This document shows, piece after piece, positions 1-64,000 of a stretch of 64,000 bases of DNA. Source of the stretch: Pseudalkalibacillus berkeleyi (GTDB lineage Bacteria; Bacillota; Bacilli; Bacillales; Fictibacillaceae). Under the pieces are notes generated by a model. The model did no database searches. It had not been told where the DNA came from and was given only the letters and a program-made list of their open reading frames with translations. Position 1 is the stretch's first letter. Each line of letters begins with the position of its first letter. A program made the position numbers and the translations under genes. The DNA lies in assembly GCF_021608225.1 (NCBI RefSeq), contig NZ_JAKIJS010000001.1:248001-312000 (forward strand), written 5' to 3'.

Positions 1-883
1 GCATCGGTCCATACACGAGGAATGCGACGATCGATGCTGTACTGAAAGTTGATTGGAACGTTACGGCTACAAATGCATCTGCTTCAGAACAGAGTGAAAC
101 AAGATACGCGAATGCCATCATCACTAAGGTTGATGACCATACATCTGAACCGATCGCTGTAATGACATCACGGCTGACAAAAGCCTGGAATGAACTGGCC
201 AACAAGGCTCCTAGCAAAAGAAATTTTCCTGTGTCGAAAAATTCATCCGTCATATGATACATCGTCAATTTCCACTTAGAAGTCGTTTGCTCGTGACTGT
301 GAGTATGACTATGTTCATGGTCATGGTTTGTTCTTTTCAACATATCACCGTTTTTGAAGATAGCGTAGACGATTGCTCCTATTAATATTGCCAAAATGAA
401 GCCCAAGCCCATTCTTGCAAACACGACCGTCAAATCTGAACGAAATGCATAATAGGTTGATAGAAATACGATCGGATTCAAGATTGGTGCACCGACAAGA
501 AAGACGACACCGATATGTAGCGGCATCCCTTTTTTGATCAATCTACGAACGACTGGTATGATGGCACACTCACAAACTGGAAAAAGTGCAGCCATGATTG
601 CAGCTGGAAGTAAAGCGATATATCCCTTTTTTGGTGTGAACCGCCTGATCGTCTCTTCTGAAACGAAAGATTGGATCAGAGCGGATACGAACACGCCTAA
701 TAATAGAAAAGGAAAGGCTTCCAGCACGATGCTCAAGAAAATGGTATTCAAGTCTACTAGTGTCGTAGGGAGAGCAGATGGTAGAGTTGAACCTTTAATA
801 TCTTCGAGAAAGAAAAACCCAAATAAGAATAAAAAGAACAAAAGAAATAGAATCATATTTTCACGCAAATTTTGTTGGGACAC
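1..883 (-). CDS. DUF318/UPF0718-type permease (partial, C-terminus beyond the left edge)
   Basis: The minus strand is open from a GTG at 883 to the window edge and encodes a polytopic membrane protein. Hydrophobic segments follow one another, a CEC motif sits in the second one (ALFPVCECAIIP, the position of the conserved Cys in this permease family), and a His-rich loop (HDHEHSHTHSHE) lies before the C-terminal half. The family contains metal or small-ion permeases of mostly unproven substrate. It lies 22 bp downstream of a ZnuA-like lipoprotein gene, so it probably shares the Zur-controlled promoter and moves zinc; that is inference. No good Shine-Dalgarno is seen before the GTG; an ATG at 856 is an alternative start. 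Confidence 0.75.
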   Translation of the reverse strand, partial: MSQQNLRENMILFLLFFLFLFGFFFLEDIKGSTLPSALPTTLVDLNTIFLSIVLEAFPFLLLGVFVSALIQSFVSEETIRRFTPKKGYIALLPAAIMAALFPVCECAIIPVVRRLIKKGMPLHIGVVFLVGAPILNPIVFLSTYYAFRSDLTVVFARMGLGFILAILIGAIVYAIFKNGDMLKRTNHDHEHSHTHSHEQTTSKWKLTMYHMTDEFFDTGKFLLLGALLASSFQAFVSRDVITAIGSDVWSSTLVMMAFAYLVSLCSEADAFVAVTFQSTFSTASIVAFLVYGPM

Positions 884-905
884 TTTATTTCACATCACTT
901 GTATT

Positions 906-1886
906 TTAATGGCTTAAAGCTTTTTTTAAAGTAGATTGGTTTCGTTCCATCAAAGTAAAATAATCTTCCTTGTTCTCGATGTCTTCTTCTGTCAGAACCG
1001 ATAGATTGTGAAGATAGAGTATATCCAGATTAAGGTGTTTTTTGATCGTTTCAGCAGGTTTTGTGCTGACATTTTGTTCAAATAAGATATATTGAATGTT
1101 GTACTCACGTGTCTCTTCAATAATTTCCTTCATTTGTTGCTGTGTTGGTTCATTGGTCGGAGACAGACCAGAGACACTAATTTGCTCAATACCGTATCGG
1201 TGCTCCCAATACCCATAAGCCGCATGTGATACTAATATTTCTTTTCTTTCCGCCTGCTCTACCATTTGTTGATAAGATCGATCAAGCTCTTCAAGTTTTT
1301 TCTTTAAATCAAGGAAGTTGCGCTCGAAATCATCCTTCGCTTCAGGTTTAGCTTGAATCAGTTCGGACTTGATATGGTCGGCCAGATCAATTGCTAAAAT
1401 CGGGTCGAGCCAGACATGAGGGTCCACATCTCCATGATCGTCATGCTTTTCTTCAGCTTGTTGCGTTTCTTCCTCATCGTGGTCGTTGTGTTCATGGCCA
1501 TGATTGGATTGGAAAACTTCAAAAGTTACACCTTCAGATGCTTCAATGAGTTCAACCTCACCGTCTTTCAACGTTTTAGCTGCAGATTCTGCAAATCCTT
1601 CCAAACCAGCTCCCATATATATGAAAAGATCGCTATCCGCTAGTTTGATCATCGTCTTTGGTGTAGGTTCGAAAGTATGAGCATCTGCTCCAGGTGGCAG
1701 GATACTTTCCACTTCAACGTGGGTGCCTCCGATTTTTTTAGTGAAATCTGCTAACGGATAAAGCGTGGTCATGACCTCCAATTTTTTAGTGGACTCATTA
1801 GCGTCCGTTGTTGAAGCATATTTATTTTGGCCGCAAGCTGCGACTAATAACAAACTTGAAAAAATAAATAGCATTTTTTTATACAT
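906..1886 (-). CDS. Zinc ABC transporter substrate-binding lipoprotein (ZnuA/AdcA-like)
   Basis: A 326-residue cluster A-I metal-binding lipoprotein. The signal peptide ends in a lipobox (LVAAC, Cys18), so it should be anchored outside the membrane. Typical zinc ligands are visible: His70 in GADAHTFEP, His157 in DPHVWLDP and a later His in VSHAAYGYW, with an acidic His-rich loop at about 128-152 as in ZnuA/AdcA. It captures extracellular Zn2+ for an importer. A strong AGGGGG ribosome binding site precedes the ATG. Two Zur boxes and a promoter lie upstream. The following gene is a permease that is not an ABC component, and no ZnuB or ZnuC is present in the window; they may lie beyond the edge or elsewhere. 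Confidence 0.88.
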   Translation of the reverse strand: MYKKMLFIFSSLLLVAACGQNKYASTTDANESTKKLEVMTTLYPLADFTKKIGGTHVEVESILPPGADAHTFEPTPKTMIKLADSDLFIYMGAGLEGFAESAAKTLKDGEVELIEASEGVTFEVFQSNHGHEHNDHDEEETQQAEEKHDDHGDVDPHVWLDPILAIDLADHIKSELIQAKPEAKDDFERNFLDLKKKLEELDRSYQQMVEQAERKEILVSHAAYGYWEHRYGIEQISVSGLSPTNEPTQQQMKEIIEETREYNIQYILFEQNVSTKPAETIKKHLNLDILYLHNLSVLTEEDIENKEDYFTLMERNQSTLKKALSH

Positions 1887-1919
1887 TTTTTATCCCCCTA
1901 AAGAATCAATGCATAAATC

Positions 1920-1948
1920 AGTATATCGTAACGATTACGATTTGTGAA
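1920..1948 (-). promoter_or_regulatory. Sigma-A promoter of the znuA-like gene
   Basis: On the minus strand TTCACA (1943-1948) and TATACT (1920-1925) are separated by exactly 17 bp. The spacer is almost entirely filled by a Zur box, so repressor binding would exclude RNA polymerase. Confidence 0.7.
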
Positions 1949-1963
1949 TAGGAATAATTACGA
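1926..1963. promoter_or_regulatory. Two Zur operators
   Basis: TCGTAACGATTACGA at 1926-1940 matches the Bacillus Zur consensus TCGTAATNATTACGA with one mismatch. A second copy, TAGGAATAATTACGA at 1949-1963, has two mismatches. The centres are 23 bp apart, about two helical turns, so dimers could bind side by side. The first box lies between the -35 and -10 hexamers and the second overlaps or abuts the -35. Zinc-dependent repression of the downstream lipoprotein and permease is the expected outcome. Confidence 0.8.
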
Positions 1964-2054
1964 TTTAATAAATACAATAAACCATAAAAATGACTTTTAA
2001 TTCATACAATTTTAGGGAATGGAATAGATATGACAACAAAAACGTGGAGGAGAA

Positions 2055-2543
2055 ATGATGACAAAAACAGAAATTGCATTACGTTTTGTACGGTTCAGTC
2101 AATGGGTTCAGAGCCTTGATGCATTAAGTGATGATGAGTGGTTTCTCCCGGTTAGCCCCGGTAAATGGTCGGTTGCAGAAATCATTGCGCACCTTACTTA
2201 TTGGGACCGTTATTTCCTTAAAGAAAGGTATCCGAAAATGAAGGCTGAAGCACGACTACCGAGGTCTATTGATGTAGATGTTATGAATCAGAAAGCATCC
2301 TTATATGCGAAGAGCGGCGTGAAGAAAGAAGAACTAATTAAAGAATTTCTCGAGACTAGAGATCTTATTGTGAAAGCAATCAACGCAAGGTCTGAAGAAG
2401 AAATGGACGTTATTTTCTACAACAGAGGGCATAAAGAAACATTGAGAGAATACTTAGTTAACCTTTGTGAGCATGACAGGCATCATAAGCATCAAATTGA
2501 CGCTTCCCTCAACAATAAATTCGAAGTAGAAGGAATGAATTAA
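2055..2543 (+). CDS. DinB-family protein
   Basis: A 162-residue DinB-like four-helix-bundle protein. The metal-site pattern of the superfamily is visible: His46 in AEIIAHLTYWD, and a C-terminal CEHDRHHKHQID cluster offering two more histidines. Members include thiol transferases such as BstA and YfiT-like hydrolases, but the substrate cannot be told here. GGAGGAGA lies just before tandem ATG codons at 2055 and 2058; the second gives slightly better spacing. It stands alone between divergent znuA and the pxp operon and is followed by a terminator. Confidence 0.8.
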   Translation: MMTKTEIALRFVRFSQWVQSLDALSDDEWFLPVSPGKWSVAEIIAHLTYWDRYFLKERYPKMKAEARLPRSIDVDVMNQKASLYAKSGVKKEELIKEFLETRDLIVKAINARSEEEMDVIFYNRGHKETLREYLVNLCEHDRHHKHQIDASLNNKFEVEGMN

Positions 2544-2558
2544 ACAACATTTTTTAAA

Positions 2559-2587
2559 GTATGTGGTGATTGCCACATGCTTTTTTT
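2559..2587 (+). terminator. Terminator after the DinB gene
   Basis: Arms GTATGTGG (2559-2566) and CCACATGC (2573-2580) with one G-U pair form a hairpin followed by seven T. Confidence 0.8.
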
Positions 2588-2736
2588 ATTGTCTCTTTTT
2601 CATGTTCATTAACGGATGTGAATGCGAGCGAAATACCTATAGTAGTGGAAAAGTCGAGATTTTTTATACACTCAAAAGCACAATCGACGCTCTTCCTATG
2701 GATAATATATACATTGTAATGTTAGACAATTCCGAC

Positions 2737-2787
2737 TACACTTAGTGTAAGCGTTTTAATTCGGAACATATATTCCGTATATCGGAA
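2737..2787. promoter_or_regulatory. Candidate operators of the IclR-type regulator
   Basis: Three alternating half-sites are seen upstream of the regulator gene: CGGAA (2762-2766), TTCCG (2773-2777) and CGGAA (2783-2787), giving two overlapping inverted repeats. A separate inverted repeat TACACT-T-AGTGTA lies at 2737-2749. IclR-family proteins commonly bind such palindromes and autoregulate; assignment to this regulator is inference. Confidence 0.5.
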
Positions 2788-2818
2788 CGAAACATTATGG
2801 TAAGACTGAGGTGGATTT

Positions 2819-3586
2819 ATGAAAGAAACAAATACAACTGTCATTAAGGCAATGGCGATCCTGGAACTATTTAAAGCGCACCGCTCATTATCTTTGAAAA
2901 AAGTGATCCATTTGACTGGTTCGCCTAAAACAACAGTTTACAGAATGATCCTTTCATTAGAAGAATCAGGCTTTCTTCGAAAAAATCAACATGGTGAATA
3001 TGAACTTGGATTCGCCTTCTTAGAATTTGGACAATTAGTGAAATCTCGCTTAGATATACGGCAAGTAGCTCTTCCTGTCATGATGAAGTTGAAAGAAGAA
3101 TTAGGTGAAGCAGTAAACTTAATTGTACGTGAAGGAAATGAAGCTATTTACGTCGAGAAGATTGAAACCGATAAGCCTGTAAGGGTCTATACCGGAATAG
3201 GTCGAACAGCCCCTTTATATGCAGGCGCATGTCCAAGAATTCTACTAGCTCACATGTCACAAGACGATCAAGAAAAATATTTGAATCAAGTTAATTTGAA
3301 CCCAATAGCTTCAGGGACGATTACAGATAAGGTTAAATTGATTGAGGTTCTACAAGAATCAAAGCATAGCGGATACACAATTAGTCATTCAGAATTACAT
3401 GACGATTCATCAGCAATTGCTGCGCCGATTATGAATTATGAGGGTGAAATATGTGCAGGCATCAGCGTAGTAGGTCCCGAAAATCGATTCAGAAACTCTG
3501 AAACACTTCCACATTTCATTCAACAAGTTACAAAAGCAGCTTATGAAATTTCTAACCTACTAGGTTGGGAATCTAACACATATTGA
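2819..3586 (+). CDS. kipR: IclR-family regulator of the 5-oxoproline operon (KipR-like)
   Basis: A 255-residue protein with an N-terminal winged helix (about 5-70: KAMAILELFK, SLKKVIHLTGSPKTTVYRMILSL) and a C-terminal IclR effector domain (about 80-250). GAGGTGG precedes the ATG. It is followed after 9 bp by pxpB and heads the operon. In Bacillus subtilis kipR belongs to the ycsFGI-kipI-kipA cluster, here rearranged with the regulator first. It likely senses 5-oxoproline or a related acid and controls the operon through the palindromes just upstream; the effector is inferred. Confidence 0.85.
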   Translation: MKETNTTVIKAMAILELFKAHRSLSLKKVIHLTGSPKTTVYRMILSLEESGFLRKNQHGEYELGFAFLEFGQLVKSRLDIRQVALPVMMKLKEELGEAVNLIVREGNEAIYVEKIETDKPVRVYTGIGRTAPLYAGACPRILLAHMSQDDQEKYLNQVNLNPIASGTITDKVKLIEVLQESKHSGYTISHSELHDDSSAIAAPIMNYEGEICAGISVVGPENRFRNSETLPHFIQQVTKAAYEISNLLGWESNTY

Positions 3587-3595
3587 GGTGATATC

Positions 3596-4315
3596 TTGAA
3601 GTATGAACTTAGCCCTCTTGGAGACTCTGCTGTCATTGTACAGCTAGGACGAGTGATATCCGAAGAGACTCATCACGCAGTTCGCAACGTCACGGACTAT
3701 CTCCAAGACAACCCGATAGACGGAATGGTAGATTATGTACCAGCATTTTCATCTGTAACAATCTTTTACATCCCAATGGAAGTGATTCAAGGTCATAGCT
3801 ATTCTAAGATCGCTTCCCCATATGAAATAGTTTGTGAACAATTAAAAGAAAGATTCGATAATATCACATTTACGAAGCGAAAAGAATCAAGAACAGTAGA
3901 AATTCCAGTTTGCTATGAAGGTGAGTTTGGAGCGGACCTCCAAATTGTCGCAGACCACAATCAAATAAGTGTAGAAGAAGTTATTGATATCCATACGAGT
4001 GGAGAGTATTTGGTTTACATGCTTGGTTTTGCACCAGGGTTTCCATACTTAGGTGGCATGTCGGAGAAGATTGCGACGCCTCGTAAGGAGACGCCGAGAA
4101 CTTCTATTCCCGCTGGTTCAGTTGGAATTGCAGGTTCTCAAACGGGCATCTATCCAATTGAAACACCTGGAGGTTGGCAACTCATTGGACAGACACCATC
4201 GATATTATTTGATATTGAAAAAGACCCCCCAACTTTATTAGAGCCTGGAGATACGATTCGCTTTTACTCAATATCCTTATCTGAATTCAAGAACATGAAG
4301 GAGGAACAAGGATGA
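3596..4315 (+). CDS. pxpB: 5-oxoprolinase subunit PxpB (KipI)
   Basis: A 239-residue allophanate-hydrolase-subunit-1-type protein. It begins YELSPLGDSAVIVQLG and carries the family stretch GFAPGFPYLGG around residue 143 and a PAGSVGIAGSQTGIYP motif around 178. With PxpC and PxpA it forms the ATP-dependent enzyme that opens 5-oxoproline (pyroglutamate) to glutamate. KipI was first described as an inhibitor of kinase KinA, so the gene may also touch sporulation signalling. Its stop overlaps the start of pxpC by 4 bp, indicating translational coupling. Confidence 0.92.
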   Translation: MKYELSPLGDSAVIVQLGRVISEETHHAVRNVTDYLQDNPIDGMVDYVPAFSSVTIFYIPMEVIQGHSYSKIASPYEIVCEQLKERFDNITFTKRKESRTVEIPVCYEGEFGADLQIVADHNQISVEEVIDIHTSGEYLVYMLGFAPGFPYLGGMSEKIATPRKETPRTSIPAGSVGIAGSQTGIYPIETPGGWQLIGQTPSILFDIEKDPPTLLEPGDTIRFYSISLSEFKNMKEEQG

Positions 4316-5304
4316 AAATTATTAAACCAGGATTGCAGGTAACGATACAAGATACAGGTCGGTTTGGTTATCAACGTTATGGCGTCATCGTAAATGGGGT
4401 TATGGACCAACTTGCGCACAGAATTGGTAACATCCTTGTTGGGAACATAGGTGACGAAGCTTCATTGGAAATGACCATGAAGGGACCAGAAATTGAGTTC
4501 GAAGAAGATGCCCTTATCTCGCTAACGGGTGGAGACCTTTCGGCTACTTTAAACGGACAATCAGTCAAACGTTGGCGCCCCATTTACGTCAAGGCAGGAA
4601 CCGTTTTGAAATATGGTGCATGTGCTTCTGGATGTAGAGGTTATTTAACTGTTGCAGGAGGAATAGATGTACCGGTCATTATGGGCAGTCGTTCCACATA
4701 CTTGAGGGCTGAATTTGGAGGATATGAAGGTAGGGCGTTGAAATCAGGCGATCAACTGAAAATTGGTAAACGATCTGATCAATCCAAGAAAATCTTTGAT
4801 CAATTGGCGCATACCGATCAACCGTTTGTAGAATCGGATTGGTTTTCTGCATCCGACTGGGGTTCTGAAAATACGGATCAGCATGTCATCCGCTTTATCC
4901 CAGGCCGTGAATGGTCTGATTTTACTGAGGAAAGTCAACGATTATTTACAGAAACAGAATTTCAATTAACACCTCAATCAGATCGTATGGGTTACAGGTT
5001 TAATGGAGAGCGTTTAGAACGATCGGAGCAGGTAGAAATGATTTCTGAAGCCGTTACATTCGGAACGGTTCAAGTACCATCTGAAGGAAATCCAATTATT
5101 TTACTAGCGGACAGACAAACTGCAGGGGGATATCCGAAAATTGCCCAAATTGCTTCCGTTGACTTCTCTAAAGTAGCTCAGCTGAAACCAGGAGAGAAAG
5201 TCCGTTTCAAAAAAATAACTCATCAAGAAGCTGAGCAACTGTTGCTTGAACAGGAACAAAATATTCAACAACTCGAACAAGGAATTTCGTTGAAATTAAG
5301 ATAG
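4312..5304 (+). CDS. pxpC: 5-oxoprolinase subunit PxpC (KipA)
   Basis: A 330-residue protein of the biotin-dependent-carboxyltransferase-like / allophanate hydrolase subunit 2 family. Typical features are the opening [20 protein letters not shown], the [20 protein letters not shown] segment near residue 115 and [17 protein letters not shown] near 263. The length is normal for KipA. It acts in the cytoplasm with PxpA and PxpB to cleave 5-oxoproline with ATP. The start overlaps pxpB by 4 bp and GGAGGAACAAGG in the pxpB end supplies the ribosome binding site. Confidence 0.92.
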
Positions 5305-5315
5305 GAGGATCAACT

Positions 5316-6086
5316 TTGAAAACGATAGATTTAAATTGTGATCTTGGGGAGAGCTTTGGTACCTATCAAAAAGGTAGAGACGAAGAAATTCTCGATTATG
5401 TGACATCTGCAAACATCGCGTGCGGTTTTCATGCAGGAGACCCTTCTGTCATGAGAAAGACCGTTAAACTAGCTTTAGAAAAAGGAGTAGGAATTGGTGC
5501 ACATCCAGGTTTACCTGATCTCATTGGTTTTGGTAGACGACCTATGCAAATATCTCCAGATGAAGCCTATGATATGGTCATTTATCAAGTTGGTGCACTC
5601 TACGGATTTATTAAGTCAGAAGGGGGTGCCATGCAACATGTCAAACCCCATGGTGCCCTTTATAACATGGCAGCTAAAGATGAAGTCATAGCGAAGGCAA
5701 TTGCTGAAGCTGTTTATAAGGTTAATCCTGAGTTGATTTTATTCGGTCTTTCAGGTAGTCAACTAGTGAAAGCCGGACGACAAACGGGTCTTAAGACAGC
5801 AAATGAAGTTTTTTCAGACCGAACTTATCAACAAGATGGATCACTCACACCGCGTACTGAAGAGAACGCATTAATTGTTGAGGAAGAGCAATCTGTATCT
5901 CAAGTTGTAAGAATGGCGAAAGAAGGTAAAGTCAATTGTTTACAAGGTATGGATATCCCAATAGAAGCAGATACGATTTGTATTCATGGGGATGGTGCTC
6001 ATGCGCTTGAATTCGCTCAAACGATCCGCGCAGGCTTGACCGAATCAGAAATAACGATAGAACGAATTGAAAAATCATTAAAATAG
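5316..6086 (+). CDS. pxpA: 5-oxoprolinase subunit PxpA (LamB/YcsF family)
   Basis: A 256-residue LamB/YcsF protein. It begins [12 protein letters not shown], followed by [12 protein letters not shown] and [13 protein letters not shown], the family signatures with acidic and histidine residues suited to catalysis; HGDGAHA lies near the C-terminus. It is the third subunit of the PxpABC 5-oxoprolinase. TAGGAGG lies 7 bp upstream of the codon at 5316, which reads TTG. The gene is 11 bp after pxpC and 10 bp before the transporter gene. Confidence 0.92.
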
Positions 6087-6096
6087 GTGGGATAGG

Positions 6097-7284
6097 ATGA
6101 AACAGTCGAATAGAAGTATTTTACTAGGTGCTGCGTTCCTGATGGCAACGTCAGCAATCGGACCAGGATTTCTTACTCAAACAACGTATTTTACAGAAGC
6201 ACTCGTAGCAAGCTTTGGTTTTGTTATTTTAGTTTCCATCATTATTGATATAGGTGCTCAGTTAAATATTTGGAGGATTATAGCCGTTGCAGAGCGAAGA
6301 ACACAAGATATAGCGAATATGGTCTTACCAGGACTCGGTTACTTTGTGGCCTTCCTGATTGTCATTGGTGGACTTGCCTTTAATATCGGAAACATAGCAG
6401 GGGCAGGCCTTGGTTCAAATGTGATTTTAGGCGTCTCTCCAGAAATAGGTGCATTATTAAGTGGACTTATTGCAATTGGTATTTTCCTTTTACGTGAAGC
6501 GAATAAAATTATGGACAGATTTACCCAAGTCCTCGGTTTTCTTATGATTGCTCTTACAGTCTTTGTCATGTTTTCTGCATCACCTCCAGTAGGTGAAGCT
6601 GTACAAAAGACGTTCATGCCAGACAAGATTGATCTCATTGCCATCATTACATTAGTAGGGGGTACAGTGGGTGGTTACATTACCTTCTCAGGCGGCCACA
6701 GACTTCTTGATGCAGGTGTTAAGGGAGTCGATTCCTTACCAGAAGTAACAAAGAGTTCGGTTTCAGCAATTGGAATTGCTTCTATTATGAGAATTTTCCT
6801 TTTCCTAGCAACATTGGGTGTTGTCGCTCAAGGGTTCACACTTGATCCGTCTAACCCTCCTGCATCTGTGTTCCAATTTGCTGCAGGTAATATTGGTTAT
6901 AAAATGTTTGGCGTCATTATGTGGTCAGCTGCAATTACATCCGTAATCGGTGCAGCTTATACGTCGGTATCATTCATTCGAACAATGAATCCGAAACTAG
7001 AACAATATCATAAATATTTGATTATAGGATTTATCGCAATTTCTACACTCGTTTTTGTATCAATCGGAAAACCAGTTAATGTACTCATTCTTGTTGGTGC
7101 CTTAAACGGTCTAATTCTACCCATTTCACTCGGTGTTATGCTCATTGCAGCACACAAACCGAAGATTGTTGGATCCTATAAGCATCCAATTTGGTTGACC
7201 GTATTTGGAAGCATCATCGTCGTAGCGATGTCCTATATGGGAATCATCACAATGATGGATCAAATACCAAAACTTTTCTCATAA
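6097..7284 (+). CDS. NRAMP-family transporter (YcsG-like)
   Basis: A 395-residue polytopic membrane protein with about eleven hydrophobic segments, resembling YcsG of Bacillus subtilis in the NRAMP superfamily. The opening FLMATSAIGPGFLTQTT matches the GPGF turn of this superfamily, but the DPGN metal-site motif of true Mn2+/Fe2+ carriers is not seen. Because it is embedded in the oxoprolinase operon, transport of 5-oxoproline, glutamate-like acids or a cofactor metal are all possible; uptake of 5-oxoproline is the usual suggestion. GGTGGGATAGG precedes the ATG. Confidence 0.82.
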   Translation: MKQSNRSILLGAAFLMATSAIGPGFLTQTTYFTEALVASFGFVILVSIIIDIGAQLNIWRIIAVAERRTQDIANMVLPGLGYFVAFLIVIGGLAFNIGNIAGAGLGSNVILGVSPEIGALLSGLIAIGIFLLREANKIMDRFTQVLGFLMIALTVFVMFSASPPVGEAVQKTFMPDKIDLIAIITLVGGTVGGYITFSGGHRLLDAGVKGVDSLPEVTKSSVSAIGIASIMRIFLFLATLGVVAQGFTLDPSNPPASVFQFAAGNIGYKMFGVIMWSAAITSVIGAAYTSVSFIRTMNPKLEQYHKYLIIGFIAISTLVFVSIGKPVNVLILVGALNGLILPISLGVMLIAAHKPKIVGSYKHPIWLTVFGSIIVVAMSYMGIITMMDQIPKLFS

Positions 7285-7285
7285 T

Positions 7286-7312
7286 GGGACATGGGGACAG
7301 GTCCCTTGTCCC
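7286..7312. repeat. Nested GGGAC/GTCCC palindrome
   Basis: Two GGGAC units followed by two GTCCC units fold into a nested hairpin in the 60-bp gap between the NRAMP-like gene and the ycsI-like gene. Similar GGGACAGGTCCC-type palindromes recur in intergenic DNA of many Bacillaceae. There is no T-run, so it is not a plain terminator; it could modulate mRNA processing inside the operon. Confidence 0.65.
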
Positions 7313-7344
7313 GATAGAATGAGGGTTGGAGAGGAGGACACACT

Positions 7345-8136
7345 GTGAAAGATGTTGCTATGTTAGAGCCTTCTGAAGCAAGAGCGATGTTTCGATCAAA
7401 TCAATGGGAACGACCGACTTCAGGAATTTCAAACGGGTATACCCAAGCAAATTTGGTTGTTTTACCAAAAGAGCTCGCATTTGAATTTCTATTGTTCTGT
7501 CAAAGGAATCCAAAGCCTTGTCCAGTGCTTGATGTAACAGATCCGGGATCACCAATTCCTCAATTAGCAGCTCCTGAAGCGGATTTGCGTTCGGATCTCC
7601 CTAAATATCGTATATTCGAAAAAGGGGTTCTTACAGACGAAAGGACAGATATTTCCTCGCTTTGGACAGATGATATGGTTGCATTCCTACTCGGTTGTAG
7701 TTTCACATTTGAGAAAGCACTACTAGACAAAAGTATCCCTGTGAGGCATATAGAAGAGGAACGAAACGTACCGATGTTTGTTACGAACATCGACTGTGAA
7801 AAAGCGGGTCGTTTTGAAGGGAAAATGGTTGTAAGCATGAGACCTATTCCAGCTGAAGATATTGTCAAAACGGTACAAATTACGTCAAAATTCCCAGCTG
7901 TTCATGGTGCGCCGGTACAAATCGGGCATCCTGAACAAATCGGGATCAATGACTTAAATGACCCTGATTTCGGAGATGCTGTATCCATACGAGAAGGTGA
8001 AATTCCTGTCTTTTGGGCTTGTGGTGTAACACCTCAAGCGGTCGCAATGAATATCAAACCAGAGCTCATGATCACACATGCTCCAGGGCATATGTTCATA
8101 ACGGATTGGACCGATGAGCAATTTGAGGTTGAATAA
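7345..8136 (+). CDS. D-glutamate cyclase-like protein (DUF1445, YcsI family)
   Basis: A 263-residue YcsI/DUF1445 protein, often named putative hydro-lyase. The mammalian relative converts D-glutamate to 5-oxo-D-proline, so a role feeding or branching from 5-oxoproline fits this operon. Visible family blocks are [11 protein letters not shown] near residue 30, the [12 protein letters not shown] stretch near 56, [10 protein letters not shown] near 113 and [13 protein letters not shown] at the end. The start is GTG at 7345 with GGAGGA 8 bp upstream. It ends directly in front of the permease gene. Confidence 0.85.
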
Positions 8137-9414
8137 TTGAACAATCTATTATCTTCAGTCCAATGGTTCATTTTAATTCTTGCCGGAAGTGTAGTTGCGC
8201 CATTAACGATTGGTTCAGCATTCGGTATGTCAATTGAAGAAATATCAAGCTTTGTTCAACGAACCTTTTTTGTCATTGGGATTGTATCGCTACTCCAAGT
8301 ATTCTTTGGTCATAAGAAACCAATAGTAGAAGGCCCTGCCGTCTTGTGGTGGGGTGTCTTTCTACTTTTTGCTGGTTTGAACCCTACAATGTCTGGCGGA
8401 ACACTGGATACACTGCGAAGTATTGAGATGGGAATTTTCATCAGCGGAATATTATTTATATTGATGAGCCTGTTTAACGTGATTGCTCAAGTGAAGAAAA
8501 TTTTCACACCGATTGTAACTGGTACATATTTCATTTTACTCGTTGCTCAAATTAGTGGCCCTTTTATGAAAGGAATATTAGGTGTCGGCTATGTAACGGA
8601 TAGTGTGAACGGAGCAGTTGCAACGCTTGCAGTCTCGACCGCGATCGTTACCATTTTATTTTCTAGAAGCAAATGGACCTTTTTCAGAAGTTATTCTGTT
8701 TTATTCGGAATAGCAGTTGGATGGATTTTATTTAGCATTTTTGATTTGACGAAACCCATTTCATTCCAGTCGGAACAGTGGATTTCATTTCCGGAAATTT
8801 GGGTGTGGGGAACGCCGATATTTGACCTCGGTATTGTTCTTACATCCGTGGTAGTCACGCTATTATTGTTAATTAATTTCGTCGCGAGTATTGATGTAGT
8901 AGGGACAGTATTAGGAGATAAAAGAGCGGAAGAATACAATCAGTCGGGCATTATGATGGGGCTTAGTCAGCTTTTTTCTAGCCTTTTTTCTACAGTTGGT
9001 ATGGTGCCGCTGTCCTATACAGCAGGATTTCTACTTGCAACTCAATTAAAAGAAAAGCTACCATTCATTCTCGGCAGTTTGCTCATCTTAGTGTTAAGCT
9101 TCTTTCCAACGATAACGATGTTCTTTGCAGCAATTCCGGTTCCGGTTGGTTATGCAAGTATGCTCCTAGCCTTTTCAAATATGCTTGTCATTGGCATTCG
9201 TTCTTATATCGAGGCTGGGAATCATGAGCAACCACTTTTTATCATTAGTTTATCGTTAATGATTGGTATAGGTGTCATGTTCATTCCTCCAAGTGCATTA
9301 GCTGGGGTACATCCAGCCATCGCATCGGTCATGAACAATGGATTGATCATCGGCGTGATGATATGTATAGGGTTAGAACAATTATTGAAAGATAACAAGA
9401 AAGCAGCATCCTGA
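8137..9414 (+). CDS. NCS2-family (uracil/xanthine-type) permease
   Basis: A 425-residue polytopic protein with about 12-14 membrane segments, recognisable as nucleobase:cation symporter-2 by its overall pattern and by the conserved stretch around PLSYTAGF. The start is TTG immediately after the TAA of the ycsI-like gene, with GAGGTTG as ribosome binding site, so it is translationally coupled to the oxoproline operon. A nucleobase carrier is unexpected there; a changed substrate such as 5-oxoproline or another cyclic lactam/amide is a reasonable alternative. Confidence 0.8.
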   Translation: MNNLLSSVQWFILILAGSVVAPLTIGSAFGMSIEEISSFVQRTFFVIGIVSLLQVFFGHKKPIVEGPAVLWWGVFLLFAGLNPTMSGGTLDTLRSIEMGIFISGILFILMSLFNVIAQVKKIFTPIVTGTYFILLVAQISGPFMKGILGVGYVTDSVNGAVATLAVSTAIVTILFSRSKWTFFRSYSVLFGIAVGWILFSIFDLTKPISFQSEQWISFPEIWVWGTPIFDLGIVLTSVVVTLLLLINFVASIDVVGTVLGDKRAEEYNQSGIMMGLSQLFSSLFSTVGMVPLSYTAGFLLATQLKEKLPFILGSLLILVLSFFPTITMFFAAIPVPVGYASMLLAFSNMLVIGIRSYIEAGNHEQPLFIISLSLMIGIGVMFIPPSALAGVHPAIASVMNNGLIIGVMICIGLEQLLKDNKKAAS

Positions 9415-9435
9415 TTATATCGGATGCTGCTTTTA
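9403..9435. terminator. Bidirectional terminator between the oxoproline operon and modB
   Basis: Perfect 9-bp arms GCAGCATCC (9403-9411) and GGATGCTGC (9422-9430) are flanked by A-rich and T-rich ends, so it can stop transcription from both converging genes. It includes the stop codon of the permease. Confidence 0.85.
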
Positions 9436-10101
9436 TTCGTGTGCAGATTTTGAAAACCGGTATATAAAGAAAAGAAGGAGGTACGATAGCGTAATAATCG
9501 ATACTACCCATAACCATGCTAGTTTCATATTTCCGGTATCAAAAGCAATGTATATGGCGGTTGGAACGGTTTGAGTTTTACCTGGAATATTTCCAGCAAA
9601 CATCAACGTTGCGCCGAATTCACCCAAAGCGCGAGTGAAACTTAGGACGAGACCTGTAATAATCGCTTGAGCAGCTAAAGGTATAGAGACCCTCAGAAAG
9701 ACTTCGAGTGAAGTTGCGCCGTCAATTTTGGCAGCATCCTCAATTTCATAATCAACAGTCGCAAAACCCGTTTTTGCTGATTGGTACATAAGTGGGAAAG
9801 ATACGACTACCGCAGCAAGTACGGCTGCCCACCAAGTGAAAATGATCGGCTGATCGAATAAGGACTCAATAACCTTTCCAATGGGGCTGTTGATTCCGAA
9901 TAGGACGATTAGGATGAATCCTACGACCGTTGGAGGGAGTACGAGAGGAAGCATCATAAACGTTTCAATAACCGTTTTACCTCTGAATGAACGGCGAGCC
10001 ATAAGCCGACCGGTCACTATTCCAATGACCCCAACGATGACCCCTGCTGTTAATGCAATTGTGAGTGATAAATAGATAGGTGACCAAAATGTATCTGTCA
10101 T
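9433..10101 (-). CDS. modB: Molybdate ABC transporter permease ModB
   Basis: A 222-residue membrane protein with five to six hydrophobic segments and the EAA loop of ABC permeases (DAAKIDGATSLEVFLRVSIPLA near residue 123). The segment MMLPLVLPPTVVGFILIVLFG is typical of ModB. It brings molybdate into the cell with ModA; the ATPase ModC is absent here, as at the modAB locus of Bacillus subtilis. GAGGTTATT precedes the ATG, 10 bp after modA. Confidence 0.9.
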   Translation of the reverse strand: MTDTFWSPIYLSLTIALTAGVIVGVIGIVTGRLMARRSFRGKTVIETFMMLPLVLPPTVVGFILIVLFGINSPIGKVIESLFDQPIIFTWWAAVLAAVVVSFPLMYQSAKTGFATVDYEIEDAAKIDGATSLEVFLRVSIPLAAQAIITGLVLSFTRALGEFGATLMFAGNIPGKTQTVPTAIYIAFDTGNMKLAWLWVVSIITLSYLLLFFIYRFSKSAHE

Positions 10102-10110
10102 TGAATAACC

Positions 10111-10896
10111 TCAATTGACTGGCATAAAGCCGTAATTTGTATAAATTGCATTCGCATCTTTGCTGAATAGATAATTGTAGAAAAGCTTAGCTTCCTTTAG
10201 GTGCTGAGTTTGCTTCAAAATGCCAACAGGATAGTGGATGTTTGTATGTAAATTGGATTGAATCTTATGCAATGTCTTTACTTTGTTAGATTGTTTAGCG
10301 TCTGTTGCATATACAAAACCAATTTGAACATTTCCTGTTTCCACGTAGGATAATACTTGGCGTACATCTTTCGCATAAACAAACTTACTTTGTAGTCTAG
10401 ACCATGAACCAGTTTCGAGGAGCGTTTCCTTTGCGTATTGACCAGCTGGGACCGATTCTGGTACACCGATTGAAATCCGTTCTATTTTGTTATTCTCGAG
10501 ATCGTCTAGGTTGTTAATGGCAATTGAACGTTTTTTCCCAGTGATTACAACGAGTTCATTTTGAAGTAGATTCTTAGAATAGTTTGTATGTATTAGGCCG
10601 TTCTCGCCTAAGGATTTAAATTTAGTCTCTGATGCAGAAAGGAATAGATCAGCTGGTGCGCCTTGTTCAATTTGCCTTTGCAATGTCCCTGACGATGCAA
10701 CGTTCAACACGATATCAATTGAGGGGTTCATCTTCTCAAAATTTCTCTCAACCTCTAACATCACATCGCTTAAACTTGAAGCTGCTTGCACATGCAGCTC
10801 TACTTGATCTTCTCGGTCATTATTCGAGGATCCACAACCACTAAGTATCAGTATCATGAAAATCAACATTAAACAACGAATCCAACCCAAAGCCAT
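10111..10896 (-). CDS. modA: Molybdate-binding lipoprotein ModA
   Basis: A 261-residue periplasmic-binding-type lipoprotein. The signal peptide ends in LSGC, and the mature protein opens with VHVQAASSLSDVM-type ModA sequence (AASSLSDVMLEVERNFE) and ASSGTLQRQIEQGAPADLFLSA, whose serines bind oxyanion. It captures molybdate or tungstate for ModB. Molybdenum would serve the molybdopterin oxidoreductase encoded at 34.3 kb. ATG 10896 follows GAGAGG; the GTG at 10899 is also possible. Confidence 0.9.
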   Translation of the reverse strand: MALGWIRCLMLIFMILILSGCGSSNNDREDQVELHVQAASSLSDVMLEVERNFEKMNPSIDIVLNVASSGTLQRQIEQGAPADLFLSASETKFKSLGENGLIHTNYSKNLLQNELVVITGKKRSIAINNLDDLENNKIERISIGVPESVPAGQYAKETLLETGSWSRLQSKFVYAKDVRQVLSYVETGNVQIGFVYATDAKQSNKVKTLHKIQSNLHTNIHYPVGILKQTQHLKEAKLFYNYLFSKDANAIYTNYGFMPVN

Positions 10897-11000
10897 CACA
10901 CCTAACCTCTCAAACTCTTACACCACAACTATACCAAAAATCTAAATGGTGGGCACCACGTTGTGTTGTTGTCCATAATACTATAACAAGTGAAGAAGAT

Positions 11001-11029
11001 AACTAAACCCCCCGCTTGATAGCGAGGGG
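11001..11029 (-). terminator. Terminator after the M32 carboxypeptidase gene
   Basis: On the minus strand CCCCTCGCT pairs with AGCGGGGGG across a four-base loop, followed by TTTAGTT. It sits between the carboxypeptidase stop and the modA promoter region. Confidence 0.7.
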
Positions 11030-11046
11030 CTTGCTTTATTTTGAAT

Positions 11047-12579
11047 TTACAAGTCGTATAGTTTCGTATATTTCTGTTCTAGGTAGTCTACTAAATATTT
11101 AGCATCCAGTTCTTCTCCGGTCACCTTTTTAATTAATTCTCCTGGTGTATAAAGCTTACCGTATTGATGCACGTGCTCACCGAGCCACTCACGGATCTTC
11201 ATGAATTCTCCTTTTTCGATATGCTCATAAAAGTCAGGTAGATCGCTCAACACCTTGTTAAGCATTTGTGCACCATATAAATTTCCTAACGAATAAGAAG
11301 GGAAGTATCCAATACCTCCATGAGACCAATGCACATCTTGTAGCACACCTAATCGATTAGAAGGTGGTGTGATCCCTAAATAGTCTTTTACTTTATCATT
11401 CCATACTTCAGGCAAGTCTTTGACCTTTATATCGCCTGCTATAAGTCCCTTTTCAATTTCATACCTGAGCATAATATGAAGGTTATACGTAAGCTCATCA
11501 GCCTCTACACGGATTAACGATGGCTCAACCGCATTGATCGCTCGGTAAAATTCATCTAAAGAAATACCGTTTAATTCATTAGGGAAATGCGCCTTAAGGT
11601 CTTGGTAGAAAAATTTCCAAAACTCTTCTGTTCTACCAACGAAATTCTCTAAAAATCTAGATTGGGATTCGTGAATTCCGAATGATGCACCTCTACGAAT
11701 GACACGACCTTCATAATCGGGATTAACTCCTTGTTCGTAAAGAGCATGACCCGTTTCATGAATGGTGCCGAAAATGGCCATTCTAGGATTATCTTGCTCA
11801 TAGCGGGTCGTAATGCGAACATCGCCTGTGTTGATGCCCATCGCAAAAGGATGAGTCGTTTCATCCAAACGACCAGCATCTAGATCATAACCCAGTTTTT
11901 CTATAATAAATTGAGCAAACTCCTTCTGCTTCTCAACATCGAAGTTTTGGTCGAAAATCTTGCTGTTCGGTTTTCTTGAAGATTGTTGAATGCGATTCAA
12001 CAGCTTAATGCTAGATTCCCTTAAATCAGCAAATAATGGATCCAATTTCTCAACTGTTAAGCCTGGCTCGTACTCATCTAACAGTGCATCATACGGATGT
12101 TTTTCATAACCGAAGTACTCTGCGAAACGCTTTTTCATCTCAACCATTTTTTCTAAATAAGGCTCGAAATATGAAAAGTCATCATTCTCTCGTGCTTGCT
12201 CCCAAGCATCATTCGCATTAGAAGCGAGGACTACATACTCATTATAAACATCTGTTGGAATTCGTTTAGACTTTTCGTAATCTTGCTTTCGTTCTCGTAC
12301 ACAAGACTGAGTTGGAAGGTCTAGTTGATGAAACACCTCAGGTTGGCATAGCGTGTCCAAACATTCACCCATTTCCTTTGAAATCGATAATTTGAATGTT
12401 TCCGTTGAAAGGGTACCTTTTGCTTTTGCAAAGATTGGCTTTCCTTTTTTCGGTGCGTATGTACGTGCATCCCAGCCTAAGAGCCCCAAAATATTTGTAA
12501 AGTGACAAATCTTCTCATCAAGTGCATTAAATTGATCGATGGCTTGTTGAACCTTTTGATCTAAAACTTGTTGGGTCAT
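11047..12579 (-). CDS. M32-family metallocarboxypeptidase
   Basis: A carboxypeptidase Taq/Pfu-type enzyme of about 510 residues that removes C-terminal amino acids using one metal ion. The zinc motif HETGH is at about residue 275, and the M32 signatures GDVRITTRY shortly before and RRGASFGIHESQSRFLENFVGR shortly after are intact. It is cytoplasmic with no signal peptide. The open frame allows a TTG at 12585, but AGGAGG is nine bases from the ATG at 12579 and only about three from the TTG, so the ATG is preferred. Confidence 0.93.
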   Translation of the reverse strand: MTQQVLDQKVQQAIDQFNALDEKICHFTNILGLLGWDARTYAPKKGKPIFAKAKGTLSTETFKLSISKEMGECLDTLCQPEVFHQLDLPTQSCVRERKQDYEKSKRIPTDVYNEYVVLASNANDAWEQARENDDFSYFEPYLEKMVEMKKRFAEYFGYEKHPYDALLDEYEPGLTVEKLDPLFADLRESSIKLLNRIQQSSRKPNSKIFDQNFDVEKQKEFAQFIIEKLGYDLDAGRLDETTHPFAMGINTGDVRITTRYEQDNPRMAIFGTIHETGHALYEQGVNPDYEGRVIRRGASFGIHESQSRFLENFVGRTEEFWKFFYQDLKAHFPNELNGISLDEFYRAINAVEPSLIRVEADELTYNLHIMLRYEIEKGLIAGDIKVKDLPEVWNDKVKDYLGITPPSNRLGVLQDVHWSHGGIGYFPSYSLGNLYGAQMLNKVLSDLPDFYEHIEKGEFMKIREWLGEHVHQYGKLYTPGELIKKVTGEELDAKYLVDYLEQKYTKLYDL

Positions 12580-12670
12580 CAGCAATTCCCTCCTGAAATA
12601 TATAGATTTTATTAATAAGGTATTCTCGATTTCTCCCTCAAATCCTTCGAGTTACGAAATATATTTTCAT

Positions 12671-12703
12671 AAAAAAAAGATGACTCTTTAAGAACGAAGA
12701 GCC
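12671..12703 (-). terminator. Terminator after the APH-like gene
   Basis: On the minus strand GGCTCTT and AAGAGTC pair with one wobble, followed by a short spacer and eight T. Confidence 0.75.
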
Positions 12704-12726
12704 AATCCTTTTAGGGGTGATTCCGT

Positions 12727-13599
12727 TTACACATATTCCTTTAAACCATTTTCAAGAGATTCAATATTTTCAGTGCGGTATCCATGTAACGCTTCCTGTA
12801 GCGCGAATGTACCTGAATAAAATTGAGCTCTTGGTATCATGGATTCTAAACCTGGGTAAAATGGAGCCATTAAATCAACAAAGCTTTTCCCGTATTTCTT
12901 TAATAACCCGGCAAAATCAATGGCTGGATCGCCGATATGGGAACTACCAAAGTCTACGATACCACTAAGCTGTTTTTCTTTCTCATCAAATAATATATTA
13001 GACATTCCAAAGTCCCCATGAATGAGTTTCGGTGTGAATGTGAAATTCGATTGATCATTTAAATACTGTTCAAAATGTTGTTTAATTTCAGATTGCTTCT
13101 CAACTCGAATATACGTAAACAGTGATTGTGAAATATTCTCATACATAGTTGACCAAAATTGGCTAGAGCTATGACCTGAAATCACTTTTCCGGGTGCGTT
13201 AGAAGTAGGGATGGAATGTAATTCGTGTAAGAAAGTTGCCAAATCTTTTGCCAAGGACTCCTTGCTTGACGGAGTAAGTGATTGCACAGTTTCTGGGTAT
13301 AAGGGTGTTCCTGGTATTAAAGGGTATCCGACAAACGATTGACCGAGAATGTTCGTGTCCGTGTTTTGGAATACAGGGACTGGAATCGGAAGGGAGATGT
13401 GTGGGTAAATATACCCGAGTTGCTCACACTCTGTTTGAAGTGTATGAGCGGCCTCATCATGTTTCGGAAAACGAAATACCCATTGATGATTTAGAAAAAG
13501 GATATCGTTGTTCTGACCGTAGTGATTCCATTGCACTGACTGGATTTCTAGTGAAGGATAGAAAGAATGAATGCAATTTAAATATTGTTCCAAATACAT
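12727..13599 (-). CDS. Aminoglycoside-phosphotransferase-fold kinase
   Basis: A 290-residue APH-fold protein. The catalytic loop is LIHGDFGMSNILF (Asp and Asn of the Brenner motif) and the metal-binding DFG-like triad is in GIVDFGSSHIGDPAIDFA. The N-terminal nucleotide lobe is seen in WVFRFPKHDEAAHTLQTE. The family phosphorylates aminoglycosides, macrolides or small metabolites; this one is more like APH(2'')-type or spectinomycin/methylthioribose-like orphans, so resistance should not be assumed. It is a single gene with its own terminator. Confidence 0.82.
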   Translation of the reverse strand: MYLEQYLNCIHSFYPSLEIQSVQWNHYGQNNDILFLNHQWVFRFPKHDEAAHTLQTECEQLGYIYPHISLPIPVPVFQNTDTNILGQSFVGYPLIPGTPLYPETVQSLTPSSKESLAKDLATFLHELHSIPTSNAPGKVISGHSSSQFWSTMYENISQSLFTYIRVEKQSEIKQHFEQYLNDQSNFTFTPKLIHGDFGMSNILFDEKEKQLSGIVDFGSSHIGDPAIDFAGLLKKYGKSFVDLMAPFYPGLESMIPRAQFYSGTFALQEALHGYRTENIESLENGLKEYV

Positions 13600-13743
13600 T
13601 GAAAATCCCTCCCACCATCAAGATTCGACTAAAAAGGCCACATATCCTCTTTCCATATAAAAGAAAATATACACTTGTATGCTGCGTTATATAGTTCAGA
13701 AGACTCAAATGATCACACGCTAGGAATAATGAACTTGTAAAGA

Positions 13744-13774
13744 CAAATAGCCACCCGAAGGGGGAGGCTATTTG
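13744..13774. terminator. Terminator after the BCCT gene
   Basis: AAATAGCC-CCC and GGG-GGCTATTT pair around a short loop and overlap the BCCT stop codon; T-rich on the minus strand. Confidence 0.8.
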
Positions 13775-15321
13775 TTGATTTTCTTTTTGCTAGCACCAAG
13801 TCCGACGGATGGTTCTTTTCGTATGACTTTAATAATGGATAAGCACATAACGATCAATATGACTGTAAATGGGAGGGCGGCAATCAGTGATGCAGTTTGC
13901 AACCCTTGTAACCCACTGCTAATAATGAGTACGGCTGCTATTGCTGCCATCAAAATTCCCCATATAAATTTTACAATTCGACTTGGATTCAAGTCACCGT
14001 CTGAAGTCATAATGCCGAGAACGAATGTCGCAGAATCGGCAGACGTGATCAAAAATGTGAAAATCAATAAGATCGATAACATAGAGAACAGGAACGTAAA
14101 TGGCAACTGTGCATAAGTAACGAAAAGGGCTGATGTTACGTCTTTATTAACAAGCTCAGCAATGTTCGTCCCTTGGGTCAAGTCGAAATTCAATGCGGTT
14201 CCTCCAAAAATAGCGATCCACAAAATCGCAATGAACGGAGGGACGATCAGCACGCCAAAGATGAATTCGCGTATGGTCCTTCCACGTGAAACACGAGCAA
14301 CGAACGACCCGACGAATGGTGACCAGGCAATGACCCATGCCCAATAGAAAACAGTCCAGTCACGTACCCATGTACCACCTTTATAAGGAGTAAGACGGAA
14401 ACTCATTTCGAAAAACTTAGAAATATAGTCTCCAATGCCTAATGTCATACTGTTAAGGATAAAGACAGTAGGTCCCATGATTAAAACGATGATCATTAAT
14501 GCCAAAGCTAATCCAAGGTTTAGATTACTCAACCACTTAATTCCTTTATCCAGTCCTGTCATAGCAGAAGTTAAATAAAGAATGAGCAGGACACCGGTAA
14601 TGATTAATTGCATCATCGCATTGTTAGGCAGGTCGAACACACTGTTTAAACCACCATTAATTTGTAAGATCCCAAACCCTAGTGATGTGGCAACCCCCGT
14701 TATAGTAGCGATAACAGCAAGGATGTCAATTGTTCTTCTGAGCGATGTTTTTCCCTTAGTTCCAATGATTGGATTAAACGTTGTACTGATCATCCCTTTT
14801 TCTTTTTTCCGATATTGGAAATAACCTAAAGCAAGTCCAACAACTGTGAAGACTGACCACTGATGTATACCCCAATGGAAAAAAGAGTAGCGCATGGAAA
14901 CTCGAGCTGCTTCTTCAGACTGTCCCTCAATCCCCATAGGTGGTTCAAAATAGTGACTCATCGGTTCAGCAACACCCCAAAAAACGAGGCCAACTCCAAA
15001 TCCAGCACTGAATAACATCCCAATCCATGTAAAGAAAGGATAATCTGGTCTTGAATCATCTCCACCGAGGCGAATTTTCCCATAACGACTAATGGCTAAA
15101 ATGAGACAAAAGATCGTAAAGAAAAATACAGCAATCAGATAAAACCAACCGAATGCATATGTTGTAAAATCAAAGACGGATGCAGCGTTATCTCCTAGTG
15201 ATTTTGGTGAAATGGCTCCCCAAATAACAAACAATAGAACAATGATTGACGAAACCCAGAATACGACATTCCAGTGAGGAGCCTTCTCTTGAACTTTGTC
15301 CAAATTCTGTTCCTCCTTCAT
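13768..15321 (-). CDS. BCCT-family betaine/choline/carnitine transporter
   Basis: A 517-residue transporter with twelve membrane segments. The BCCT signature is present in GMLFSAGFGVGLVFWGVAEPMSHY (segment 3) and WTVFYWAWVIAWSPFVGSFVARVSRGRTIREF (segment 8), whose tryptophans form the aromatic cage for quaternary ammonium compounds. It most resembles OpuD-type glycine betaine uptake. GAAGGAGG is well placed before the ATG. The C-terminal tail is short and positively charged, as in osmosensing members. Confidence 0.92.
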   Translation of the reverse strand: MKEEQNLDKVQEKAPHWNVVFWVSSIIVLLFVIWGAISPKSLGDNAASVFDFTTYAFGWFYLIAVFFFTIFCLILAISRYGKIRLGGDDSRPDYPFFTWIGMLFSAGFGVGLVFWGVAEPMSHYFEPPMGIEGQSEEAARVSMRYSFFHWGIHQWSVFTVVGLALGYFQYRKKEKGMISTTFNPIIGTKGKTSLRRTIDILAVIATITGVATSLGFGILQINGGLNSVFDLPNNAMMQLIITGVLLILYLTSAMTGLDKGIKWLSNLNLGLALALMIIVLIMGPTVFILNSMTLGIGDYISKFFEMSFRLTPYKGGTWVRDWTVFYWAWVIAWSPFVGSFVARVSRGRTIREFIFGVLIVPPFIAILWIAIFGGTALNFDLTQGTNIAELVNKDVTSALFVTYAQLPFTFLFSMLSILLIFTFLITSADSATFVLGIMTSDGDLNPSRIVKFIWGILMAAIAAVLIISSGLQGLQTASLIAALPFTVILIVMCLSIIKVIRKEPSVGLGASKKKINK

Positions 15322-15354
15322 AGCCGAAAAGATATTTTTAGTGCATTCGTATTT

Positions 15355-15384
15355 GTTATACCCTTATTTACACTCCAATAACAA
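15355..15384 (-). promoter_or_regulatory. Candidate promoter of the BCCT gene
   Basis: On the minus strand TTGTTA (15379-15384) and TATAAC (15355-15360) lie 18 bp apart, upstream of the BCCT start. The rest of the 340-bp gap to the next gene is AT-rich without another clear element apart from the tandem repeat at its right end. Confidence 0.45.
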
Positions 15385-15623
15385 ACCAGGTGTTTGTGTC
15401 GTTTCCGGTGACTATAGACCATAATTTTATTATTTGAAAATTATTTCACTTCCGATATGTAGGTCATTTCGATTAGTTTTATTGAACAATAAATGTTTTA
15501 AGAAGATTTCGGGTGGTCATAATAATAGAAAAGTCGTACAATTAATTTAAGATTTTCGTCATTTTTTAAAAATTGCATTTTTTTTGAAACTTTATGGTGA
15601 GGAGTGCGTACAATATAGTAAGA

Positions 15624-15662
15624 AAGAAATTTTAAGATAAGAAATTTTAAGATAAGAATTTT
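15624..15662. repeat. Tandem 15-bp AT-rich repeat before a small gene
   Basis: Two perfect copies of AAGAAATTTTAAGAT (15624-15638 and 15639-15653) and a partial third copy run into the next gene's leader. A possible promoter (TTGAAA, TACAAT) lies just upstream with a longer-than-usual spacer, so the repeat would be transcribed as 5' UTR. Confidence 0.7.
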
Positions 15663-15692
15663 ATGGATAACATACATAGTGAGAGAAGGGTG

Positions 15693-15908
15693 ATGGACTT
15701 GAGTTTAACTGCAAAAATCACAATTGATTTTTTAGTAGAGGGAAGTAAAGAGTATTATGTAGAGTTACTGGACATTCCTGAAGAAGTTTCGGCAGGGGAA
15801 TTACAAGTGCTCGTAGAAAAACGTGTAGGAAAAGTGAAAGAGATGAAATGCGCGGAAATACTGAACTCATCTATCAAGATCGATCACATAAACCAAGTCC
15901 GTCATTAA
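15693..15908 (+). CDS. Small conserved-type protein of unknown function
   Basis: About 71 residues, soluble, not recognised. It is mixed alpha/beta in look with alternating charged and hydrophobic residues (ITIDFLVEGSKEYYVELLDIPEEV). Three starts are possible: ATG 15663 without a ribosome binding site, ATG 15693 only two bases after AGAAGGG, and TTG 15699 with eight-base spacing, which is the best spaced. No signal peptide or membrane segment is present. Confidence 0.55.
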   Translation: MDLSLTAKITIDFLVEGSKEYYVELLDIPEEVSAGELQVLVEKRVGKVKEMKCAEILNSSIKIDHINQVRH

Positions 15909-15916
15909 AGGCATCT

Positions 15917-16027
15917 CTATCGATCTTTTTTCTTCATTTTACGATTGATTCCGAAAGTCAGCAAAGTAAACAAAAAAACGATAGAAGCCCATGAAATTGC
16001 ACCAAATTGCTTAAAGACCTTAAACAT
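15917..16027 (-). CDS. 36-residue single-pass membrane peptide
   Basis: An ORF of 36 residues with a strong GGGGG ribosome binding site six to eight bases before its ATG. It has a short basic-aromatic N-terminus (MFKVFKQFG), one membrane helix (about 10-27, AISWASIVFLFTLLTFG) and a basic tail ending RKMKKKDR. The design (RBS, single helix, charged tail) is that of genuine bacterial small membrane proteins. Function is unknown; it is not in an evident operon. Confidence 0.6.
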   Translation of the reverse strand: MFKVFKQFGAISWASIVFLFTLLTFGINRKMKKKDR

Positions 16028-16100
16028 TTTTATATCCCCCTATGATTGAATGTTCTACAAATTATATCACCAACTCCCTTAAAATGTAAGTGAGCCAATA

Positions 16101-16133
16101 ACAAAAGAAGGGTGAATGACAAATTCACCCTTC
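16101..16133 (-). terminator. Strong hairpin terminator (minus strand)
   Basis: Perfect 11-bp arms GAAGGGTGAAT (16107-16117) and ATTCACCCTTC (16123-16133) with TTTTGTT following on the minus strand. No minus-strand gene ends here, which suggests that a short non-coding transcript from the right does. Confidence 0.7.
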
Positions 16134-16140
16134 AAAGTGT

Positions 16141-16290
16141 GAGCACTAGCCTGCAAGTGGAGAGTGAAGAACATCTTTACATCTGGACGGTTGTTCCAAT
16201 GACGTTCCAATAAACTTAGGGGAGGTTCTCTCCACAAGAGGGTAGCCATGCAGCTTTTATATTTTAAATGGAAAGCGGTTTGTGCCGCTT
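16141..16290. ncRNA. Possible structured RNA
   Basis: The gene-free stretch between the small membrane peptide and the riboswitch can fold into a long rod. CTGCA (16151-16155) pairs with TGCAG (16249-16253), GTGGAGA (16157-16163) with TCTCCAC (16229-16235) and GAAC (16169-16172) with GTTC (16225-16228), leaving an asymmetric bubble. A second hairpin AAGCGG/CCGCTT lies near 16275-16290. With the strong minus-strand terminator at 16101 it may be a small RNA read leftward. I could not match it to 6S, SRP, tmRNA or a known riboswitch. Confidence 0.3.
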
Positions 16291-16398
16291 GTATATACTA
16301 TTCTTCGCTCTAACCTTTTTGGTGGGGGCTCTTTTTTTGTCTATTTTGTGTCAAAGATGAATCACAATACAACATATAGTGAGATATAAGCAATTATA

Positions 16399-16427
16399 TT
16401 GCTAGATTAGGCTTTAAGCCCTATAAT
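16399..16427 (+). promoter_or_regulatory. Promoter of the FMN riboswitch-ribU unit
   Basis: TTGCTA (16399-16404) and a perfect TATAAT (16422-16427) are separated by 17 bp, about 30 bp before the aptamer begins. Confidence 0.75.
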
Positions 16428-16456
16428 GTAAGAGAACGAACAACAAAATAAACACC

Positions 16457-16600
16457 ATCTTCGGGGCAGGGTGAAATTCCCGACCGGCGGTAGATGAAGT
16501 CCCCTTCATAAGCCCGCGAGCTTTGTTCAGTTGTTTAATTGAACATGGCTGATCTGGTGAAAAGCCAGAGCCGACAGTATAGTCTGGATGGGAGAAGATG
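16457..16600 (+). promoter_or_regulatory. FMN riboswitch (RFN element)
   Basis: All conserved RFN blocks are present in order: ATCTTCGGGGCAGGGTG, AAATTCCCGACCGGCGGT, AGCCCGCGAGC, GATCTGGTGAAAAGCCAGAG, CCGACAGTATAGTCTGGATG and the closing GGGAGAAGAT. The 5' and 3' ends ATCTTC/GAAGAT form the P1 stem. FMN binding is expected to stop expression of the riboflavin transporter gene downstream through the terminator at 16682. Confidence 0.97.
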
Positions 16601-16681
16601 TTTGCACAGTTTCTTAGATTACGTTCAGTTAAGAAGCTCCATTTCTCATGGCCTAATAACCTGATAAATATGCAAATGACT

Positions 16682-16716
16682 CCCTAAAGCTTAACCAATG
16701 CTTTAGGGCTTTTATT
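16682..16716 (+). terminator. Riboswitch-controlled terminator
   Basis: CCCTAAAGC (16682-16690) and GCTTTAGGG (16700-16708) pair, followed by CTTTTATTTT. It lies about 80 bases after the aptamer and before the ribU start, so it is the expected expression platform with an intervening anti-terminator. Confidence 0.85.
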
Positions 16717-16805
16717 TTGGTGATGAGAAAAGGAAATTGATCGACACAAGGACTGTGCGATGCATTGGAAGCAAGATGGCGTTTAGGAAAAAGGAGAGGT
16801 TTCCT

Positions 16806-17387
16806 ATGCAACCAAAGGGGAAGTTATATCGAATGATTGCTGTCTCACTCATGAGCAGTATCGCGTATGTATTAATGCTTCTAGATTTTCCGTTTCCGGG
16901 GCTACCACCATTTCTAAAGATCGATCTCAGTGACGTGCCTGCACTTCTAAGTGGAATTGTATTTGGACCTGTAGCTGGAATTACGGTTGAAGCAATAAAA
17001 AATATTCTGCATTACGGTGTACAAGGTAGTATGACGGGTGTACCTGTTGGGCAGTTTGCGAACTTTATCGCAGGTAGTCTGTTTATTGTTCCTGCGGCAA
17101 TATTGTTTCGAAAATATCGAAGCAAGAAAGGCTTAACGCTCGGCTTATTAACAGGAGCGTTGACGATGACTCTGATGATGGCACTACTCAATTATGTGCT
17201 GATTCTGCCTGCATACACATGGTTCTTGAACTATGATCCTATGACTTCAGAAATGATGACACAATTGATCATTACAGGGATCACACCTTTTAACTTGATT
17301 AAAAGTACAATCGTAGCAGGATTGTTTATCATGATTTACTACAAGTTGTCTCCGTACTTAAATCGCATGGAACAACGATCATCATAA
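16806..17387 (+). CDS. ribU: Riboflavin ECF transporter S component RibU
   Basis: A 193-residue substrate-binding membrane subunit with about six helices. RibU family marks are visible: LDFPFPGLPPFLKIDLSDVPALLSG after the first helix and GPVAGITVEAIKNILHYG with its acidic residue in the binding pocket. It takes up riboflavin together with the general EcfA-EcfA'-EcfT module encoded elsewhere. The frame is open from 16737 but AAAGGAGAGG lies six to seven bases before the ATG at 16806, which gives the usual length. Regulation by the FMN riboswitch supports the substrate. Confidence 0.95.
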   Translation: MQPKGKLYRMIAVSLMSSIAYVLMLLDFPFPGLPPFLKIDLSDVPALLSGIVFGPVAGITVEAIKNILHYGVQGSMTGVPVGQFANFIAGSLFIVPAAILFRKYRSKKGLTLGLLTGALTMTLMMALLNYVLILPAYTWFLNYDPMTSEMMTQLIITGITPFNLIKSTIVAGLFIMIYYKLSPYLNRMEQRSS

Positions 17388-17410
17388 AAAAGTGGATAAA
17401 AGAATGAGAG

Positions 17411-17452
17411 ACTGGCTCAAAGGACAATCGTCCAACTTGAGTCAGTTTTTTT
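17411..17452 (+). terminator. Terminator after ribU
   Basis: ACTGGCTCAA (17411-17420) pairs with TTGAGTCAGT (17437-17446) with one wobble, followed by a run of T. Confidence 0.85.
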
Positions 17453-17606
17453 GTGAATTGATGAAAACTATATCCGTGGTCCCTAAATTAAGCTTATTTA
17501 AAGACTCCGTAAACTTTCTAAAGTTAGCCCAAATCTCGTTCCTATTACAAATGTCATTGTTTAAACTAGGTACTGATGAATGAACGAAATATGAGGAGGC
17601 AAAGCC

Positions 17607-18512
17607 ATGCGGATTCTTGCAATCACTTTATCAGGATTTTTGTTAATTGGATTATTTTCAACAGTATTAGCGAATGACGATCCAAACTTATCGGAATCAT
17701 TTAAACAGCTATCAAGAGACACTGAATGGAAGCAAGTAAAGCAGCTAGACTTGGATTTCAACATACATCATCCACAAGGGATGACGAAAATAGACGATCG
17801 ATATTACATATCTTCCGTTGAAATTGTTGAAAAACCCGTGAAGGATGAATCATCAAAAAATGGATATGATCGTACACCTGGGAAAGGAGTCGGACATCTA
17901 TTTGTTGTGAATGAAGAAGGGCAGATGATCAAGGATATAGAATTAGGTCGAGGAGATATGTACCATCCTGGTGGAATCGATTTTGATGGTAAGCACATTT
18001 GGATACCGGTTGCTGAGTATAGACCGGATAGTCAGTCCATCATTTATAAAATGAACCCTGATACATTGCAAGTCGACAAAGCGTTTGAGGTGGAGGATCA
18101 CATCGGAGGAATCGTGAGCGATCATTCTACTAGAAAGCTTCACGGAGTAAGTTGGGGTTCGAGAACGTTTTACAAATGGAACCAAAAGGGGAAGCAACAG
18201 TCTGTTAACAAGAACCCAAGCCATTTCATTGATTATCAAGATTGTGAAAGTGTAGGAAACCGCAAGATGCTATGCAGTGGATTAGCTGAACTGCCTACAA
18301 GTAATGGAGATAAATCTGAATTAGGAGGACTATCTCTAATAGATCTCAAAACAAATAATATCGAACATGAAATACCCGTAACGAAGTTTAGTCCTGAGAA
18401 ACATGTAATCACTCGAAACCCTGTTTTTCTAGAACAGAGCGAAAAAGGATTCAGGCTATTTTCAGTACCAGATGATAATCATACATCACTTTTTATTTAT
18501 GAAAAACAATAG
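17607..18512 (+). CDS. Secreted protein of DUF6454 type
   Basis: A 301-residue exported protein. The signal peptide (MRILAITLSGFLLIGLFSTV, cleavage around VLA-ND) is followed by a domain with repeated WIP/GG-D turns (YHPGGIDFDGKHIWIPVAEY, VSDHSTRKLHGVSWGSR) that reads like a beta-propeller. I associate it with the DUF6454 family of Bacillales and Streptomyces; activity is unknown. ATGAGGAGG is well placed before the ATG. It is monocistronic and closed by a strong terminator. Confidence 0.65.
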   Translation: MRILAITLSGFLLIGLFSTVLANDDPNLSESFKQLSRDTEWKQVKQLDLDFNIHHPQGMTKIDDRYYISSVEIVEKPVKDESSKNGYDRTPGKGVGHLFVVNEEGQMIKDIELGRGDMYHPGGIDFDGKHIWIPVAEYRPDSQSIIYKMNPDTLQVDKAFEVEDHIGGIVSDHSTRKLHGVSWGSRTFYKWNQKGKQQSVNKNPSHFIDYQDCESVGNRKMLCSGLAELPTSNGDKSELGGLSLIDLKTNNIEHEIPVTKFSPEKHVITRNPVFLEQSEKGFRLFSVPDDNHTSLFIYEKQ

Positions 18513-18523
18513 TAAATAAAGAA

Positions 18524-18572
18524 AAGAGGGTGAACCTGTGAAGAAACGCTTCAAAGTTCACCCTCTTATTTT
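18524..18572. terminator. Bidirectional terminator
   Basis: Perfect 12-bp arms AAGAGGGTGAAC (18524-18535) and GTTCACCCTCTT (18556-18567) with T-tail on the plus strand; a smaller AAGCGTTTC-type hairpin sits in the loop. Confidence 0.85.
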
Positions 18573-18606
18573 TGCAGTAATGTTAAATTCCTTAACCCGC
18601 TTATCC

Positions 18607-20820
18607 TCACGAAAATGAATGTAAGGAAGTTAATGGCTCTTTTGTATCAGGTGTTGCTGCTAGCGGTAAGACGATTCGTATAGTCGTTCCTTTTCTATAT
18701 TCAGATTCAATGGAGAGCTTTCCACCATGTTCTCTTACGATCTTCCTGCTCATCATTAATCCAAGACCAATTCCTTTTTCTTTTGTTGAATAAAAAGGTT
18801 CACCAATATATTTTAACCGGTCTTTTTCAATTCCTTTACCAGAATCGATAAATCTTAGTTCTACATAAGGATCTCGAGCTTCAATCTGTATTTTTAGCTC
18901 TCCCCCTTTTTCCATAGCCTCCATTGCATTTTTCATAATGTTTATGAAGACTCGCTTCAAGGCACTCTTCTGACAATTGAGGATGACTTGCTGTTCATTG
19001 ATATAGTCAACATCAATACTGATCCCTTTCAAGAAAGCTGTACCTTCAAACAATCGCACACAACCATCTACAATATCGTGAAGGTCGCATTCGCTCAACG
19101 CAATCACATGAGGTTTAGCTAGGTCCATAAATTCATCCGCAATTCGTTCAATACTGTCTAATTCGCCGCCGATGATCTCTAGGTAATTTTTCAACATAGG
19201 ATCCTCAACCTCTTCATTAATCATTCGGATAAACCCTTTCACACTTGTGAGAGGGTTTCGAAGCTCATGAGCAATTCCTGCAGCGAGTTGACCGACTGTA
19301 GACATCTTCTCTAATTGCATTGAAACGTGCTCATCTTCAAGACGCTTTGTAATGTCTCGTGCGATCAATAAGATAAGATCTTCTGAGTAACCGTTATACT
19401 CACTAGAAATGAGAGGGGTCAAAACAGCATCGAATGTATAGCTCTTACCGTCCTTTTCAAGTGTAAATGCAATCTGTTCAGCTTCTTTAGACTTGAATAC
19501 ACTTCTAATGATTTCATACATAAGACTGAAATCATCCTTTGCAACATAATCGGTTAGGAAGGTATTCATATTGGTAATCGTTGTATCATTCAACCAACTC
19601 TTTAAGGAAGGAGATACATAGTTTGCATCACCATTTTGATTAAAAGTAACGATAAAATCAGATGTCTTTTCAAGAATCAATCGATATTTCTCTTCGCTCT
19701 CTTGAAGTGCTTCCTCTGCATGTTTGCGATCCGTTATATCACGACCGACAATTACAAACTTTTCGTATGGTGCTTTCCCATCATATAGAGGAGAAGCAAT
19801 GAGCTCAATCCAAATATAGCCTTTACTGGCGTGATTGTAACGTATTTCTGCCTTTGCAGAACAACCTGTGTTGGTCATTTGTTTAATTTGTTGAAATACA
19901 TTTCTACGATCATCAGGGTGTATATATCTGAACACATTACGATTTAAATAGGATTCTGCTGAATAACCAGTAATGTCTAAATGAGAGGATGAAGCATATA
20001 CGACTTTCCCAGAAAACTCAGCTATCGCAACAAGGTCCTTCATGTTTTCAGTAATGAGTTGAAAAGTGCCCTTCTGTTCTAAATATTTATCGTGGAAGAG
20101 AATTTGTTTCGATATATCAATGTATAACCTTGCGACAGCTGTCCGTTCTCTAAGGTGGTTATAGATGTTCATATAACAAATCGAAACATCCTTAATCGTT
20201 CCGTCCTTATGTATACGTTTCGTCTTCGGAATCAAATACACATCCTGCTGGCGCAGCTGTCGAACGATTTCTTCGTATTCCTTTTCATAGCCAGAAGGGA
20301 AGAGTGAAATTCTATTTCCAATTACTTCATAATCCTTCCAACCAAACATTTCCGTAAATGCTGGATTGATTTTGAAGACTTCACCATCCACACTTTGAAT
20401 AAGTGTAGCGTTAGGCGAGGACATAAAAATAGATTCTACCATTCGATCATCGGTCATCATCTTGTCTGTTGCATACGGCGTATCCAAAATCATACCGCAA
20501 TATTGGACTCCGCTTGTAGAGTCAATGGGTACGAATTTAACATATTCAAAAACAACATTAGGCTGGGTAATGGAGACATGCTCTAAAGTAATCGGTTCTC
20601 CCTCTAAAATAGCTTCCTTACAGGTTTTGACCATTCTTTTGGGATAAATAAACACATCTTCCAAGGTTTTTCCGATGCAATTCTTATTTAATTGTAATGC
20701 TTCTGTTGCAGCCTGATTCACATAGTTGATATGACCGAGGTGATCATTTTCCTTGGAAAAGACAACTAAGATGTAGGGCTCTGGATAACTATCAAGTAAT
20801 GAATGTTCAAAAGGTTTCAT
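18607..20820 (-). CDS. Multi-PAS sensor histidine kinase (sporulation-kinase type)
   Basis: A 737-residue soluble kinase without membrane segments. Four PAS-like domains are visible at about 10-120, 128-240, 250-370 and 378-500, then the HisKA domain with His518 in AAGIAHELRNPLTSVKGFI, and the ATPase domain with N (INIMKNAMEAM), GKGI and GLGLMMSR boxes. The GIAHELRNPLT box is that of phosphorelay kinases such as KinA and KinE, so the likely target is Spo0F; no partner response regulator is adjacent. It stands alone with converging terminators. Which ligand the PAS domains sense cannot be told. Confidence 0.88.
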   Translation of the reverse strand: MKPFEHSLLDSYPEPYILVVFSKENDHLGHINYVNQAATEALQLNKNCIGKTLEDVFIYPKRMVKTCKEAILEGEPITLEHVSITQPNVVFEYVKFVPIDSTSGVQYCGMILDTPYATDKMMTDDRMVESIFMSSPNATLIQSVDGEVFKINPAFTEMFGWKDYEVIGNRISLFPSGYEKEYEEIVRQLRQQDVYLIPKTKRIHKDGTIKDVSICYMNIYNHLRERTAVARLYIDISKQILFHDKYLEQKGTFQLITENMKDLVAIAEFSGKVVYASSSHLDITGYSAESYLNRNVFRYIHPDDRRNVFQQIKQMTNTGCSAKAEIRYNHASKGYIWIELIASPLYDGKAPYEKFVIVGRDITDRKHAEEALQESEEKYRLILEKTSDFIVTFNQNGDANYVSPSLKSWLNDTTITNMNTFLTDYVAKDDFSLMYEIIRSVFKSKEAEQIAFTLEKDGKSYTFDAVLTPLISSEYNGYSEDLILLIARDITKRLEDEHVSMQLEKMSTVGQLAAGIAHELRNPLTSVKGFIRMINEEVEDPMLKNYLEIIGGELDSIERIADEFMDLAKPHVIALSECDLHDIVDGCVRLFEGTAFLKGISIDVDYINEQQVILNCQKSALKRVFINIMKNAMEAMEKGGELKIQIEARDPYVELRFIDSGKGIEKDRLKYIGEPFYSTKEKGIGLGLMMSRKIVREHGGKLSIESEYRKGTTIRIVLPLAATPDTKEPLTSLHSFS

Positions 20821-20935
20821 GACATCACCCCCAAATCTTCGACAATTCTTTATTGTAATTGATTCTTCTCAACATGAGGACAATCCTTCTTTTTTATCAT
20901 ATCAATTGGAGAAATTCACTGATTGAGCAAATAGA

Positions 20936-21015
20936 AAAGAGGCTAAATATCTTTCAACCTTTGATGGCATCTGTTCATAACAGGAACCAAGTCAAAAGTG
21001 ACAGTTAGCCTCTTT
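20936..21015 (-). terminator. Long-loop hairpin after the YtvI-like gene
   Basis: On the minus strand AAAGAGGCTAA (complement of 21005-21015) pairs with TTAGCCTCTTT, followed by TCTATTT. The loop is about 58 bases, unusual for a terminator, and contains further short complementary stretches. Confidence 0.5.
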
Positions 21016-21024
21016 AATATCAGT

Positions 21025-22056
21025 TTAGAAATCAATTTTAACGTTTAAGAATCCTGCATTTACGAGTGATTTAATAATAATCACGATTGCAGGTCCAATA
21101 ATTAATCCGACAACGCCTAACAACGCAAATCCAATGTATAAGCTTGCAAGAGCTGCTAACGCGCTAATTCCTAGACTCGATCCAAGAATCTTAGGTTCAA
21201 TGATTCTTCTGAAAATCGTAATCAGGAAGAACAAAACGAGCAATCCAATTGCGAGTCGTTGATCGCCTGCATATAAGTTGTAAAGTGCCCAAGGAACAAG
21301 GAATGAACCTGTTCCGAGAATCGGGAGTATATCGACAATGACGATGAGCAACGAAAAGATTAACGCGTACTTCACGTCTAATATCAGTAAACCGATCCAA
21401 GCAATCAAGAATGTCAGAAAGCTTAGAATGAGTTGTGCTCGTAAAAATCCAACAAATGCAAACGAAAGCTGTTTTAAAACAAGCTGGACCTTCTCTTTTG
21501 CATTTTCAGAAAATAGATTTAAAAATCCCTTGTGGAGTCGAGGTAAATCAAGACTGAATAAAAATAGGCTGACTAGATATATAAGCAGTTGAATTAAAAG
21601 AAGTGGAACACCGGTAGCAAATCCTACGATGCCATTAGCGATCCCAGATAAGAAATCGATCGATAACTTCCGTAGATCTTCTAAAGCATCTTGGATTGTA
21701 GATAAATATTCCGGCGGTACTTCTTGATAATATTCCTCCAATTGGATAACGAATGCTTCCACATTTTCAAAAATATACTGAGCATACTCAGGGAGCTGTT
21801 CAGAAAACTCAATAACTTGAACAACAAGTGATGTAACGGCCCAATAACACCCGATTAACATTAATGCTAGAAATAGTGTGAAAGATATGACGACACTCCA
21901 TATTCTTTTTATGGAAAAGGTGCGATTAAGTAATTTGACAAAAGGTTCTAACAAGACAGACGTCAATAATGCCAGTACTAATGGAATGCTATATGGAATT
22001 AGAAAAATAATGATGCCAACTAACAATACGAATGGGATGTATTTCTTAAGCTCCAA
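21025..22056 (-). CDS. AI-2E family membrane protein (YtvI-like)
   Basis: A 343-residue protein with about seven to eight membrane segments of the AI-2E/PerM family. N-terminal paired helices, a helical extracytoplasmic insertion at about 75-145 rich in Glu/Tyr, and a C-terminal helical bundle with VDILPILGTGSFLVPWALYNL near residue 244 match the family. Bacillus YtvI is a sporulation membrane protein, and other members extrude sodium or signal molecules; the substrate is open. GGAGGAGACC precedes the ATG. Confidence 0.82.
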   Translation of the reverse strand: MELKKYIPFVLLVGIIIFLIPYSIPLVLALLTSVLLEPFVKLLNRTFSIKRIWSVVISFTLFLALMLIGCYWAVTSLVVQVIEFSEQLPEYAQYIFENVEAFVIQLEEYYQEVPPEYLSTIQDALEDLRKLSIDFLSGIANGIVGFATGVPLLLIQLLIYLVSLFLFSLDLPRLHKGFLNLFSENAKEKVQLVLKQLSFAFVGFLRAQLILSFLTFLIAWIGLLILDVKYALIFSLLIVIVDILPILGTGSFLVPWALYNLYAGDQRLAIGLLVLFFLITIFRRIIEPKILGSSLGISALAALASLYIGFALLGVVGLIIGPAIVIIIKSLVNAGFLNVKIDF

Positions 22057-22320
22057 CTTTTGGTCTCCTCCAGAATATAAATTATCCCTATTATACCGTT
22101 TCTGTCGAAAAAGGGCATCTATTCTGCTGACCGTTCTTATCTGTTCCTCGATAACTTTATAGTCATATAGTAATGGAGTCGTGTTGAATGATGTCAGAAA
22201 TGATAGAAAAGGTCTGTAACAATAAAACTATTTATGCGAATTTAGTAGTTTATTGTAAACCTTTTCACTTAAAAAAGTAATATTTCTGTTATTCTATTAA
22301 TATAGCAAGAAGGGGGGAGA

Positions 22321-22605
22321 ATGTTGAACATTGGGTTCGATCGTTTTGCTCAGATTGACAGACAGACGCTAGATCGTCAAAACAAAACCTATATTCAATC
22401 ATTCGAGGATTTATGTACGTTTGTAGACAAAGGGGAGACCGTATACTTCTCTACAGAAGATGTATATGGAACAATAGTAAGGAAAGAAGAAGCAAACTTT
22501 CTCATCACTGTTGCGTCAGATAAGAATGTTGACAGGATTGAAGGCAGTAAATTGAAGCTTCAAAATGTGTATTTTTATTTAAAGAAAGCGATGTTCTTAT
22601 TATAG
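22321..22605 (+). CDS. Small hypothetical protein (94 residues)
   Basis: Not recognised. A soluble protein with mixed charge, starting at an ATG with AAGAAGGGGGGAG immediately upstream (TTG at 22324 gives better spacing). A beta-rich middle (GETVYFSTEDVYGTIVRKEEANFLITVAS) could be a small SH3-like or PilZ-like barrel, but that is only an impression. It is monocistronic with a strong terminator. Confidence 0.6.
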   Translation: MLNIGFDRFAQIDRQTLDRQNKTYIQSFEDLCTFVDKGETVYFSTEDVYGTIVRKEEANFLITVASDKNVDRIEGSKLKLQNVYFYLKKAMFLL

Positions 22606-22633
22606 AAACAAACAATAATTTGCTAATAAGTAT

Positions 22634-22666
22634 GAGGTGACTCGTTGAGGAGTCGCCTCTTTTTTC
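22634..22666. terminator. Terminator between converging genes
   Basis: GAGGTGACTC (22634-22643) pairs with GAGTCGCCTC (22650-22659) with one wobble, followed by seven T. Confidence 0.85.
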
Positions 22667-23421
22667 TACCAGTTCATATCTTTCTCATATCCAAGATCAA
22701 TCAATAGTTCGCCAGTAACCTTTTTAAACTGGGCTTTTACTTCTTCATCAAACTCTTGCTTCCAATTACCGCTTTGGCCTTTCCGGTAAGTAGGCGATTG
22801 GTTCGGATCAACGTTTGATTGCATTCTACGTATTTGCCCTTCGATTTTTGATAGATTAGGCTCAATGTTGAAATATTTTAGTATTTTCCGTAGCTCAATT
22901 TTTTGTGATTCTGGAGAATGGACGAGATCTTCGTACTTTACAGCGAGGACATTTTCCTCATCCCTCCAAGGGAGGAAATTATGGTACCAATTATTTATAT
23001 TTTGTCTCCTACCTTCTAAGCTCCCATTAATAATAAATAATAGTCGTTCCTTTAAATTTAGATTTTTTTCATTGAAATATTTTTTATACTGATGATCAGG
23101 AAATCGATCAAAAAAATGCACATATGACACGACAATATCTCGTGGATCTCTGTAAAGGAATAGTTGCTTGATGTTGAGTAACTTTAACAAGTTCTTATAT
23201 TCCTGTGAGTAGAAGATATGTCCATTTGAAAAGTGATTATGGGACATTTCAGAAAGGATGCGTTTATGTTCTAATATCTGATCGGATCTACCTGGAAATA
23301 GAAAAGCGTGATGTTTGAGGTTTGGTATACCTTCTAATAAGGGTTTCATAAGGTGGGTACCACTTTTAGGAATCGAATTTACGAAAAATGGTTGAATCTT
23401 TTTAGCTGGTCTATTTGACAT
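22666..23421 (-). CDS. Sulfotransferase-domain protein
   Basis: A 251-residue P-loop sulfotransferase-like protein. The PAPS-binding 5' loop is FVNSIPKSGTHLMKPLL near the N-terminus and the 3'-phosphate region is LFLYRDPRDIVVSYVHFFDRFP, both as in cytosolic sulfotransferases; NWYHNFLPWRDEENVLAVKYEDLV fits the dimer and substrate region. The acceptor is unknown, perhaps a surface glycan or lipid. TTG 23433 is too close to AAGGAG, so ATG 23421 is chosen. It is monocistronic with no glycan cluster beside it. Confidence 0.85.
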   Translation of the reverse strand: MSNRPAKKIQPFFVNSIPKSGTHLMKPLLEGIPNLKHHAFLFPGRSDQILEHKRILSEMSHNHFSNGHIFYSQEYKNLLKLLNIKQLFLYRDPRDIVVSYVHFFDRFPDHQYKKYFNEKNLNLKERLLFIINGSLEGRRQNINNWYHNFLPWRDEENVLAVKYEDLVHSPESQKIELRKILKYFNIEPNLSKIEGQIRRMQSNVDPNQSPTYRKGQSGNWKQEFDEEVKAQFKKVTGELLIDLGYEKDMNW

Positions 23422-23623
23422 AAAAATTTCCAAACTCCTTACATTAGTTTACTTAATATTCATCTTATGTATTTTATTGGATTGAGATTGGACAAACCCG
23501 CATGAAATAAGGCCTAACTTTACATAAAATTCACGAAATAAGGTTGAAGCGTTTACATATTTCTGTGTTTAATAGAATGGTAAGGTTTTAAATTCAAACA
23601 AAAAAGAAATGGGGCATCGTAGA

Positions 23624-25585
23624 ATGAAGAAGTTTTTGCAGATTACATTAATGACAGCGCTTACACTATCGTTTTTGAATCCAGTTTCCAATGTGAACAA
23701 AGTTGAAGCGGCATCTACTCTTGATGTTGTGATTAACGAAGTGGCTTGGATGGGTACGACTGCAAGTTACAATGACGAATGGATCGAGTTACATAATCCA
23801 ACGTCCAGTAGCATATCAATTGAAGGTTGGACGTTGAATGCAACAGATGGAGACCCAGCGATTACCTTATCTGGAACGATCCCAGCAGGTGGTCATTACT
23901 TACTTGAACGAACAGATGACAGTACGGTACCAAATGTTTCTGCGAACCTTATTTACTCAGGTGCACTTAGTAATACGAGTGAAGTGCTGGAACTGAAGGA
24001 TGGAACGGGAACTATAATTGACTCGGTAGATCAGTGGTACGCTGGAGATAATGACACGAAAGCGACTATGGAACGTGTCGATCCAAGTGTAAGTGGGACT
24101 AGTTCTTCTAATTGGAGCACTGCAACTGCTACATACGATGTTGGTCTAGGAACACCTAACCAAAGCTCAAGCGGAAGTAGCTCTTCATGTGATACGACCA
24201 CAGAACAATTAAACCAAGTATCTGAGACAGAGGGCTCAATTAATGTTTATTTTAATAAATGTGCATTGTCTGGTTATGCAGATCCAGGGAATGAAGCAAA
24301 TTATAACGTGAACTTAGAAGACCGTTTAATAAACCGAATCAATGCAGCGACAACAAGCATTGACTTCGCAACCTATGAAATCAACTTACCTGGTGTTGTT
24401 GATGCGTTAATCAACAAAGCTGCACAAGGTGTGGATGTTCGAGTAGTAGCTGACGCAAAGGATGCAACTGATCCACATTATGTAGAACGCTTTGAAACAA
24501 TGCGATTGTACTTAGAAGAAATGGTCCGCGGACAAGATATGACCGTCGGAACAGCTGATGATATCACTGTATTTTCAGATTCACCGATGTATGCAGTTGA
24601 AGATCAAACGAAGCGAAGCAACCACGGATTACCTGCAAGTCCAGATGACTTCCCATACGAAACAAGGACGGTAGGATCTACAGGAACGACTGGATATTGG
24701 TTCGTTGAAGGTGAACAACAAACAGATGGAACCTATTATTCACCAGGTAACCAAATGCATAACAAATTCGCGGTTATTGATGACCGTTGGGTATTTACAG
24801 GAAGTTGGAATTTTACAGTAACAGGGCTTTATGGCTCTGATGAAAACATGGCTAACGGTGTCCTTGATGGTAACCAGCAGCATGTTGTTGAAACGAATTC
24901 ACCTGATCTTGCAGCAATTTATGAAACGGAATTCAATGAAATGTGGGGAAGTGCAACGCTGACTCCTTCGCCACAGAATGCTAACCTTGGACCACGTAAA
25001 ACGGACAACACACCTCATACCGTTAATATAGGAGGAAAAACCGTTGAGGTATATTTCTCTTCAGGCGATAACGCGATAGGTAAATTAGCTGAACTCGTAA
25101 AAAATGAAGCAGATTTGAATACGTATTTCACGATTTTCGCATGGTCTGACCAAGCATTGGTTGATGAGTTGAAGTATAAGTGGGAAGGTTCCTACAATGA
25201 TTTAGAAGGAACGCTGACAGGATTTGATGTGAAAGGTGTTTACGATAGTAGTTTCTGGAATCAATGGTGGTCTGCAAGTATTGAGATGACAGGAAGAACG
25301 GCTTCACAAACGAGTGCAAATAACCCGAATATTCGTTGGGCAAATAGCGCACCTGTTTATGTGGATGCTGAATCCCGTAAACTTCATAGTAAGACGATGC
25401 TGATTGATGCAGATACAAATAGTGATCCAACTGTTGTCGTCGGATCAACGAACTGGAGCACCAATGGAAACGAAATTAATGATGAAAACATGTTAATTAT
25501 TCACGATGATGCAATCACGAATCAGTTTGTACAAGAGTTTTACGCGCGCTATTCACAAGCAGGTGGAACAATACCACCCCAATAA
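23624..25585 (+). CDS. Secreted lamin-tail domain / phospholipase D-like nuclease
   Basis: About 653 residues after the ATG at 23624 (an ATG at 23609 is also open). A signal peptide (MKKFLQITLMTALTLSFLNP, cleavage near VEA-AS) is followed by a lamin-tail domain at about 30-145 (VINEVAWMG, DEWIELHNPTSSSISIEGWTL), a Ser-rich linker, and a phospholipase D-like region with two HKD-type motifs: HNKFAVIDD near 380 with GSWNFT, and HSKTMLIDAD near 587 with GSTNWS. Such proteins are extracellular DNases. Two cysteines (in SSCDTT and FNKCALSG) could form one disulfide. It probably degrades environmental DNA for phosphate or nutrients. Confidence 0.88.
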   Translation: MKKFLQITLMTALTLSFLNPVSNVNKVEAASTLDVVINEVAWMGTTASYNDEWIELHNPTSSSISIEGWTLNATDGDPAITLSGTIPAGGHYLLERTDDSTVPNVSANLIYSGALSNTSEVLELKDGTGTIIDSVDQWYAGDNDTKATMERVDPSVSGTSSSNWSTATATYDVGLGTPNQSSSGSSSSCDTTTEQLNQVSETEGSINVYFNKCALSGYADPGNEANYNVNLEDRLINRINAATTSIDFATYEINLPGVVDALINKAAQGVDVRVVADAKDATDPHYVERFETMRLYLEEMVRGQDMTVGTADDITVFSDSPMYAVEDQTKRSNHGLPASPDDFPYETRTVGSTGTTGYWFVEGEQQTDGTYYSPGNQMHNKFAVIDDRWVFTGSWNFTVTGLYGSDENMANGVLDGNQQHVVETNSPDLAAIYETEFNEMWGSATLTPSPQNANLGPRKTDNTPHTVNIGGKTVEVYFSSGDNAIGKLAELVKNEADLNTYFTIFAWSDQALVDELKYKWEGSYNDLEGTLTGFDVKGVYDSSFWNQWWSASIEMTGRTASQTSANNPNIRWANSAPVYVDAESRKLHSKTMLIDADTNSDPTVVVGSTNWSTNGNEINDENMLIIHDDAITNQFVQEFYARYSQAGGTIPPQ

Positions 25586-25597
25586 GAGGTAAAAGAA

Positions 25598-25647
25598 AAG
25601 AAGGAAGTGGAGTATCTGCTCAGACCCCACATCCTTCTTTCTTTTTA
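25598..25647 (+). terminator. Terminator after the PLD-like nuclease
   Basis: AAGAAGGAAGTGG (25598-25610) pairs with CCACATCCTTCTT (25627-25639) with one mismatch, followed by T-rich sequence. Confidence 0.8.
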
Positions 25648-25715
25648 TTGTTGTATGATGCTAATCCACACATATTTGAGCAAAATTGGAAAAATGAGCT
25701 ACACTATTTGACTGA

Positions 25716-26072
25716 TTATCGATCAGAGCCGATGTGCTCTCGGACCTTAACGACTCGCTGATTTTCCATTTGAATAAATTGTACAACAGGTACATCTATA
25801 TGCTGATTAGATTCAGCAAAGACTCCGTAATACCTGGAGAAAACGATAACGTGTTCTCCCGCATCTATGAAGCTTTTTGGAATAACCTCAAAAAATATGA
25901 ACTTTTCCTCGAGCTTTTTAAATACTTTTGTCACATTTACTTTTCCATGGATATTGATATTTTTCTCTGGCCTCACCCATTCAATATTAGGTGCAAATGT
26001 TGATGTTACGCCACTTAAATTACCATCGGCATAATGATAATAAACGTTTTTAACGAGTTCAACATTGGACAG
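25716..26072 (-). CDS. NTF2/SnoaL-like protein, start codon uncertain (possible CTG)
   Basis: A SnoaL-like cone-fold protein of about 118 residues (SNVELVKNVYYHYADGNLSGV, NIEWVRP, FIDAGEHVIVFSRYYG, VVQFIQMENQRVVKVREHIGS). The frame has no ATG near the domain start. A TTG at 26111 would give 131 residues with an odd basic leader, whereas GGGAGG lies eight bases before a CTG at 26072, exactly where the domain begins; the CTG start is suggested but unproven. The fold serves hydrolases, isomerases or binding proteins, so function is open. Confidence 0.65.
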   Translation of the reverse strand: MSNVELVKNVYYHYADGNLSGVTSTFAPNIEWVRPEKNINIHGKVNVTKVFKKLEEKFIFFEVIPKSFIDAGEHVIVFSRYYGVFAESNQHIDVPVVQFIQMENQRVVKVREHIGSDR

Positions 26073-26170
26073 CTCCCATACCTCCCTTGAGATCGATATA
26101 ACCCTTCTCAATGGCTATCCTATTAACGATTATGGTCAGAAAATGTCTGGTAAATATGACCAAAAGCGCT

Positions 26171-27310
26171 TTATGTTTTTACGGATTTCATTATAGATAA
26201 AATGATTTTTATATCACTGATAAATCCTTTGATTTCATCTGTGGTCGTTGTCACGCCTAAAGAAATTCGTATCAGCTCTCTCGCTTCGTCAGGACTGCGC
26301 CCAATACTGATCATCGTTTTCGATGGCGCTTGCTTTCCTGTTGAACAAGCTGATCCCGTCGAAATAGCGTATCCTTTCCCGTTCAACTCAAGCATCATAT
26401 ACTGCCCTTCAATTCCTTTTACACGAAGTCCGATGATTGAAGGTAAGCTGTGTGTAGGATGCCCTTCATACACAACCCAATTTTCCTCAACAAGTTCAGA
26501 TAACAATTGTTTCCTTAATGAAAGGAAATGATTATTGTTCCTGTCGATGTTGTTCACCATTTCTTCAGCAGCTACTGTAAAGGCAGCTATTCCAGGAACG
26601 TTAACTGTTCCTTGCCGAAATCCGCTTTCATGGCTCGTTCCAGGAATACTCGGTTCCCAGCGTATATGTGGTGAAATGTAACAAGCGCCTACACCTTTTG
26701 GACCGTATAGCTTATGACTTGATATCGAAAGGCTATCTAAACCTAATTCCTTCACATTAATTGGTACTTTCCCAAATGTTTGAACACAATCACTATGAAA
26801 GAGAATGCCCTTCTCCTTAACGATGTTTCCAATCTGCGCAAGCGGTTGAATCGTACCAATTTCACTATTTGCATGACCGATACTAACAAGAATCGTTTCT
26901 TCGGTAATTGCTTCTTCCAGATCTTTAATACGAATCATTCCCGTTGAGTCTACTGGCAACCAGGTGACATGATAGCCCTCATTTTCAAGAAGGAGGAATG
27001 TATTTGTGACCGATGGATGTTCTGTTGAGGTTGTAATGAGATGCTTTCCTTTTACAGAATGTGCACGTATGAGTGATTGAAGCGCTAAATGATTACTTTC
27101 AGATCCACCACTTGTAAAATAAATCCCTTTGGATTCACCGTTTACAAATTGAGCGAACTGTCTCCTGCACGCTTCGAGCATTTCTTTTGCATGACTCCCG
27201 GCATCATGAAGGCTAGAAGCATTGCCATAAAAACGCTTGGAAGACTCTGTGAACACCCGCAAGGCAGAATCAGAAATCGGAGTTGACGCTGCATAATCTA
27301 AATAAACCAT
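26171..27310 (-). CDS. nifS: Cysteine desulfurase NifS (NAD-pathway type)
   Basis: A 379-residue class V aminotransferase-fold cysteine desulfurase. The PLP lysine is in SISSHKLYGPKGVG and the catalytic cysteine in STGSACSTGKQAPS. It opens MVYLDYAASTPIS. In Bacillus this gene lies back to back with nadB and supplies sulfur for the [4Fe-4S] cluster of NadA; the same arrangement is seen here with a shared 121-bp control region. GGAGGAT precedes the ATG. Confidence 0.93.
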   Translation of the reverse strand: MVYLDYAASTPISDSALRVFTESSKRFYGNASSLHDAGSHAKEMLEACRRQFAQFVNGESKGIYFTSGGSESNHLALQSLIRAHSVKGKHLITTSTEHPSVTNTFLLLENEGYHVTWLPVDSTGMIRIKDLEEAITEETILVSIGHANSEIGTIQPLAQIGNIVKEKGILFHSDCVQTFGKVPINVKELGLDSLSISSHKLYGPKGVGACYISPHIRWEPSIPGTSHESGFRQGTVNVPGIAAFTVAAEEMVNNIDRNNNHFLSLRKQLLSELVEENWVVYEGHPTHSLPSIIGLRVKGIEGQYMMLELNGKGYAISTGSACSTGKQAPSKTMISIGRSPDEARELIRISLGVTTTTDEIKGFISDIKIILSIMKSVKT

Positions 27311-27355
27311 AGGATCCTCCTAAGAATAAGTACTAAAAGAAAACTTCTTGCTATC

Positions 27356-27385
27356 ATTGTAGTTTTATGTAAATATAGGTGTCAA
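27356..27385 (-). promoter_or_regulatory. Promoter of nifS
   Basis: On the minus strand a perfect TTGACA (27380-27385) and TACAAT (27356-27361) are separated by 18 bp. The -35 lies inside the proposed niacin-repressor palindrome. Confidence 0.7.
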
Positions 27386-27390
27386 GACAC
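27379..27390. promoter_or_regulatory. Candidate NiaR (NadR/YrxA) operator
   Basis: GTGTC-AA-GACAC is a perfect inverted repeat in the nifS-nadB intergenic region, extended by AGGTGTC/GACACAT. Niacin-responsive NiaR sites of Bacillales contain a GTGTC/GACAC-type palindrome at the same place. Repression of both divergent units when niacin is plentiful is inferred; the repressor gene is not in the window. Confidence 0.65.
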
Positions 27391-27431
27391 ATGTAAAATT
27401 ACAGTTAACAAGTTTGATAGGAGGGGCACCT

Positions 27432-28985
27432 ATGAAAACACAAAGTACGGATGTCCTCGTTATTGGGAGCGGGCTTGCTGGATTAATGACAGCGGAGCTT
27501 CTTTCTACGGATAAGAATGTGATGATTTTCACAAAGGGTAAATTAGAAGACAGTAATTCTTACCTTGCGCAAGGTGGAATTGCTTCTACCATTCACTCCG
27601 AAGATCGTTGGTATGACCATTTTATCGATACCCTCCAAGCAGGTTGTTTTCATAACAATCAAGACGCAACTGAAAGGTTAGTGAAGAATGGACCTCCCAT
27701 GATCAGGATCCTTGAACACTTGGGCGTTGAATTTGATCGTAATGAAGATGGTACGTATCAATTTGGAAATGAAGGTGCTCATCATAGAGCACGGATTTTA
27801 CACATAAATGGTGACTCCACAGGTAAGCATCTCATTCATACAATCAAGCAGAGAATTATGCAAAAGAATCTCGTCGTTGAAGGCGAAACAGCTGTTCAGC
27901 TGATCATGAAAGATCATAAATGCTTAGGTGTATGGACTGTTAATGCTGCAGGAGAAATGACGGCTACTTACGCACCAACTGTTATTTTAGCGACTGGTGG
28001 TATGTCAGGTATTTATCCTGTTAATTCGAATGCAACGACGATAACTGGCGATGGAATCGCGCTAGCCTATGAGGCGGGAGCAGCGTTATCGGATTTAGAA
28101 TTTGTTCAATTTCACCCGACATTACTTGATATAGAAGGATTGAAAGCTGGACTTGTGACGGAAGCGGTTAGAGGTGCAGGGGGGAAGTTAATCGATCAAA
28201 ACGGACTTCAATTAATGAAGCATGAGCACCCGCTAATGGACCTCGCTCCACGTGATATTGTTTCTCGCGTGCTTTATCGGTCGCGGCAACAAGGAAAGAA
28301 GACCTTTCTAGATATTCGACACATATCTGATTTTAAAGAGAAGTTCCCCACTGTTACGGAACTTTGTAAACGGAACCATGTTCATCTTGAAAAAGAATTG
28401 ATCCCAGTCGCACCGGGCGCTCACTTTACGATGGGTGGCATTGACGTCGATGTTCATGGGAGGACGACGATACCGAACTTATATGCGGTTGGTGAGGTTG
28501 CCAATACGGGTGTGCATGGTGCTAACCGGCTTGCAAGCAACTCGTTACTCGAAGGAATCGTTTTTGCAAGAGAAATAGCATGTACTGTATTAACAGACCA
28601 GAATAGGAGTAATCATCCAACACATATACCTTGGAAAGGTGCATGCGTGTTGAAAAGTGCACCTGCTTTTGAAGAAATTCAGCAGGTCATGGATCAATAT
28701 GTAGGCATTGAAAGGAACGGAATTGGTTTAACGAAAGCTGTTCAGTGGTTTCAAAATCATTTGGATCAGCAAGAATTTAAAGAAAATCCGAGTTTACAAG
28801 AAATACAAAGCCGTCATGCGATTTTAGTAGGTTCACTCATTGCGACATCAGCTCTCGCTCGAACCGAGAGCAGGGGAAGTCATTACAGAACAGATTATGC
28901 AGATTCAAAGATAAAGTGGCAGCAGAAACGTGTAAAGAGGAGGAAAGGCATCTATGAACAGGTTGAAAGTACGACAGGATCTTGA
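27432..28985 (+). CDS. nadB: L-aspartate oxidase NadB
   Basis: A 517-residue flavoprotein that oxidises L-aspartate to iminoaspartate, first step of NAD synthesis. The FAD-binding GSGLAGLMTAELL is at the N-terminus, GGIASTIHSEDRWYDH and FTMGGIDVDVHGRTTIPNLYAVGEVANTGVHGANRLASNSLLE match the succinate dehydrogenase/NadB family active and flavin sites. ATAGGAGGGG lies nine bases before the ATG at 27432; a TTG at 27414 in the open frame lies upstream of that site and is rejected. It overlaps nadC by 32 bp. Confidence 0.95.
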   Translation: MKTQSTDVLVIGSGLAGLMTAELLSTDKNVMIFTKGKLEDSNSYLAQGGIASTIHSEDRWYDHFIDTLQAGCFHNNQDATERLVKNGPPMIRILEHLGVEFDRNEDGTYQFGNEGAHHRARILHINGDSTGKHLIHTIKQRIMQKNLVVEGETAVQLIMKDHKCLGVWTVNAAGEMTATYAPTVILATGGMSGIYPVNSNATTITGDGIALAYEAGAALSDLEFVQFHPTLLDIEGLKAGLVTEAVRGAGGKLIDQNGLQLMKHEHPLMDLAPRDIVSRVLYRSRQQGKKTFLDIRHISDFKEKFPTVTELCKRNHVHLEKELIPVAPGAHFTMGGIDVDVHGRTTIPNLYAVGEVANTGVHGANRLASNSLLEGIVFAREIACTVLTDQNRSNHPTHIPWKGACVLKSAPAFEEIQQVMDQYVGIERNGIGLTKAVQWFQNHLDQQEFKENPSLQEIQSRHAILVGSLIATSALARTESRGSHYRTDYADSKIKWQQKRVKRRKGIYEQVESTTGS

Positions 28986-29790
28986 ACGATTTTTTCTAGA
29001 AGATATTGCATCTTGTGATTTAACGAGTCAACTTTTGTTTAGTCAAGATCAGTTTGGTCATGGCAAAATTTTTATGAAAGAAAAAGGGGTATTTTCAGGT
29101 GAATCCGTCATCGTCGAAGGTTTCCGGCTCATATCGGATACGATTCATGTCGACATGATGGTCCATGACGGCCAACAGTTGAACAAAGGGGATACGATTG
29201 CCATTCTTTCTGGACCAGTTGGTAAAATTTTAGAAGGTGAACGTGTCGTTTTGAACTTAATTCAGCGAATGAGCGGAATTGCAACGCAAACATTTAGGGC
29301 TAAAAATTTGCTAGAGGGTGATTCGATCAAAGTATGTGACACACGCAAGACGACACCAGGACTGCGTATGTTTGAAAAATATGCGGTGCGATGTGGTGGA
29401 GGTGTAAATCATCGTTTAACCCTAGACGGTGGTGTCATGATCAAAGATAATCATATCGCGATGTATGGAAATATTAATGTAGCTGTTGCTCAAGTCCGAA
29501 AAGCACTCGGTCCAATGACGAAGATAGAGGTCGAGACTGAAACAGTAGACCAGGTAAGAGAAGCGGTTGAGGCAAAAGCGGACATTATTATGTTTGATAA
29601 TAGAACCCCTGAAGAAATTAGAGAGCTTGTAGAACTTGTTCCGGGACATATAGTGACAGAAGCTTCAGGTGGCATTACGTTAAATAACCTGGCATCTTAC
29701 AAAAACTGTGGCGTAGATTTTATTTCACTTGGCGCACTGACCCATTCTGTTAAAAGCTTAGATATCAGTCTAGAATTGGAGGTTGAATAG
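28954..29790 (+). CDS. nadC: Nicotinate-nucleotide pyrophosphorylase NadC
   Basis: A 278-residue quinolinate phosphoribosyltransferase. Visible marks are [27 protein letters not shown] (substrate loop), [34 protein letters not shown] and the C-terminal ASGGITLNN and [11 protein letters not shown]. It converts quinolinate and PRPP to nicotinate mononucleotide. It starts inside the 3' end of nadB (32-bp overlap) with AAAGAGGAGGAAAGG as ribosome binding site and so is coupled to it. Confidence 0.95.
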
Positions 29791-29791
29791 C

Positions 29792-30898
29792 ATGGGTGTA
29801 TTGGATTTGCTACAACAACAAAATGGATTACCTGACAAATACCGTACCTTATCGGAAGAAGTAATGATCAATAGGATTCATCAAATTAAACAAGAGTTAG
29901 GTTCAAAGCTTTATATACCAGGGCATCACTACCAAAAAGATGAAGTGATCCAATTTGCAGATGACACAGGGGATTCTTTGAAACTTGCTCAGCTCTCAGC
30001 TGAAAACGAACAGGCAAAATATATTGTGTTTTGTGGGGTTCATTTTATGGCAGAAACGGCTGATATTTTATCAAGCGACGATCAAGTGGTGGTTTTGCCG
30101 GATATGAGAGCAGGCTGCTCAATGGCAGATATGGCTGATATTCATCAAACTGAAATGGCTTGGGATCAACTACAAGATACTTTTGGAGATACAATATTAC
30201 CGTTAACGTACGTGAATTCAACCGCCAGTATTAAGAGTTTCGTCGGAAAACACGGTGGGGCAACTGTAACGTCATCCAATGCAACTGCGATGGTTGAATG
30301 GGCTTTAGAACAAAAGCAACGGATCCTCTTCTTACCTGACCAGCATTTAGGAAGGAATACAGCATACGATTTAGGCATTCCTCTTGAGCAAATGGCTGTG
30401 TGGGATCCGATTAACAATAAACTAGAATACGAAGGTCATTATGATGATGTACGGGTGATTTTATGGAAGGGGCATTGCTCTGTACATGAGAAATTCACAA
30501 TGGAAAACATTGCACAGGTTCGTGCAGATATGCCTGGAGTAAAAGTCCTTGTACACCCAGAATGTACATTTGAGGTTGTTCAAGCATCAGATGAGAATGG
30601 ATCTACGAAAAAAATTATTGATACGATTGAGGATGCACTGGTCGGCTCCTCATGGGCGATCGGTACTGAAATGAATTTAGTGAATCGATTAATCCAAACG
30701 TATTCGGACAAAAATATTGTCTCGTTGAATCCAAATATGTGCCCATGTTTAACGATGAATCGAATTGATTTACCACATCTCTTATGGGCATTGGAATCAA
30801 TTATTGATGGAGAGGTTATCAATCAGATTAAAGTAGACGAAGAAACGTCTCATTTTGCTAAAATTGCCCTAGAACGCATGTTGAAAAAATCCATATAA
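29792..30898 (+). CDS. nadA: Quinolinate synthase NadA
   Basis: A 368-residue [4Fe-4S] enzyme condensing iminoaspartate with dihydroxyacetone phosphate. Cluster cysteines are in [23 protein letters not shown] and [27 protein letters not shown] at the N-terminus is the long-form (Bacillus-type) signature. ATG 29792 with GGAGG at nine bases is preferred to TTG 29783. The cluster is presumably built with sulfur from the divergent NifS. A nested-hairpin terminator follows. Confidence 0.95.
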
Positions 30899-30907
30899 TA
30901 TAGCAAG

Positions 30908-31023
30908 AGGTTGGCTCTTTAATAAAGGCGAATCCGAACATACAACATTTGCTCATTAATCCATTTAATCTTACTTATGTTGTGTGGAACCGGAAGCGCT
31001 CAGAGCTGGCCTTTTAATTTTTG
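30908..31023 (+). terminator. Nested-hairpin terminator of nadBCA
   Basis: AGGTTGGCTCT (30908-30918) can pair with AGAGCTGGCCT (31002-31012) using three G-U pairs, followed by TTTAATTTTT. The long loop contains a second stem, CATACAACAT with ATGTTGTGTG, so the whole folds as one extended structure. Confidence 0.55.
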
Positions 31024-31250
31024 TGTGAAAGAGAAGCGTACCCTATTTTAGAAAGGTGTACGCCAATTTTATGCTCTGATAAGCGCTAATCAACATGGCA
31101 GATAAGGACTTGAGCTTCTGCGTACCCTGAAAAAGAGGGATTACCAATTTGAGTACCCGCGTGCGAAGTTCTTGAAAATGGTATAAGCGAATTTAAACGT
31201 TTCATCCTTTATGGAGCGCTATCTTTTAGAGCGATTCCTATTTTAGGTTA
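31024..31250. repeat. Gene-free stretch with GTACCC-type repeated phrases
   Basis: No reading frame with a ribosome binding site is seen. The phrase GCGTACCCT occurs near 31034 and 31121 and a related GAGTACCCGCG near 31164; the first can pair with GGTGTACGC just after it. It has the look of decayed intergenic repeats common in this group, with no clear function. The promoter of the YczE-like gene should lie at the right end. Confidence 0.4.
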
Positions 31251-31287
31251 AAATGAAGTTATTAACATCTTAGAAAGGAGTGGACCT

Positions 31288-31914
31288 ATGACGAGAACGA
31301 TTGAAAACGTTAGTTTTTATCTGATTGGTCTTTTCATTATGACCCTCGGAATTAGTGCAACCATTGTTTCAGGTCTTGGCGCATCACCGTTTGATGCACT
31401 AAATGTCGGATTAACCAACCACTTTGGGTTAACGGTTGGGAGCTGGGAATTCATAGTTGGGATCATTCTCGTATTCTTAAATGCTTGGGTGCAAAAAGAT
31501 AAACCCTCCTATTTCAGCATCGTTACAGCATTAATTACTGGCATTGGAATTGACTTTTGGCTATTTACTGTATGGAGTGTTTGGGAGCCTGCTGGATTCG
31601 CGCTAGGTTCAATAGTACTTATATCAGGACTTATTTTACTAGGACTCGGAATATCGATTTATCTTCATTCGAATATTGCATTGATTCCAGTGGATGGTTT
31701 AATGATTGCGCTTCACAAGCGTTTTGGTTTCAGGTTAGCGATTGCGAAAACTATCGCTGGTTCTTTCATTCTCATTTTCGCATTAATTGCTGGAGGACCA
31801 GTCGGCATTGGGACATTAATTGTAGTCCTCTGTATAGGCCCAGTGATCGGATTTTTCCATAAATACATTGAGCAAATAAAAGTAAAGATTGACCGGAAAA
31901 TTTACTCGCATTAA
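31288..31914 (+). CDS. YczE/YitT-type integral membrane protein
   Basis: A 208-residue protein with five membrane segments. The first loop carries the family signature ISATIVSGLGASPFDALNVGL, and IALIPVDGLMIALHKR recurs as a second half-motif, so the protein is an internal repeat as in YczE/YyaS. The family's role is unsettled; YczE affects lipopeptide production in Bacillus, and some members are thought to be transporters. AGAAAGGAG precedes the ATG. It is separated by 95 bp from the next unit, which has its own control region. Confidence 0.8.
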   Translation: MTRTIENVSFYLIGLFIMTLGISATIVSGLGASPFDALNVGLTNHFGLTVGSWEFIVGIILVFLNAWVQKDKPSYFSIVTALITGIGIDFWLFTVWSVWEPAGFALGSIVLISGLILLGLGISIYLHSNIALIPVDGLMIALHKRFGFRLAIAKTIAGSFILIFALIAGGPVGIGTLIVVLCIGPVIGFFHKYIEQIKVKIDRKIYSH

Positions 31915-31926
31915 AAAAGTTAATCC

Positions 31927-31957
31927 TTTCTTAAGATTTTCGTTAGAGTTTCCTAAG
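31927..31957 (+). promoter_or_regulatory. Direct repeat, candidate response-regulator box
   Basis: TTTCTTAAG (31927-31935) and TTTCCTAAG (31949-31957) are direct repeats 22 bp apart, two helical turns, as expected for an OmpR-type dimer. TATGAT (31968-31973) downstream could be the -10. Because the next genes include an OmpR-type regulator, autoregulation is likely but unproven. Confidence 0.5.
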
Positions 31958-32008
31958 GAATGTTTTCTATGATGAATACAATCCAAGAAAAAGATGAGGT
32001 GAAAGGGA

Positions 32009-32530
32009 ATGAAGAAAATCATAGCAGGGGTAATCATTGTAGGCCTTTTAGGAGTCGGATGGTGGCTAGGATCACCACTTTTCCTAGACAAAGAGGTTAA
32101 TGAGGATGCACCTATGTCTAGTGAAGAAATGATGAGTGATGAAAACATGAAGAACGAAGAAATGATGGACGATCAAAGCGATGAGATGGACGGGAAAATG
32201 AAAGAAATGATGATGTACAGCGGTACTTTTAAGGATGCAGATGAGAAGCATAAGGCGAGCGGAATGGTGAAAACGGTTGACGGTGAAGACGGCTTGTATC
32301 TTAGGTTTGAAGGTTTTGAAGTAACGAATGGACCTGACTTGTATGTGTACCTTACAAAAGAGGGACAACAAACAAAAGAAGGAATAGAGCTTGGTAAATT
32401 GAAAGGAAATAAAGGAAATCAAAACTATAAGATCCCTGAAGGTACAGATTTGGAGATGTACAACCAAGTCGTCGTATGGTGTAAGTCATTTGATGAAGAC
32501 TTTGGTTACGCCATGATGGTGGCAAACTAA
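32009..32530 (+). CDS. Membrane-anchored methionine-rich DM13-domain protein
   Basis: A 173-residue protein. A single N-terminal membrane anchor (about 4-21) is followed by a linker in which 11 of the 34 residues from 36 to 69 are methionine, the rest mostly Glu, Asp, Lys and Ser. A DM13 domain follows (about 70-170), with the family's YVYLTKEG and VVVWCKSFDEDFGYAMM, including its single conserved Cys. DM13 is proposed to take part in electron transfer. The Met-rich linker should be exposed outside the membrane and could be oxidised by hypochlorite or bind copper. It heads the two-component/molybdoenzyme unit with GAGGTGAAAGGG as ribosome binding site. Confidence 0.85.
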   Translation: MKKIIAGVIIVGLLGVGWWLGSPLFLDKEVNEDAPMSSEEMMSDENMKNEEMMDDQSDEMDGKMKEMMMYSGTFKDADEKHKASGMVKTVDGEDGLYLRFEGFEVTNGPDLYVYLTKEGQQTKEGIELGKLKGNKGNQNYKIPEGTDLEMYNQVVVWCKSFDEDFGYAMMVAN

Positions 32531-32556
32531 GTAGGGACTGAAAGGAAGTACTTAAG

Positions 32557-33258
32557 TTGAAAATCCTGGTCGTTGACGATGAAAAGAACATACTGGATGT
32601 ATCCAAGCGTTATTTAGAAAGAGAAGGCTATACCGTTGAAACAGCGATCAATGGAAAAGAGGCGCTTCATAAATGGAAGTCAGAACAGCCGGATCTTATC
32701 GTCCTCGATCTGATGATGCCAGAAAAAGATGGCTGGAAAGTTTGTGAAGAGATTCGATTAGAGGATGATGTGCCGATCATCATGCTAACAGCCCGTGGAG
32801 AGGAAATGGATCGAATTCTTGGTTTAACGATCGGTGCGGATGATTACATGACAAAGCCATTTAGCCCAAAGGAACTCGTGCTAAGAATCAAATCCATTTT
32901 CCATCGAATGAGAATCGGTGAAAGTCGTGTTACACAAGAACAGAGTGAGAAGCTAACATACGGAAAACTTGAAATCGATCCAGTCACACGGCTCGTTCAC
33001 GTGGGCCAGAATGAAATGAAATTGACTGTAAAAGAATTTGAGCTGCTCTGGTTACTAGCTAGCCACCCTAACCAAGCATTTTCGAGAACCCAATTGTTGA
33101 ACAAAATTTGGGACATCGATTTTTACGGGGATACGACGACGGTTACCGTCCACATTAGGAGAATTCGTGAAAAGATTGAACCGAACCCATCTGAGCCTTT
33201 TTATATCCAAACCGTTTGGGGAATCGGATATAAATTTGAAGGAACTGAAAAACGATGA
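32557..33258 (+). CDS. OmpR/PhoB-family response regulator
   Basis: A 233-residue regulator. The receiver (1-120) has the acidic pocket at Asp7/8, the phosphorylation site Asp51 in LIVLDLMMP, and Lys100 in YMTKPF. The winged-helix output (about 135-230) has the usual VKEFELLWLLASHP and TVTVHIRRIREKIE. The start is TTG at 32557 with AAAGGAAG upstream. The stop overlaps the histidine-kinase start by 4 bp. It probably binds direct repeats upstream of the DM13 gene. Confidence 0.93.
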   Translation: MKILVVDDEKNILDVSKRYLEREGYTVETAINGKEALHKWKSEQPDLIVLDLMMPEKDGWKVCEEIRLEDDVPIIMLTARGEEMDRILGLTIGADDYMTKPFSPKELVLRIKSIFHRMRIGESRVTQEQSEKLTYGKLEIDPVTRLVHVGQNEMKLTVKEFELLWLLASHPNQAFSRTQLLNKIWDIDFYGDTTTVTVHIRRIREKIEPNPSEPFYIQTVWGIGYKFEGTEKR

Positions 33259-34304
33259 AGTTAAAGACCCAGCTGTTGTTTGTAAGTAGTATCAGTATCG
33301 GCGTTATTTTAGTTTTCTTGATTATTAGTTACATGAGGATGTTTCTTTCAAACGAAGCTGTGTATATTCTCACAATCGTTACAGCTGCTGCTGGGGTCAT
33401 TTCGATCTTTGCGCACGCTTTGCTCACCCGTCCGATTGAAAAGGCTCTACATAAGATTACAGCGAAAACGAAGGACATCGCTAAGGGTGATTTTACCGGA
33501 AGGGTGCCTGAGGAAGGTCCGATTGAATTTCGTCAACTCGCTAAAAATATTAATGAAATGAATAAGCAATTAGAAGAAAGTTTTTCGCAAATTAAAAGGT
33601 CTGAAGCCTCTAGACGGGAATTAGTGGCGAACATTTCTCATGATTTAAGGACACCACTTGCTTCGATTCAGTCTTTTGTTGAAGCCCTTCAAGACGGTAT
33701 TGTAGACGATCCGAAGACGTATGATCGGTACTTGGAGACAATCAAACTGGAATCAAACCGGATCAGTTATTTGATTAATGATTTGTTTCAGCTATCTGAA
33801 TTAGATTCTGGGCAAGAAAATTTTGAACCTGACGCTTATCACTTAGATAGTTTAATCGTAGAAACCCTCCAGCACCTCGCCATACAGTTAGAAGAGAAGC
33901 AAATTGATGTTGAGGTTTTGATGTCTGATCATCTACCAGCCGTTTCTGTTATGCCAGAGAAAATGAAAAGAGTGTTTGTGAATATCCTCGAAAATGCAAT
34001 TCGTTTTTCCGATAAAAATAGCAAAATCGTGATCCAAACAAGCCGTGAGAACGATACCTTTTTAAAGGTGAATATATCCGATCAAGGCCAGGGAATTAGT
34101 GACGAGAACCAGAAACATGTTTTTGAACGGTTTTACCGTGTTGAGAAGTCAAGAAATCCTTCACATGGTGGAGCGGGTCTAGGTCTTTCCATTGCAAAAA
34201 CAATTGTGGAACGACATGGTGGTGAGATTGGAATAGAGAGTCGTCTAAATGAAGGAAGTACCTTTTGGATCACGTTGCCAATATATCGAAACGATGAAGG
34301 ATAG
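33255..34304 (+). CDS. Sensor histidine kinase with minimal extracellular loop
   Basis: A 349-residue kinase. Two membrane helices (about 7-27 and 37-57) are joined by only about eight to ten residues (SYMRMFLSNEA), followed by HAMP (about 58-110), HisKA with His129 in ANISHDLRTPLASI, and an ATPase domain with NILENAIRFSD, DQGQGI and GAGLGLSIAK. With no sensor domain it belongs to the intramembrane-sensing type or senses through a partner, possibly the DM13 protein. Two methionines in the short loop could be redox-sensitive, which is speculation. Confidence 0.92.
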   Translation: MKLKTQLLFVSSISIGVILVFLIISYMRMFLSNEAVYILTIVTAAAGVISIFAHALLTRPIEKALHKITAKTKDIAKGDFTGRVPEEGPIEFRQLAKNINEMNKQLEESFSQIKRSEASRRELVANISHDLRTPLASIQSFVEALQDGIVDDPKTYDRYLETIKLESNRISYLINDLFQLSELDSGQENFEPDAYHLDSLIVETLQHLAIQLEEKQIDVEVLMSDHLPAVSVMPEKMKRVFVNILENAIRFSDKNSKIVIQTSRENDTFLKVNISDQGQGISDENQKHVFERFYRVEKSRNPSHGGAGLGLSIAKTIVERHGGEIGIESRLNEGSTFWITLPIYRNDEG

Positions 34305-34315
34305 AGGTGAAGAGA

Positions 34316-35500
34316 ATGTGGAAGAAGTTGAAATCGCTACACACTTATAACGGTTGGATCATCACCTTCTTAATGATTAGTGGCATTCTATTGTTTCTTC
34401 CGTCTTTACGAGGTTTTCTTTCCCCCGTTCGTGTTGGATTGAAACAACTTCACATTGGAGTAGGCATCGCCTCGATTATTGTGCTGTTATTATATTTACC
34501 ATACTTGAAGAAGCATTTTAAAAGTCGAAAGCAAACAGGAAAGCGGATCAATCTCATTACAATCCTATCGTTCATTGTGATTTGGTCTATTAGTGGTTTA
34601 GTGTTAACTTTCGAAAAATTAGTCTCCGAAACCGCGGTTACGGTGTCGTTATTTTTACATGACTTATTTACGTGGATCGGATTGCCGATTATCCTTTATC
34701 ACTCGATTACTCGCTTACGGTGGGTGCAAAAACAACGTGCGCCGCTAGTCAAAAGCGAAGGGGAAGATGGAAAACCGAAAATTCCTTTATCACGACGAGG
34801 TTTCATTCAAATGGTTGCCGGAACAGCTTTCGTTGTGTTCATCGGACCGTCTTTTTTCAAATGGCTAAAGCAAGTGATGGATGATGGGGGACAGTCCCTT
34901 AAAAGTGTGATCGCGAATGATCGCAACCAGATGTCGCCACCTCCAACCCCTTTACCTGCTTCAAGCCCACCTCAGGGCGGAGGTTACGATGGAAAATTTA
35001 GAGTTTACACTGTTACAGAAATCCCGAAATTCACGAATGACAACTGGTCATTCACCGTGGATGGAATGGTAGATCATCCAGTTACATATAGGTGGGACGA
35101 TTTCGTAAAATTAAAGCGAAAAGTACAGGTCAGTGATTTTCACTGTGTAACCGGTTGGTCTGTTCGTAAGGTTACATATGAAGGCATACCCCTTAAAAAG
35201 TTCCTGGAAAAAGTGGGTGTGAAAAGTTCCGCCAAATATGTGAAATTCTATTCAGGGGATGGCGTTTATACGGATGCATTATCGCTCGATCAAGCACGCA
35301 TGGACGATGTGATGGTAGCGGTACTCATGGATGGTGAGCTGATTCCATCGGATTACGGAGGACCAGTGCGTCTGATTGTCCCGAGAATGTATGCGTACAA
35401 GGCTGTGAAATGGCTCGTTCGGATTGAGTTGATCGACACGCCTCATCTCGGCTACTGGCAAGTAAGAGGCTATGATACAGATGCATGGGTGCGAAAATAA
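34316..35500 (+). CDS. Membrane molybdopterin oxidoreductase with fused b-type-cytochrome-like domain (MsrPQ-like)
   Basis: About 394 residues from ATG 34316 (AGAGGTG six bases upstream; GTG 34307 is the alternative). Four N-terminal membrane helices (about 13-31, 44-62, 82-98, 109-128) hold His46, His116 and His129, suited to haem b. A twin-arginine motif SRRGFI (Arg160-161) precedes a fifth helix (about 165-183). After a Pro-rich linker comes the sulfite-oxidase/MsrP catalytic fold (about 225-394) with Cys277 in SDFHCVTGWSV as molybdenum ligand. It looks like an electron-donating YedZ/MsrQ-like part joined to MsrP. Substrate is unproven: methionine sulfoxide, sulfite or another oxide. Confidence 0.85.
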   Translation: MWKKLKSLHTYNGWIITFLMISGILLFLPSLRGFLSPVRVGLKQLHIGVGIASIIVLLLYLPYLKKHFKSRKQTGKRINLITILSFIVIWSISGLVLTFEKLVSETAVTVSLFLHDLFTWIGLPIILYHSITRLRWVQKQRAPLVKSEGEDGKPKIPLSRRGFIQMVAGTAFVVFIGPSFFKWLKQVMDDGGQSLKSVIANDRNQMSPPPTPLPASSPPQGGGYDGKFRVYTVTEIPKFTNDNWSFTVDGMVDHPVTYRWDDFVKLKRKVQVSDFHCVTGWSVRKVTYEGIPLKKFLEKVGVKSSAKYVKFYSGDGVYTDALSLDQARMDDVMVAVLMDGELIPSDYGGPVRLIVPRMYAYKAVKWLVRIELIDTPHLGYWQVRGYDTDAWVRK

Positions 35501-35577
35501 ATATATTTGAGAGAGCGCGACTGTTTCATGCAGTTGTGTTTTTTTACGAGTAGAGATTGGTAGTAATAAGGTACCGA

Positions 35578-35700
35578 GTTCCACAAGAGCAAGCAGAAGT
35601 TCCACAAGAGGTAGCGGAAGTTCCACAAGAGAGAGCTGAAGTTCCACAAGAGGTAGCAGAAGTTCCACAAGAGAGAGCAGAAATTCCCCAAGAAGGAGCA
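35578..35700. repeat. Six tandem 21-bp repeats
   Basis: Units of the form GTTCCACAAGAGNNAGCNGAA begin at 35578, 35599, 35620, 35641, 35662 and 35683; the last is degenerate. The period is a multiple of three, so several minus-strand frames stay open, one encoding an SCGTSAT heptad. They occupy a 370-bp gap without another clear gene. They are most likely non-coding intergenic repeats of the kind common in Bacillaceae. Confidence 0.85.
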
Positions 35701-35868
35701 TAACCTCCATCAACCAGTGCGTTCACCTTATTCATTTTCCGCAATCCCCTAGAATCTTCTTAACTATCATTACTTCTCTACTAATTCAGCGCGCTGGAGC
35801 AGGAGTATACTGCTTTATCCCGAATTTAAGAAGCAGAACAAATTCTCGTTTGGACTGAGGAGGACGCT

Positions 35869-36801
35869 ATGAAACGTTTAAGTGACCAATCATTTAAGGA
35901 TGCTCGGGATTTCTTAATGAAAAATGGACGTGATTTGGAAAAATCACTATTCCGCTACTATTTCGAAGATGGATCGAAAGAGGACGTGCTTCAAGCTTCG
36001 AAAGTTTACCAAAATGAAGATGGTGGATTTGGGAACAAGATAGAACCAGACTTCCAACTTGAAATTTCATCTCCAATGGCGACTTCAAATGCTTTTCAAA
36101 TTTTCAAAGAGTTAGAACTGTCTGATGACCACCCGATGATTCGAGAAGCTATGACCTATTTATTAACCTCGTATGATGATGAGAAGGGTCGTTGGCACGC
36201 GGTTCCAGCTGAAGTGAACGATGTCCCTCATGCACCCTGGTGGCACTATGATCATGAGAAAGAACAAGTGATGGTCGAGGCAGCTTGGGGAAATCCAAAT
36301 GCGGAGTTAACAGGTTATCTTCTCCGTTATAAGCAACTTTCTCCTGAAGAGATGACTGAAAACCTGAAGGAGCGTAGCCTTACTCATTTTCAAGCGTTAG
36401 ATGCAATAGATATGCATGAAACGCTTTGCTATTTGAGACTTGCAGATGAACTGAGTAATTTTGACAGGAAGATGATTATTGATAAAGTACTCGAACATCT
36501 ACCAGAACTCGTTGATACAAAGCCAGAACAGTGGTCACATTATGGCATGCAGCCCGTTCAAGTGGCACATAACCCAAGCTCACCTTTTTATGAACCATTA
36601 AAGTACAGTGTTGAGGAAAATCTTGATTATATCATTGATCAACAGGATGGGGATGGGGCGTGGCATCCGAATTGGGAATGGGGTCAATACGAGTATGACT
36701 GGCCAAAAGCGAAGGCAGATTGGAAGGGTATTCTCACCTTAAAGAATTTGAAGCTACTTAAATCATTCGATCGAATTGAATCTTATACTGTGAAATCATA
36801 A
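35869..36801 (+). CDS. Alpha/alpha-toroid (prenyltransferase/squalene-cyclase-like) protein
   Basis: A 310-residue soluble protein with toroid marks: YQNEDGGFGNKIEPD near 46 and DQQDGDGAWHPNWEWGQYEYDW near 263 resemble the QW-type turns of prenyltransferase and terpene-cyclase folds. The DXDD acid motif of cyclases is not seen, so it may bind or trim substrates rather than cyclise. GAGGAGGACG precedes the ATG. It is monocistronic and followed by a hairpin. Confidence 0.65.
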   Translation: MKRLSDQSFKDARDFLMKNGRDLEKSLFRYYFEDGSKEDVLQASKVYQNEDGGFGNKIEPDFQLEISSPMATSNAFQIFKELELSDDHPMIREAMTYLLTSYDDEKGRWHAVPAEVNDVPHAPWWHYDHEKEQVMVEAAWGNPNAELTGYLLRYKQLSPEEMTENLKERSLTHFQALDAIDMHETLCYLRLADELSNFDRKMIIDKVLEHLPELVDTKPEQWSHYGMQPVQVAHNPSSPFYEPLKYSVEENLDYIIDQQDGDGAWHPNWEWGQYEYDWPKAKADWKGILTLKNLKLLKSFDRIESYTVKS

Positions 36802-36815
36802 CCACGAAAGACATA

Positions 36816-36842
36816 CCGTCAGTGGCGTTAAGCTACTGACGG
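36816..36842 (+). terminator. Hairpin after the toroid gene
   Basis: CCGTCAGTGGC and GCTACTGACGG pair with one wobble. The T-run is poor, so termination efficiency is uncertain. Confidence 0.5.
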
Positions 36843-36907
36843 ACTATCATACATACACGTACTCGCACCATAGATTAAATCCTATTTTATTGGAGGTGCA
36901 AGGTGAA

Positions 36908-37945
36908 TTGAACATTTTAGTGATAGGTGGAACCAAATTTGTTGGTAGGCATATTGTAGAAGCTGCTTTATTACATGGACATCGTGTAACGTTATTTAAC
37001 AGAGGCACAAATCGAGAAGTCTTTCCAGAGCTTGAACTCATACAAGGGGATCGTGTGAAGGATGCTAACAAGATTGGTGGGCGTAAATGGGATGCTGTCA
37101 TTGACACGTGTGGTTACCATCCTAAAACTGTTAGAAAGACGGTTAAAGCGATCAAAGATTATACAGACATCTATACGTTTATATCAACAGCGTCCGTTTA
37201 CAAGAACTTTGCCTGCGAAGACATGATCGATGAGGATGCTGAAGTGCTCACACTGACCGATGAGGAGATCGATGGCATTAGTGAAACAGCAGAACGAACG
37301 CCAGAAACCTATGGTCCACTTAAGTATTATTGTGAGCAAGTCGTTTATGATGAAATGGAAGGTCGAGGACTTGTGATACGACCTGGTCTCATCGTCGGTC
37401 CGCATGATCCAACGGATCGTTTTACTTATTGGGCAAATCGCTTAGCGGAAGATCGTGAAATCCTTGCACCAGGAAGACCGGAAAGGAAAATACAATTCAT
37501 AGATGCACGTGACTTAGCAGAGTGGACTATCCAAATGGTGGAACGACAAGTTGTAGGCACTTACAATGCCGCTGGACCAGCACTGAAGCTAATGATGGCG
37601 ACTTTTCTTGAAAAGGGAAAAATGCTATTTAATAATCCAGCGGATATCACATGGGTATCCGAGTCCTTCCTAAAAAAGAATCATGTTGGACCGTGGATGG
37701 AGCTTCCCCTATGGATTCCTGAAACGTATGCCTTGTCTGAAGAGCGCCCACCGGCGAACGGTGACATAGGGCTCGATAATTTTAAAGCGATGAAAGAAGG
37801 ATTACGGTTCCGTCCGTATGAAGAAACCTTGAAAGATACACATGATTGGTTCCGTCAAGAAAACCGTGCGCTTTCAGATGTTTGCTTAAACGCAACTAAA
37901 GAGCAAACAGTACTGAAAAAATGGATGCAAGCAGCGAGCGTTTAA
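36908..37945 (+). CDS. NAD-dependent epimerase/dehydratase-type SDR
   Basis: A 345-residue extended SDR. The nucleotide motif is ILVIGGTKFVGRHIV at the N-terminus, and the active-site Tyr is in TYGPLKYYCEQVV (YGxxK-like). VIRPGLIVGPHDPTDRFTYW is typical of reductases related to isoflavone reductase or plant mRNA-binding epimerase-like proteins. The substrate is unknown. The open frame starts at TTG 36890, but GGAGG sits just after it, so TTG 36908, which starts one residue before the Rossmann motif, is preferred. Confidence 0.8.
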   Translation: MNILVIGGTKFVGRHIVEAALLHGHRVTLFNRGTNREVFPELELIQGDRVKDANKIGGRKWDAVIDTCGYHPKTVRKTVKAIKDYTDIYTFISTASVYKNFACEDMIDEDAEVLTLTDEEIDGISETAERTPETYGPLKYYCEQVVYDEMEGRGLVIRPGLIVGPHDPTDRFTYWANRLAEDREILAPGRPERKIQFIDARDLAEWTIQMVERQVVGTYNAAGPALKLMMATFLEKGKMLFNNPADITWVSESFLKKNHVGPWMELPLWIPETYALSEERPPANGDIGLDNFKAMKEGLRFRPYEETLKDTHDWFRQENRALSDVCLNATKEQTVLKKWMQAASV

Positions 37946-37982
37946 TGAATTGAAGGCAGTATAATAGTTTCTGAAACGAGTA

Positions 37983-38036
37983 AGAGCTGATACAGCGTAC
38001 CGGATCAACGGTGACTGTATCAGCTCTATTAATTTC
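37983..38036 (+). terminator. Terminator after the SDR gene
   Basis: Perfect 13-bp arms AGAGCTGATACAG (37983-37995) and CTGTATCAGCTCT (38015-38027) followed by ATTAATTT. Confidence 0.8.
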
Positions 38037-38119
38037 CAAAGTATCTTTTTCATTAGGTTTGTCAGCCTAACTTTGATACAATGATTCAGTTAATGAATTT
38101 GACAGTTGAGGTGGACAGG

Positions 38120-39385
38120 ATGAACAAACCACAACGATACATACAGTCACGATTTTCATTTTTTTACGGTTGGATTATTGTATTTTTAGGAGGGCTTGGA
38201 CTCTTTTTCTCTGGTCCAGGACAAACGTATGGCATTTCCGTATTTATAGATTCTTATATTGAAGAATTTGACTGGAGTCGGTCACTGGTTTCTGGAATCT
38301 ATTCTGGTGCAACACTCTTATCGGGCTCCCTTTTATTCTTGATGGGAAGAGCAGTTGATAAATTTGGTCAACGGAAGATGTCTCTTTTCATAGGGGTTTC
38401 ACTTGCGATTGCTTGTTTCTGGAACAGTTTTGTAGCAACGCCTGCAATGCTGTTCATCGGATTCTTCTTGCTCCGCTTTTTTGGACAAGGTTCCATGACC
38501 CTTGTTCCGAACACGCTCGTGCCACAATGGTTCATCGTAAAACGAGGAAGAGCACTCAGCTTCATGGCGATTGGTGGGTTTTTGAGTTCTGCTTTAATTC
38601 CACCTGTTAATGCCTGGTTGATCGACACATTCACGTGGGAAATCGCATTTAGAATTCTAGGTTTTTCAATCTTAATGATATTTGTTCCGCTGGTATATTT
38701 CTTCATGAAAAATAAACCCGAAGACATGGGGGTGAAGCCAGATAACGCCGTTCAAAAACTTCGAGAAGACGGAACTGAAATAGTGGAAGAGCATGAGAAT
38801 GACGTGTCATGGACGTTAAAAGAAGCGATGCGGACGAGGCAATTTTGGCTCATTCTATTTTGTGTGAGTATTCCTGCGCTTGTTAACACAGGCATTACCT
38901 TTCACCTCGTTTCGATATTTGAAGAAGGTGATTTAGGTCGTGGTATGGCGGCGGTAATTCTTAGTTTAATGGCGATTGTAGGATTTCCAATCACAATGGT
39001 GTCAGGCTTTATACTCGAACGGGTAAAAGTGAATGTGGTCTTATCGCTAAGCTTTTTAGGACAACTCGCCTTCGTCATCCTTCTTATTTTCACAGAATCA
39101 TATTGGATGGCCATTTTGTTCGGGGTTGTATGGGGTGTCGTTAATGGACTTGAACGAATAACCTTGTCGATTATTTGGCCAGACTATTTCGGAAGAAAAC
39201 ACTTAGGAAGTATTAAAGGACTTGCAATGACGACGATGGTTATTGGTTCTGCTTTCGGTCCACTACCCTATGGGTTTGCATTTGATCTATTTGGTGGGTA
39301 TACCGAGATTCTGTTATTAACGATGATCTTTCCTATCCTCGGTTTCATATTTGCGCTTATATCACCAAAACCATTGAAAGCATAA
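38120..39385 (+). CDS. MFS transporter (oxalate/formate-antiporter-like group)
   Basis: A 421-residue transporter with twelve membrane segments in two halves. The loop 2-3 motif is GRAVDKFGQRKM, and FFYGWIIVFLGGLGLFFSGPGQTYGISVF at segment 1 is typical of the monocarboxylate/oxalate-formate MFS group. The substrate is unknown. The ATG at 38120 has GAGGTGGACAGG upstream and is preferred to the in-frame ATG at 38081. Monocistronic. Confidence 0.85.
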   Translation: MNKPQRYIQSRFSFFYGWIIVFLGGLGLFFSGPGQTYGISVFIDSYIEEFDWSRSLVSGIYSGATLLSGSLLFLMGRAVDKFGQRKMSLFIGVSLAIACFWNSFVATPAMLFIGFFLLRFFGQGSMTLVPNTLVPQWFIVKRGRALSFMAIGGFLSSALIPPVNAWLIDTFTWEIAFRILGFSILMIFVPLVYFFMKNKPEDMGVKPDNAVQKLREDGTEIVEEHENDVSWTLKEAMRTRQFWLILFCVSIPALVNTGITFHLVSIFEEGDLGRGMAAVILSLMAIVGFPITMVSGFILERVKVNVVLSLSFLGQLAFVILLIFTESYWMAILFGVVWGVVNGLERITLSIIWPDYFGRKHLGSIKGLAMTTMVIGSAFGPLPYGFAFDLFGGYTEILLLTMIFPILGFIFALISPKPLKA

Positions 39386-39387
39386 TG

Positions 39388-39421
39388 AAAGACGGGAGGC
39401 CATGAGCCATCCCGTCTTTTT
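39388..39421. terminator. Bidirectional terminator
   Basis: AAAGACGGGA and TCCCGTCTTT pair around a short loop with GGC/GCC extension, between the MFS gene and the converging protease gene. Confidence 0.85.
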
Positions 39422-39422
39422 A

Positions 39423-40436
39423 CTAGCGTCGTCCCGATAAGGTTCCTTCATCATGCTTAATTTCCGTTTCCCAAAGCGCTGTGTATGGTTCAAAAAGGTT
39501 TTTCATTTTGTCTTGGATCGATAGACTTAATAAACCGTTACCGACGCCACGCTTAGTGTAACCGAGTGGAATCGTTCTTTTAATTAATTGTGAGTATATC
39601 TCAGCTTCAGATAGTTTCCGGTTAAATTCGTTTTGAGTAATATTGAGAAGTAATGCGAGTGCGCCAGAAACATGGGGAGTAGCCATAGATGTGCCTGAAA
39701 GTTTAGCGTATCGATTATCTGGAAAAGTAGAGAGGATATCGACACCAGGCGCAACCAGGTCAATCTCATCATTCGTATTTGTGAAACGAGCCATTTTTCG
39801 CTTGAAGTCCATCGCACCTACTTGAATGACCTCATTATAAGCACCAGGATAAGAAAATTCGTCTGTGTCTTCATTATTATCACCCTCATTCCCTGCTGCA
39901 CAAACGACGGACACATCATTTTCGACGGCATACTTGACTGCCTCATGAAGTTGAGGTGTGCTTTGTGGTCCCCCTAAAGACATGGAGATCACGCGTACCT
40001 TTTCTCCATTTGGACCTTCCCAATCTACTGCGTACCGAATCGCATCAATGATCCAAGTCATTCTTCCGCTTCCTTGTCCCGTTAGTACTTTTAAGATCAA
40101 TAAATCTGCTAAAGGTGCAACCCCTGAGATTCCATCTGTTGTTCCCGTCGCAGCGACTGTACCTGCAACGTGCGTTCCGTGTCCATTATTATCAAGATAG
40201 TTATTTGGGTCTTTATTATAATCAGTCGTGAAATTCCGACCGCCGATGATTCGATCTTTTAAATCTGGGTGAGATGTTTGACACCCGGTGTCGATCACTG
40301 CCACAACATTTCCGTTACCTTTATCCGCTTGATTCCAAACGTTTGGAGCATCAATCATCTTCACTCCACTAGGTACGTTTTTCAGCTCATCTACGATTTC
40401 TTCCACATGATAAGGAATCAGTCTTACTTCACTCAT
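39423..40436 (-). CDS. Intracellular subtilisin-like serine protease (IspA type)
   Basis: A 337-residue S8 protease without a signal peptide. The N-terminal [10 protein letters not shown] is the LIPY extension that inhibits the active site of intracellular subtilisins until removed. The catalytic triad is in [25 protein letters not shown] and [14 protein letters not shown]. The protein degrades cytoplasmic proteins, typically in stationary phase. AGGAGG is seven bases before ATG 40436; ATG 40442 is too close. Confidence 0.93.
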
Positions 40437-40606
40437 ATACATTCCTCCTATCCTATAGTTAGCTCGGACTAATATTCTGAATTATCAAAAATAATAAAGG
40501 AAAATGCTGTGAATTTCAATAGGGTGATATACCTGAATTTCCATATGGTAAAGTCACTCACCTTGTCATATGGTAATATATGTACTGGAAATTAAGGGGG
40601 GATAAC

Positions 40607-41509
40607 TTGAAAGAAAAGTACTTCTGGGTTGCTATTGTTGTTGTGGTTATAGCTTGGATTGGAAATTATACATATTTAAAATCTCAACAATTGGATAAGC
40701 CGATCATTCTCAGTCATTACTATGAACTAGAGCAGGCGGATCGAACTGATATACGAATCTTTTACCTTACAAACAAAAATCATCAAGCATTACAAAGGGC
40801 ACAAATAAATGGCATGGATGCTTACTGGAGAGATGATCAAGGCTTTTCAATGTACGATCAACCGATACAACCTCAAGTCGTGCAAGAATTCCGGCACCAT
40901 TATTTAAAGTCAGCTGTGCTTGAAGTTGCCGGCGATATGCTGCCACTAAAGAAGGGATCAGGAGATATATGGTCCACAAATGAACTATCTCCAACCTTCA
41001 TCGATTCAGGTCAAACGGTTCAATTAAAGCCAACTGAATTAGGGATGGTATCGATTATAGCTGGTTATCCGAATAAACAAGCCTTCCTTTTGACGGGTAA
41101 TAGCGGAAATAATCGAACATATGTCACTAAAGAGGCACTAAAGCCAGTTGTCATTGATGAGATTAATCTACCGTTTAAAGAGCAACTTAAAGAACATATG
41201 AACATTAAGGTTGATTTAAATCAAAATCAAGTATACCAATCTAGTTGGAATCGCATTTCGTGGAATGAGGTGCCAGGTAAGGAGCTAAAGGAGGTTACTT
41301 TTCCTATACACCTTAAGAAAAGAGACAATATGAGTGTTTATGTACAACTAGATGATCAACTCAAAAGCTATGTTCACCTCAGTTTGAAATTAAAGGGAAA
41401 AACAACTGATGGAGACCAATTTATTACACCGGTTAGTATCTATTCACACCCGTATTTTACACAAAAAGATATTGACGAAATCATTTCTGATAAAGGAAGA
41501 GGGAGGTAG
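40607..41509 (+). CDS. Membrane-anchored protein of unknown function
   Basis: About 300 residues, not recognised. An N-terminal anchor (about 6-24: FWVAIVVVVIAWIGNYTYL) is followed by a large extracytoplasmic part with beta-rich character. AAGGGGGG lies five bases before TTG 40607, which is favoured over ATG 40580, which has no ribosome binding site. It overlaps nothing and is two bases upstream of the next gene, so the two form a pair. Confidence 0.65.
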   Translation: MKEKYFWVAIVVVVIAWIGNYTYLKSQQLDKPIILSHYYELEQADRTDIRIFYLTNKNHQALQRAQINGMDAYWRDDQGFSMYDQPIQPQVVQEFRHHYLKSAVLEVAGDMLPLKKGSGDIWSTNELSPTFIDSGQTVQLKPTELGMVSIIAGYPNKQAFLLTGNSGNNRTYVTKEALKPVVIDEINLPFKEQLKEHMNIKVDLNQNQVYQSSWNRISWNEVPGKELKEVTFPIHLKKRDNMSVYVQLDDQLKSYVHLSLKLKGKTTDGDQFITPVSIYSHPYFTQKDIDEIISDKGRGR

Positions 41510-41511
41510 TC

Positions 41512-42108
41512 ATGAAGGAAGCTTTTTCAAAACTATTTTGGGGATTCTTATTCATATTAATCGAAATACATTTCATTTGGATTGATATTCTGGCCGATCC
41601 AATCGGTTATTTCTTAATCTATCTAGGATTAGCAAAGCTTACGGAGATGTTCAAAATACAAAACTTTTCAAGAGTACTAGCCATACTATTGATTGTAATC
41701 TCACTGCCAACTGTGTTCATGGATCAAACGAAGAACAACGGCTCTAGCATGTCAGGAATGATAGAATGGTCCATGTATGAACAAGCCCTAGGTTTGGCGA
41801 AACTCGTACTTACGTATTTTGTATTGAAGGTCATGTTGGAAGTTGCCAAACAGATTGGAAATAACGATCTACAAGGGGTGACACTTAAGTTTTTCAAAAT
41901 CTACATGCCCACCATGGTCATCATTAGCTTCGTACAACCATTTCTGATGAACATGCATAGTAAAATGCAAATTGGAGTGACCCTCTTTTCTGCAATTGTA
42001 AGTCTCATCTTAAACATCATATTCTTAGTCATTTTACGAAAGTTTAGAAAGAGTGAATGGCTAGAAAAGGAACCGGTGAAATCAAGAGAAGAACTAGGTC
42101 AAGCGTAG
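41512..42108 (+). CDS. Polytopic membrane protein of unknown function
   Basis: A 198-residue protein with five to six membrane segments (starting about 8-25 and 30-46) and a charged C-terminal tail. Not recognised. It starts two bases after the preceding gene with AGGGAGG at its 3' end as ribosome binding site, so both are probably made together and may form one complex. Confidence 0.65.
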   Translation: MKEAFSKLFWGFLFILIEIHFIWIDILADPIGYFLIYLGLAKLTEMFKIQNFSRVLAILLIVISLPTVFMDQTKNNGSSMSGMIEWSMYEQALGLAKLVLTYFVLKVMLEVAKQIGNNDLQGVTLKFFKIYMPTMVIISFVQPFLMNMHSKMQIGVTLFSAIVSLILNIIFLVILRKFRKSEWLEKEPVKSREELGQA

Positions 42109-42130
42109 CGAATAAAATAGATTAGAAGAA

Positions 42131-42168
42131 AGGGCTAACCAATTATTTATACGATTCGGTCCAGCCCT
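42131..42168. terminator. Hairpin between converging small genes
   Basis: AGGGCT (42131-42136) and AGCCCT (42163-42168) pair, with further pairing inside; located past the stop of the polytopic protein and of the small minus-strand gene. Confidence 0.5.
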
Positions 42169-42174
42169 ATTGGC

Positions 42175-42315
42175 TTACTTCACATATTTCACATCGTATT
42201 CATGTACAAGATAAATTCGGAAGTCACCTTTCAACTCAAGATACCCGGAATCATACCTCCAAATTACTGTATAAGTTTTACCTCGATAAACAACCCTTGT
42301 GCCTTTGTTCACCAC
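42175..42315 (-). CDS. Small protein of 46 residues
   Basis: GTG 42315 with AAAGGAGG eight bases upstream begins a compact beta-rich peptide (VVYRGKTYTVIWRYDSGYLELK, FRIYLVHEYDVKYVK) ending at TAA 42175. Not recognised; it resembles small SH3-like proteins. It lies 28 bp downstream of the TPR regulator gene in the same direction, so it could be cotranscribed with it. Confidence 0.6.
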   Translation of the reverse strand: MVNKGTRVVYRGKTYTVIWRYDSGYLELKGDFRIYLVHEYDVKYVK

Positions 42316-42342
42316 CTGTTGTTCCTCCTTTTGTGCATCTCG

Positions 42343-43674
42343 TCAACTCATGATAGGGAGTTCGGTACTGATTAGTTTCAAGTCATTTGATAATAAAAGT
42401 CGATTTGATTCAAGAAGGTTGTCAAAGGATTGTTGGTGATCATCTAATGATTTATAACAAATAGCCTTTTCAGATTTGACTAAAGCTAACCAAGAATCGT
42501 TCTTATGAGTATTGAAAATAGATTCAGACTTATTAAATTCCTTAATTGCACTCTGATGTTCTGTCTTTTTCATCAACACTTTACCAAGGGCATAATGACA
42601 TTGGGCCTGGAGGTGTGATTTTCTTTCGGATCGCTCTATACCTAATTGAATATAATGTTCTGCGAGTTCAATATTATCGATATACAAATAGGATAATGAT
42701 AATTCATAGTAATTGTTTACTGCATGTGCAGTGAAATTAAGTTTTTCAGCCTCATCAAGGCAAGCGTGTAGTTCTTCTAACGACTGAACAGCTTTGTTCT
42801 GCTTTCTTAGTAAAATGCCCAAATTAATTCGTGAACCAATATACCGGTGTGTATCTACTACAGGATCGAAATAGTCGATGGCTGATCTAGTAGATAAGAA
42901 TCCTGCTGCATACTTACGCATATATAATTCTGCGATTCCTTTTAACATATAAAAGTGACCATTAGAAAACTTAATGTCGTTCTTCTCCATGATGGCCATA
43001 GCATCATCAACAACGTCCAAACCTTTTTGAAATTCCTTAATACGGCAATAACAAAGGGCTAGATTATAAAGAATATTGATTTCAAGTAGACAGTCTACTT
43101 CTGCGTGATAGGTGTTAATCAATGCAGAGGCTTTCAAAGCAGCGACAATACCTTCTTTATATTTATCTAACTTTCGATTAGAAAGTGTTATGTAATAATA
43201 CACTTCTACAATTTCATTGGTGTCAGTTGATGATAGGTAGGAGAGGGATTCTTTGAAGTGTGTAAGTGCGCTTTCATGTTGATCCATTTTTTGGTGGATT
43301 CGGCCGAGCAATTTATACGCTAACCACTTATTCGGGAAATGAACACTCTTAATGTTGACTAGTTCATTCAATCTACTTTCTGCTTCTGAATACTTTTTTA
43401 CCTTGAATAATGTTTGGCAAATATTTAGTCCTTTTTGTATGTCATCAGCTGTGGTCAATGGCATAGAAGCATCTTTTATTTCACCAAGCAAGTCCCCGAC
43501 AGAAACACCCAGTTTGTATGATAAGTATTCAATCGTTCTGAGGGAGGGAGTAGTCAGGTCTCTTTCAATTAGACTTAACATGGCTCGACTTAACTGATCC
43601 CCTGCTAAATCACCTTGTGTTAATCCTAAATCCTTACGTAATCTTTTAATACGTGTTCCAACACTACTTTCCAA
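42343..43674 (-). CDS. XRE-HTH plus TPR regulator, RRNPP-like peptide receptor
   Basis: A 443-residue protein. An N-terminal HTH (about 6-62: GTRIKRLRKDLGLTQGDLAG, LSRAMLSLIERDLTTPSLRTIEYLSYKLGVS) is followed by TPR-like helical repeats from about 75 to the end (LAYKLLGRIHQKMDQHESALTHFKESLSYL, NILYNLALCYCRIKEFQKGL, HYALGKVLMKKTEHQSAIKEFNKSESIF). This architecture is that of PlcR, NprR and PrgX, whose TPRs bind small imported pheromones. It is divergent from the DP[I/V]WPD precursor gene, 157 bp away, the classical receptor-pheromone arrangement. No GAGG-type site is clear before the ATG. Confidence 0.85.
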   Translation of the reverse strand: MESSVGTRIKRLRKDLGLTQGDLAGDQLSRAMLSLIERDLTTPSLRTIEYLSYKLGVSVGDLLGEIKDASMPLTTADDIQKGLNICQTLFKVKKYSEAESRLNELVNIKSVHFPNKWLAYKLLGRIHQKMDQHESALTHFKESLSYLSSTDTNEIVEVYYYITLSNRKLDKYKEGIVAALKASALINTYHAEVDCLLEINILYNLALCYCRIKEFQKGLDVVDDAMAIMEKNDIKFSNGHFYMLKGIAELYMRKYAAGFLSTRSAIDYFDPVVDTHRYIGSRINLGILLRKQNKAVQSLEELHACLDEAEKLNFTAHAVNNYYELSLSYLYIDNIELAEHYIQLGIERSERKSHLQAQCHYALGKVLMKKTEHQSAIKEFNKSESIFNTHKNDSWLALVKSEKAICYKSLDDHQQSFDNLLESNRLLLSNDLKLISTELPIMS

Positions 43675-43707
43675 TTTCTATCGCCTCCCACTACTATTTT
43701 ACCATTG

Positions 43708-43774
43708 TTGTCAATTCATTAACACAATTTTTAAATAATTTAATATATTACTCAAAAAACGAGTTGACAATTCA
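43708..43774. promoter_or_regulatory. Two TTGNCAATTCA elements in the receptor-pheromone intergenic region
   Basis: TTGTCAATTCA (43708-43718) and TTGACAATTCA (43764-43774) are direct repeats with one difference; the second contains the -35 box of the peptide gene. They are plausible binding sites of the divergent regulator. Confidence 0.5.
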
Positions 43775-43792
43775 AAATGTTAAATTTATGAT
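43764..43792 (+). promoter_or_regulatory. Promoter of the pheromone-precursor gene
   Basis: A perfect TTGACA (43764-43769) and TATGAT (43787-43792) are 17 bp apart, followed by a strong GGAGGTG site. High basal expression is expected unless the overlapping element is occupied. Confidence 0.8.
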
Positions 43793-43831
43793 AAAAATGT
43801 AAAAATATTCAAATTAAAACGGAGGTGCTTT

Positions 43832-44146
43832 ATGGTAAGAGGTTTGAAGAAAATTGTAAATGGTGTTTGTGCAGGTGTTATGCTAGTTGGGATCACTTGG
43901 TCCGGACAGGCGGTAAATGTGGAATGGAAAGAGGGGGGAGCCTCAGAAAACATTTCATTCATCGTGTCTTCCGATCCAATTTGGCCTGACAATGATCCAG
44001 TTTGGCCAGATGGAACAACTGAAAGTGTAGACCCAATATGGCCGGATTCCCCTCAAAACCCCGATGAAGATCCAGTATGGCCCGATGAAAATGCTTCAAC
44101 CAAATCAGACCCGATCTGGCCAGATGATGAACGATATTCCCTCTAA
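43832..44146 (+). CDS. Secreted precursor with five DP[I/V]WPD motifs (putative pheromone precursor)
   Basis: A 104-residue protein. A Sec signal peptide (basic LKK, hydrophobic core, cleavage near SGQA-VN, residue 27) leads to an acidic region holding DPIWPD at 48-53, DPVWPD at 55-60, DPIWPD at 67-72, DPVWPD at 80-85 and DPIWPD at 93-98, separated by varied acidic linkers. Isoleucine and valine alternate. All five DNA copies use different codons, so the motif is kept by selection on the peptide. With the divergent RRNPP-like gene this suggests that processing would release several copies of a short signal. I do not know a described relative. GGAGGTG precedes the ATG. Confidence 0.8.
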   Translation: MVRGLKKIVNGVCAGVMLVGITWSGQAVNVEWKEGGASENISFIVSSDPIWPDNDPVWPDGTTESVDPIWPDSPQNPDEDPVWPDENASTKSDPIWPDDERYSL

Positions 44147-44474
44147 AGGAAGTACACCCTTCTCCATTAATCATTCTATCTTTTCCTATTCACTTAGAAA
44201 TTCTCTGTAAATGAACGACCTTATCGATCATCCCCTTCTAAATTATTCATTCTAGCTCCCTAAAAAAAGCCACACCTACCAATTTAAATTCCGAAAACTC
44301 AAATTAAAGATCCTCCTGCCCTAATAAGTATGTAAAAGTGTGCGAGCATTACTTATCAGAATATAGGCAGGAGGAAATTTTATCTGACAAGTATGATTGT
44401 ATTAAGGGAAGCTTAATTTTTATTTTGAAGAAATTGTAGGAGATCGACACACCATGGGGATTGAAAGGCGATGG
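44147..44474. other. Gene-free stretch with a long hairpin
   Basis: No coding frame is supported between the peptide gene and the YihY-type gene. The only element is a 65-nt hairpin at 44311-44375, listed separately. No clear terminator follows the peptide gene. Confidence 0.7.
44311..44375. repeat. 65-bp imperfect palindrome
   Basis: Perfect 10-bp outer arms TCCTCCTGCC (44311-44320) and GGCAGGAGGA (44366-44375), and an inner stem ATAAGTA/TACTTAT (44324-44330 and 44350-44356) with a bulge between. It lacks a T-run. It could be a REP-like element, a miniature mobile element remnant or a small structured RNA. Confidence 0.6.
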
Positions 44475-45296
44475 TTAGTCTATTTTGTATTTGCGTTTGA
44501 ATAGTAATGCATTGATCGTGCCACCTATAATTAACGTTTGTGCCGTTAAATATAGCCAAATCATGAGGATGATGAGTGTTTTTACATTGCCGTAAATTAA
44601 TGAATACTGACTATACCGTACATAAAATGAAAACCCGAGCGAGATGAGCTGCCAAAGAATAGTGGCGGTTACAGCACCAGGTAACACCTCAATGAACTTC
44701 AGTTTCGCTTTTGGAACAAAGTGATAGAGTACATAAAAGAAAACGAACAAAACAATACTTCCTACTACCCATTTGATTGGATTCCAAAAGGTGATGATAA
44801 ATGTGAATAACCACGCATCTTTGTCGATCAGGCTAAGAACAATCCGTTCAGCTACAGGGACAAGTACGGAAATGACTACAACACTAATGAATGCAAATGT
44901 AAGCAATAATCCTTCAAGGAGTTGGAAGAGAAAAGAGCGTTTTGTCCTTTGGGGGTAACTTTCATTAAGTATCCGTGAAAAAGATTGTATCGCAATAGAT
45001 GATAACCAAATCGATGCTACGAACCCGAATGTCATCAAGCTTTTTTCTTGATTAGCGAAAATACCAACTAACGTTTCTCTTAAAAAGTAAACGGTCTGTT
45101 CAGGTGCATAAGGCTCAATTAAATCAAGAACAGAACCAGTATCAAGCGGAAGTTTACCAACTAATGTAATTACCACAATTAAAAATGGGAAAAGGGACAA
45201 TAAAAAGTAATACGACATTTGTGCAGCAAGGTCGTACATTTTCCTATCAAAAAATTCTCTATATAGTGCTTTAACTAACCATCCCAAAAGCGCCAT
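44475..45296 (-). CDS. YihY/UPF0761 family membrane protein
   Basis: A 273-residue YihY/BrkB-type protein with six membrane segments. The family start WLVKALYREFFDRKMYDLAAQMSYYFLLSLFPFLIVVITLVG is intact, as is the C-terminal LIYGNVKTLIILMIWLYLTAQTLIIGGTINALLFK. The family is often labelled ribonuclease BN by error; its real role is unclear. Monocistronic. Confidence 0.85.
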   Translation of the reverse strand: MALLGWLVKALYREFFDRKMYDLAAQMSYYFLLSLFPFLIVVITLVGKLPLDTGSVLDLIEPYAPEQTVYFLRETLVGIFANQEKSLMTFGFVASIWLSSIAIQSFSRILNESYPQRTKRSFLFQLLEGLLLTFAFISVVVISVLVPVAERIVLSLIDKDAWLFTFIITFWNPIKWVVGSIVLFVFFYVLYHFVPKAKLKFIEVLPGAVTATILWQLISLGFSFYVRYSQYSLIYGNVKTLIILMIWLYLTAQTLIIGGTINALLFKRKYKID

Positions 45297-45400
45297 GCGA
45301 CATCCCTCATTTTTCTCACTATGCTTGGTATAACCAAAATGAAGGACTTTATGAAGAAAGAGCAGTTATTTGAAAATGTGAGAGTAAAATTAAAGAAAAA

Positions 45401-45430
45401 AAGCTCATCTAGTTGATGAGCTTTTTTATA
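45401..45430. terminator. Terminator after the DUF3870 gene
   Basis: AAGCTCATC (45401-45409) pairs with GATGAGCTT (45415-45423) between A-rich and T-rich flanks. Confidence 0.85.
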
Positions 45431-45442
45431 TTCAAATCACTA

Positions 45443-45760
45443 CTATTTAACAACATGTGGCGTTTTATATTGTTTATAAGCATCTAAAATAGCAGATAAA
45501 AGTGTTGCTTGGGCTTTCCCATAATAATGATTTTCGATTTCTTTATTAATTAAGTTCAGCCCATCTCGTAAACTCAACCCTTTAATAACTGAGGATAAAT
45601 AGGATTGTGCATGATTAGTGTCGAGATTACAGTCTGCCCAAACAATTACGCCATACAATTTATCTACTTCTAATGTAACGGTGACAGACTGATTTAAATC
45701 GTTAAATGTTAACCCTTTTGGTAGTCCAGCATGTCCTGATATCATTATTGTATGAGGCAA
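45443..45760 (-). CDS. DUF3870-type protein
   Basis: A 105-residue soluble protein beginning PHTIMISGHAGLPKGLTFNDL, with VTLEVDKLYGVIVWADCNLDTNHAQSYLSSVIKG in the middle. This is the DUF3870 pattern common in Bacillales and Clostridia; its function is not known. AGGAGGAG precedes the ATG. Monocistronic. Confidence 0.7.
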   Translation of the reverse strand: MPHTIMISGHAGLPKGLTFNDLNQSVTVTLEVDKLYGVIVWADCNLDTNHAQSYLSSVIKGLSLRDGLNLINKEIENHYYGKAQATLLSAILDAYKQYKTPHVVK

Positions 45761-45870
45761 ATTTTACTCCTCCTTTAGAATACAAATCATTAGTGTTCAA
45801 GTATTAATTAGACATTATGCAGTTGATTCCTTTAATGAAATAGTTCTTTTATGATTTAGAATTGGATTTC

Positions 45871-45896
45871 AAATTTACAGTAGAAATTTACAGTAG
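45871..45896. repeat. Two perfect 13-bp tandem repeats before the SDR gene
   Basis: AAATTTACAGTAG occurs twice head to tail (45871-45883 and 45884-45896), immediately before the ribosome binding site of the SDR gene at 45913. They lie in the leader and may be a slippage product. Confidence 0.75.
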
Positions 45897-45912
45897 AAAG
45901 GAAGAACGATAC

Positions 45913-46704
45913 ATGGACTTACAATTAAATGGAAAGAGTGTGGTTGTAACAGCAGGAAGTAAAGGTTTAGGGAAAGCGACTGCTATGGAGTTTGCTAAGG
46001 AGGGTGCTCATGTAATTATAGCAAGTCGTAATGAAGAACAGCTAAGCAAAGCGAAAGATGAAATCATTCGTGAATCCAAAAATGAACATGTTGACTATGT
46101 AATTTGTGACATTACCAATCCAAATCAAATAAACAACCTTGTCGATTTAGCTGTAGAGAGAAATGGAACAATTGATGTCTTAATTAACAATGCTGGTGGA
46201 CCGCCAGCAGGACGATTCGAGGATATGAATGATGAAGATTGGCAATATGCATTCGAATTAAATTTACTTAGTTTTATCAGGTTATCACGTAAAGTAATCC
46301 CACATATGAAAGAGCAACAAAATGGACGCATCATCAATTTCGCTTCATCTTCTATTAAACAACCGCTCGACAATTTGATTTTATCGAATACGTTCCGTGC
46401 AGGGATTGTTGGTTTAGCAAAAAGTTTATCCCAAGAACTAGCAGCCGATCAAATCATGGTGAATACTATTGGACCTGGTCGAATTGCAACAGACAGGGTA
46501 GCCGAACTGGATGGCATTAGGGCAAATAACATGGGGACCCCGTATGAGGAATTTGTTCAATATACTGAAAAGAAAATACCACTCCAAAGATACGGTACTC
46601 CAGAGGAATTCGCCAAGTTAGTCGTATTTCTAGGTTCAGGTGCTAACACATACATTACAGGACAATCGATACTTGTAGATGGTGGTATGGTAAAAGCACT
46701 CTAA
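45913..46704 (+). CDS. SDR-family protein with altered active site
   Basis: A 263-residue SDR. It has VVVTAGSKGLGKATAMEFA and NNAGGPPAGRFEDMNDEDW, but at the catalytic YxxxK place shows LSNTFRAGIVGLAKSLSQELA, so the usual Tyr and Lys are replaced. This is the group annotated as beta-ketoacyl-reductase-like without the full tetrad; reductase activity should be doubted. The open frame extends to 45862, but AAAGGAAG before ATG 45913 and the domain start make that the likely start. Confidence 0.8.
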   Translation: MDLQLNGKSVVVTAGSKGLGKATAMEFAKEGAHVIIASRNEEQLSKAKDEIIRESKNEHVDYVICDITNPNQINNLVDLAVERNGTIDVLINNAGGPPAGRFEDMNDEDWQYAFELNLLSFIRLSRKVIPHMKEQQNGRIINFASSSIKQPLDNLILSNTFRAGIVGLAKSLSQELAADQIMVNTIGPGRIATDRVAELDGIRANNMGTPYEEFVQYTEKKIPLQRYGTPEEFAKLVVFLGSGANTYITGQSILVDGGMVKAL

Positions 46705-46746
46705 AGTCAATGATCATGGGCGTTTTCATAGTTTTTTGAAAACAAC

Positions 46747-46890
46747 TTGCAATTTGTTCATTTACCTGATAATATAAGAGTTAGTTATTTTTGTTCGACA
46801 CTTATGGATCGTTTATCACAATGAACATTACGTCTGTTTTGAGCAAGAATAGAAATACAATTGTGCAAAAAGCACTAGGAGGCAACAAAA
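46747..46890 (+). promoter_or_regulatory. Promoter and cold-shock leader of csp copy 1
   Basis: TTGCAA (46747-46752) and TAATAT (46770-46775) lie 17 bp apart, leaving a leader of more than 100 bases. The leader shares TTATTTTTGTTC, GAGCAAGAATAG and AGGAGGCAACAAA with the leader of the second csp gene, as expected for a temperature-responsive 5' UTR. Confidence 0.7.
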
Positions 46891-47091
46891 ATGGAACACG
46901 GAAAAGTAAAATGGTTTAACGCAGAAAAAGGTTTTGGATTTATCGAACGCGAAGGTGCAGACGACGTATTCGTTCATTTCTCAGCTATCCAAAGTGAAGG
47001 TTTCAAATCACTTGACGAAGGTCAAGAAGTAACTTTTGAAGTAGAACAAGGTCAACGTGGACCACAAGCTTCAAACGTTCAAAAAGCGTAA
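46891..47091 (+). CDS. Cold-shock protein (copy 1)
   Basis: A 66-residue cold-shock domain. RNP1 (KGFGFIER) and RNP2 (VFVHFSAI) are intact, as is the start [16 protein letters not shown]. It binds single-stranded RNA and DNA as a chaperone. AGGAGGCAACAAA precedes the ATG. A close paralogue is encoded at 52384. Acidic C-terminal half as in CspB/CspD of Bacillus. Confidence 0.95.
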
Positions 47092-47108
47092 ATTATAACT
47101 ATGATATA

Positions 47109-47140
47109 AAACAGACTCTCCTGTAGAGTCTGTTTTTTTG
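47109..47140 (+). terminator. Terminator after csp copy 1
   Basis: ACAGACTC (47111-47118) pairs with GAGTCTGT (47126-47133), followed by seven T. Confidence 0.9.
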
Positions 47141-47241
47141 TACTTCAATCATATGTATGATTAGCGTAATATTTGTGTAAATCTATTCACAATGGTTATG
47201 CTTGTAATATGATATAATGGAGTTAGAAAGGGAGTGACCGT

Positions 47242-47418
47242 TTGAAATATTCAAATAACCAGTTTAGTGCTGGGGATGTTGTAAATATTCAAAAGACTGG
47301 TGAGTCCGTTACGATAAAAGACTGGAAATATATTAAAAATATGAAGAGATACTCATATATCGTAAATGAACATCCAAACACATTCTTTTTTGAAGAAGAA
47401 TTCGAGAAAAAGAAATAA
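47242..47418 (+). CDS. Small protein of 58 residues
   Basis: TTG 47242 with AAAGGGAG eight bases upstream starts a 58-residue protein (KYSNNQFSAGDVVNIQKTGESVTIKDW, then SYIVNEHPNTFFFEEEF and a basic KKK end). The beta-rich start (GDVVNI, ESVTIKDW) suggests a small SH3-like or KOW-like barrel. Not recognised. It has its own terminator. Confidence 0.6.
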   Translation: MKYSNNQFSAGDVVNIQKTGESVTIKDWKYIKNMKRYSYIVNEHPNTFFFEEEFEKKK

Positions 47419-47432
47419 TGATGCTATACAAA

Positions 47433-47475
47433 AAGTAGTCAGCCAAAGGAAATTTGCTGACTACTTCTTTATTAT
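47433..47475. terminator. Terminator between converging genes
   Basis: AAGTAGTCAGC (47433-47443) and GCTGACTACTT (47456-47466) pair perfectly, with CTTTATTATATTTT following. Confidence 0.85.
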
Positions 47476-47478
47476 ATT

Positions 47479-48408
47479 TTACGTATGTACAGATTTGTTA
47501 GATTTTGTTTCGACGAGCAAATATGATTTAACAATATGTGCAAATCGATCAGCATCCTCATAATGGGGTGTATGGCCACAATTTTCAAAATGAATGATCT
47601 CACCATTCTCGGCACTATTATTGAAAGCAGAAACGTGGTGCGCACATGTCACGGCATCATGCTCGGCGGTTATTAACAACATCGGATTATTTACTGTTTG
47701 TAGCTTTGGAAGGAGAGAGTCGAAAATAACACCTTCTTCTCTTAACCTTGTATAATGAACTTCAGAACGATCATACAACTCATCAATTTCTTCTTCCGTA
47801 TATCCTGCAAAATAATCAGTAGGATTGTCAAAATTGTAAGTGTAAATTTCCATTCGATGTTCACCAAGTTCATCACTTAAAGGAAGGTATTCCTCAACAA
47901 ACTTTCTTGGTGATATATCTGATTCAATTAACTTAAGTGCTTTTGATTGAGCTTCCTCTTTACCATACTTTCCTAGTAACATTGCCGTTTTCCTCAAAAG
48001 CTCTTTAGCAGTTAACTTAAAATCAAATGTAGGACATTCAAATATAACTCGCTCAATGGAATGAGGATATTGATCAACATAGGATAACGCTAAATATCCC
48101 CCGACTGAATGACCGATTAGAGACCACTTAGTTATACCAAGTTCTTTACGAAGTGCTTCACAATCCTCTACAAGATCTTGAAACCCAAATGGTTCACCCT
48201 CTTCAATTAAAGCAGAGCGACATACACCTCTTTGATCAATTGCAATCAAATAAAAATCGTTTTGTAAACGTTCAGGCTGATGCGCAGAAAAATCGTAACA
48301 ACTTTCACCAGGACCACCATGCAAATATAGGAGGGCTGGATTTTCTCTGGATCCGTAGGTTTCAACATAAAGATCCTTACCCCTGATGTTCATTAATGTA
48401 CCCTTCAT
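47479..48408 (-). CDS. Alpha/beta hydrolase (proline-iminopeptidase-like)
   Basis: About 309 residues from ATG 48408, which has GAGGTG seven bases upstream (ATG or other starts at 48423 lie inside that site). LLYLHGGPGESCYD is the oxyanion HGGPG of S33 peptidases, the nucleophile Ser is in LIGHSVGGYLAL, and the acid/His are later (AEHDAVTCAHHV, FENCGHTPHYED). It may cleave N-terminal proline or a small ester or amide. Monocistronic. Confidence 0.85.
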   Translation of the reverse strand: MKGTLMNIRGKDLYVETYGSRENPALLYLHGGPGESCYDFSAHQPERLQNDFYLIAIDQRGVCRSALIEEGEPFGFQDLVEDCEALRKELGITKWSLIGHSVGGYLALSYVDQYPHSIERVIFECPTFDFKLTAKELLRKTAMLLGKYGKEEAQSKALKLIESDISPRKFVEEYLPLSDELGEHRMEIYTYNFDNPTDYFAGYTEEEIDELYDRSEVHYTRLREEGVIFDSLLPKLQTVNNPMLLITAEHDAVTCAHHVSAFNNSAENGEIIHFENCGHTPHYEDADRFAHIVKSYLLVETKSNKSVHT

Positions 48409-48572
48409 AAAATAACACCTCAAATCATCAATTTCTTTGCTAGACCTACTTCTTGAAAAAGATTAGCAATCCTTTTTTTGTAAAACGAAAAGGGAAACTT
48501 AATAAGGGTATGGAATTTTGTAATAAACATAAAGAGTTGATTTGTAAGAATCAACAAATTAGGGGTGTATAA

Positions 48573-49136
48573 ATGAAATGGACAGGGCGCATTGCTATCT
48601 CATTGATTATGTTATTAGGCGTTTCATTCCTAAATGCACCTACTCCTGCACAAGCTTGTTCATGTGCTGTTCCGTCTTCTCCAGATGAGGAAATGAAACG
48701 TTCAGATGCTGTGTTTATGGGCACAGTAAAAGATATAAAGGATAAAAGCTTTCTCAGATATAGCCCAAAAAAGGTTGTATTTGAAGTGTCTAAATCATGG
48801 AAAGGCGAGATTAAAGAGGAAATTACTATCTTAACAGGAACCAATAGCGCGAATTGTGGATTCCCTTTTGAAGAAGGTGAGAAATATATCGTTTATGCAA
48901 TGAAGCCGAACATGTATGGGGGTAATCGTCATCTTACCGCCACGCTATGTAGCTTAACTTCTAATTTAAACCCTGACAAAGAGGGTTTGTTGAAACCCCA
49001 CAGTAATGTAATTCCCAGTGGCGATTGGAAGGTGCCAACACAAGAGACCGAGCAAAATCATACACTCTTATACACGTCCATATGGGCTGCCTTTACAGCA
49101 ATCAGTGGGCTGATACTTTGGAAAATGGTCAAGTAA
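48573..49136 (+). CDS. Secreted TIMP/netrin-like protein with C-terminal anchor
   Basis: A 187-residue protein. The signal peptide (MKWTGRIAISLIMLLGVSFL, cleavage after AQA) exposes the sequence CSCAVPSSPDEEMKRSD, with two further cysteines later (SANCGFPFEEG and TATLCSL). This matches the bacterial tissue-inhibitor-of-metalloprotease-like (NTR) fold. A C-terminal helix (about 166-183) likely anchors it. Inhibition of a protease or metal binding are possible; neither is shown. The ATG is preceded by weak AGGGG. Confidence 0.75.
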   Translation: MKWTGRIAISLIMLLGVSFLNAPTPAQACSCAVPSSPDEEMKRSDAVFMGTVKDIKDKSFLRYSPKKVVFEVSKSWKGEIKEEITILTGTNSANCGFPFEEGEKYIVYAMKPNMYGGNRHLTATLCSLTSNLNPDKEGLLKPHSNVIPSGDWKVPTQETEQNHTLLYTSIWAAFTAISGLILWKMVK

Positions 49137-49148
49137 GGGGAGAGCACT

Positions 49149-49625
49149 ATGGAATATCTATTAAGAGAAGGTCAAGATTCCGATTTCGAAAAGTTAAAAC
49201 CAATCCACAAGGAGGTGCATGACCTTCATGTGATGGGAAGACCTGATCATTATAAAACGACTGAAGACACGTTAGATGAGAAGTACTTTAGGGGATTAAT
49301 CAATGAGAACGGCGGAAAGGTATATGTCATCGAATTAGACTTGAGGCTGATCGGATTTATATTTTTGCGATTGAGGGAATCCCCGGATCGAACAACCCAT
49401 GTGAAATCTACACAATTATTTGTGGAGGACTTTGGTGTATCAGGATCCTATAAAGGGCAAGGGCTTGGAAAGTTATTATTCGATAAAGCGGTTGAAGTAG
49501 CAAAGGAAATGAATGCTAGTAGGCTAGAGCTAGGTGTTTGGGAATTTAATCAAGCAGCTATTCAGTTCTATGAATCACTCGGGATGTCAACTCAGGTGAG
49601 GAAGATGGAGTTGAAAATAAAATAA
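49149..49625 (+). CDS. GNAT-family acetyltransferase
   Basis: A 158-residue GNAT. The acetyl-CoA loop is VSGSYKGQGLGKLLFDKAVEVAKEMNASRLELGVWEFNQAAIQFYESLGM near the C-terminal half. The acceptor is unknown. GGGGAGAG precedes the ATG, 12 bp after the TIMP-like gene, so the two may be coexpressed. Confidence 0.88.
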   Translation: MEYLLREGQDSDFEKLKPIHKEVHDLHVMGRPDHYKTTEDTLDEKYFRGLINENGGKVYVIELDLRLIGFIFLRLRESPDRTTHVKSTQLFVEDFGVSGSYKGQGLGKLLFDKAVEVAKEMNASRLELGVWEFNQAAIQFYESLGMSTQVRKMELKIK

Positions 49626-49719
49626 GTCCCCTATAAAGCTCAATTTTTGAACAACTCTTATGTAGTGAAACATTCGGTCCATGTTCATACTAGGGAGTGT
49701 AGAGAGGAGAATGTTGAAA

Positions 49720-50724
49720 ATGAGAGCGATGATGATTAATAAATATGGAAAAAATGAACAATTACATATGAAAGAAATCGATCAGCCAGAGGTAGGCGTT
49801 CACGATGTCTTAGTTGAAATTCATGCTGCGAGTGTAAATCCAATTGATTTTAAAATCCGGAACGGCGGGGCGTTAAAGCTGATCTTGAAATATGACATGC
49901 CACTAACACTTGGAAATGATTTTTCAGGGGTAGTCGTTGAAGTTGGTTCCAATGTAACGAAATTCAAAGTCGGTGATGAGGTTTATGGTAGACCGAGTAA
50001 AGATCGAATCGGAACATTTGCAGAAATGATTGCCATTCATGAAGACGAGCTTGCGAAAAAACCGAATACACTTTCCTTTGAGGAGGCTGCCTCTTTACCT
50101 CTAGTCGGGCTTACGACTTGGCAGGCATTTCACGAAAAATTCAACCTTAAAGCAGGGCAGAAAATATTGATCCATGCGGGCTCTGGTGGTGTAGGGACGT
50201 TTGCCATCCAACTCGCAAAAGCAATGGGTGCATATGTTGCAACAACAGTCAGTGATCAAGGATATGAGCTTGTTAAATCTTTAGGTGCGGACGAAATCAT
50301 CAACTACCGAAAGAAGAACTTTGAAGAGGAATTATCTGGGTACGATGCAGTCTTTGATACTTTAGGTGGAGAATCGCTAGAGAGATCTTTCAAAGTATTG
50401 AAACCTGGTGGGAAAATTGTTTCTGTTTCGGCAGTTCCAACGAAAACGCTAGCAGAAGAGATGGGGTTAGGTCCTCTCAAAAAAATTCTGTTTTCAGTGA
50501 TTAGTCGTAAGTTAATGATAATGGCTAAAAAGCACGATGCAGAATATGATTTCTTACTTATGCGCCCAAGCGGCGAGCAGCTTGATAAAATCAAAGAGCT
50601 AGTAGAGTCCGGCAAGATCAAACCCATTATCGATAAAATCTATGCACTAGAAGAAGCGCAAGGTGCGATGGCATACAATGAAACCGGGAGAGCAAAAGGG
50701 AAAGTCATCGTTAAAGTAAAATGA
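49720..50724 (+). CDS. Zinc-free quinone-oxidoreductase-type alcohol dehydrogenase
   Basis: About 334 residues from ATG 49720, with AGAGGAG ten bases before (ATG 49711 is too near). It belongs to the MDR superfamily: MKEIDQPEVGVHDVLVEIHAASVNPIDFKIR, then the Rossmann motif HAGSGGVGTFAIQLAKAMGA. Zinc-binding cysteines are absent, so it is a quinone or enone reductase with NADPH. Monocistronic. Confidence 0.88.
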   Translation: MRAMMINKYGKNEQLHMKEIDQPEVGVHDVLVEIHAASVNPIDFKIRNGGALKLILKYDMPLTLGNDFSGVVVEVGSNVTKFKVGDEVYGRPSKDRIGTFAEMIAIHEDELAKKPNTLSFEEAASLPLVGLTTWQAFHEKFNLKAGQKILIHAGSGGVGTFAIQLAKAMGAYVATTVSDQGYELVKSLGADEIINYRKKNFEEELSGYDAVFDTLGGESLERSFKVLKPGGKIVSVSAVPTKTLAEEMGLGPLKKILFSVISRKLMIMAKKHDAEYDFLLMRPSGEQLDKIKELVESGKIKPIIDKIYALEEAQGAMAYNETGRAKGKVIVKVK

Positions 50725-50753
50725 TGTATAAATATGTGTTATTTAAGAAAATA

Positions 50754-50787
50754 AGAGCTGTCAGAATTTCTGAATTCTGACAGCTCT
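50754..50787. terminator. Bidirectional terminator
   Basis: AGAGCTGTCAGAATT and AATTCTGACAGCTCT pair over 15 bp with a four-base loop; T-rich on the minus strand, so it mainly serves the nuclease gene. Confidence 0.85.
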
Positions 50788-50805
50788 ATGAAATATGAAA
50801 AGTTT

Positions 50806-51969
50806 TTATTTTCCTGGTAGTGGCACACCGACATTCCAATCGTTTACAGAGTCAGTATCTGTAGTTACGTCACTACGATAAATGGCTTGTCCTGTATTGG
50901 CAGTAATGTTCCAACCAGATACATAATTTTCATAGGCTAAAAAGTCGATTTCAGATCCAGAAGGATTTTGAAGTGAAACTTGGTCACCAGAATTTCCTAG
51001 AGCAAGTGACATTCCAGAAACATCTGGATCAAACCCGAATAAGTTACGGAACCCTGTAGTGTCCTTAGCTACTACTAGATATTGACCTGGATCAATTGTA
51101 GTACCGGAAGGCAGTGCAAATGTACTGTAGTTATCTTTTAATAAATATCCACTTATGTCGAGTGTTTGTGATGAAGTGTTGTAAATTTCTAAGTATTCAC
51201 CAACGCTGTCGTTTCCTTCTGCATCATAATATACTTCTTGAATAAGTAACTCATCTGAAGTACCACCGCCCGAACAATTACATGTATACCCAGCAGATTG
51301 TGCATCTTGTTCAGTAAAGAAGAATACACGGTCTTCAATTGGTACTTGAGTGTAGTTTTGTGGAGTAACATATTCTTTCGAGAAATAGTTACCGACATAT
51401 TTATCAGGCTGATCGTTGAACATGCGATCACGATATTCAAATGGAAGCTCTTCTAAAGGATTTGATGCATCCCAGACACCAACTTTATTGTTCATACCTG
51501 TGATCATTGCGTTACGGTAATCTTCAAACTTAGGATCCTCAAAAGGCCAGATGAAATAAGAGATAGCATGACCATTCTCCAACATAGAACGGTTTACATC
51601 CATATTTCCTTTAAACACATATGCTAACAGACGACCGAAGCCATCCACTTCTTCAGCACCAGTAACTAGTGTTACCTCAGTTCCACTTGGTAGAACTGAT
51701 TTGAGATAATCGGTGGCTGCATTTCCGTGTGGGTCAATTTGATTACCAGGGTCTTTGCCACCCGATACGAATGTTTCAGGTGTATCAATACCTAAGAAAC
51801 GAACTTCATCTGCACCTTGAACAGGATTTGTAAGCATGATCGTATCACCGTCCTTCACATAATCGACGGTGCCAGTGTAAGTTCCAGCAGCTGCGACATC
51901 CGGTTCGATAACGGAAAGTGGAACAAGTAATACAGCGACTAACATCCAGATGCTCATCATTTTCTTCAC
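50806..51969 (-). CDS. Secreted thermonuclease with C-terminal lamin-tail domain
   Basis: About 387 residues. A signal peptide (VKKMMSIWMLVAVLLVPLSV, cleavage near VAAA-GTY) is followed by a staphylococcal-nuclease-type domain (about 29-170) with VDYVKDGDTIML, VRFLGIDTPET and VDGFGRLLAYVF, carrying the calcium- and phosphate-binding Asp, Arg and Glu. A Cys-containing Ser/Gly linker follows, then a lamin-tail domain (about 240-360, LLIQEVYYDAEGNDSVGEYLEIYNTSS). GTG 51969 with GGGAGG nine bases upstream is preferred to TTG 51987. An extracellular nuclease, perhaps for nucleotide scavenging. Confidence 0.88.
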   Translation of the reverse strand: MKKMMSIWMLVAVLLVPLSVIEPDVAAAGTYTGTVDYVKDGDTIMLTNPVQGADEVRFLGIDTPETFVSGGKDPGNQIDPHGNAATDYLKSVLPSGTEVTLVTGAEEVDGFGRLLAYVFKGNMDVNRSMLENGHAISYFIWPFEDPKFEDYRNAMITGMNNKVGVWDASNPLEELPFEYRDRMFNDQPDKYVGNYFSKEYVTPQNYTQVPIEDRVFFFTEQDAQSAGYTCNCSGGGTSDELLIQEVYYDAEGNDSVGEYLEIYNTSSQTLDISGYLLKDNYSTFALPSGTTIDPGQYLVVAKDTTGFRNLFGFDPDVSGMSLALGNSGDQVSLQNPSGSEIDFLAYENYVSGWNITANTGQAIYRSDVTTDTDSVNDWNVGVPLPGK

Positions 51970-51992
51970 AATAAAAAACCTCCCCAATATAT

Positions 51993-52262
51993 TTGGTACT
52001 CCCCAATAAACGTACCAAAAGACTGTGAAGGTTGTATAAAGTCACTGTAAAACCAGATAGGTCCTACTTTAGATATATGTATCCTCAAAAAAGATTATTA
52101 ATAGATGGTTAGTGTAAACTTTTTTACTAAAAAATGAGACTTTTATTACCGGTTTCTACAAATTAAGACGAAGGTAGAGTCCATTGGCTTAATTAAATAA
52201 AACTTTACATTTGCGATTGTAGAATAAAGGAAATTCGACAAGAAATTTGTCGGGTTTTTTTC
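51993..52262. other. Intergenic region left of csp copy 2
   Basis: The 400-bp gap between the nuclease and csp copy 2 holds a GGTAC/GTACC hairpin at 51993-52014 in the nuclease leader, with ATTGGGGAG repeated in and after it so that the hairpin duplicates the ribosome binding site. A plus-strand terminator (52236-52262) is listed separately. No gene is supported between them. Confidence 0.5.
52236..52262 (+). terminator. Orphan plus-strand terminator
   Basis: CGACAA (52236-52241) pairs with TTGTCG (52247-52252), followed by GGTTTTTTT. No plus-strand gene ends within 1.5 kb upstream. Confidence 0.6.
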
Positions 52263-52289
52263 CTTGTCCAATGGTCAACATATTGATAC

Positions 52290-52383
52290 TATAATAGTAA
52301 TTATTTTTGTTCAGTAGATTCATGAATTTATTAGAGCAAGAATAGTAAAACAATGTGCTTAAAGTGCAATAGGAGGCAACAAA
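52290..52383 (+). promoter_or_regulatory. Promoter -10 and cold-shock leader of csp copy 2
   Basis: TATAAT at 52290-52295 starts a leader with the same blocks as csp copy 1: TTATTTTTGTTC (52301-52312), GAGCAAGAATAG and AGGAGGCAACAAA. Confidence 0.7.
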
Positions 52384-52584
52384 ATGGAACAAGGTAAAGT
52401 AAAATGGTTCAACGCAGAAAAAGGTTTCGGTTTCATCGAGCGTGAAGGTGCTGAAGATGTATTCGTACACTTCTCAGCGATTCAAGCAGAAGGATTCAAG
52501 TCTCTAGAAGAAGGTCAAGACGTTACTTTCGACATCGAAGAAGGACAACGCGGACCTCAAGCTGCTAACGTACAAAAAGTATAA
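52384..52584 (+). CDS. Cold-shock protein (copy 2)
   Basis: A 66-residue cold-shock domain nearly identical to the first copy (start [23 protein letters not shown]2 VFVHFSAI). The ATG follows AGGAGGCAACAAA. The two copies differ mainly at conservative acidic positions, pointing to duplication and divergence. It acts as a nucleic-acid chaperone. Confidence 0.95.
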
Positions 52585-52600
52585 TTTGACGATGCTGACG

Positions 52601-52636
52601 AACAGGCTCCTTTAATAAGGGGTCTGTTTTTTTGTT
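52601..52636 (+). terminator. Terminator after csp copy 2
   Basis: AACAGGCTCC (52601-52610) and GGGGTCTGTT (52619-52628) pair with wobbles, followed by seven T. Confidence 0.85.
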
Positions 52637-52739
52637 TTTTAATTAGTTTATAAGGATGAATTTGGAAATAGATGTTTTGATTCAATAATTTTAGGTAATA
52701 GTTCATATGTAAACAATTATAGAGAAGGGGTTTTAATTT

Positions 52740-53066
52740 ATGTCACACGAAAAGTACCAATCAGTAATTGATGCGCTACATGAGTGTATGGTTGCATGTA
52801 ACCACTGTTATTACTCCTGTTTACAAGAAGATGATGTAAAGATGATGGCAGAGTGCATCCGTTTAGATCGAGAATGTGCTGATATGTGCTCCTACTTAGA
52901 ACAAGCATTAGTGAGAAATACGCCATTTGCACCTGAATTAGCTACCGTTTGTGCAAAGATTTGTGAAGCATGTGGAAATGAATGTAAGAAACATGATCAT
53001 GAACACTGTCAACAATGTGCTGAAGCCTGCTACAAATGTGCAGAGGAATGTAAGAAGTTAGCATAA
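52740..53066 (+). CDS. Four-helix-bundle copper-binding protein (DUF326/Csp family)
   Basis: A 108-residue cysteine-rich protein. Cysteines recur in CMVACNHCYYSCL, RECADMCSYL, CAKICEACGNECKKH and CQQCAEACYKCAEECK, i.e. CxxxC helices lined with thiols as in the Csp copper-storage bundle. It lacks a signal peptide, so it resembles cytosolic Csp3-type proteins storing or buffering Cu(I). GAGAAGGGG precedes the ATG. Monocistronic with a strong terminator. Confidence 0.9.
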   Translation: MSHEKYQSVIDALHECMVACNHCYYSCLQEDDVKMMAECIRLDRECADMCSYLEQALVRNTPFAPELATVCAKICEACGNECKKHDHEHCQQCAEACYKCAEECKKLA

Positions 53067-53071
53067 CGATA

Positions 53072-53113
53072 AAAGAGCTAGACCCGCACGTATTTCGCTG
53101 GGTCTAGCTCTTT
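53072..53113. terminator. Bidirectional terminator
   Basis: AAAGAGCTAGACCC (53072-53085) and GGGTCTAGCTCTTT (53100-53113) pair over 14 bp. Confidence 0.9.
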
Positions 53114-53115
53114 TC

Positions 53116-53700
53116 TTATCTTCCTTGTTGAATAACTTCATCTATGATCCCGTATTCTCTTGCCTCAACAGCTGACAGAAAATAATCCCGGTCTGTGTCC
53201 CCTGCTACTTTTTCAAGTGGTTGACCTGTTCGCTCAGCGATTATTTCATTAATGTGCGCCCTCAATTTTATTATTCTTTTTGCAGAAATTTCTATATCCG
53301 AAGCTTGCCCCCGAGCTCCGCCGAGTGGTTGGTGTAACATAATTTCGCTATTTGGTAAGGCATAGCGTTTGCCCTTCGTACCAGCGAGCAGAAGCATCGC
53401 ACCAAACGATGCGGCCATACCTGTGCAAATGGTTCTGATGTCAGGCTTAATATATTGCATCGTATCAAAAATTGAAAATCCTGCAGAAGTTGAGCCGCCG
53501 GGACTGTTGATATATAAAGAAATATCCTTTTCGGGATCGTCAGCCGCCAGGAATAGAAGCTGAGCTACAATACTGTTTGCCATATGATCATTAATCTCAT
53601 CACTGACCATAATGATCCGGTCCTTCAAAAGCCTTGAGTAAATATCGTATGAACGTTCTCCATTATTGGATTGTTCAATTACATAGGGAATGGTTGTCAT
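53116..53700 (-). CDS. ClpP-family protease (second copy type)
   Basis: A 194-residue ClpP. The catalytic Ser is in [15 protein letters not shown], His in [22 protein letters not shown], and Asp in GDTDRDYFL. It forms a tetradecameric barrel working with Clp ATPases in the cytoplasm. The sequence is diverged from a typical core ClpP at its ends, and it lies directly after a sigma-factor gene (about 27 bp from the extended end), so it is probably a paralogue for special conditions. GAAGGAGG precedes the ATG. Confidence 0.88.
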
Positions 53701-53727
53701 CCCGTTCGTCCTCCTTCATTCAAGCCA

Positions 53728-54380
53728 TTATGCTGCCATAGAGAGGATGCTTGAAGGAGAAGCCTTTGGTTTTGGTTGTTTTACCAACTGGAACAATTGC
53801 GGAATATGACGGATGAGTAGAGTAGGATCTTCCGTTACGATTGCATCGAAAAGTAAGACGTCTAGCCGTAATCGTTGATCGCATATTCTTGTAAAAGTGG
53901 AAGATTTTCATCAGACGATATTGTTTTTAGGCGTTTTTTCGCTCGGTGCAAAATTGCCTTAACCGCTGTTTCACTCATTTGAAAAATCTCCGCAATTTCT
54001 GAGATCTGGTATTTGAAGCTTTCCTTTAAAGTGAAAATAACAGATTGCTTTGACGTGAGCTTCGCTAAATACTCCTTGATATCTTTTGAACATTCATGCT
54101 GCTCAATAATTGATTCAGGAATAGCTCCTAGAACTTCACGACTTCTCTTTTTTAGCTGATCAAGCCACAAGTTGTGGGCAATCTTTTTCAGGAGAGCAGG
54201 AGTTATATTCACATTTAGTTCATAATGCTCCAAAGCTTTTCGAAATGCCTCATGCGCTAAGTCCTCACTATCCCAATCATTCTGTGATAGAAATCGGCAA
54301 TACCGTTTTAACTTTGAGTAAAGCTCCTCAAGTTGAATGTCTTCACTTTGTTCTAATTTACTGCCAGGCCTGGCGTACAT
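53728..54380 (-). CDS. RNA polymerase sigma factor (ECF-like), C-terminus possibly frameshifted
   Basis: A sigma-70-family factor. Region 2 is in KLKRYCRFLSQNDWDSEDLAHEAFRKAL and region 4 in LTSKQSVIFTLKESFKYQISEIAEIFQMSETAVKAILHRAKKRLK. The intact frame ends at 53862 after AINDYG (172 residues from ATG 54380, AAGGAG eight bases before). The +1 frame continues without stop to 53728 in a plausible amphipathic tail (RLDVLLFDAIVTEDPTLLIRHIPQLF), so a one-base indel near 53880 may have shortened the protein. A stress function with the following ClpP gene is possible. Confidence 0.75.
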
Positions 54381-54545
54381 TTTTCTCACTCCTTTTTTGC
54401 TCCTCTCTAATCCTTAAACGATTAACAAACAATAAAAGATATGGGCAGAAGATATTTTTCTTTATTTTATTCTATTAAAGGATCTTCGTATACATATACT
54501 GGATTTCCATATGGATATTTATGTTAAAATCAAGAAAAAGGGGGG

Positions 54546-56087
54546 ATGCAAATGAAAACATGGATATACCCGATCTTCATTTGCTTGGTTTTTATCAGTT
54601 TACTTGTAAATCACCATTTACAAAATGAAAGGAAATTACCAACGGATCAATGGAGTAGAACGATCACCCTAAAGGAAGCAACCAGTAAGAGTGTTCCGTT
54701 TACGTATCAAAAAGGTAATGAATACCACATTTTCCAAGCCGGTGAGCAAATGGTTAATCACCTCATTACAAATGATCGTTTGGAGACAAGTAAAGTAGAA
54801 GAAATTCCAGTGAGAATACCTGATCCTTTAGCGTTTTGGGCTTATGGTTCCCAGTTGATGTTCTTGAAAGATGGTGAAATCATACACTTCGATGGGGAAC
54901 ATGAAAAGGTCCTAGCAAACAATGTAAAAGGAATGTCTTCAAGTGAGAAACAAGTAATATATTGGAATGATAAGTCAATATACAGTATAGATACAGAATC
55001 TTTCCGTAGTGAACGTATAGCTGAAAGTGAACAAACTATTGAGGATGTCATTTTAAATATACAATCTGATTCATTTATCGTATTATCTGATCGTGCTTCA
55101 ACTGATATTAAAGTCCATTATTTTACTAAACAAGGTAAAGATTACACACCGGTAAAGGTAACTGAAATTTCAGAGGCGGGTGTGGCGAGGCTAACGGAAA
55201 TGGATTTCCTTGAGATAGATGGAAAATTACATATTACATATTCAACATTCGGTACTGCAAAACAACAATTGAACTATCGTTCTTATTACACAAGCATTAA
55301 TCAAAAGTCGTTAGGTCAGCCGCTAAATTTTGAGGAATTGCTTTTTCATAATGAGGGGAATGGTGAGCGATTATTCAAACCGAGAGACTTACATCTATTT
55401 TTGAATGATGGAAAACCCTCTATCCTTTTCACTACAAAAGGAAGAACCGTTGGAAAGCAGATGGCAGACAACATCTACATGTCCTCAAAATCTGGAGAAA
55501 AGTGGATGGCAAGAAGAATTAGTACGGGTAATCATTCATCAGAACAGCCGCAAAATATTGGGGATGGTACAGTGATATGGCTTGATTACTCCGGAGAAGA
55601 GTACATGGTGAGTGGTGCATCCAACAATCCTGAAGCAGTGAAGCAAAGTATGAAATTAAATAGTGAAGATTGGAAGAATGCCTTGTCCAATTCGATGTCT
55701 GGTTTGTTCGCAGGCTTTATTATCTTATTGATTGCATTCATTTGGGTAGCGCCTCCAGCCATTTATTTATTTATCATCAACCTCGTTAAGGAGGAATCCA
55801 TTGATCAGAAAAAGCAGTGGGTACTTTGGTCAACGATCATTGTGTATATTGCCGTTCAATTTATGCTTGTACCCAAAATATTTAATCGTTCATTCTTTGC
55901 GAATGCTCCAGAGTACTTAACTTTCTCAGGAACGATGTTTGTCATTCCACTTGGATTAGCTTTGCTCGCTTATGGATTGATGAAAATAGGTACTGAACAT
56001 AATTGGGGAATATTTAGTAAGGTCTTTTATTTTGCATGTCTCAACATTCTTTTTTTTATAATTTTGATTGGACCATACACTATATAA
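54546..56087 (+). CDS. Membrane protein with propeller-like extracellular domain, unknown function
   Basis: A 513-residue protein divergent from the sigma-factor gene. One helix at the N-terminus, an extracytoplasmic beta-rich region (about 28-380) reading like a propeller, then four to five membrane helices at about 390-510. Not recognised. AAGGGGGG precedes the start (ATG 54546 or, better spaced, ATG 54552). It may be a regulator of, or target for, the adjacent sigma factor; that is a guess. Confidence 0.6.
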   Translation: MQMKTWIYPIFICLVFISLLVNHHLQNERKLPTDQWSRTITLKEATSKSVPFTYQKGNEYHIFQAGEQMVNHLITNDRLETSKVEEIPVRIPDPLAFWAYGSQLMFLKDGEIIHFDGEHEKVLANNVKGMSSSEKQVIYWNDKSIYSIDTESFRSERIAESEQTIEDVILNIQSDSFIVLSDRASTDIKVHYFTKQGKDYTPVKVTEISEAGVARLTEMDFLEIDGKLHITYSTFGTAKQQLNYRSYYTSINQKSLGQPLNFEELLFHNEGNGERLFKPRDLHLFLNDGKPSILFTTKGRTVGKQMADNIYMSSKSGEKWMARRISTGNHSSEQPQNIGDGTVIWLDYSGEEYMVSGASNNPEAVKQSMKLNSEDWKNALSNSMSGLFAGFIILLIAFIWVAPPAIYLFIINLVKEESIDQKKQWVLWSTIIVYIAVQFMLVPKIFNRSFFANAPEYLTFSGTMFVIPLGLALLAYGLMKIGTEHNWGIFSKVFYFACLNILFFIILIGPYTI

Positions 56088-56090
56088 GTT

Positions 56091-56118
56091 AAACCGCCTT
56101 TCAATAAGGTGGTTTTTC
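56091..56118 (+). terminator. Terminator after the membrane protein gene
   Basis: AAACCGCCTT (56091-56100) and AAGGTGGTTT (56106-56115) pair with one wobble, then T. Confidence 0.85.
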
Positions 56119-56316
56119 ATATGAAAAAGAAGGAAATATAAGGGATTTATTGAAGTGTTAGTAATGCTTTTTATACTTAAAGTATATAAATTTCCAGATT
56201 CAAAATTACTCGACGTTTTAGGAAATTGCAGAATTAAGTATAAGCGCAACTAAGGCTCATCCTGCGCCAAGGCTTGGATTTGCCAAGTTTTCTTTACATA
56301 ATAGGAGGATTAAGAG

Positions 56317-56679
56317 ATGAACCAATTAACTGGAGTAACTTTTCAAGTTCGTGTATCTAATTTTGAAGAAGGACAAAAATGGTATGAAACGCTCTTCAAT
56401 AGAAAGGCAGATTTCATACCACACGGTAATTTTGCAGAATGGGAGGTCATTCCGAATACATGGCTGCAAGTTTCAGAAGGGGTTCCATCAATCGGAAATG
56501 GACCACTTAGAATTGGAGTAGAAAATATTAAAGAAGAACGATTGAGACTTATGGAAAAGCTGAACTGCACTATAGAAGAAGTAAATACTCGTGAAGGTGT
56601 CCCTGCAGCATGGTGTACATTTGAAGACCCAGACGGGAACCTCATCGGACTATTTGAGGATTTAGCAAAAACGTCATGA
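56317..56679 (+). CDS. VOC-superfamily (glyoxalase/bleomycin-type) protein 1
   Basis: A 120-residue single vicinal-oxygen-chelate module pair (VTFQVRVSNFEEGQKWYETLF, WCTFEDPDGNLIGLFEDL). TAGGAGG precedes the ATG. The usual metal ligands are not all obvious. Its stop overlaps the next VOC gene by 4 bp. First gene of a run of six closely spaced small genes. Confidence 0.82.
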   Translation: MNQLTGVTFQVRVSNFEEGQKWYETLFNRKADFIPHGNFAEWEVIPNTWLQVSEGVPSIGNGPLRIGVENIKEERLRLMEKLNCTIEEVNTREGVPAAWCTFEDPDGNLIGLFEDLAKTS

Positions 56680-57077
56680 GTTTAATAAGAGTGGGAACGA
56701 CATATATACCTGTTCGCAACGTAGCTGAATCATTGAATTGGTATGTGGAGAAATTATCTGCAGTTAAGACTTATGAGGATGACCGAAAGGCGATTATCAA
56801 CCTAGCGGACCAAAGCTTTTTTCTAGTTAAAGCAGATGAAGGAGAAACGGCAAACTTTAAAGATTCAGAGGGTAATGAACAATTTTCATTAACATTTGAA
56901 GTAGATGGATACGACAAGTTGGCGGAATTACATAAAGAGTTTGCTCGAAAAGAAATTCGTGTAGGAGAAATAGAAGACCGAGGTCATGCAGGCAACAACT
57001 TCGTTTTTTACGACCTTGATGGAAACAAATTCGATGTATGGAGCGAGCTGAGTGTGGGGTTTAAAGAAAACACTTAA
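56676..57077 (+). CDS. VOC-superfamily protein 2
   Basis: A 133-residue VOC protein (TTYIPVRNVAESLNWYVEKL, NNFVFYDLDGNKFDVWSEL). It overlaps the preceding VOC gene by 4 bp and the GNAT gene follows after 5 bp. The two VOCs are not close in sequence, so they need not form one enzyme. Substrate unknown; possible roles are detoxification or antibiotic binding. Confidence 0.8.
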   Translation: MSLIRVGTTYIPVRNVAESLNWYVEKLSAVKTYEDDRKAIINLADQSFFLVKADEGETANFKDSEGNEQFSLTFEVDGYDKLAELHKEFARKEIRVGEIEDRGHAGNNFVFYDLDGNKFDVWSELSVGFKENT

Positions 57078-57082
57078 GAATC

Positions 57083-57592
57083 ATGGAGAATACAACTATG
57101 AAAATTATTCACACTGATGAACGTTCAAGAAAAACAGTTAAAGAATTTTTAGCACAACATTGGGGTAGCTCTCGGATTGTTGTTTCTACAGGAACTTATC
57201 AATGTGAGAGACTGGATGGTTTTATTGCGATTAATGATTCAGATGAAATGATTGGATTGATCACATATATAGTATTAGATGATTATATGGAAGTCATCTC
57301 TTTTGATAGCGTATATGAAAATAGCGGGACTGGAACAAAGCTTTTAGATACACTTGAACGATTTGCTGTATCATTAAATTTGAGGGCGATTCAACTGATT
57401 ACCACAAACGACAATCTGAACGCGCTGGGATTTTATCAAAAAAGAGGGTTTCAGATTATGGATGTGTATCCCAATTCGGTAGCTAACGCTAGGAAAATTA
57501 AACCTGAGATCCCTCTTGTCGCTGAAAACAATATACCAATTAGGGATGAACTTCTTTTAATAAAGCCCCTGCACGAAACGAAAGGGAAATGA
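57083..57592 (+). CDS. GNAT-family acetyltransferase
   Basis: A 169-residue GNAT. The acetyl-CoA motif is VYENSGTGTKLLDTLERFAVSLNLRAIQLITTNDNLNALGFYQKRGFQIMDVYPNS. The segment RIVVSTGTYQCERLDGFIA precedes it. The acceptor is unknown. Its 3' end overlaps the following hydrolase gene by 4 bp (ATGA). Confidence 0.85.
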   Translation: MENTTMKIIHTDERSRKTVKEFLAQHWGSSRIVVSTGTYQCERLDGFIAINDSDEMIGLITYIVLDDYMEVISFDSVYENSGTGTKLLDTLERFAVSLNLRAIQLITTNDNLNALGFYQKRGFQIMDVYPNSVANARKIKPEIPLVAENNIPIRDELLLIKPLHETKGK

Positions 57593-58299
57593 AAATGAAG
57601 GCTGAAAGAAAAACAAATCCAAATACAACTTTTGATTATACATTTATTGATAATCAGGCTGACAAAGTGTGCTTTATGTTTTCAGGAGCGGGATATACAT
57701 ACGATAAGCCTCTATTCTATTATTCTACAATGGTAATGCTTGAATCCGAATACGATGTTGTCCATATTCATTATGCCTATGAAAAAGATGTACGTAACCT
57801 TCCGTTAGAGAATCTAACAAAGATAATAGTCAATGATGTAAATCCGATTATTGAAGAAGTTCATAGTAACAAGGACTACAAGGAAAAGGTATTGTTAGGA
57901 AAATCCTTTGGTACGCTACCAATTATAGATGGATTTATGAAAGACGCTAAGAGGTTTCATGATTCGAAAATAGTGATTCTAACGCCTCTATTAACTAAAG
58001 AACCATTATATGAAACACTATTAACATGTAACCACGATGTCTATCTCGTAATTGGAACTAAAGATCAGTTTTATAGAATAGATAAGATCAATGCTTTATC
58101 AAAAAAGGAAAACATGACATTGAAGGTGATCGAGGATGCTAATCACTCTTTGGATATCATCCCGTTCCATACAGAAGAGGCAGTAGAAGTAATGAAAGAA
58201 ACGATGGCAGGAATGAAGAATTTTATTAAAACAAAAGTAATTGAAAACACAGGGGGAAAATATGAAAGCAGCAGAGATGGAGAAAGCAGTAGATTTTAA
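57589..58299 (+). CDS. Alpha/beta hydrolase
   Basis: A 236-residue small hydrolase. The nucleophile elbow is LLGKSFGTLPI, the acid is in VIGTKDQFYRID and the His in IEDANHSLDIIPFH. Such small hydrolases act on esters or lactones. It starts inside the GNAT gene (4-bp overlap) and its end overlaps the next gene by about 38 bp. Confidence 0.75.
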   Translation: MKMKAERKTNPNTTFDYTFIDNQADKVCFMFSGAGYTYDKPLFYYSTMVMLESEYDVVHIHYAYEKDVRNLPLENLTKIIVNDVNPIIEEVHSNKDYKEKVLLGKSFGTLPIIDGFMKDAKRFHDSKIVILTPLLTKEPLYETLLTCNHDVYLVIGTKDQFYRIDKINALSKKENMTLKVIEDANHSLDIIPFHTEEAVEVMKETMAGMKNFIKTKVIENTGGKYESSRDGESSRF

Positions 58300-58633
58300 G
58301 AAACTGACAATCGTAGATTTACAGATTTCACTCCAGGAGAGTGAGAATAGACTAAAGTTTGTTACGAGCACAGCATTTATTGAAGCAGATGTTCGAACGC
58401 ATGAACCAGAAAGTTTTAATGATGATCCGACTTTAGGGCGAGCACTAGGAAAGTTTGAAACCAATCCGAACGTTGATTATTCTGACAGAGACGTAATTAA
58501 CATCCACTCATGTGTGTATTTACAAAATGTGAAAATAACGCCTATTTCAGCTCCTGACTCAGCAACCTACTTAGATGAATTCGTGATCTTCACAGACCAC
58601 ATTTTAGGCCTGGCTTTGGCGGATGTTGAGTAA
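58262..58633 (+). CDS. Hypothetical soluble protein
   Basis: About 123 residues from ATG 58262, which has GGGGG six bases upstream (the frame is open to 58241 but without a site). Not recognised. Acidic, no membrane segment, beta-rich at the end (SCVYLQNVKITPISAP, LDEFVIFTDHILGLAL). It overlaps the previous gene by about 38 bp and the next by 11 bp, so translation is coupled. Confidence 0.6.
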   Translation: MKAAEMEKAVDFKKLTIVDLQISLQESENRLKFVTSTAFIEADVRTHEPESFNDDPTLGRALGKFETNPNVDYSDRDVINIHSCVYLQNVKITPISAPDSATYLDEFVIFTDHILGLALADVE

Positions 58634-59198
58634 AAAGAGATTTATGTTTTTCGGACTGATAGGAGTCATCATATATTGTAGTCTTACATTCGGTGCTGGC
58701 TTCTATTTTAGTGAGAATGCTGCATTAAAGCATAGCTTCCATAAGATCAATGGGGATATCGTTTATGAGAAGGCATTTGCCAACAATAATAAAGTGATCA
58801 TCATGGACTCTGGAGAAATGAGTACCATAAAAGTGGTGCACAGAACAATGGGCATTCTGTATCGAGTCAATAATATAAGTAGGTTAGGCTTAAGGGATGA
58901 AAAACATTTAGAGATAACATGGTCAGCAACTCAAAGAAAAGATGAGGATTATGATAACCTTGTAGCCGCAAAAGTTCTCAATCAAGACATTGAGAAAGTC
59001 ATTGTTACACATAGGAAAACCGTGGATGCGCATTCGAAATTAATGGAAATGAAGAAGAATGCTTCTTTGTGGATTGAAATGGAAGTCTTGAATGGATACG
59101 CTTCAGATTTTCGTATCATTTCAATGTCTGAATTAAAGAATTATACATTTATAGGTGTAAATGCGAAGAAGGAGATTGTTTCAATTGTGAATGGGTAG
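58623..59198 (+). CDS. Hypothetical membrane-anchored protein
   Basis: A 191-residue protein with one N-terminal helix (about 8-28, FFGLIGVIIYCSLTFGAGFYF) and an extracytoplasmic mixed alpha/beta part. Not recognised. It starts within the previous gene (11-bp overlap). Last gene of the cluster beginning at 56317, with no clear terminator directly after it. Confidence 0.65.
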   Translation: MLSKKRFMFFGLIGVIIYCSLTFGAGFYFSENAALKHSFHKINGDIVYEKAFANNNKVIIMDSGEMSTIKVVHRTMGILYRVNNISRLGLRDEKHLEITWSATQRKDEDYDNLVAAKVLNQDIEKVIVTHRKTVDAHSKLMEMKKNASLWIEMEVLNGYASDFRIISMSELKNYTFIGVNAKKEIVSIVNG

Positions 59199-59326
59199 CA
59201 TAATTGGACAAAAATGATCACTTACATTAAGTTCTTAGACCGGTTTTTCGTAAAAAGTGCTCTGTTTACCTCACAAAACGGTCAACTTGTTACTAAACAT
59301 ATCCATAGAATAGGCAAATGGACTCC

Positions 59327-59406
59327 TTATCTAGAAAAATCCAATTTTATCTAGAAAAACGCGAAATTATCTAGAATTCTGAAGAATTATCTAGAAAAAC
59401 CATTAA
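59327..59406. repeat. Four tandem 20-bp TTATCTAGAA repeats
   Basis: Units start at 59327, 59347, 59367 and 59387 and share TTATCTAGAA with variable second halves. The XbaI-like CTAGA core is AT-flanked. They fill most of the 280-bp gap with no gene. Confidence 0.85.
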
Positions 59407-59425
59407 ATGAACTCATCATTAAGAA

Positions 59426-59475
59426 AAGGAGCTAACTGATATGCACCCACTGAGGGGGTATGGGGTTAGCTCCTT
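59426..59475 (-). terminator. Terminator after the DUF4179 gene
   Basis: AAGGAGCTAAC (59426-59436) and GTTAGCTCCTT (59465-59475) pair perfectly; T-rich in the minus direction (TTCTTAATG). Confidence 0.7.
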
Positions 59476-59482
59476 CATTATT

Positions 59483-60895
59483 TTATTTTAAATCAATCTT
59501 GATCGGATCCATGATAATAGAATCATTGGAAGATAAGTTTTCGAATGGTACGACTAGTGAATAGTCTTTCATATTGAACGAATCAGGGTCCTTAATCTGT
59601 ATACGAGATTGGAATTGCATCTTCTCTTTGTCAATCAGCTTTGCTTTGTTGTCCCGACTTACGTATTCATAGAAACTGTCTCCTAGCTCTCCGTTCTCGT
59701 CATTCTCAATTTTCTCAGTAGGGATGATGCGCACCCAATTTGCGAAGTTCATGAGTAAGTCTTTTCTAAACTCACCTTGCGCGACGTTTTGGAGAACATA
59801 ATCAATAATCAATTCATCGTTCACTTTTTCAATTTTCTCGACGTTAATTTGATAGTCAAACCGTTTACTCTTCACTGTAAATGGAACAGGCTGACTCATA
59901 CCTTCGAAAGTACGAGGCTCTCTTTTTCTTAAATCCAGATTAATCTCGAGATGCTTTGCATCTTCATTAATTTTACTCGTAAATAATTCCCTATAAGATA
60001 ATTTCCATTGTCCGTCTTCAAAGCTTTCGTCTATTTTATTCGCGTGAGATTTGGATAATCGGTTCTTCTGATCATCGAATACGCTTAGAATGATTTCGTC
60101 GTTCTTTCCTTTTTCAGGAACCGTTACCGTGTACTCCAACATTGTCGTCGCTTTTCCTTTAATGATGGATTCCATTTCTACTTGATATGAGCCCTCATCA
60201 TATATGGATTGTCCTGATACTTCAATTTTCTCAGGAGGTATTTGCTCTATGGGTATGTCAAATTTCCATTTTCCATTTACATCCGCCATGTGAGTAAAAG
60301 TAAGTGGTAAAGTGAAATTTTCAGGTAAATCAGTTTGATCATTATAAAACTCGATGGCTCCAACGAACGTGCCATCCTTCGTTTCTTTCAACTCTGGTGA
60401 GCTCGACGACCAATGCGTTTGATCCAGACCATCGAACAAATGGTAACTGAAGCCGCTAACAGGACGATTCCCGACATCCATATTCTCAATGGTCAATTTT
60501 TCACCTTCTGCCTTAAACGTAACCCCGATCACGTTGCCATCATAGTATGCACTCCTAATCGTGATATCTACGCCTTTGCTTGTTGCTTTTTCGTCTAATT
60601 CTGTAACTAGATTACTCGCAAACAGTTCACTTCCTACAGAAAGATGCTCATAGAGTGAACCTAGCAACGGAACCTTAGCAAGCGCATCGTTCATCGGCGC
60701 GAACAGAAATCCAGAAGCAAGCACAAGGGATGCTGCAGCTGAAGATACAATGGTACTGAGCTTTAGAGCTTTCTTACGTTTTTTCACAACACGATGTTTT
60801 CGTCCATCATGGATTCCCAAAGAGATGGCGTTGAATACATCCTCTTTTGGTACTTCAATTTTCTCTGTTTCTTTTTCAAACCAGTCCTTGTTCAT
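59483..60895 (-). CDS. DUF4179-domain membrane protein (putative anti-sigma factor)
   Basis: A 470-residue protein. The N-terminal 40 residues are cytoplasmic (KEDVFNAISLGIHDGRKHRVVKKRKK), a membrane helix lies at about 48-67, and a long extracellular part follows with the DUF4179 domain (about 75-230) and a second beta-rich domain. This layout next to an ECF sigma gene is that of anti-sigma factors. Its start overlaps the sigma gene by 20 bp, so both are coexpressed. The extracellular part could sense a cell-envelope signal. Confidence 0.85.
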   Translation of the reverse strand: MNKDWFEKETEKIEVPKEDVFNAISLGIHDGRKHRVVKKRKKALKLSTIVSSAAASLVLASGFLFAPMNDALAKVPLLGSLYEHLSVGSELFASNLVTELDEKATSKGVDITIRSAYYDGNVIGVTFKAEGEKLTIENMDVGNRPVSGFSYHLFDGLDQTHWSSSSPELKETKDGTFVGAIEFYNDQTDLPENFTLPLTFTHMADVNGKWKFDIPIEQIPPEKIEVSGQSIYDEGSYQVEMESIIKGKATTMLEYTVTVPEKGKNDEIILSVFDDQKNRLSKSHANKIDESFEDGQWKLSYRELFTSKINEDAKHLEINLDLRKREPRTFEGMSQPVPFTVKSKRFDYQINVEKIEKVNDELIIDYVLQNVAQGEFRKDLLMNFANWVRIIPTEKIENDENGELGDSFYEYVSRDNKAKLIDKEKMQFQSRIQIKDPDSFNMKDYSLVVPFENLSSNDSIIMDPIKIDLK

Positions 60896-61415
60896 AGTGG
60901 TTCACTCCTTCCAATTGTCTCTTCAACTCTATTTTGGCCCTTCGTAAATACGTTTTGATCGTACCTTCAGGTTTATCCATCGTTTCTGCAATGGTTTGAA
61001 TGGACAGATCATGGTAATAAAATAAGATAATAGCTGTTTGGTATTGTTCGTTTAGAACAGAAATAGCTTTAACTAAGTCCATATCCTCTTCAACATTTTT
61101 TCGTTTGTTCTCAGGAACAGTACGTAGAAAGTCTTCTCCAGCGAGCACCAACTTCTTGCTTTTTCTTAAAGAATCGTAAGCCGAACGAATCAATATTTTT
61201 GTAAGCCAAGTGCTGAAATACTCAGGATTTTTCAGTTGGTCAATAGAGGTATAAGCTTTGCAAATCGCCTCTTGAACAATATCAAGAGCATCTTCCTTAT
61301 TTCGAACGTATAGGAATGCTGTTCGATAGAGCTTTTCACTCTCATTACGGACGAGCGATTCAAAAGCTTCTTCGTTACCTTTCATCGCTTTCTTCACTAG
61401 CTTTGTATGTATCAT
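60876..61415 (-). CDS. ECF-type RNA polymerase sigma factor
   Basis: A 179-residue ECF sigma from ATG 61415, with AAAGGAGG six bases upstream. Region 2 (NEEAFESLVRNESEKLYRTAFLYVRNKEDALDIVQEAICKAYTSIDQL) and region 4 (LNEQYQTAIILFYYHDLSIQTIAETMDKPEGTIKTYLRRAKIELKRQL) are complete. The paired DUF4179 membrane protein likely holds it inactive. It resembles SigV/SigY-like groups; the regulon is unknown. An ECF promoter before it could not be singled out. Confidence 0.9.
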   Translation of the reverse strand: MIHTKLVKKAMKGNEEAFESLVRNESEKLYRTAFLYVRNKEDALDIVQEAICKAYTSIDQLKNPEYFSTWLTKILIRSAYDSLRKSKKLVLAGEDFLRTVPENKRKNVEEDMDLVKAISVLNEQYQTAIILFYYHDLSIQTIAETMDKPEGTIKTYLRRAKIELKRQLEGVNHYEQGLV

Positions 61416-61551
61416 GTTCAACCTCCTTTCAACCATTAGAGCAATCTTGTATTCAAAAAGTTTCAAAAAAATTTATTTGAAGAAAATGTAGTTACCTCAA
61501 ACATTTTACATGATGTATTCAACTCTACTGTATAAAATTTCCCCTTTCGTT

Positions 61552-61583
61552 TGACCCTGTAGTAAAGTACAGGGTTTACTATT
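61552..61583 (+). promoter_or_regulatory. MerR-type promoter with operator
   Basis: TTGACC (61552-61557) and TACTAT (61578-61583) are separated by 20 bp, the stretched spacer that MerR proteins correct. Between them lies the dyad ACCCTGTA-N6-TACAGGGT (61555-61576). Confidence 0.88.
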
Positions 61584-61601
61584 TACATAGAGGTGGTGAT
61601 G

Positions 61602-62003
61602 ATGGTGGCTTATCAAACAGGTGAATTAGCTGAGTTATCTGGCGTCAATAAGGAAACCATCCGTTATTACGAACGGATTGGTCTTTTACAAGAACCACCC
61701 AGAAATGAATCGGGGTACAGGATCTATCCCGAGGATGCGCTTAATCGGCTCAAATTTATAAGAAAAGCGCAAGAGCTTGGTTTTACATTAATGGAAGTGG
61801 ACCGACTACTTGGCGTAGTGGATCAAGACGAGCGTCGGTGTGAAAACATGTCAGATTTTACATCGACTAAAATTACAGAAATCACACAAAAAATCTCAAA
61901 CCTACAACAAATGAAGTCGATTTTAGAGGACTTGAACAGACGTTGCGAGGAAAACGATGATTTGTATGCGTGTCCTGTGATTGAGCGATTAACTGAGGAA
62001 TAG
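61602..62003 (+). CDS. merR: Mercury-responsive regulator MerR
   Basis: A 133-residue MerR. HTH (about 3-45: YQTGELAELSGVNKETIRYYERIGLLQEP) is followed by the dimerisation helix and the three Hg-binding cysteines in RRCENMS, RRCEEND and YACPVIERL, matching the Cys82/117/126 set of mercury MerR. It activates its own operon on Hg(II). ATG 61602 has GAGGTG six bases before; ATG 61599 is nearly as good. Confidence 0.9.
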   Translation: MVAYQTGELAELSGVNKETIRYYERIGLLQEPPRNESGYRIYPEDALNRLKFIRKAQELGFTLMEVDRLLGVVDQDERRCENMSDFTSTKITEITQKISNLQQMKSILEDLNRRCEENDDLYACPVIERLTEE

Positions 62004-62015
62004 AGGTATTGAGAA

Positions 62016-62228
62016 ATGAGAAGAGATAAGAAGTTTTTAATTGGTGCTGTAATAGGAACGGCTATAACCGCACTTTGTTGCTTCACACCCATTTTGATAA
62101 TTCTTTTTGCGACGGTTGGGTTGGGGGCTTTAACAGGATACTTGGATTATGTATTGATTCCAGCACTGTTCGTTTTTATCGGATTAACGATTTACGCTTA
62201 TAACAAATACAAAAAGGGGAGTGAATGA
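62016..62228 (+). CDS. merF: Mercury transport protein MerF-like
   Basis: A 70-residue protein with two membrane helices (about 9-28 and 42-60). The pair CC in ITALCCFTPILIILFA at the membrane entry is the MerF mark, although the second CC pair of some MerF is not seen. It moves Hg(II) into the cell for reduction. It lies 12 bp after merR and 3 bp before merA. Confidence 0.88.
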   Translation: MRRDKKFLIGAVIGTAITALCCFTPILIILFATVGLGALTGYLDYVLIPALFVFIGLTIYAYNKYKKGSE

Positions 62229-62231
62229 TTC

Positions 62232-63623
62232 ATGTACGATCTTATCGTCATAGGTTCAGGAGCGGCTTCATTTTCGGCAGCGATTCGAGCTGTCGAAGGT
62301 GGTGCGAAAGTTGCGATGGTCGAGAAAGGTACAGTCGGTGGCACATGTGTGAACGTTGGTTGTGTTCCTTCGAAAACATTGTTGAGAGCGGGTGATATTC
62401 AGCGTACCGCGAATCATCAACCTTTTAAAGGATTAAATCTTTCTGCAGAAGCCCCGGATCTTTCTAAATTGAAAAACCAAAAGGACGCACTTGTTAACCA
62501 ACTCCGACAAGAAAAGTACGAGAACCTGATCGAGGATTATGGCTTTGAGTTCATAAAAGGAGAAGCTTCGTTCGTTGATGAGAAGACCATTACGGTATCA
62601 GGTGAAAAATTTTCTACTAAGCATTTTCTCATCGCAACTGGCGCATCGCCTGCAATTCCTGCCATACCTGGTTTATCTGAAATAGACTTCTTGACGAGTA
62701 CTACTGCACTTGATTTGACGGAAGTTCCAAAAAGCATTGCAATCATTGGTGCAGGATACGTTGCTATGGAACTCGGACAGTTGTTCCGCAACCTAGGATC
62801 AGAAGTGACACTTTTGCAACGGAGTGACCGGGTTATGAAAGAGTACGATCAGGAGATATCAGACACTGTTGAAAAAGTACTTATAGACGAAGGCATTAAG
62901 ATAAAGACAGGCGTTACCTATAAAAAAATAGATGAAGTAGACGACAAGAAGCGTATTCACTATATTCAGTCTGGAGCTAAACATACGATTGAAGCGGATG
63001 AAGTCATTGTTGCTGCAGGCAGAAATCCAAACACGACATCATTAAAGCTTGAAAATGCAGGTGTTGAGCTAGGGGACGCTGGAGAAGTAAAGACGAATGA
63101 ATACTTGCAGACGAATGTACCACACATTTATGCTGCAGGAGATGTCACGCTTGGACCTCAATTTGTATATGTTGCTGCCTATGAAGGTGGGCTTGTCGCG
63201 AAGAACATCCTGCAAGAGGAAAAACAGAAAGTGGATCTCAGCACCGTTCCAGCTGTAACTTTTACAAATCCATCAATTGCCTCAGTCGGAAAAACAGAGC
63301 AACAAGCGATTAAAGAAGGCTTGGAAGTCCAAACATCTGTCTTACCACTTGAGTCCGTGCCAAGAGCACTTGCTAACCAAGAAATGAACGGACTGTTTAA
63401 ACTTGTGATTGATGCGAATACGAAAAGGTTACTTGGTGCACAAGTCGTTTCAGAAAATGCTGGAGATGTGATTTATGCCGCAACCTTAGCGGTGAAATTC
63501 AATCTGACAGCCGATGATATCAAAGATACGATGGCACCGTACTTGACGATGGCAGAAGGTATTAAGCTCGCCAGCCTTTCATTCGATAAAGACGTATCGA
63601 AACTATCGTGCTGTGCGGGATAG
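62232..63623 (+). CDS. merA: Mercuric reductase MerA
   Basis: A 463-residue flavoprotein disulfide reductase. FAD motif [15 protein letters not shown], active disulfide [17 protein letters not shown] motif [16 protein letters not shown], and the C-terminal substrate pair Cys-Cys in KLSCCAG. It reduces Hg(II) to Hg(0). The N-terminal HMA (NmerA) domain of many MerA is absent, so it is a core-only enzyme. AAGGGGAG lies before the ATG. Cotranscribed with merR and merF. Confidence 0.95.
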
Positions 63624-63633
63624 TACAATAACA

Positions 63634-63661
63634 AAAAGCGCCTTTAGGGAGGCGCTCTTTT
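63634..63661 (+). terminator. Terminator of the mer operon
   Basis: AGCGCCT (63637-63643) and AGGCGCT (63650-63656) pair, then CTTTT. Confidence 0.85.
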
Positions 63662-63670
63662 ACATGTTCC

Positions 63671-64000
63671 TTAAATTTTCACAGCGGACAATGTTTTGCC
63701 TGTTTCAAGAAGGCTTTTCAGGTTACTGATAATAGCCGGCCATCCGTTGTTCACGCCTTGGAAAGTGTTCGGGTCATTACTAAAATCTCTTTCAGAGAGG
63801 TTTTCATGTATCACCGTCAACTTCACCGTATCGTCCATTTGCTTTAAGTCAAACGTCACGGTCATTTGCTGCACCCGATCAACAGGATCTTTTGGAGAAA
63901 GCCATGTATATTTCAACATTTCGTAAGGCTCACTTTTTAACACTGTTCCGTGAATATCAATCTCATCATTTTCACGTAGAAAGGTGACTTCTGCTCCTTT
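63671..64000 (-). CDS. AHSA1/SRPBCC-domain protein (partial, N-terminus beyond the right edge)
   Basis: The minus-strand frame is open from 63671 to the window edge, about 109 residues ending in SAVKI. It shows the C-terminal half of an Aha1-like START domain (YEMLKYTWLSPKDPVDRVQQMTVTFDLKQMDDTVKLTVIHENL, GWPAIISNLKSLLETG). These proteins bind small hydrophobic ligands or act in stress signalling, often beside an ArsR regulator, which would lie outside the window. Confidence 0.8.
   Translation of the reverse strand, partial: KGAEVTFLRENDEIDIHGTVLKSEPYEMLKYTWLSPKDPVDRVQQMTVTFDLKQMDDTVKLTVIHENLSERDFSNDPNTFQGVNNGWPAIISNLKSLLETGKTLSAVKI

Follow-up and report, generated by a model that had tools for sequence, protein, structure and literature searches.

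Our results indicate that the divergent gene pair at 42343..44146 of the window (the whole 64,000-nucleotide stretch analysed here, from the 3.5 Mb genome of Pseudalkalibacillus berkeleyi) probably forms a quorum-sensing system of the RRNPP(A) type, NprR-like in layout and with a pheromone core DP[IV]WP; we put the probability of this reading at about 0.83. The two genes lie head to head, and the open reading frames, strands, coordinates, HTH and TPR domains and five DP[I/V]WPD copies were all as claimed in an earlier note, which had also proposed the RRNPP-like reading. That reading is now supported by co-conservation of the pair in 8/8 genomes of the genus, by the motif at 7/15 receptor loci outside it, by 7/7 Priestia plasmid records and by a profile search of the PDB. 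The locus has the following features:

42343..43674, minus strand: XRE-HTH and TPR protein of 443 aa with a TTG start, the putative cytoplasmic peptide receptor/regulator (ORF call)
43492..43650, minus strand: HTH_3 DNA-binding domain of the receptor, residues 9-61 (Pfam)
42388..43449, minus strand: TPR region of the receptor, residues 76-429 (Pfam; AlphaFold2 model with nine helix pairs)
43680..43689, minus strand: ribosome-binding region of the receptor gene, GGGAGGCGAT, identical in 8/8 genus genomes (alignment)
43727..43751, no strand: AT-rich intergenic block, nearly identical in 6/8 genus genomes (alignment)
43764..43792, plus strand: sigma-A-type promoter-like site for the precursor, TTGACA-17-TATGAT, with 11/12 consensus bases and the -35 kept in 8/8 genus genomes
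43821..43825, plus strand: precursor ribosome-binding site GGAGG (sequence, alignment)
43832..44146, plus strand: multi-copy candidate pheromone precursor of 104 aa (ORF call, alignment)
43832..43912, plus strand: basic-hydrophobic leader of the precursor, residues 1-27, with putative cleavage after SGQA (hydropathy, alignment)
43973..43990, plus strand: copy 1, DPIWPD (pattern match)
43994..44011, plus strand: copy 2, DPVWPD (pattern match)
44030..44047, plus strand: copy 3, DPIWPD (pattern match)
44069..44086, plus strand: copy 4, DPVWPD (pattern match)
44108..44125, plus strand: copy 5, DPIWPD (pattern match)

The receptor matched HTH_3 at 25.2 bits (1.7e-5; Pfam cut-off 23) and TPR_12 at 63.4 bits (2.2e-17; cut-off 30.1), and with TPRs, an HTH domain and a length of 443 aa it resembles RRNPP(A) receptors in general (about 250-500 aa, usually with an N-terminal HTH). 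In the window genome no gene lies directly 3' of it on its own strand. When the PDB was searched with a profile of 19 receptors, NprR (9.8e-17 and 4.8e-16; 5dbk, 4gpk), PlcR (9.6e-14; 2qfc) and Rap3T (1.9e-10) were matched along with eukaryotic and designed TPR proteins, and since the designed ones came top, part of this signal is due to TPRs in general. At the level of sequence, the receptor is nevertheless homologous to NprR, PlcR and Rap. A weak AlphaFold2 model (6 sequences, pLDDT 74.6, pTM 0.47) placed nine helix pairs after the HTH, and in fold searches with it general TPR proteins ranked above PlcR, Rap (RapI) and NprR. As NprR was not singled out by these searches, we term the receptor NprR-like in layout and not NprR.

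With the receptor as single-sequence query, the PDB search at E 0.01 gave no NprR match, and this is one of the points which make it unlikely that the pair is simply of the ordinary NprR-NprX kind, in which a multi-copy propeptide accompanies an NprR-like receptor (HTH and nine TPRs), and is already covered by earlier catalogues. Such an assignment would fit the profile search, where NprR was the best-scoring named quorum-sensing receptor, and the nine modelled helix pairs after the HTH. It would also fit the accessible text of PMC9765709, in which NprR is reported from 21 genera and repeats from 17/17 large NprR propeptides, and the available part of PMC10075063, where two systems on a plasmid of Priestia koreensis are classed under NprR-NprX. 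The position of the window precursor, divergently upstream, speaks against it, as for AimR, PlcR, NprR and Rap the same text of PMC9765709 places the pheromone directly downstream of its receptor; moreover, the strings DPIWPD and DPVWP were not found in a string search of 5.39 million papers. The RRNPP_detector catalogue comprises 34 clusters, 21 of them new, according to the available part of PMC10075063, and the window receptor may already sit in one of these or in another earlier catalogue.

The precursor leader has 3 K/R among residues 1-8 and a Kyte-Doolittle 15-residue maximum of 2.03 at residues 8-22. Of 18 precursors, 17 combine 1-4 K/R among residues 1-8 with a hydrophobic segment (KD15 of at least 1.8), the exception being L055, and we infer Sec export via the N-terminal leader. 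A degenerate DNA pattern for DP[IV]WPD gave 5 matches in the 64 kb and 0 in 100 shuffles. In the space between the two genes, the AT-rich block is a possible operator or UP element; promoter-like sites numbered 11 in the whole intergenic region, which is no excess over its shuffles (mean 10.3).

Conservation was analysed in eight genomes of the genus, including Pseudalkalibacillus salsuginis and P. decolorationis as well as three strains catalogued under Rossellomorea, Alkalihalobacillus and Bacillus. The receptor was found in all of them (E 1.2e-164 or better), the other seven being 59-75% identical to the window receptor, and a head-to-head DP[IV]WPD coding sequence was kept together with it in 8/8; seven precursors were intact and one was broken. 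The intact ones hold 5 (window genome, G000), 3 (G005), 8 (G002), 5 (G003), 3 (G007), 5 (G006, besides one degenerate copy) and 11 (G001) exact copies, in arrays reaching 182 aa. Among 34 family genomes the DP[IV]WPD pattern occurred in 9, namely the eight of the genus and G015 (one match), and arrays of three or more copies were seen only at the receptor locus, so that in these genomes the repeat protein was not found without the regulator. G006, G007 and G015 each have a single match elsewhere than at the receptor, and these were taken as chance. The broken precursor belongs to Alkalihalobacillus sp. YIM B00296 (G004, L008 / L079), where an in-frame stop leaves one DPVWPD copy and the receptor is intact.

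Over the 41 copies of the seven intact precursors, a count including the degenerate copy DLAWPG, pS was 0.80 vs a pN of 0.033. The residues D, P, W, P and D were nearly invariant, and the third position was V in 32, I in 8 and A in 1. When species were compared, with DLAWPG left out here and the G004 precursor outside both comparisons, identity was 0.94 in the core, 0.13 in the six residues before it and 0.19 in the six after it. With the core 94% and the flanks 13-19% identical, the part that is kept is the hexapeptide and not the linker; as judged from codon and residue differences, purifying selection acts on the peptide. The alternation of Ile and Val pointed out earlier holds for the window genome (third-position order IVIVI) and for G007 (VIV), and breaks down in G002 (IIVVVVII) and in the other four precursors, which are V only. 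The two mature forms that the alternation had hinted at found no comparative support: Ile occurs in 3/7 intact precursors and 8/40 exact copies, and two forms as a conserved design were rejected on the former count.

Outside the genus the spread of the receptor was patchy. An order-wide search (397 genomes, E 1e-30) matched 14 genomes, three of them Pseudalkalibacillus, and 0/13 listed genomes from other genera of the same family were matched at this threshold. When a member served as query within four of the families, relatives were recovered in 6/16, 1/43, 4/26 and 1/12 genomes, two of them newly added (G811, G812). This patchiness across families suggests horizontal transfer. No relatives were obtained from a genome-contig scan with the single receptor protein, from viral contigs (queries A2 and the Priestia receptor), from a phage collection at E 1e-10 (window receptor and L046) or, for L046, from plasmids at E 1e-15; a class-wide profile search with four candidates scored per genome returned 1/398, its own genome only, at a threshold (E 1e-60) that was too strict.

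The receptors outside the genus, including those on Priestia plasmids, have diverged to only 22-35% identity. Apart from these plasmids, 15 loci were tested, and P[IVLM]WP was found within 400 nt divergently upstream at 7/15, representing five lineages and four families (L057 is an identical copy of L055, and a single genome contributes both L088 and L090). The chance of a match was 0.0009 per locus (1000 dinucleotide shuffles of each locus), and the background in the window was 2/630 strand tiles outside the precursor. The 15 loci do not include L054 (the L087 locus), the repeats L071-L076, L083, L085, L091 and L092, the receptor fragments L084 and L089, or the weaker paralogues L012 and L002. 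Head to head with their receptors are peptides reading ...TKTDPVWP-stop (L046), ...NFDPVWPTVK (L047), ...VADPVWPGGPAISSL (L052) and ...PPIWPDL... (L088 and L090), and the ORF at L055 / L057 has the motif, ...LSDPIWPDA..., and no leader. Comparison thus gives good support to the earlier proposal that DPxWPD is the pheromone and the TPR protein its probable receptor.

The facing peptides outside the genus are about 28-57 aa long and single-copy, and some end exactly at the motif. This leaves little that could be structural, and as the repeat flanks are not conserved either, it is very unlikely that the repeat protein, with its tandem WPD motifs, serves a structural or binding role in secreted or membrane-anchored form and is merely controlled by the regulator, even though arrays extend to 182 aa and export is a prediction from the leader. 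The pheromone reading has to accommodate the 8/15 loci where the motif was absent (L048-L051, L053, L056, L086 and L087), two of which have altered forms, DPIDDVP at L087 (= L054) and TWPIDGV at L086; receptor and motif can evidently part. In a tree holding only relatives of the window receptor, with L086 left out and several long branches of unsure placement, the eight genus receptors formed one clade (100/100), whereas L046 and L047 grouped with the motif-less L048-L051 and L053 (98/96), so that receptors with the motif do not make up a single clade. This would mean either repeated loss of the adjacent peptide or a looser link between receptor and peptide than thought.

The link was also approached from the side of the peptide. 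DPVWP followed by T[AG][AG] occurred at 10 sites in the 397 genomes, and the pattern read backwards at 2; three of the 10 were set aside as their last codon is TGG. Two of the seven DPVWP-stop sites (L110, L111) belong to ORFs that have both a start and a leader, and 2/2 of these leader ORFs adjoin XRE-TPR genes. The remaining five are in leaderless frames of 7-44 residues, and no XRE-TPR gene was seen by eye among the large ORFs within 1.5 kb on each side. L111 is L046 again and the L110 peptide is that of the Priestia plasmid locus L099, and as both lineages were already known the test adds a control and no new lineage; a scan for DPVWP-stop cannot detect the Pseudalkalibacillus arrays.

In seven Priestia plasmid records the receptor is 22-24% identical to the window receptor over 64-86% of its length, and in 7/7 a leader peptide or a pair of them (two peptides in 5/7) lies divergently upstream. 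These peptides have DPVWP or DPVWPRV at their end and are about 28-34 aa long, according to which start is taken. Their endings are the strongest indication that the mature signal stops at DPVWP or close to it. The DPVWP pair (L098-L104) is located among arsinothricin genes, e.g. L104:1091-8790, and its neighbours in 7/7 records include an RCCLKC-tail radical SAM protein, an ArsR-type regulator and an ATP-grasp protein. At L104 this radical SAM protein was identified as NCBIfam ArsL with 699 bits (cut-off 450), and there is an ArsN1 resistance acetyltransferase nearby. This gene arrangement suggests cell-density control of an arsenic antibiotic on Priestia plasmids; a literature search on quorum sensing and arsinothricin or arsenic gave no match naming RRNPP.

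Peptidase genes were found near several of the receptors, in different families:

39423-40442, minus strand: S8 peptidase near the window locus (Pfam)
L010:1-948, minus strand: S8 peptidase near the L010 receptor (Pfam)
L047:3-1010, minus strand: M4 protease beside the L047 receptor (Pfam)
L052:104-1153, plus strand: S8-family peptidase beside the L052 receptor (Pfam)

An S8 peptidase near the locus was also recognised in L077 and L081 by sequence signature, the M4 protease is found beside both L047 and L084 (one genome), and the S8-family peptidase beside L052 and L086. Such a protease neighbourhood resembles NprR biology, and from their position the S8 and M4 peptidases are possible targets of the receptor. 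The nearest neighbours of the window pair are a BrkB-family membrane protein, the S8 peptidase and two proteins that gave no Pfam match, and inspection of the surrounding ORFs by eye showed no evident modification gene, so that a multi-core RiPP or bacteriocin precursor controlled by the HTH-TPR protein is hardly credible, in spite of several conserved cores behind a leader. Five SBP_bac_5 (PF00496) peptide-binding proteins scored over the cut-off in the window genome, and Opp-type import of the peptide is thus possible.

The same genome holds a second XRE-TPR protein (L002, G000:C3:20497-24606; 1450-2754), with a 162-aa leader protein on the same strand 3' of it (2769-3257). In the small protein a 15-residue unit of the type IDQTPEPTSNPSAVA occurs nine times, the ninth in degenerate form, and the protein is a candidate for a second multi-copy precursor; the units are almost identical in DNA too and do not, therefore, demonstrate selection at the peptide level. 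A further XRE-TPR paralogue, L012 (G007:C14), has a divergent 42-aa leader peptide holding DEIWP.

Taken together, we propose the following for the window pair as a quorum-sensing system. The precursor would be transcribed from its own sigma-A-type promoter and exported through the N-terminal leader, and extracellular proteases would cut it to several copies of a short peptide with the core DP[IV]WP(D). The peptide would build up with cell density, be taken up by an oligopeptide permease and bind the concave face of the TPR superhelix in the HTH-TPR protein. Binding would then alter how the receptor acts on its target promoters. The intergenic region shared by the two genes would probably be one of these, which would amount to autoregulation. 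As the peptide is short and easily synthesised, the pheromone claim is directly testable.

A broader and more tentative possibility, which we consider somewhat doubtful, is that DP[VI]WP is a pheromone word common across Bacillales, almost the same pentapeptide being read by receptors 22-35% identical on chromosomes and plasmids of several families, so that species could hear one another. If so, Pseudalkalibacillus would have raised the dose, with up to 11 copies per precursor, and the same word would stand beside arsinothricin genes on Priestia plasmids. Related receptors without a DPxWP peptide at the examined loci are found at L048 (G385) and L049 (G328), and G385 also has the DPVWP pair L110, with a peptide equal to that of the Priestia plasmid. 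As a further related receptor that lacks a peptide of its own, L048 is possibly a candidate for eavesdropping. The peptide pheromones of this superfamily change rapidly together with their receptors, and the accessible text of PMC9765709 describes fast evolution of the peptides. The apparent novelty lies in the pheromone code and in the way it has persisted while receptors diverged. The multi-copy layout, regarded as unusual in the earlier note, was rejected as a novelty, as it is published for NprR, Rap, AimR and PlcR in the available parts of PMC9765709 and PMC11343458. A five-residue word kept at <25% receptor identity would make a natural set for studying how TPR receptors read peptides, and would also allow cross-species signalling tests, while multi-copy arrays with non-conserved linkers are natural substrates for finding the maturation protease.

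Among the known systems, NprR-NprX of the Bacillus cereus group is alike in its HTH, perhaps in nine TPRs (here nine helix pairs in a weak model), and in the proteases beside some relatives (M4 at L047, S8 at L052), and it is unlike the present pair in its pheromone, as the NprX pheromone is a heptapeptide and the core here is DP[IV]WP. Multi-copy propeptides are a further likeness to NprR, and a further difference is that the precursor is divergently upstream in 8/8 genus genomes whereas the NprR pheromone is downstream (both for NprR from the accessible text of PMC9765709). The available part of PMC12700828 groups the nine-TPR receptors as QssR, NprR and Rap and assigns PlcR a five-TPR fold. 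PlcR-PapR shares the HTH-TPR regulator with the window pair, and a peptide whose secretion is known there and predicted here, and differs in its TPR number from the nine helix pairs of our weak model. The unnamed RRNPP_detector clusters, including 'subfamily 21' of Alkalihalobacilli, are alike in combining a Bacillaceae chromosomal receptor with an adjacent propeptide (PMC10075063 and PMC12700828, in their available parts); subfamily 21, compared here by description only, is said there to fall inside AimR when the tree is built from sequences. Rap-Phr systems with duplicated Phr propeptides (Rap3T, Rap105) likewise join a TPR receptor to several pheromone copies, up to 8 in the accessible text of PMC11343458, but Rap is without an HTH domain according to that of PMC9765709, whereas the window receptor carries one.
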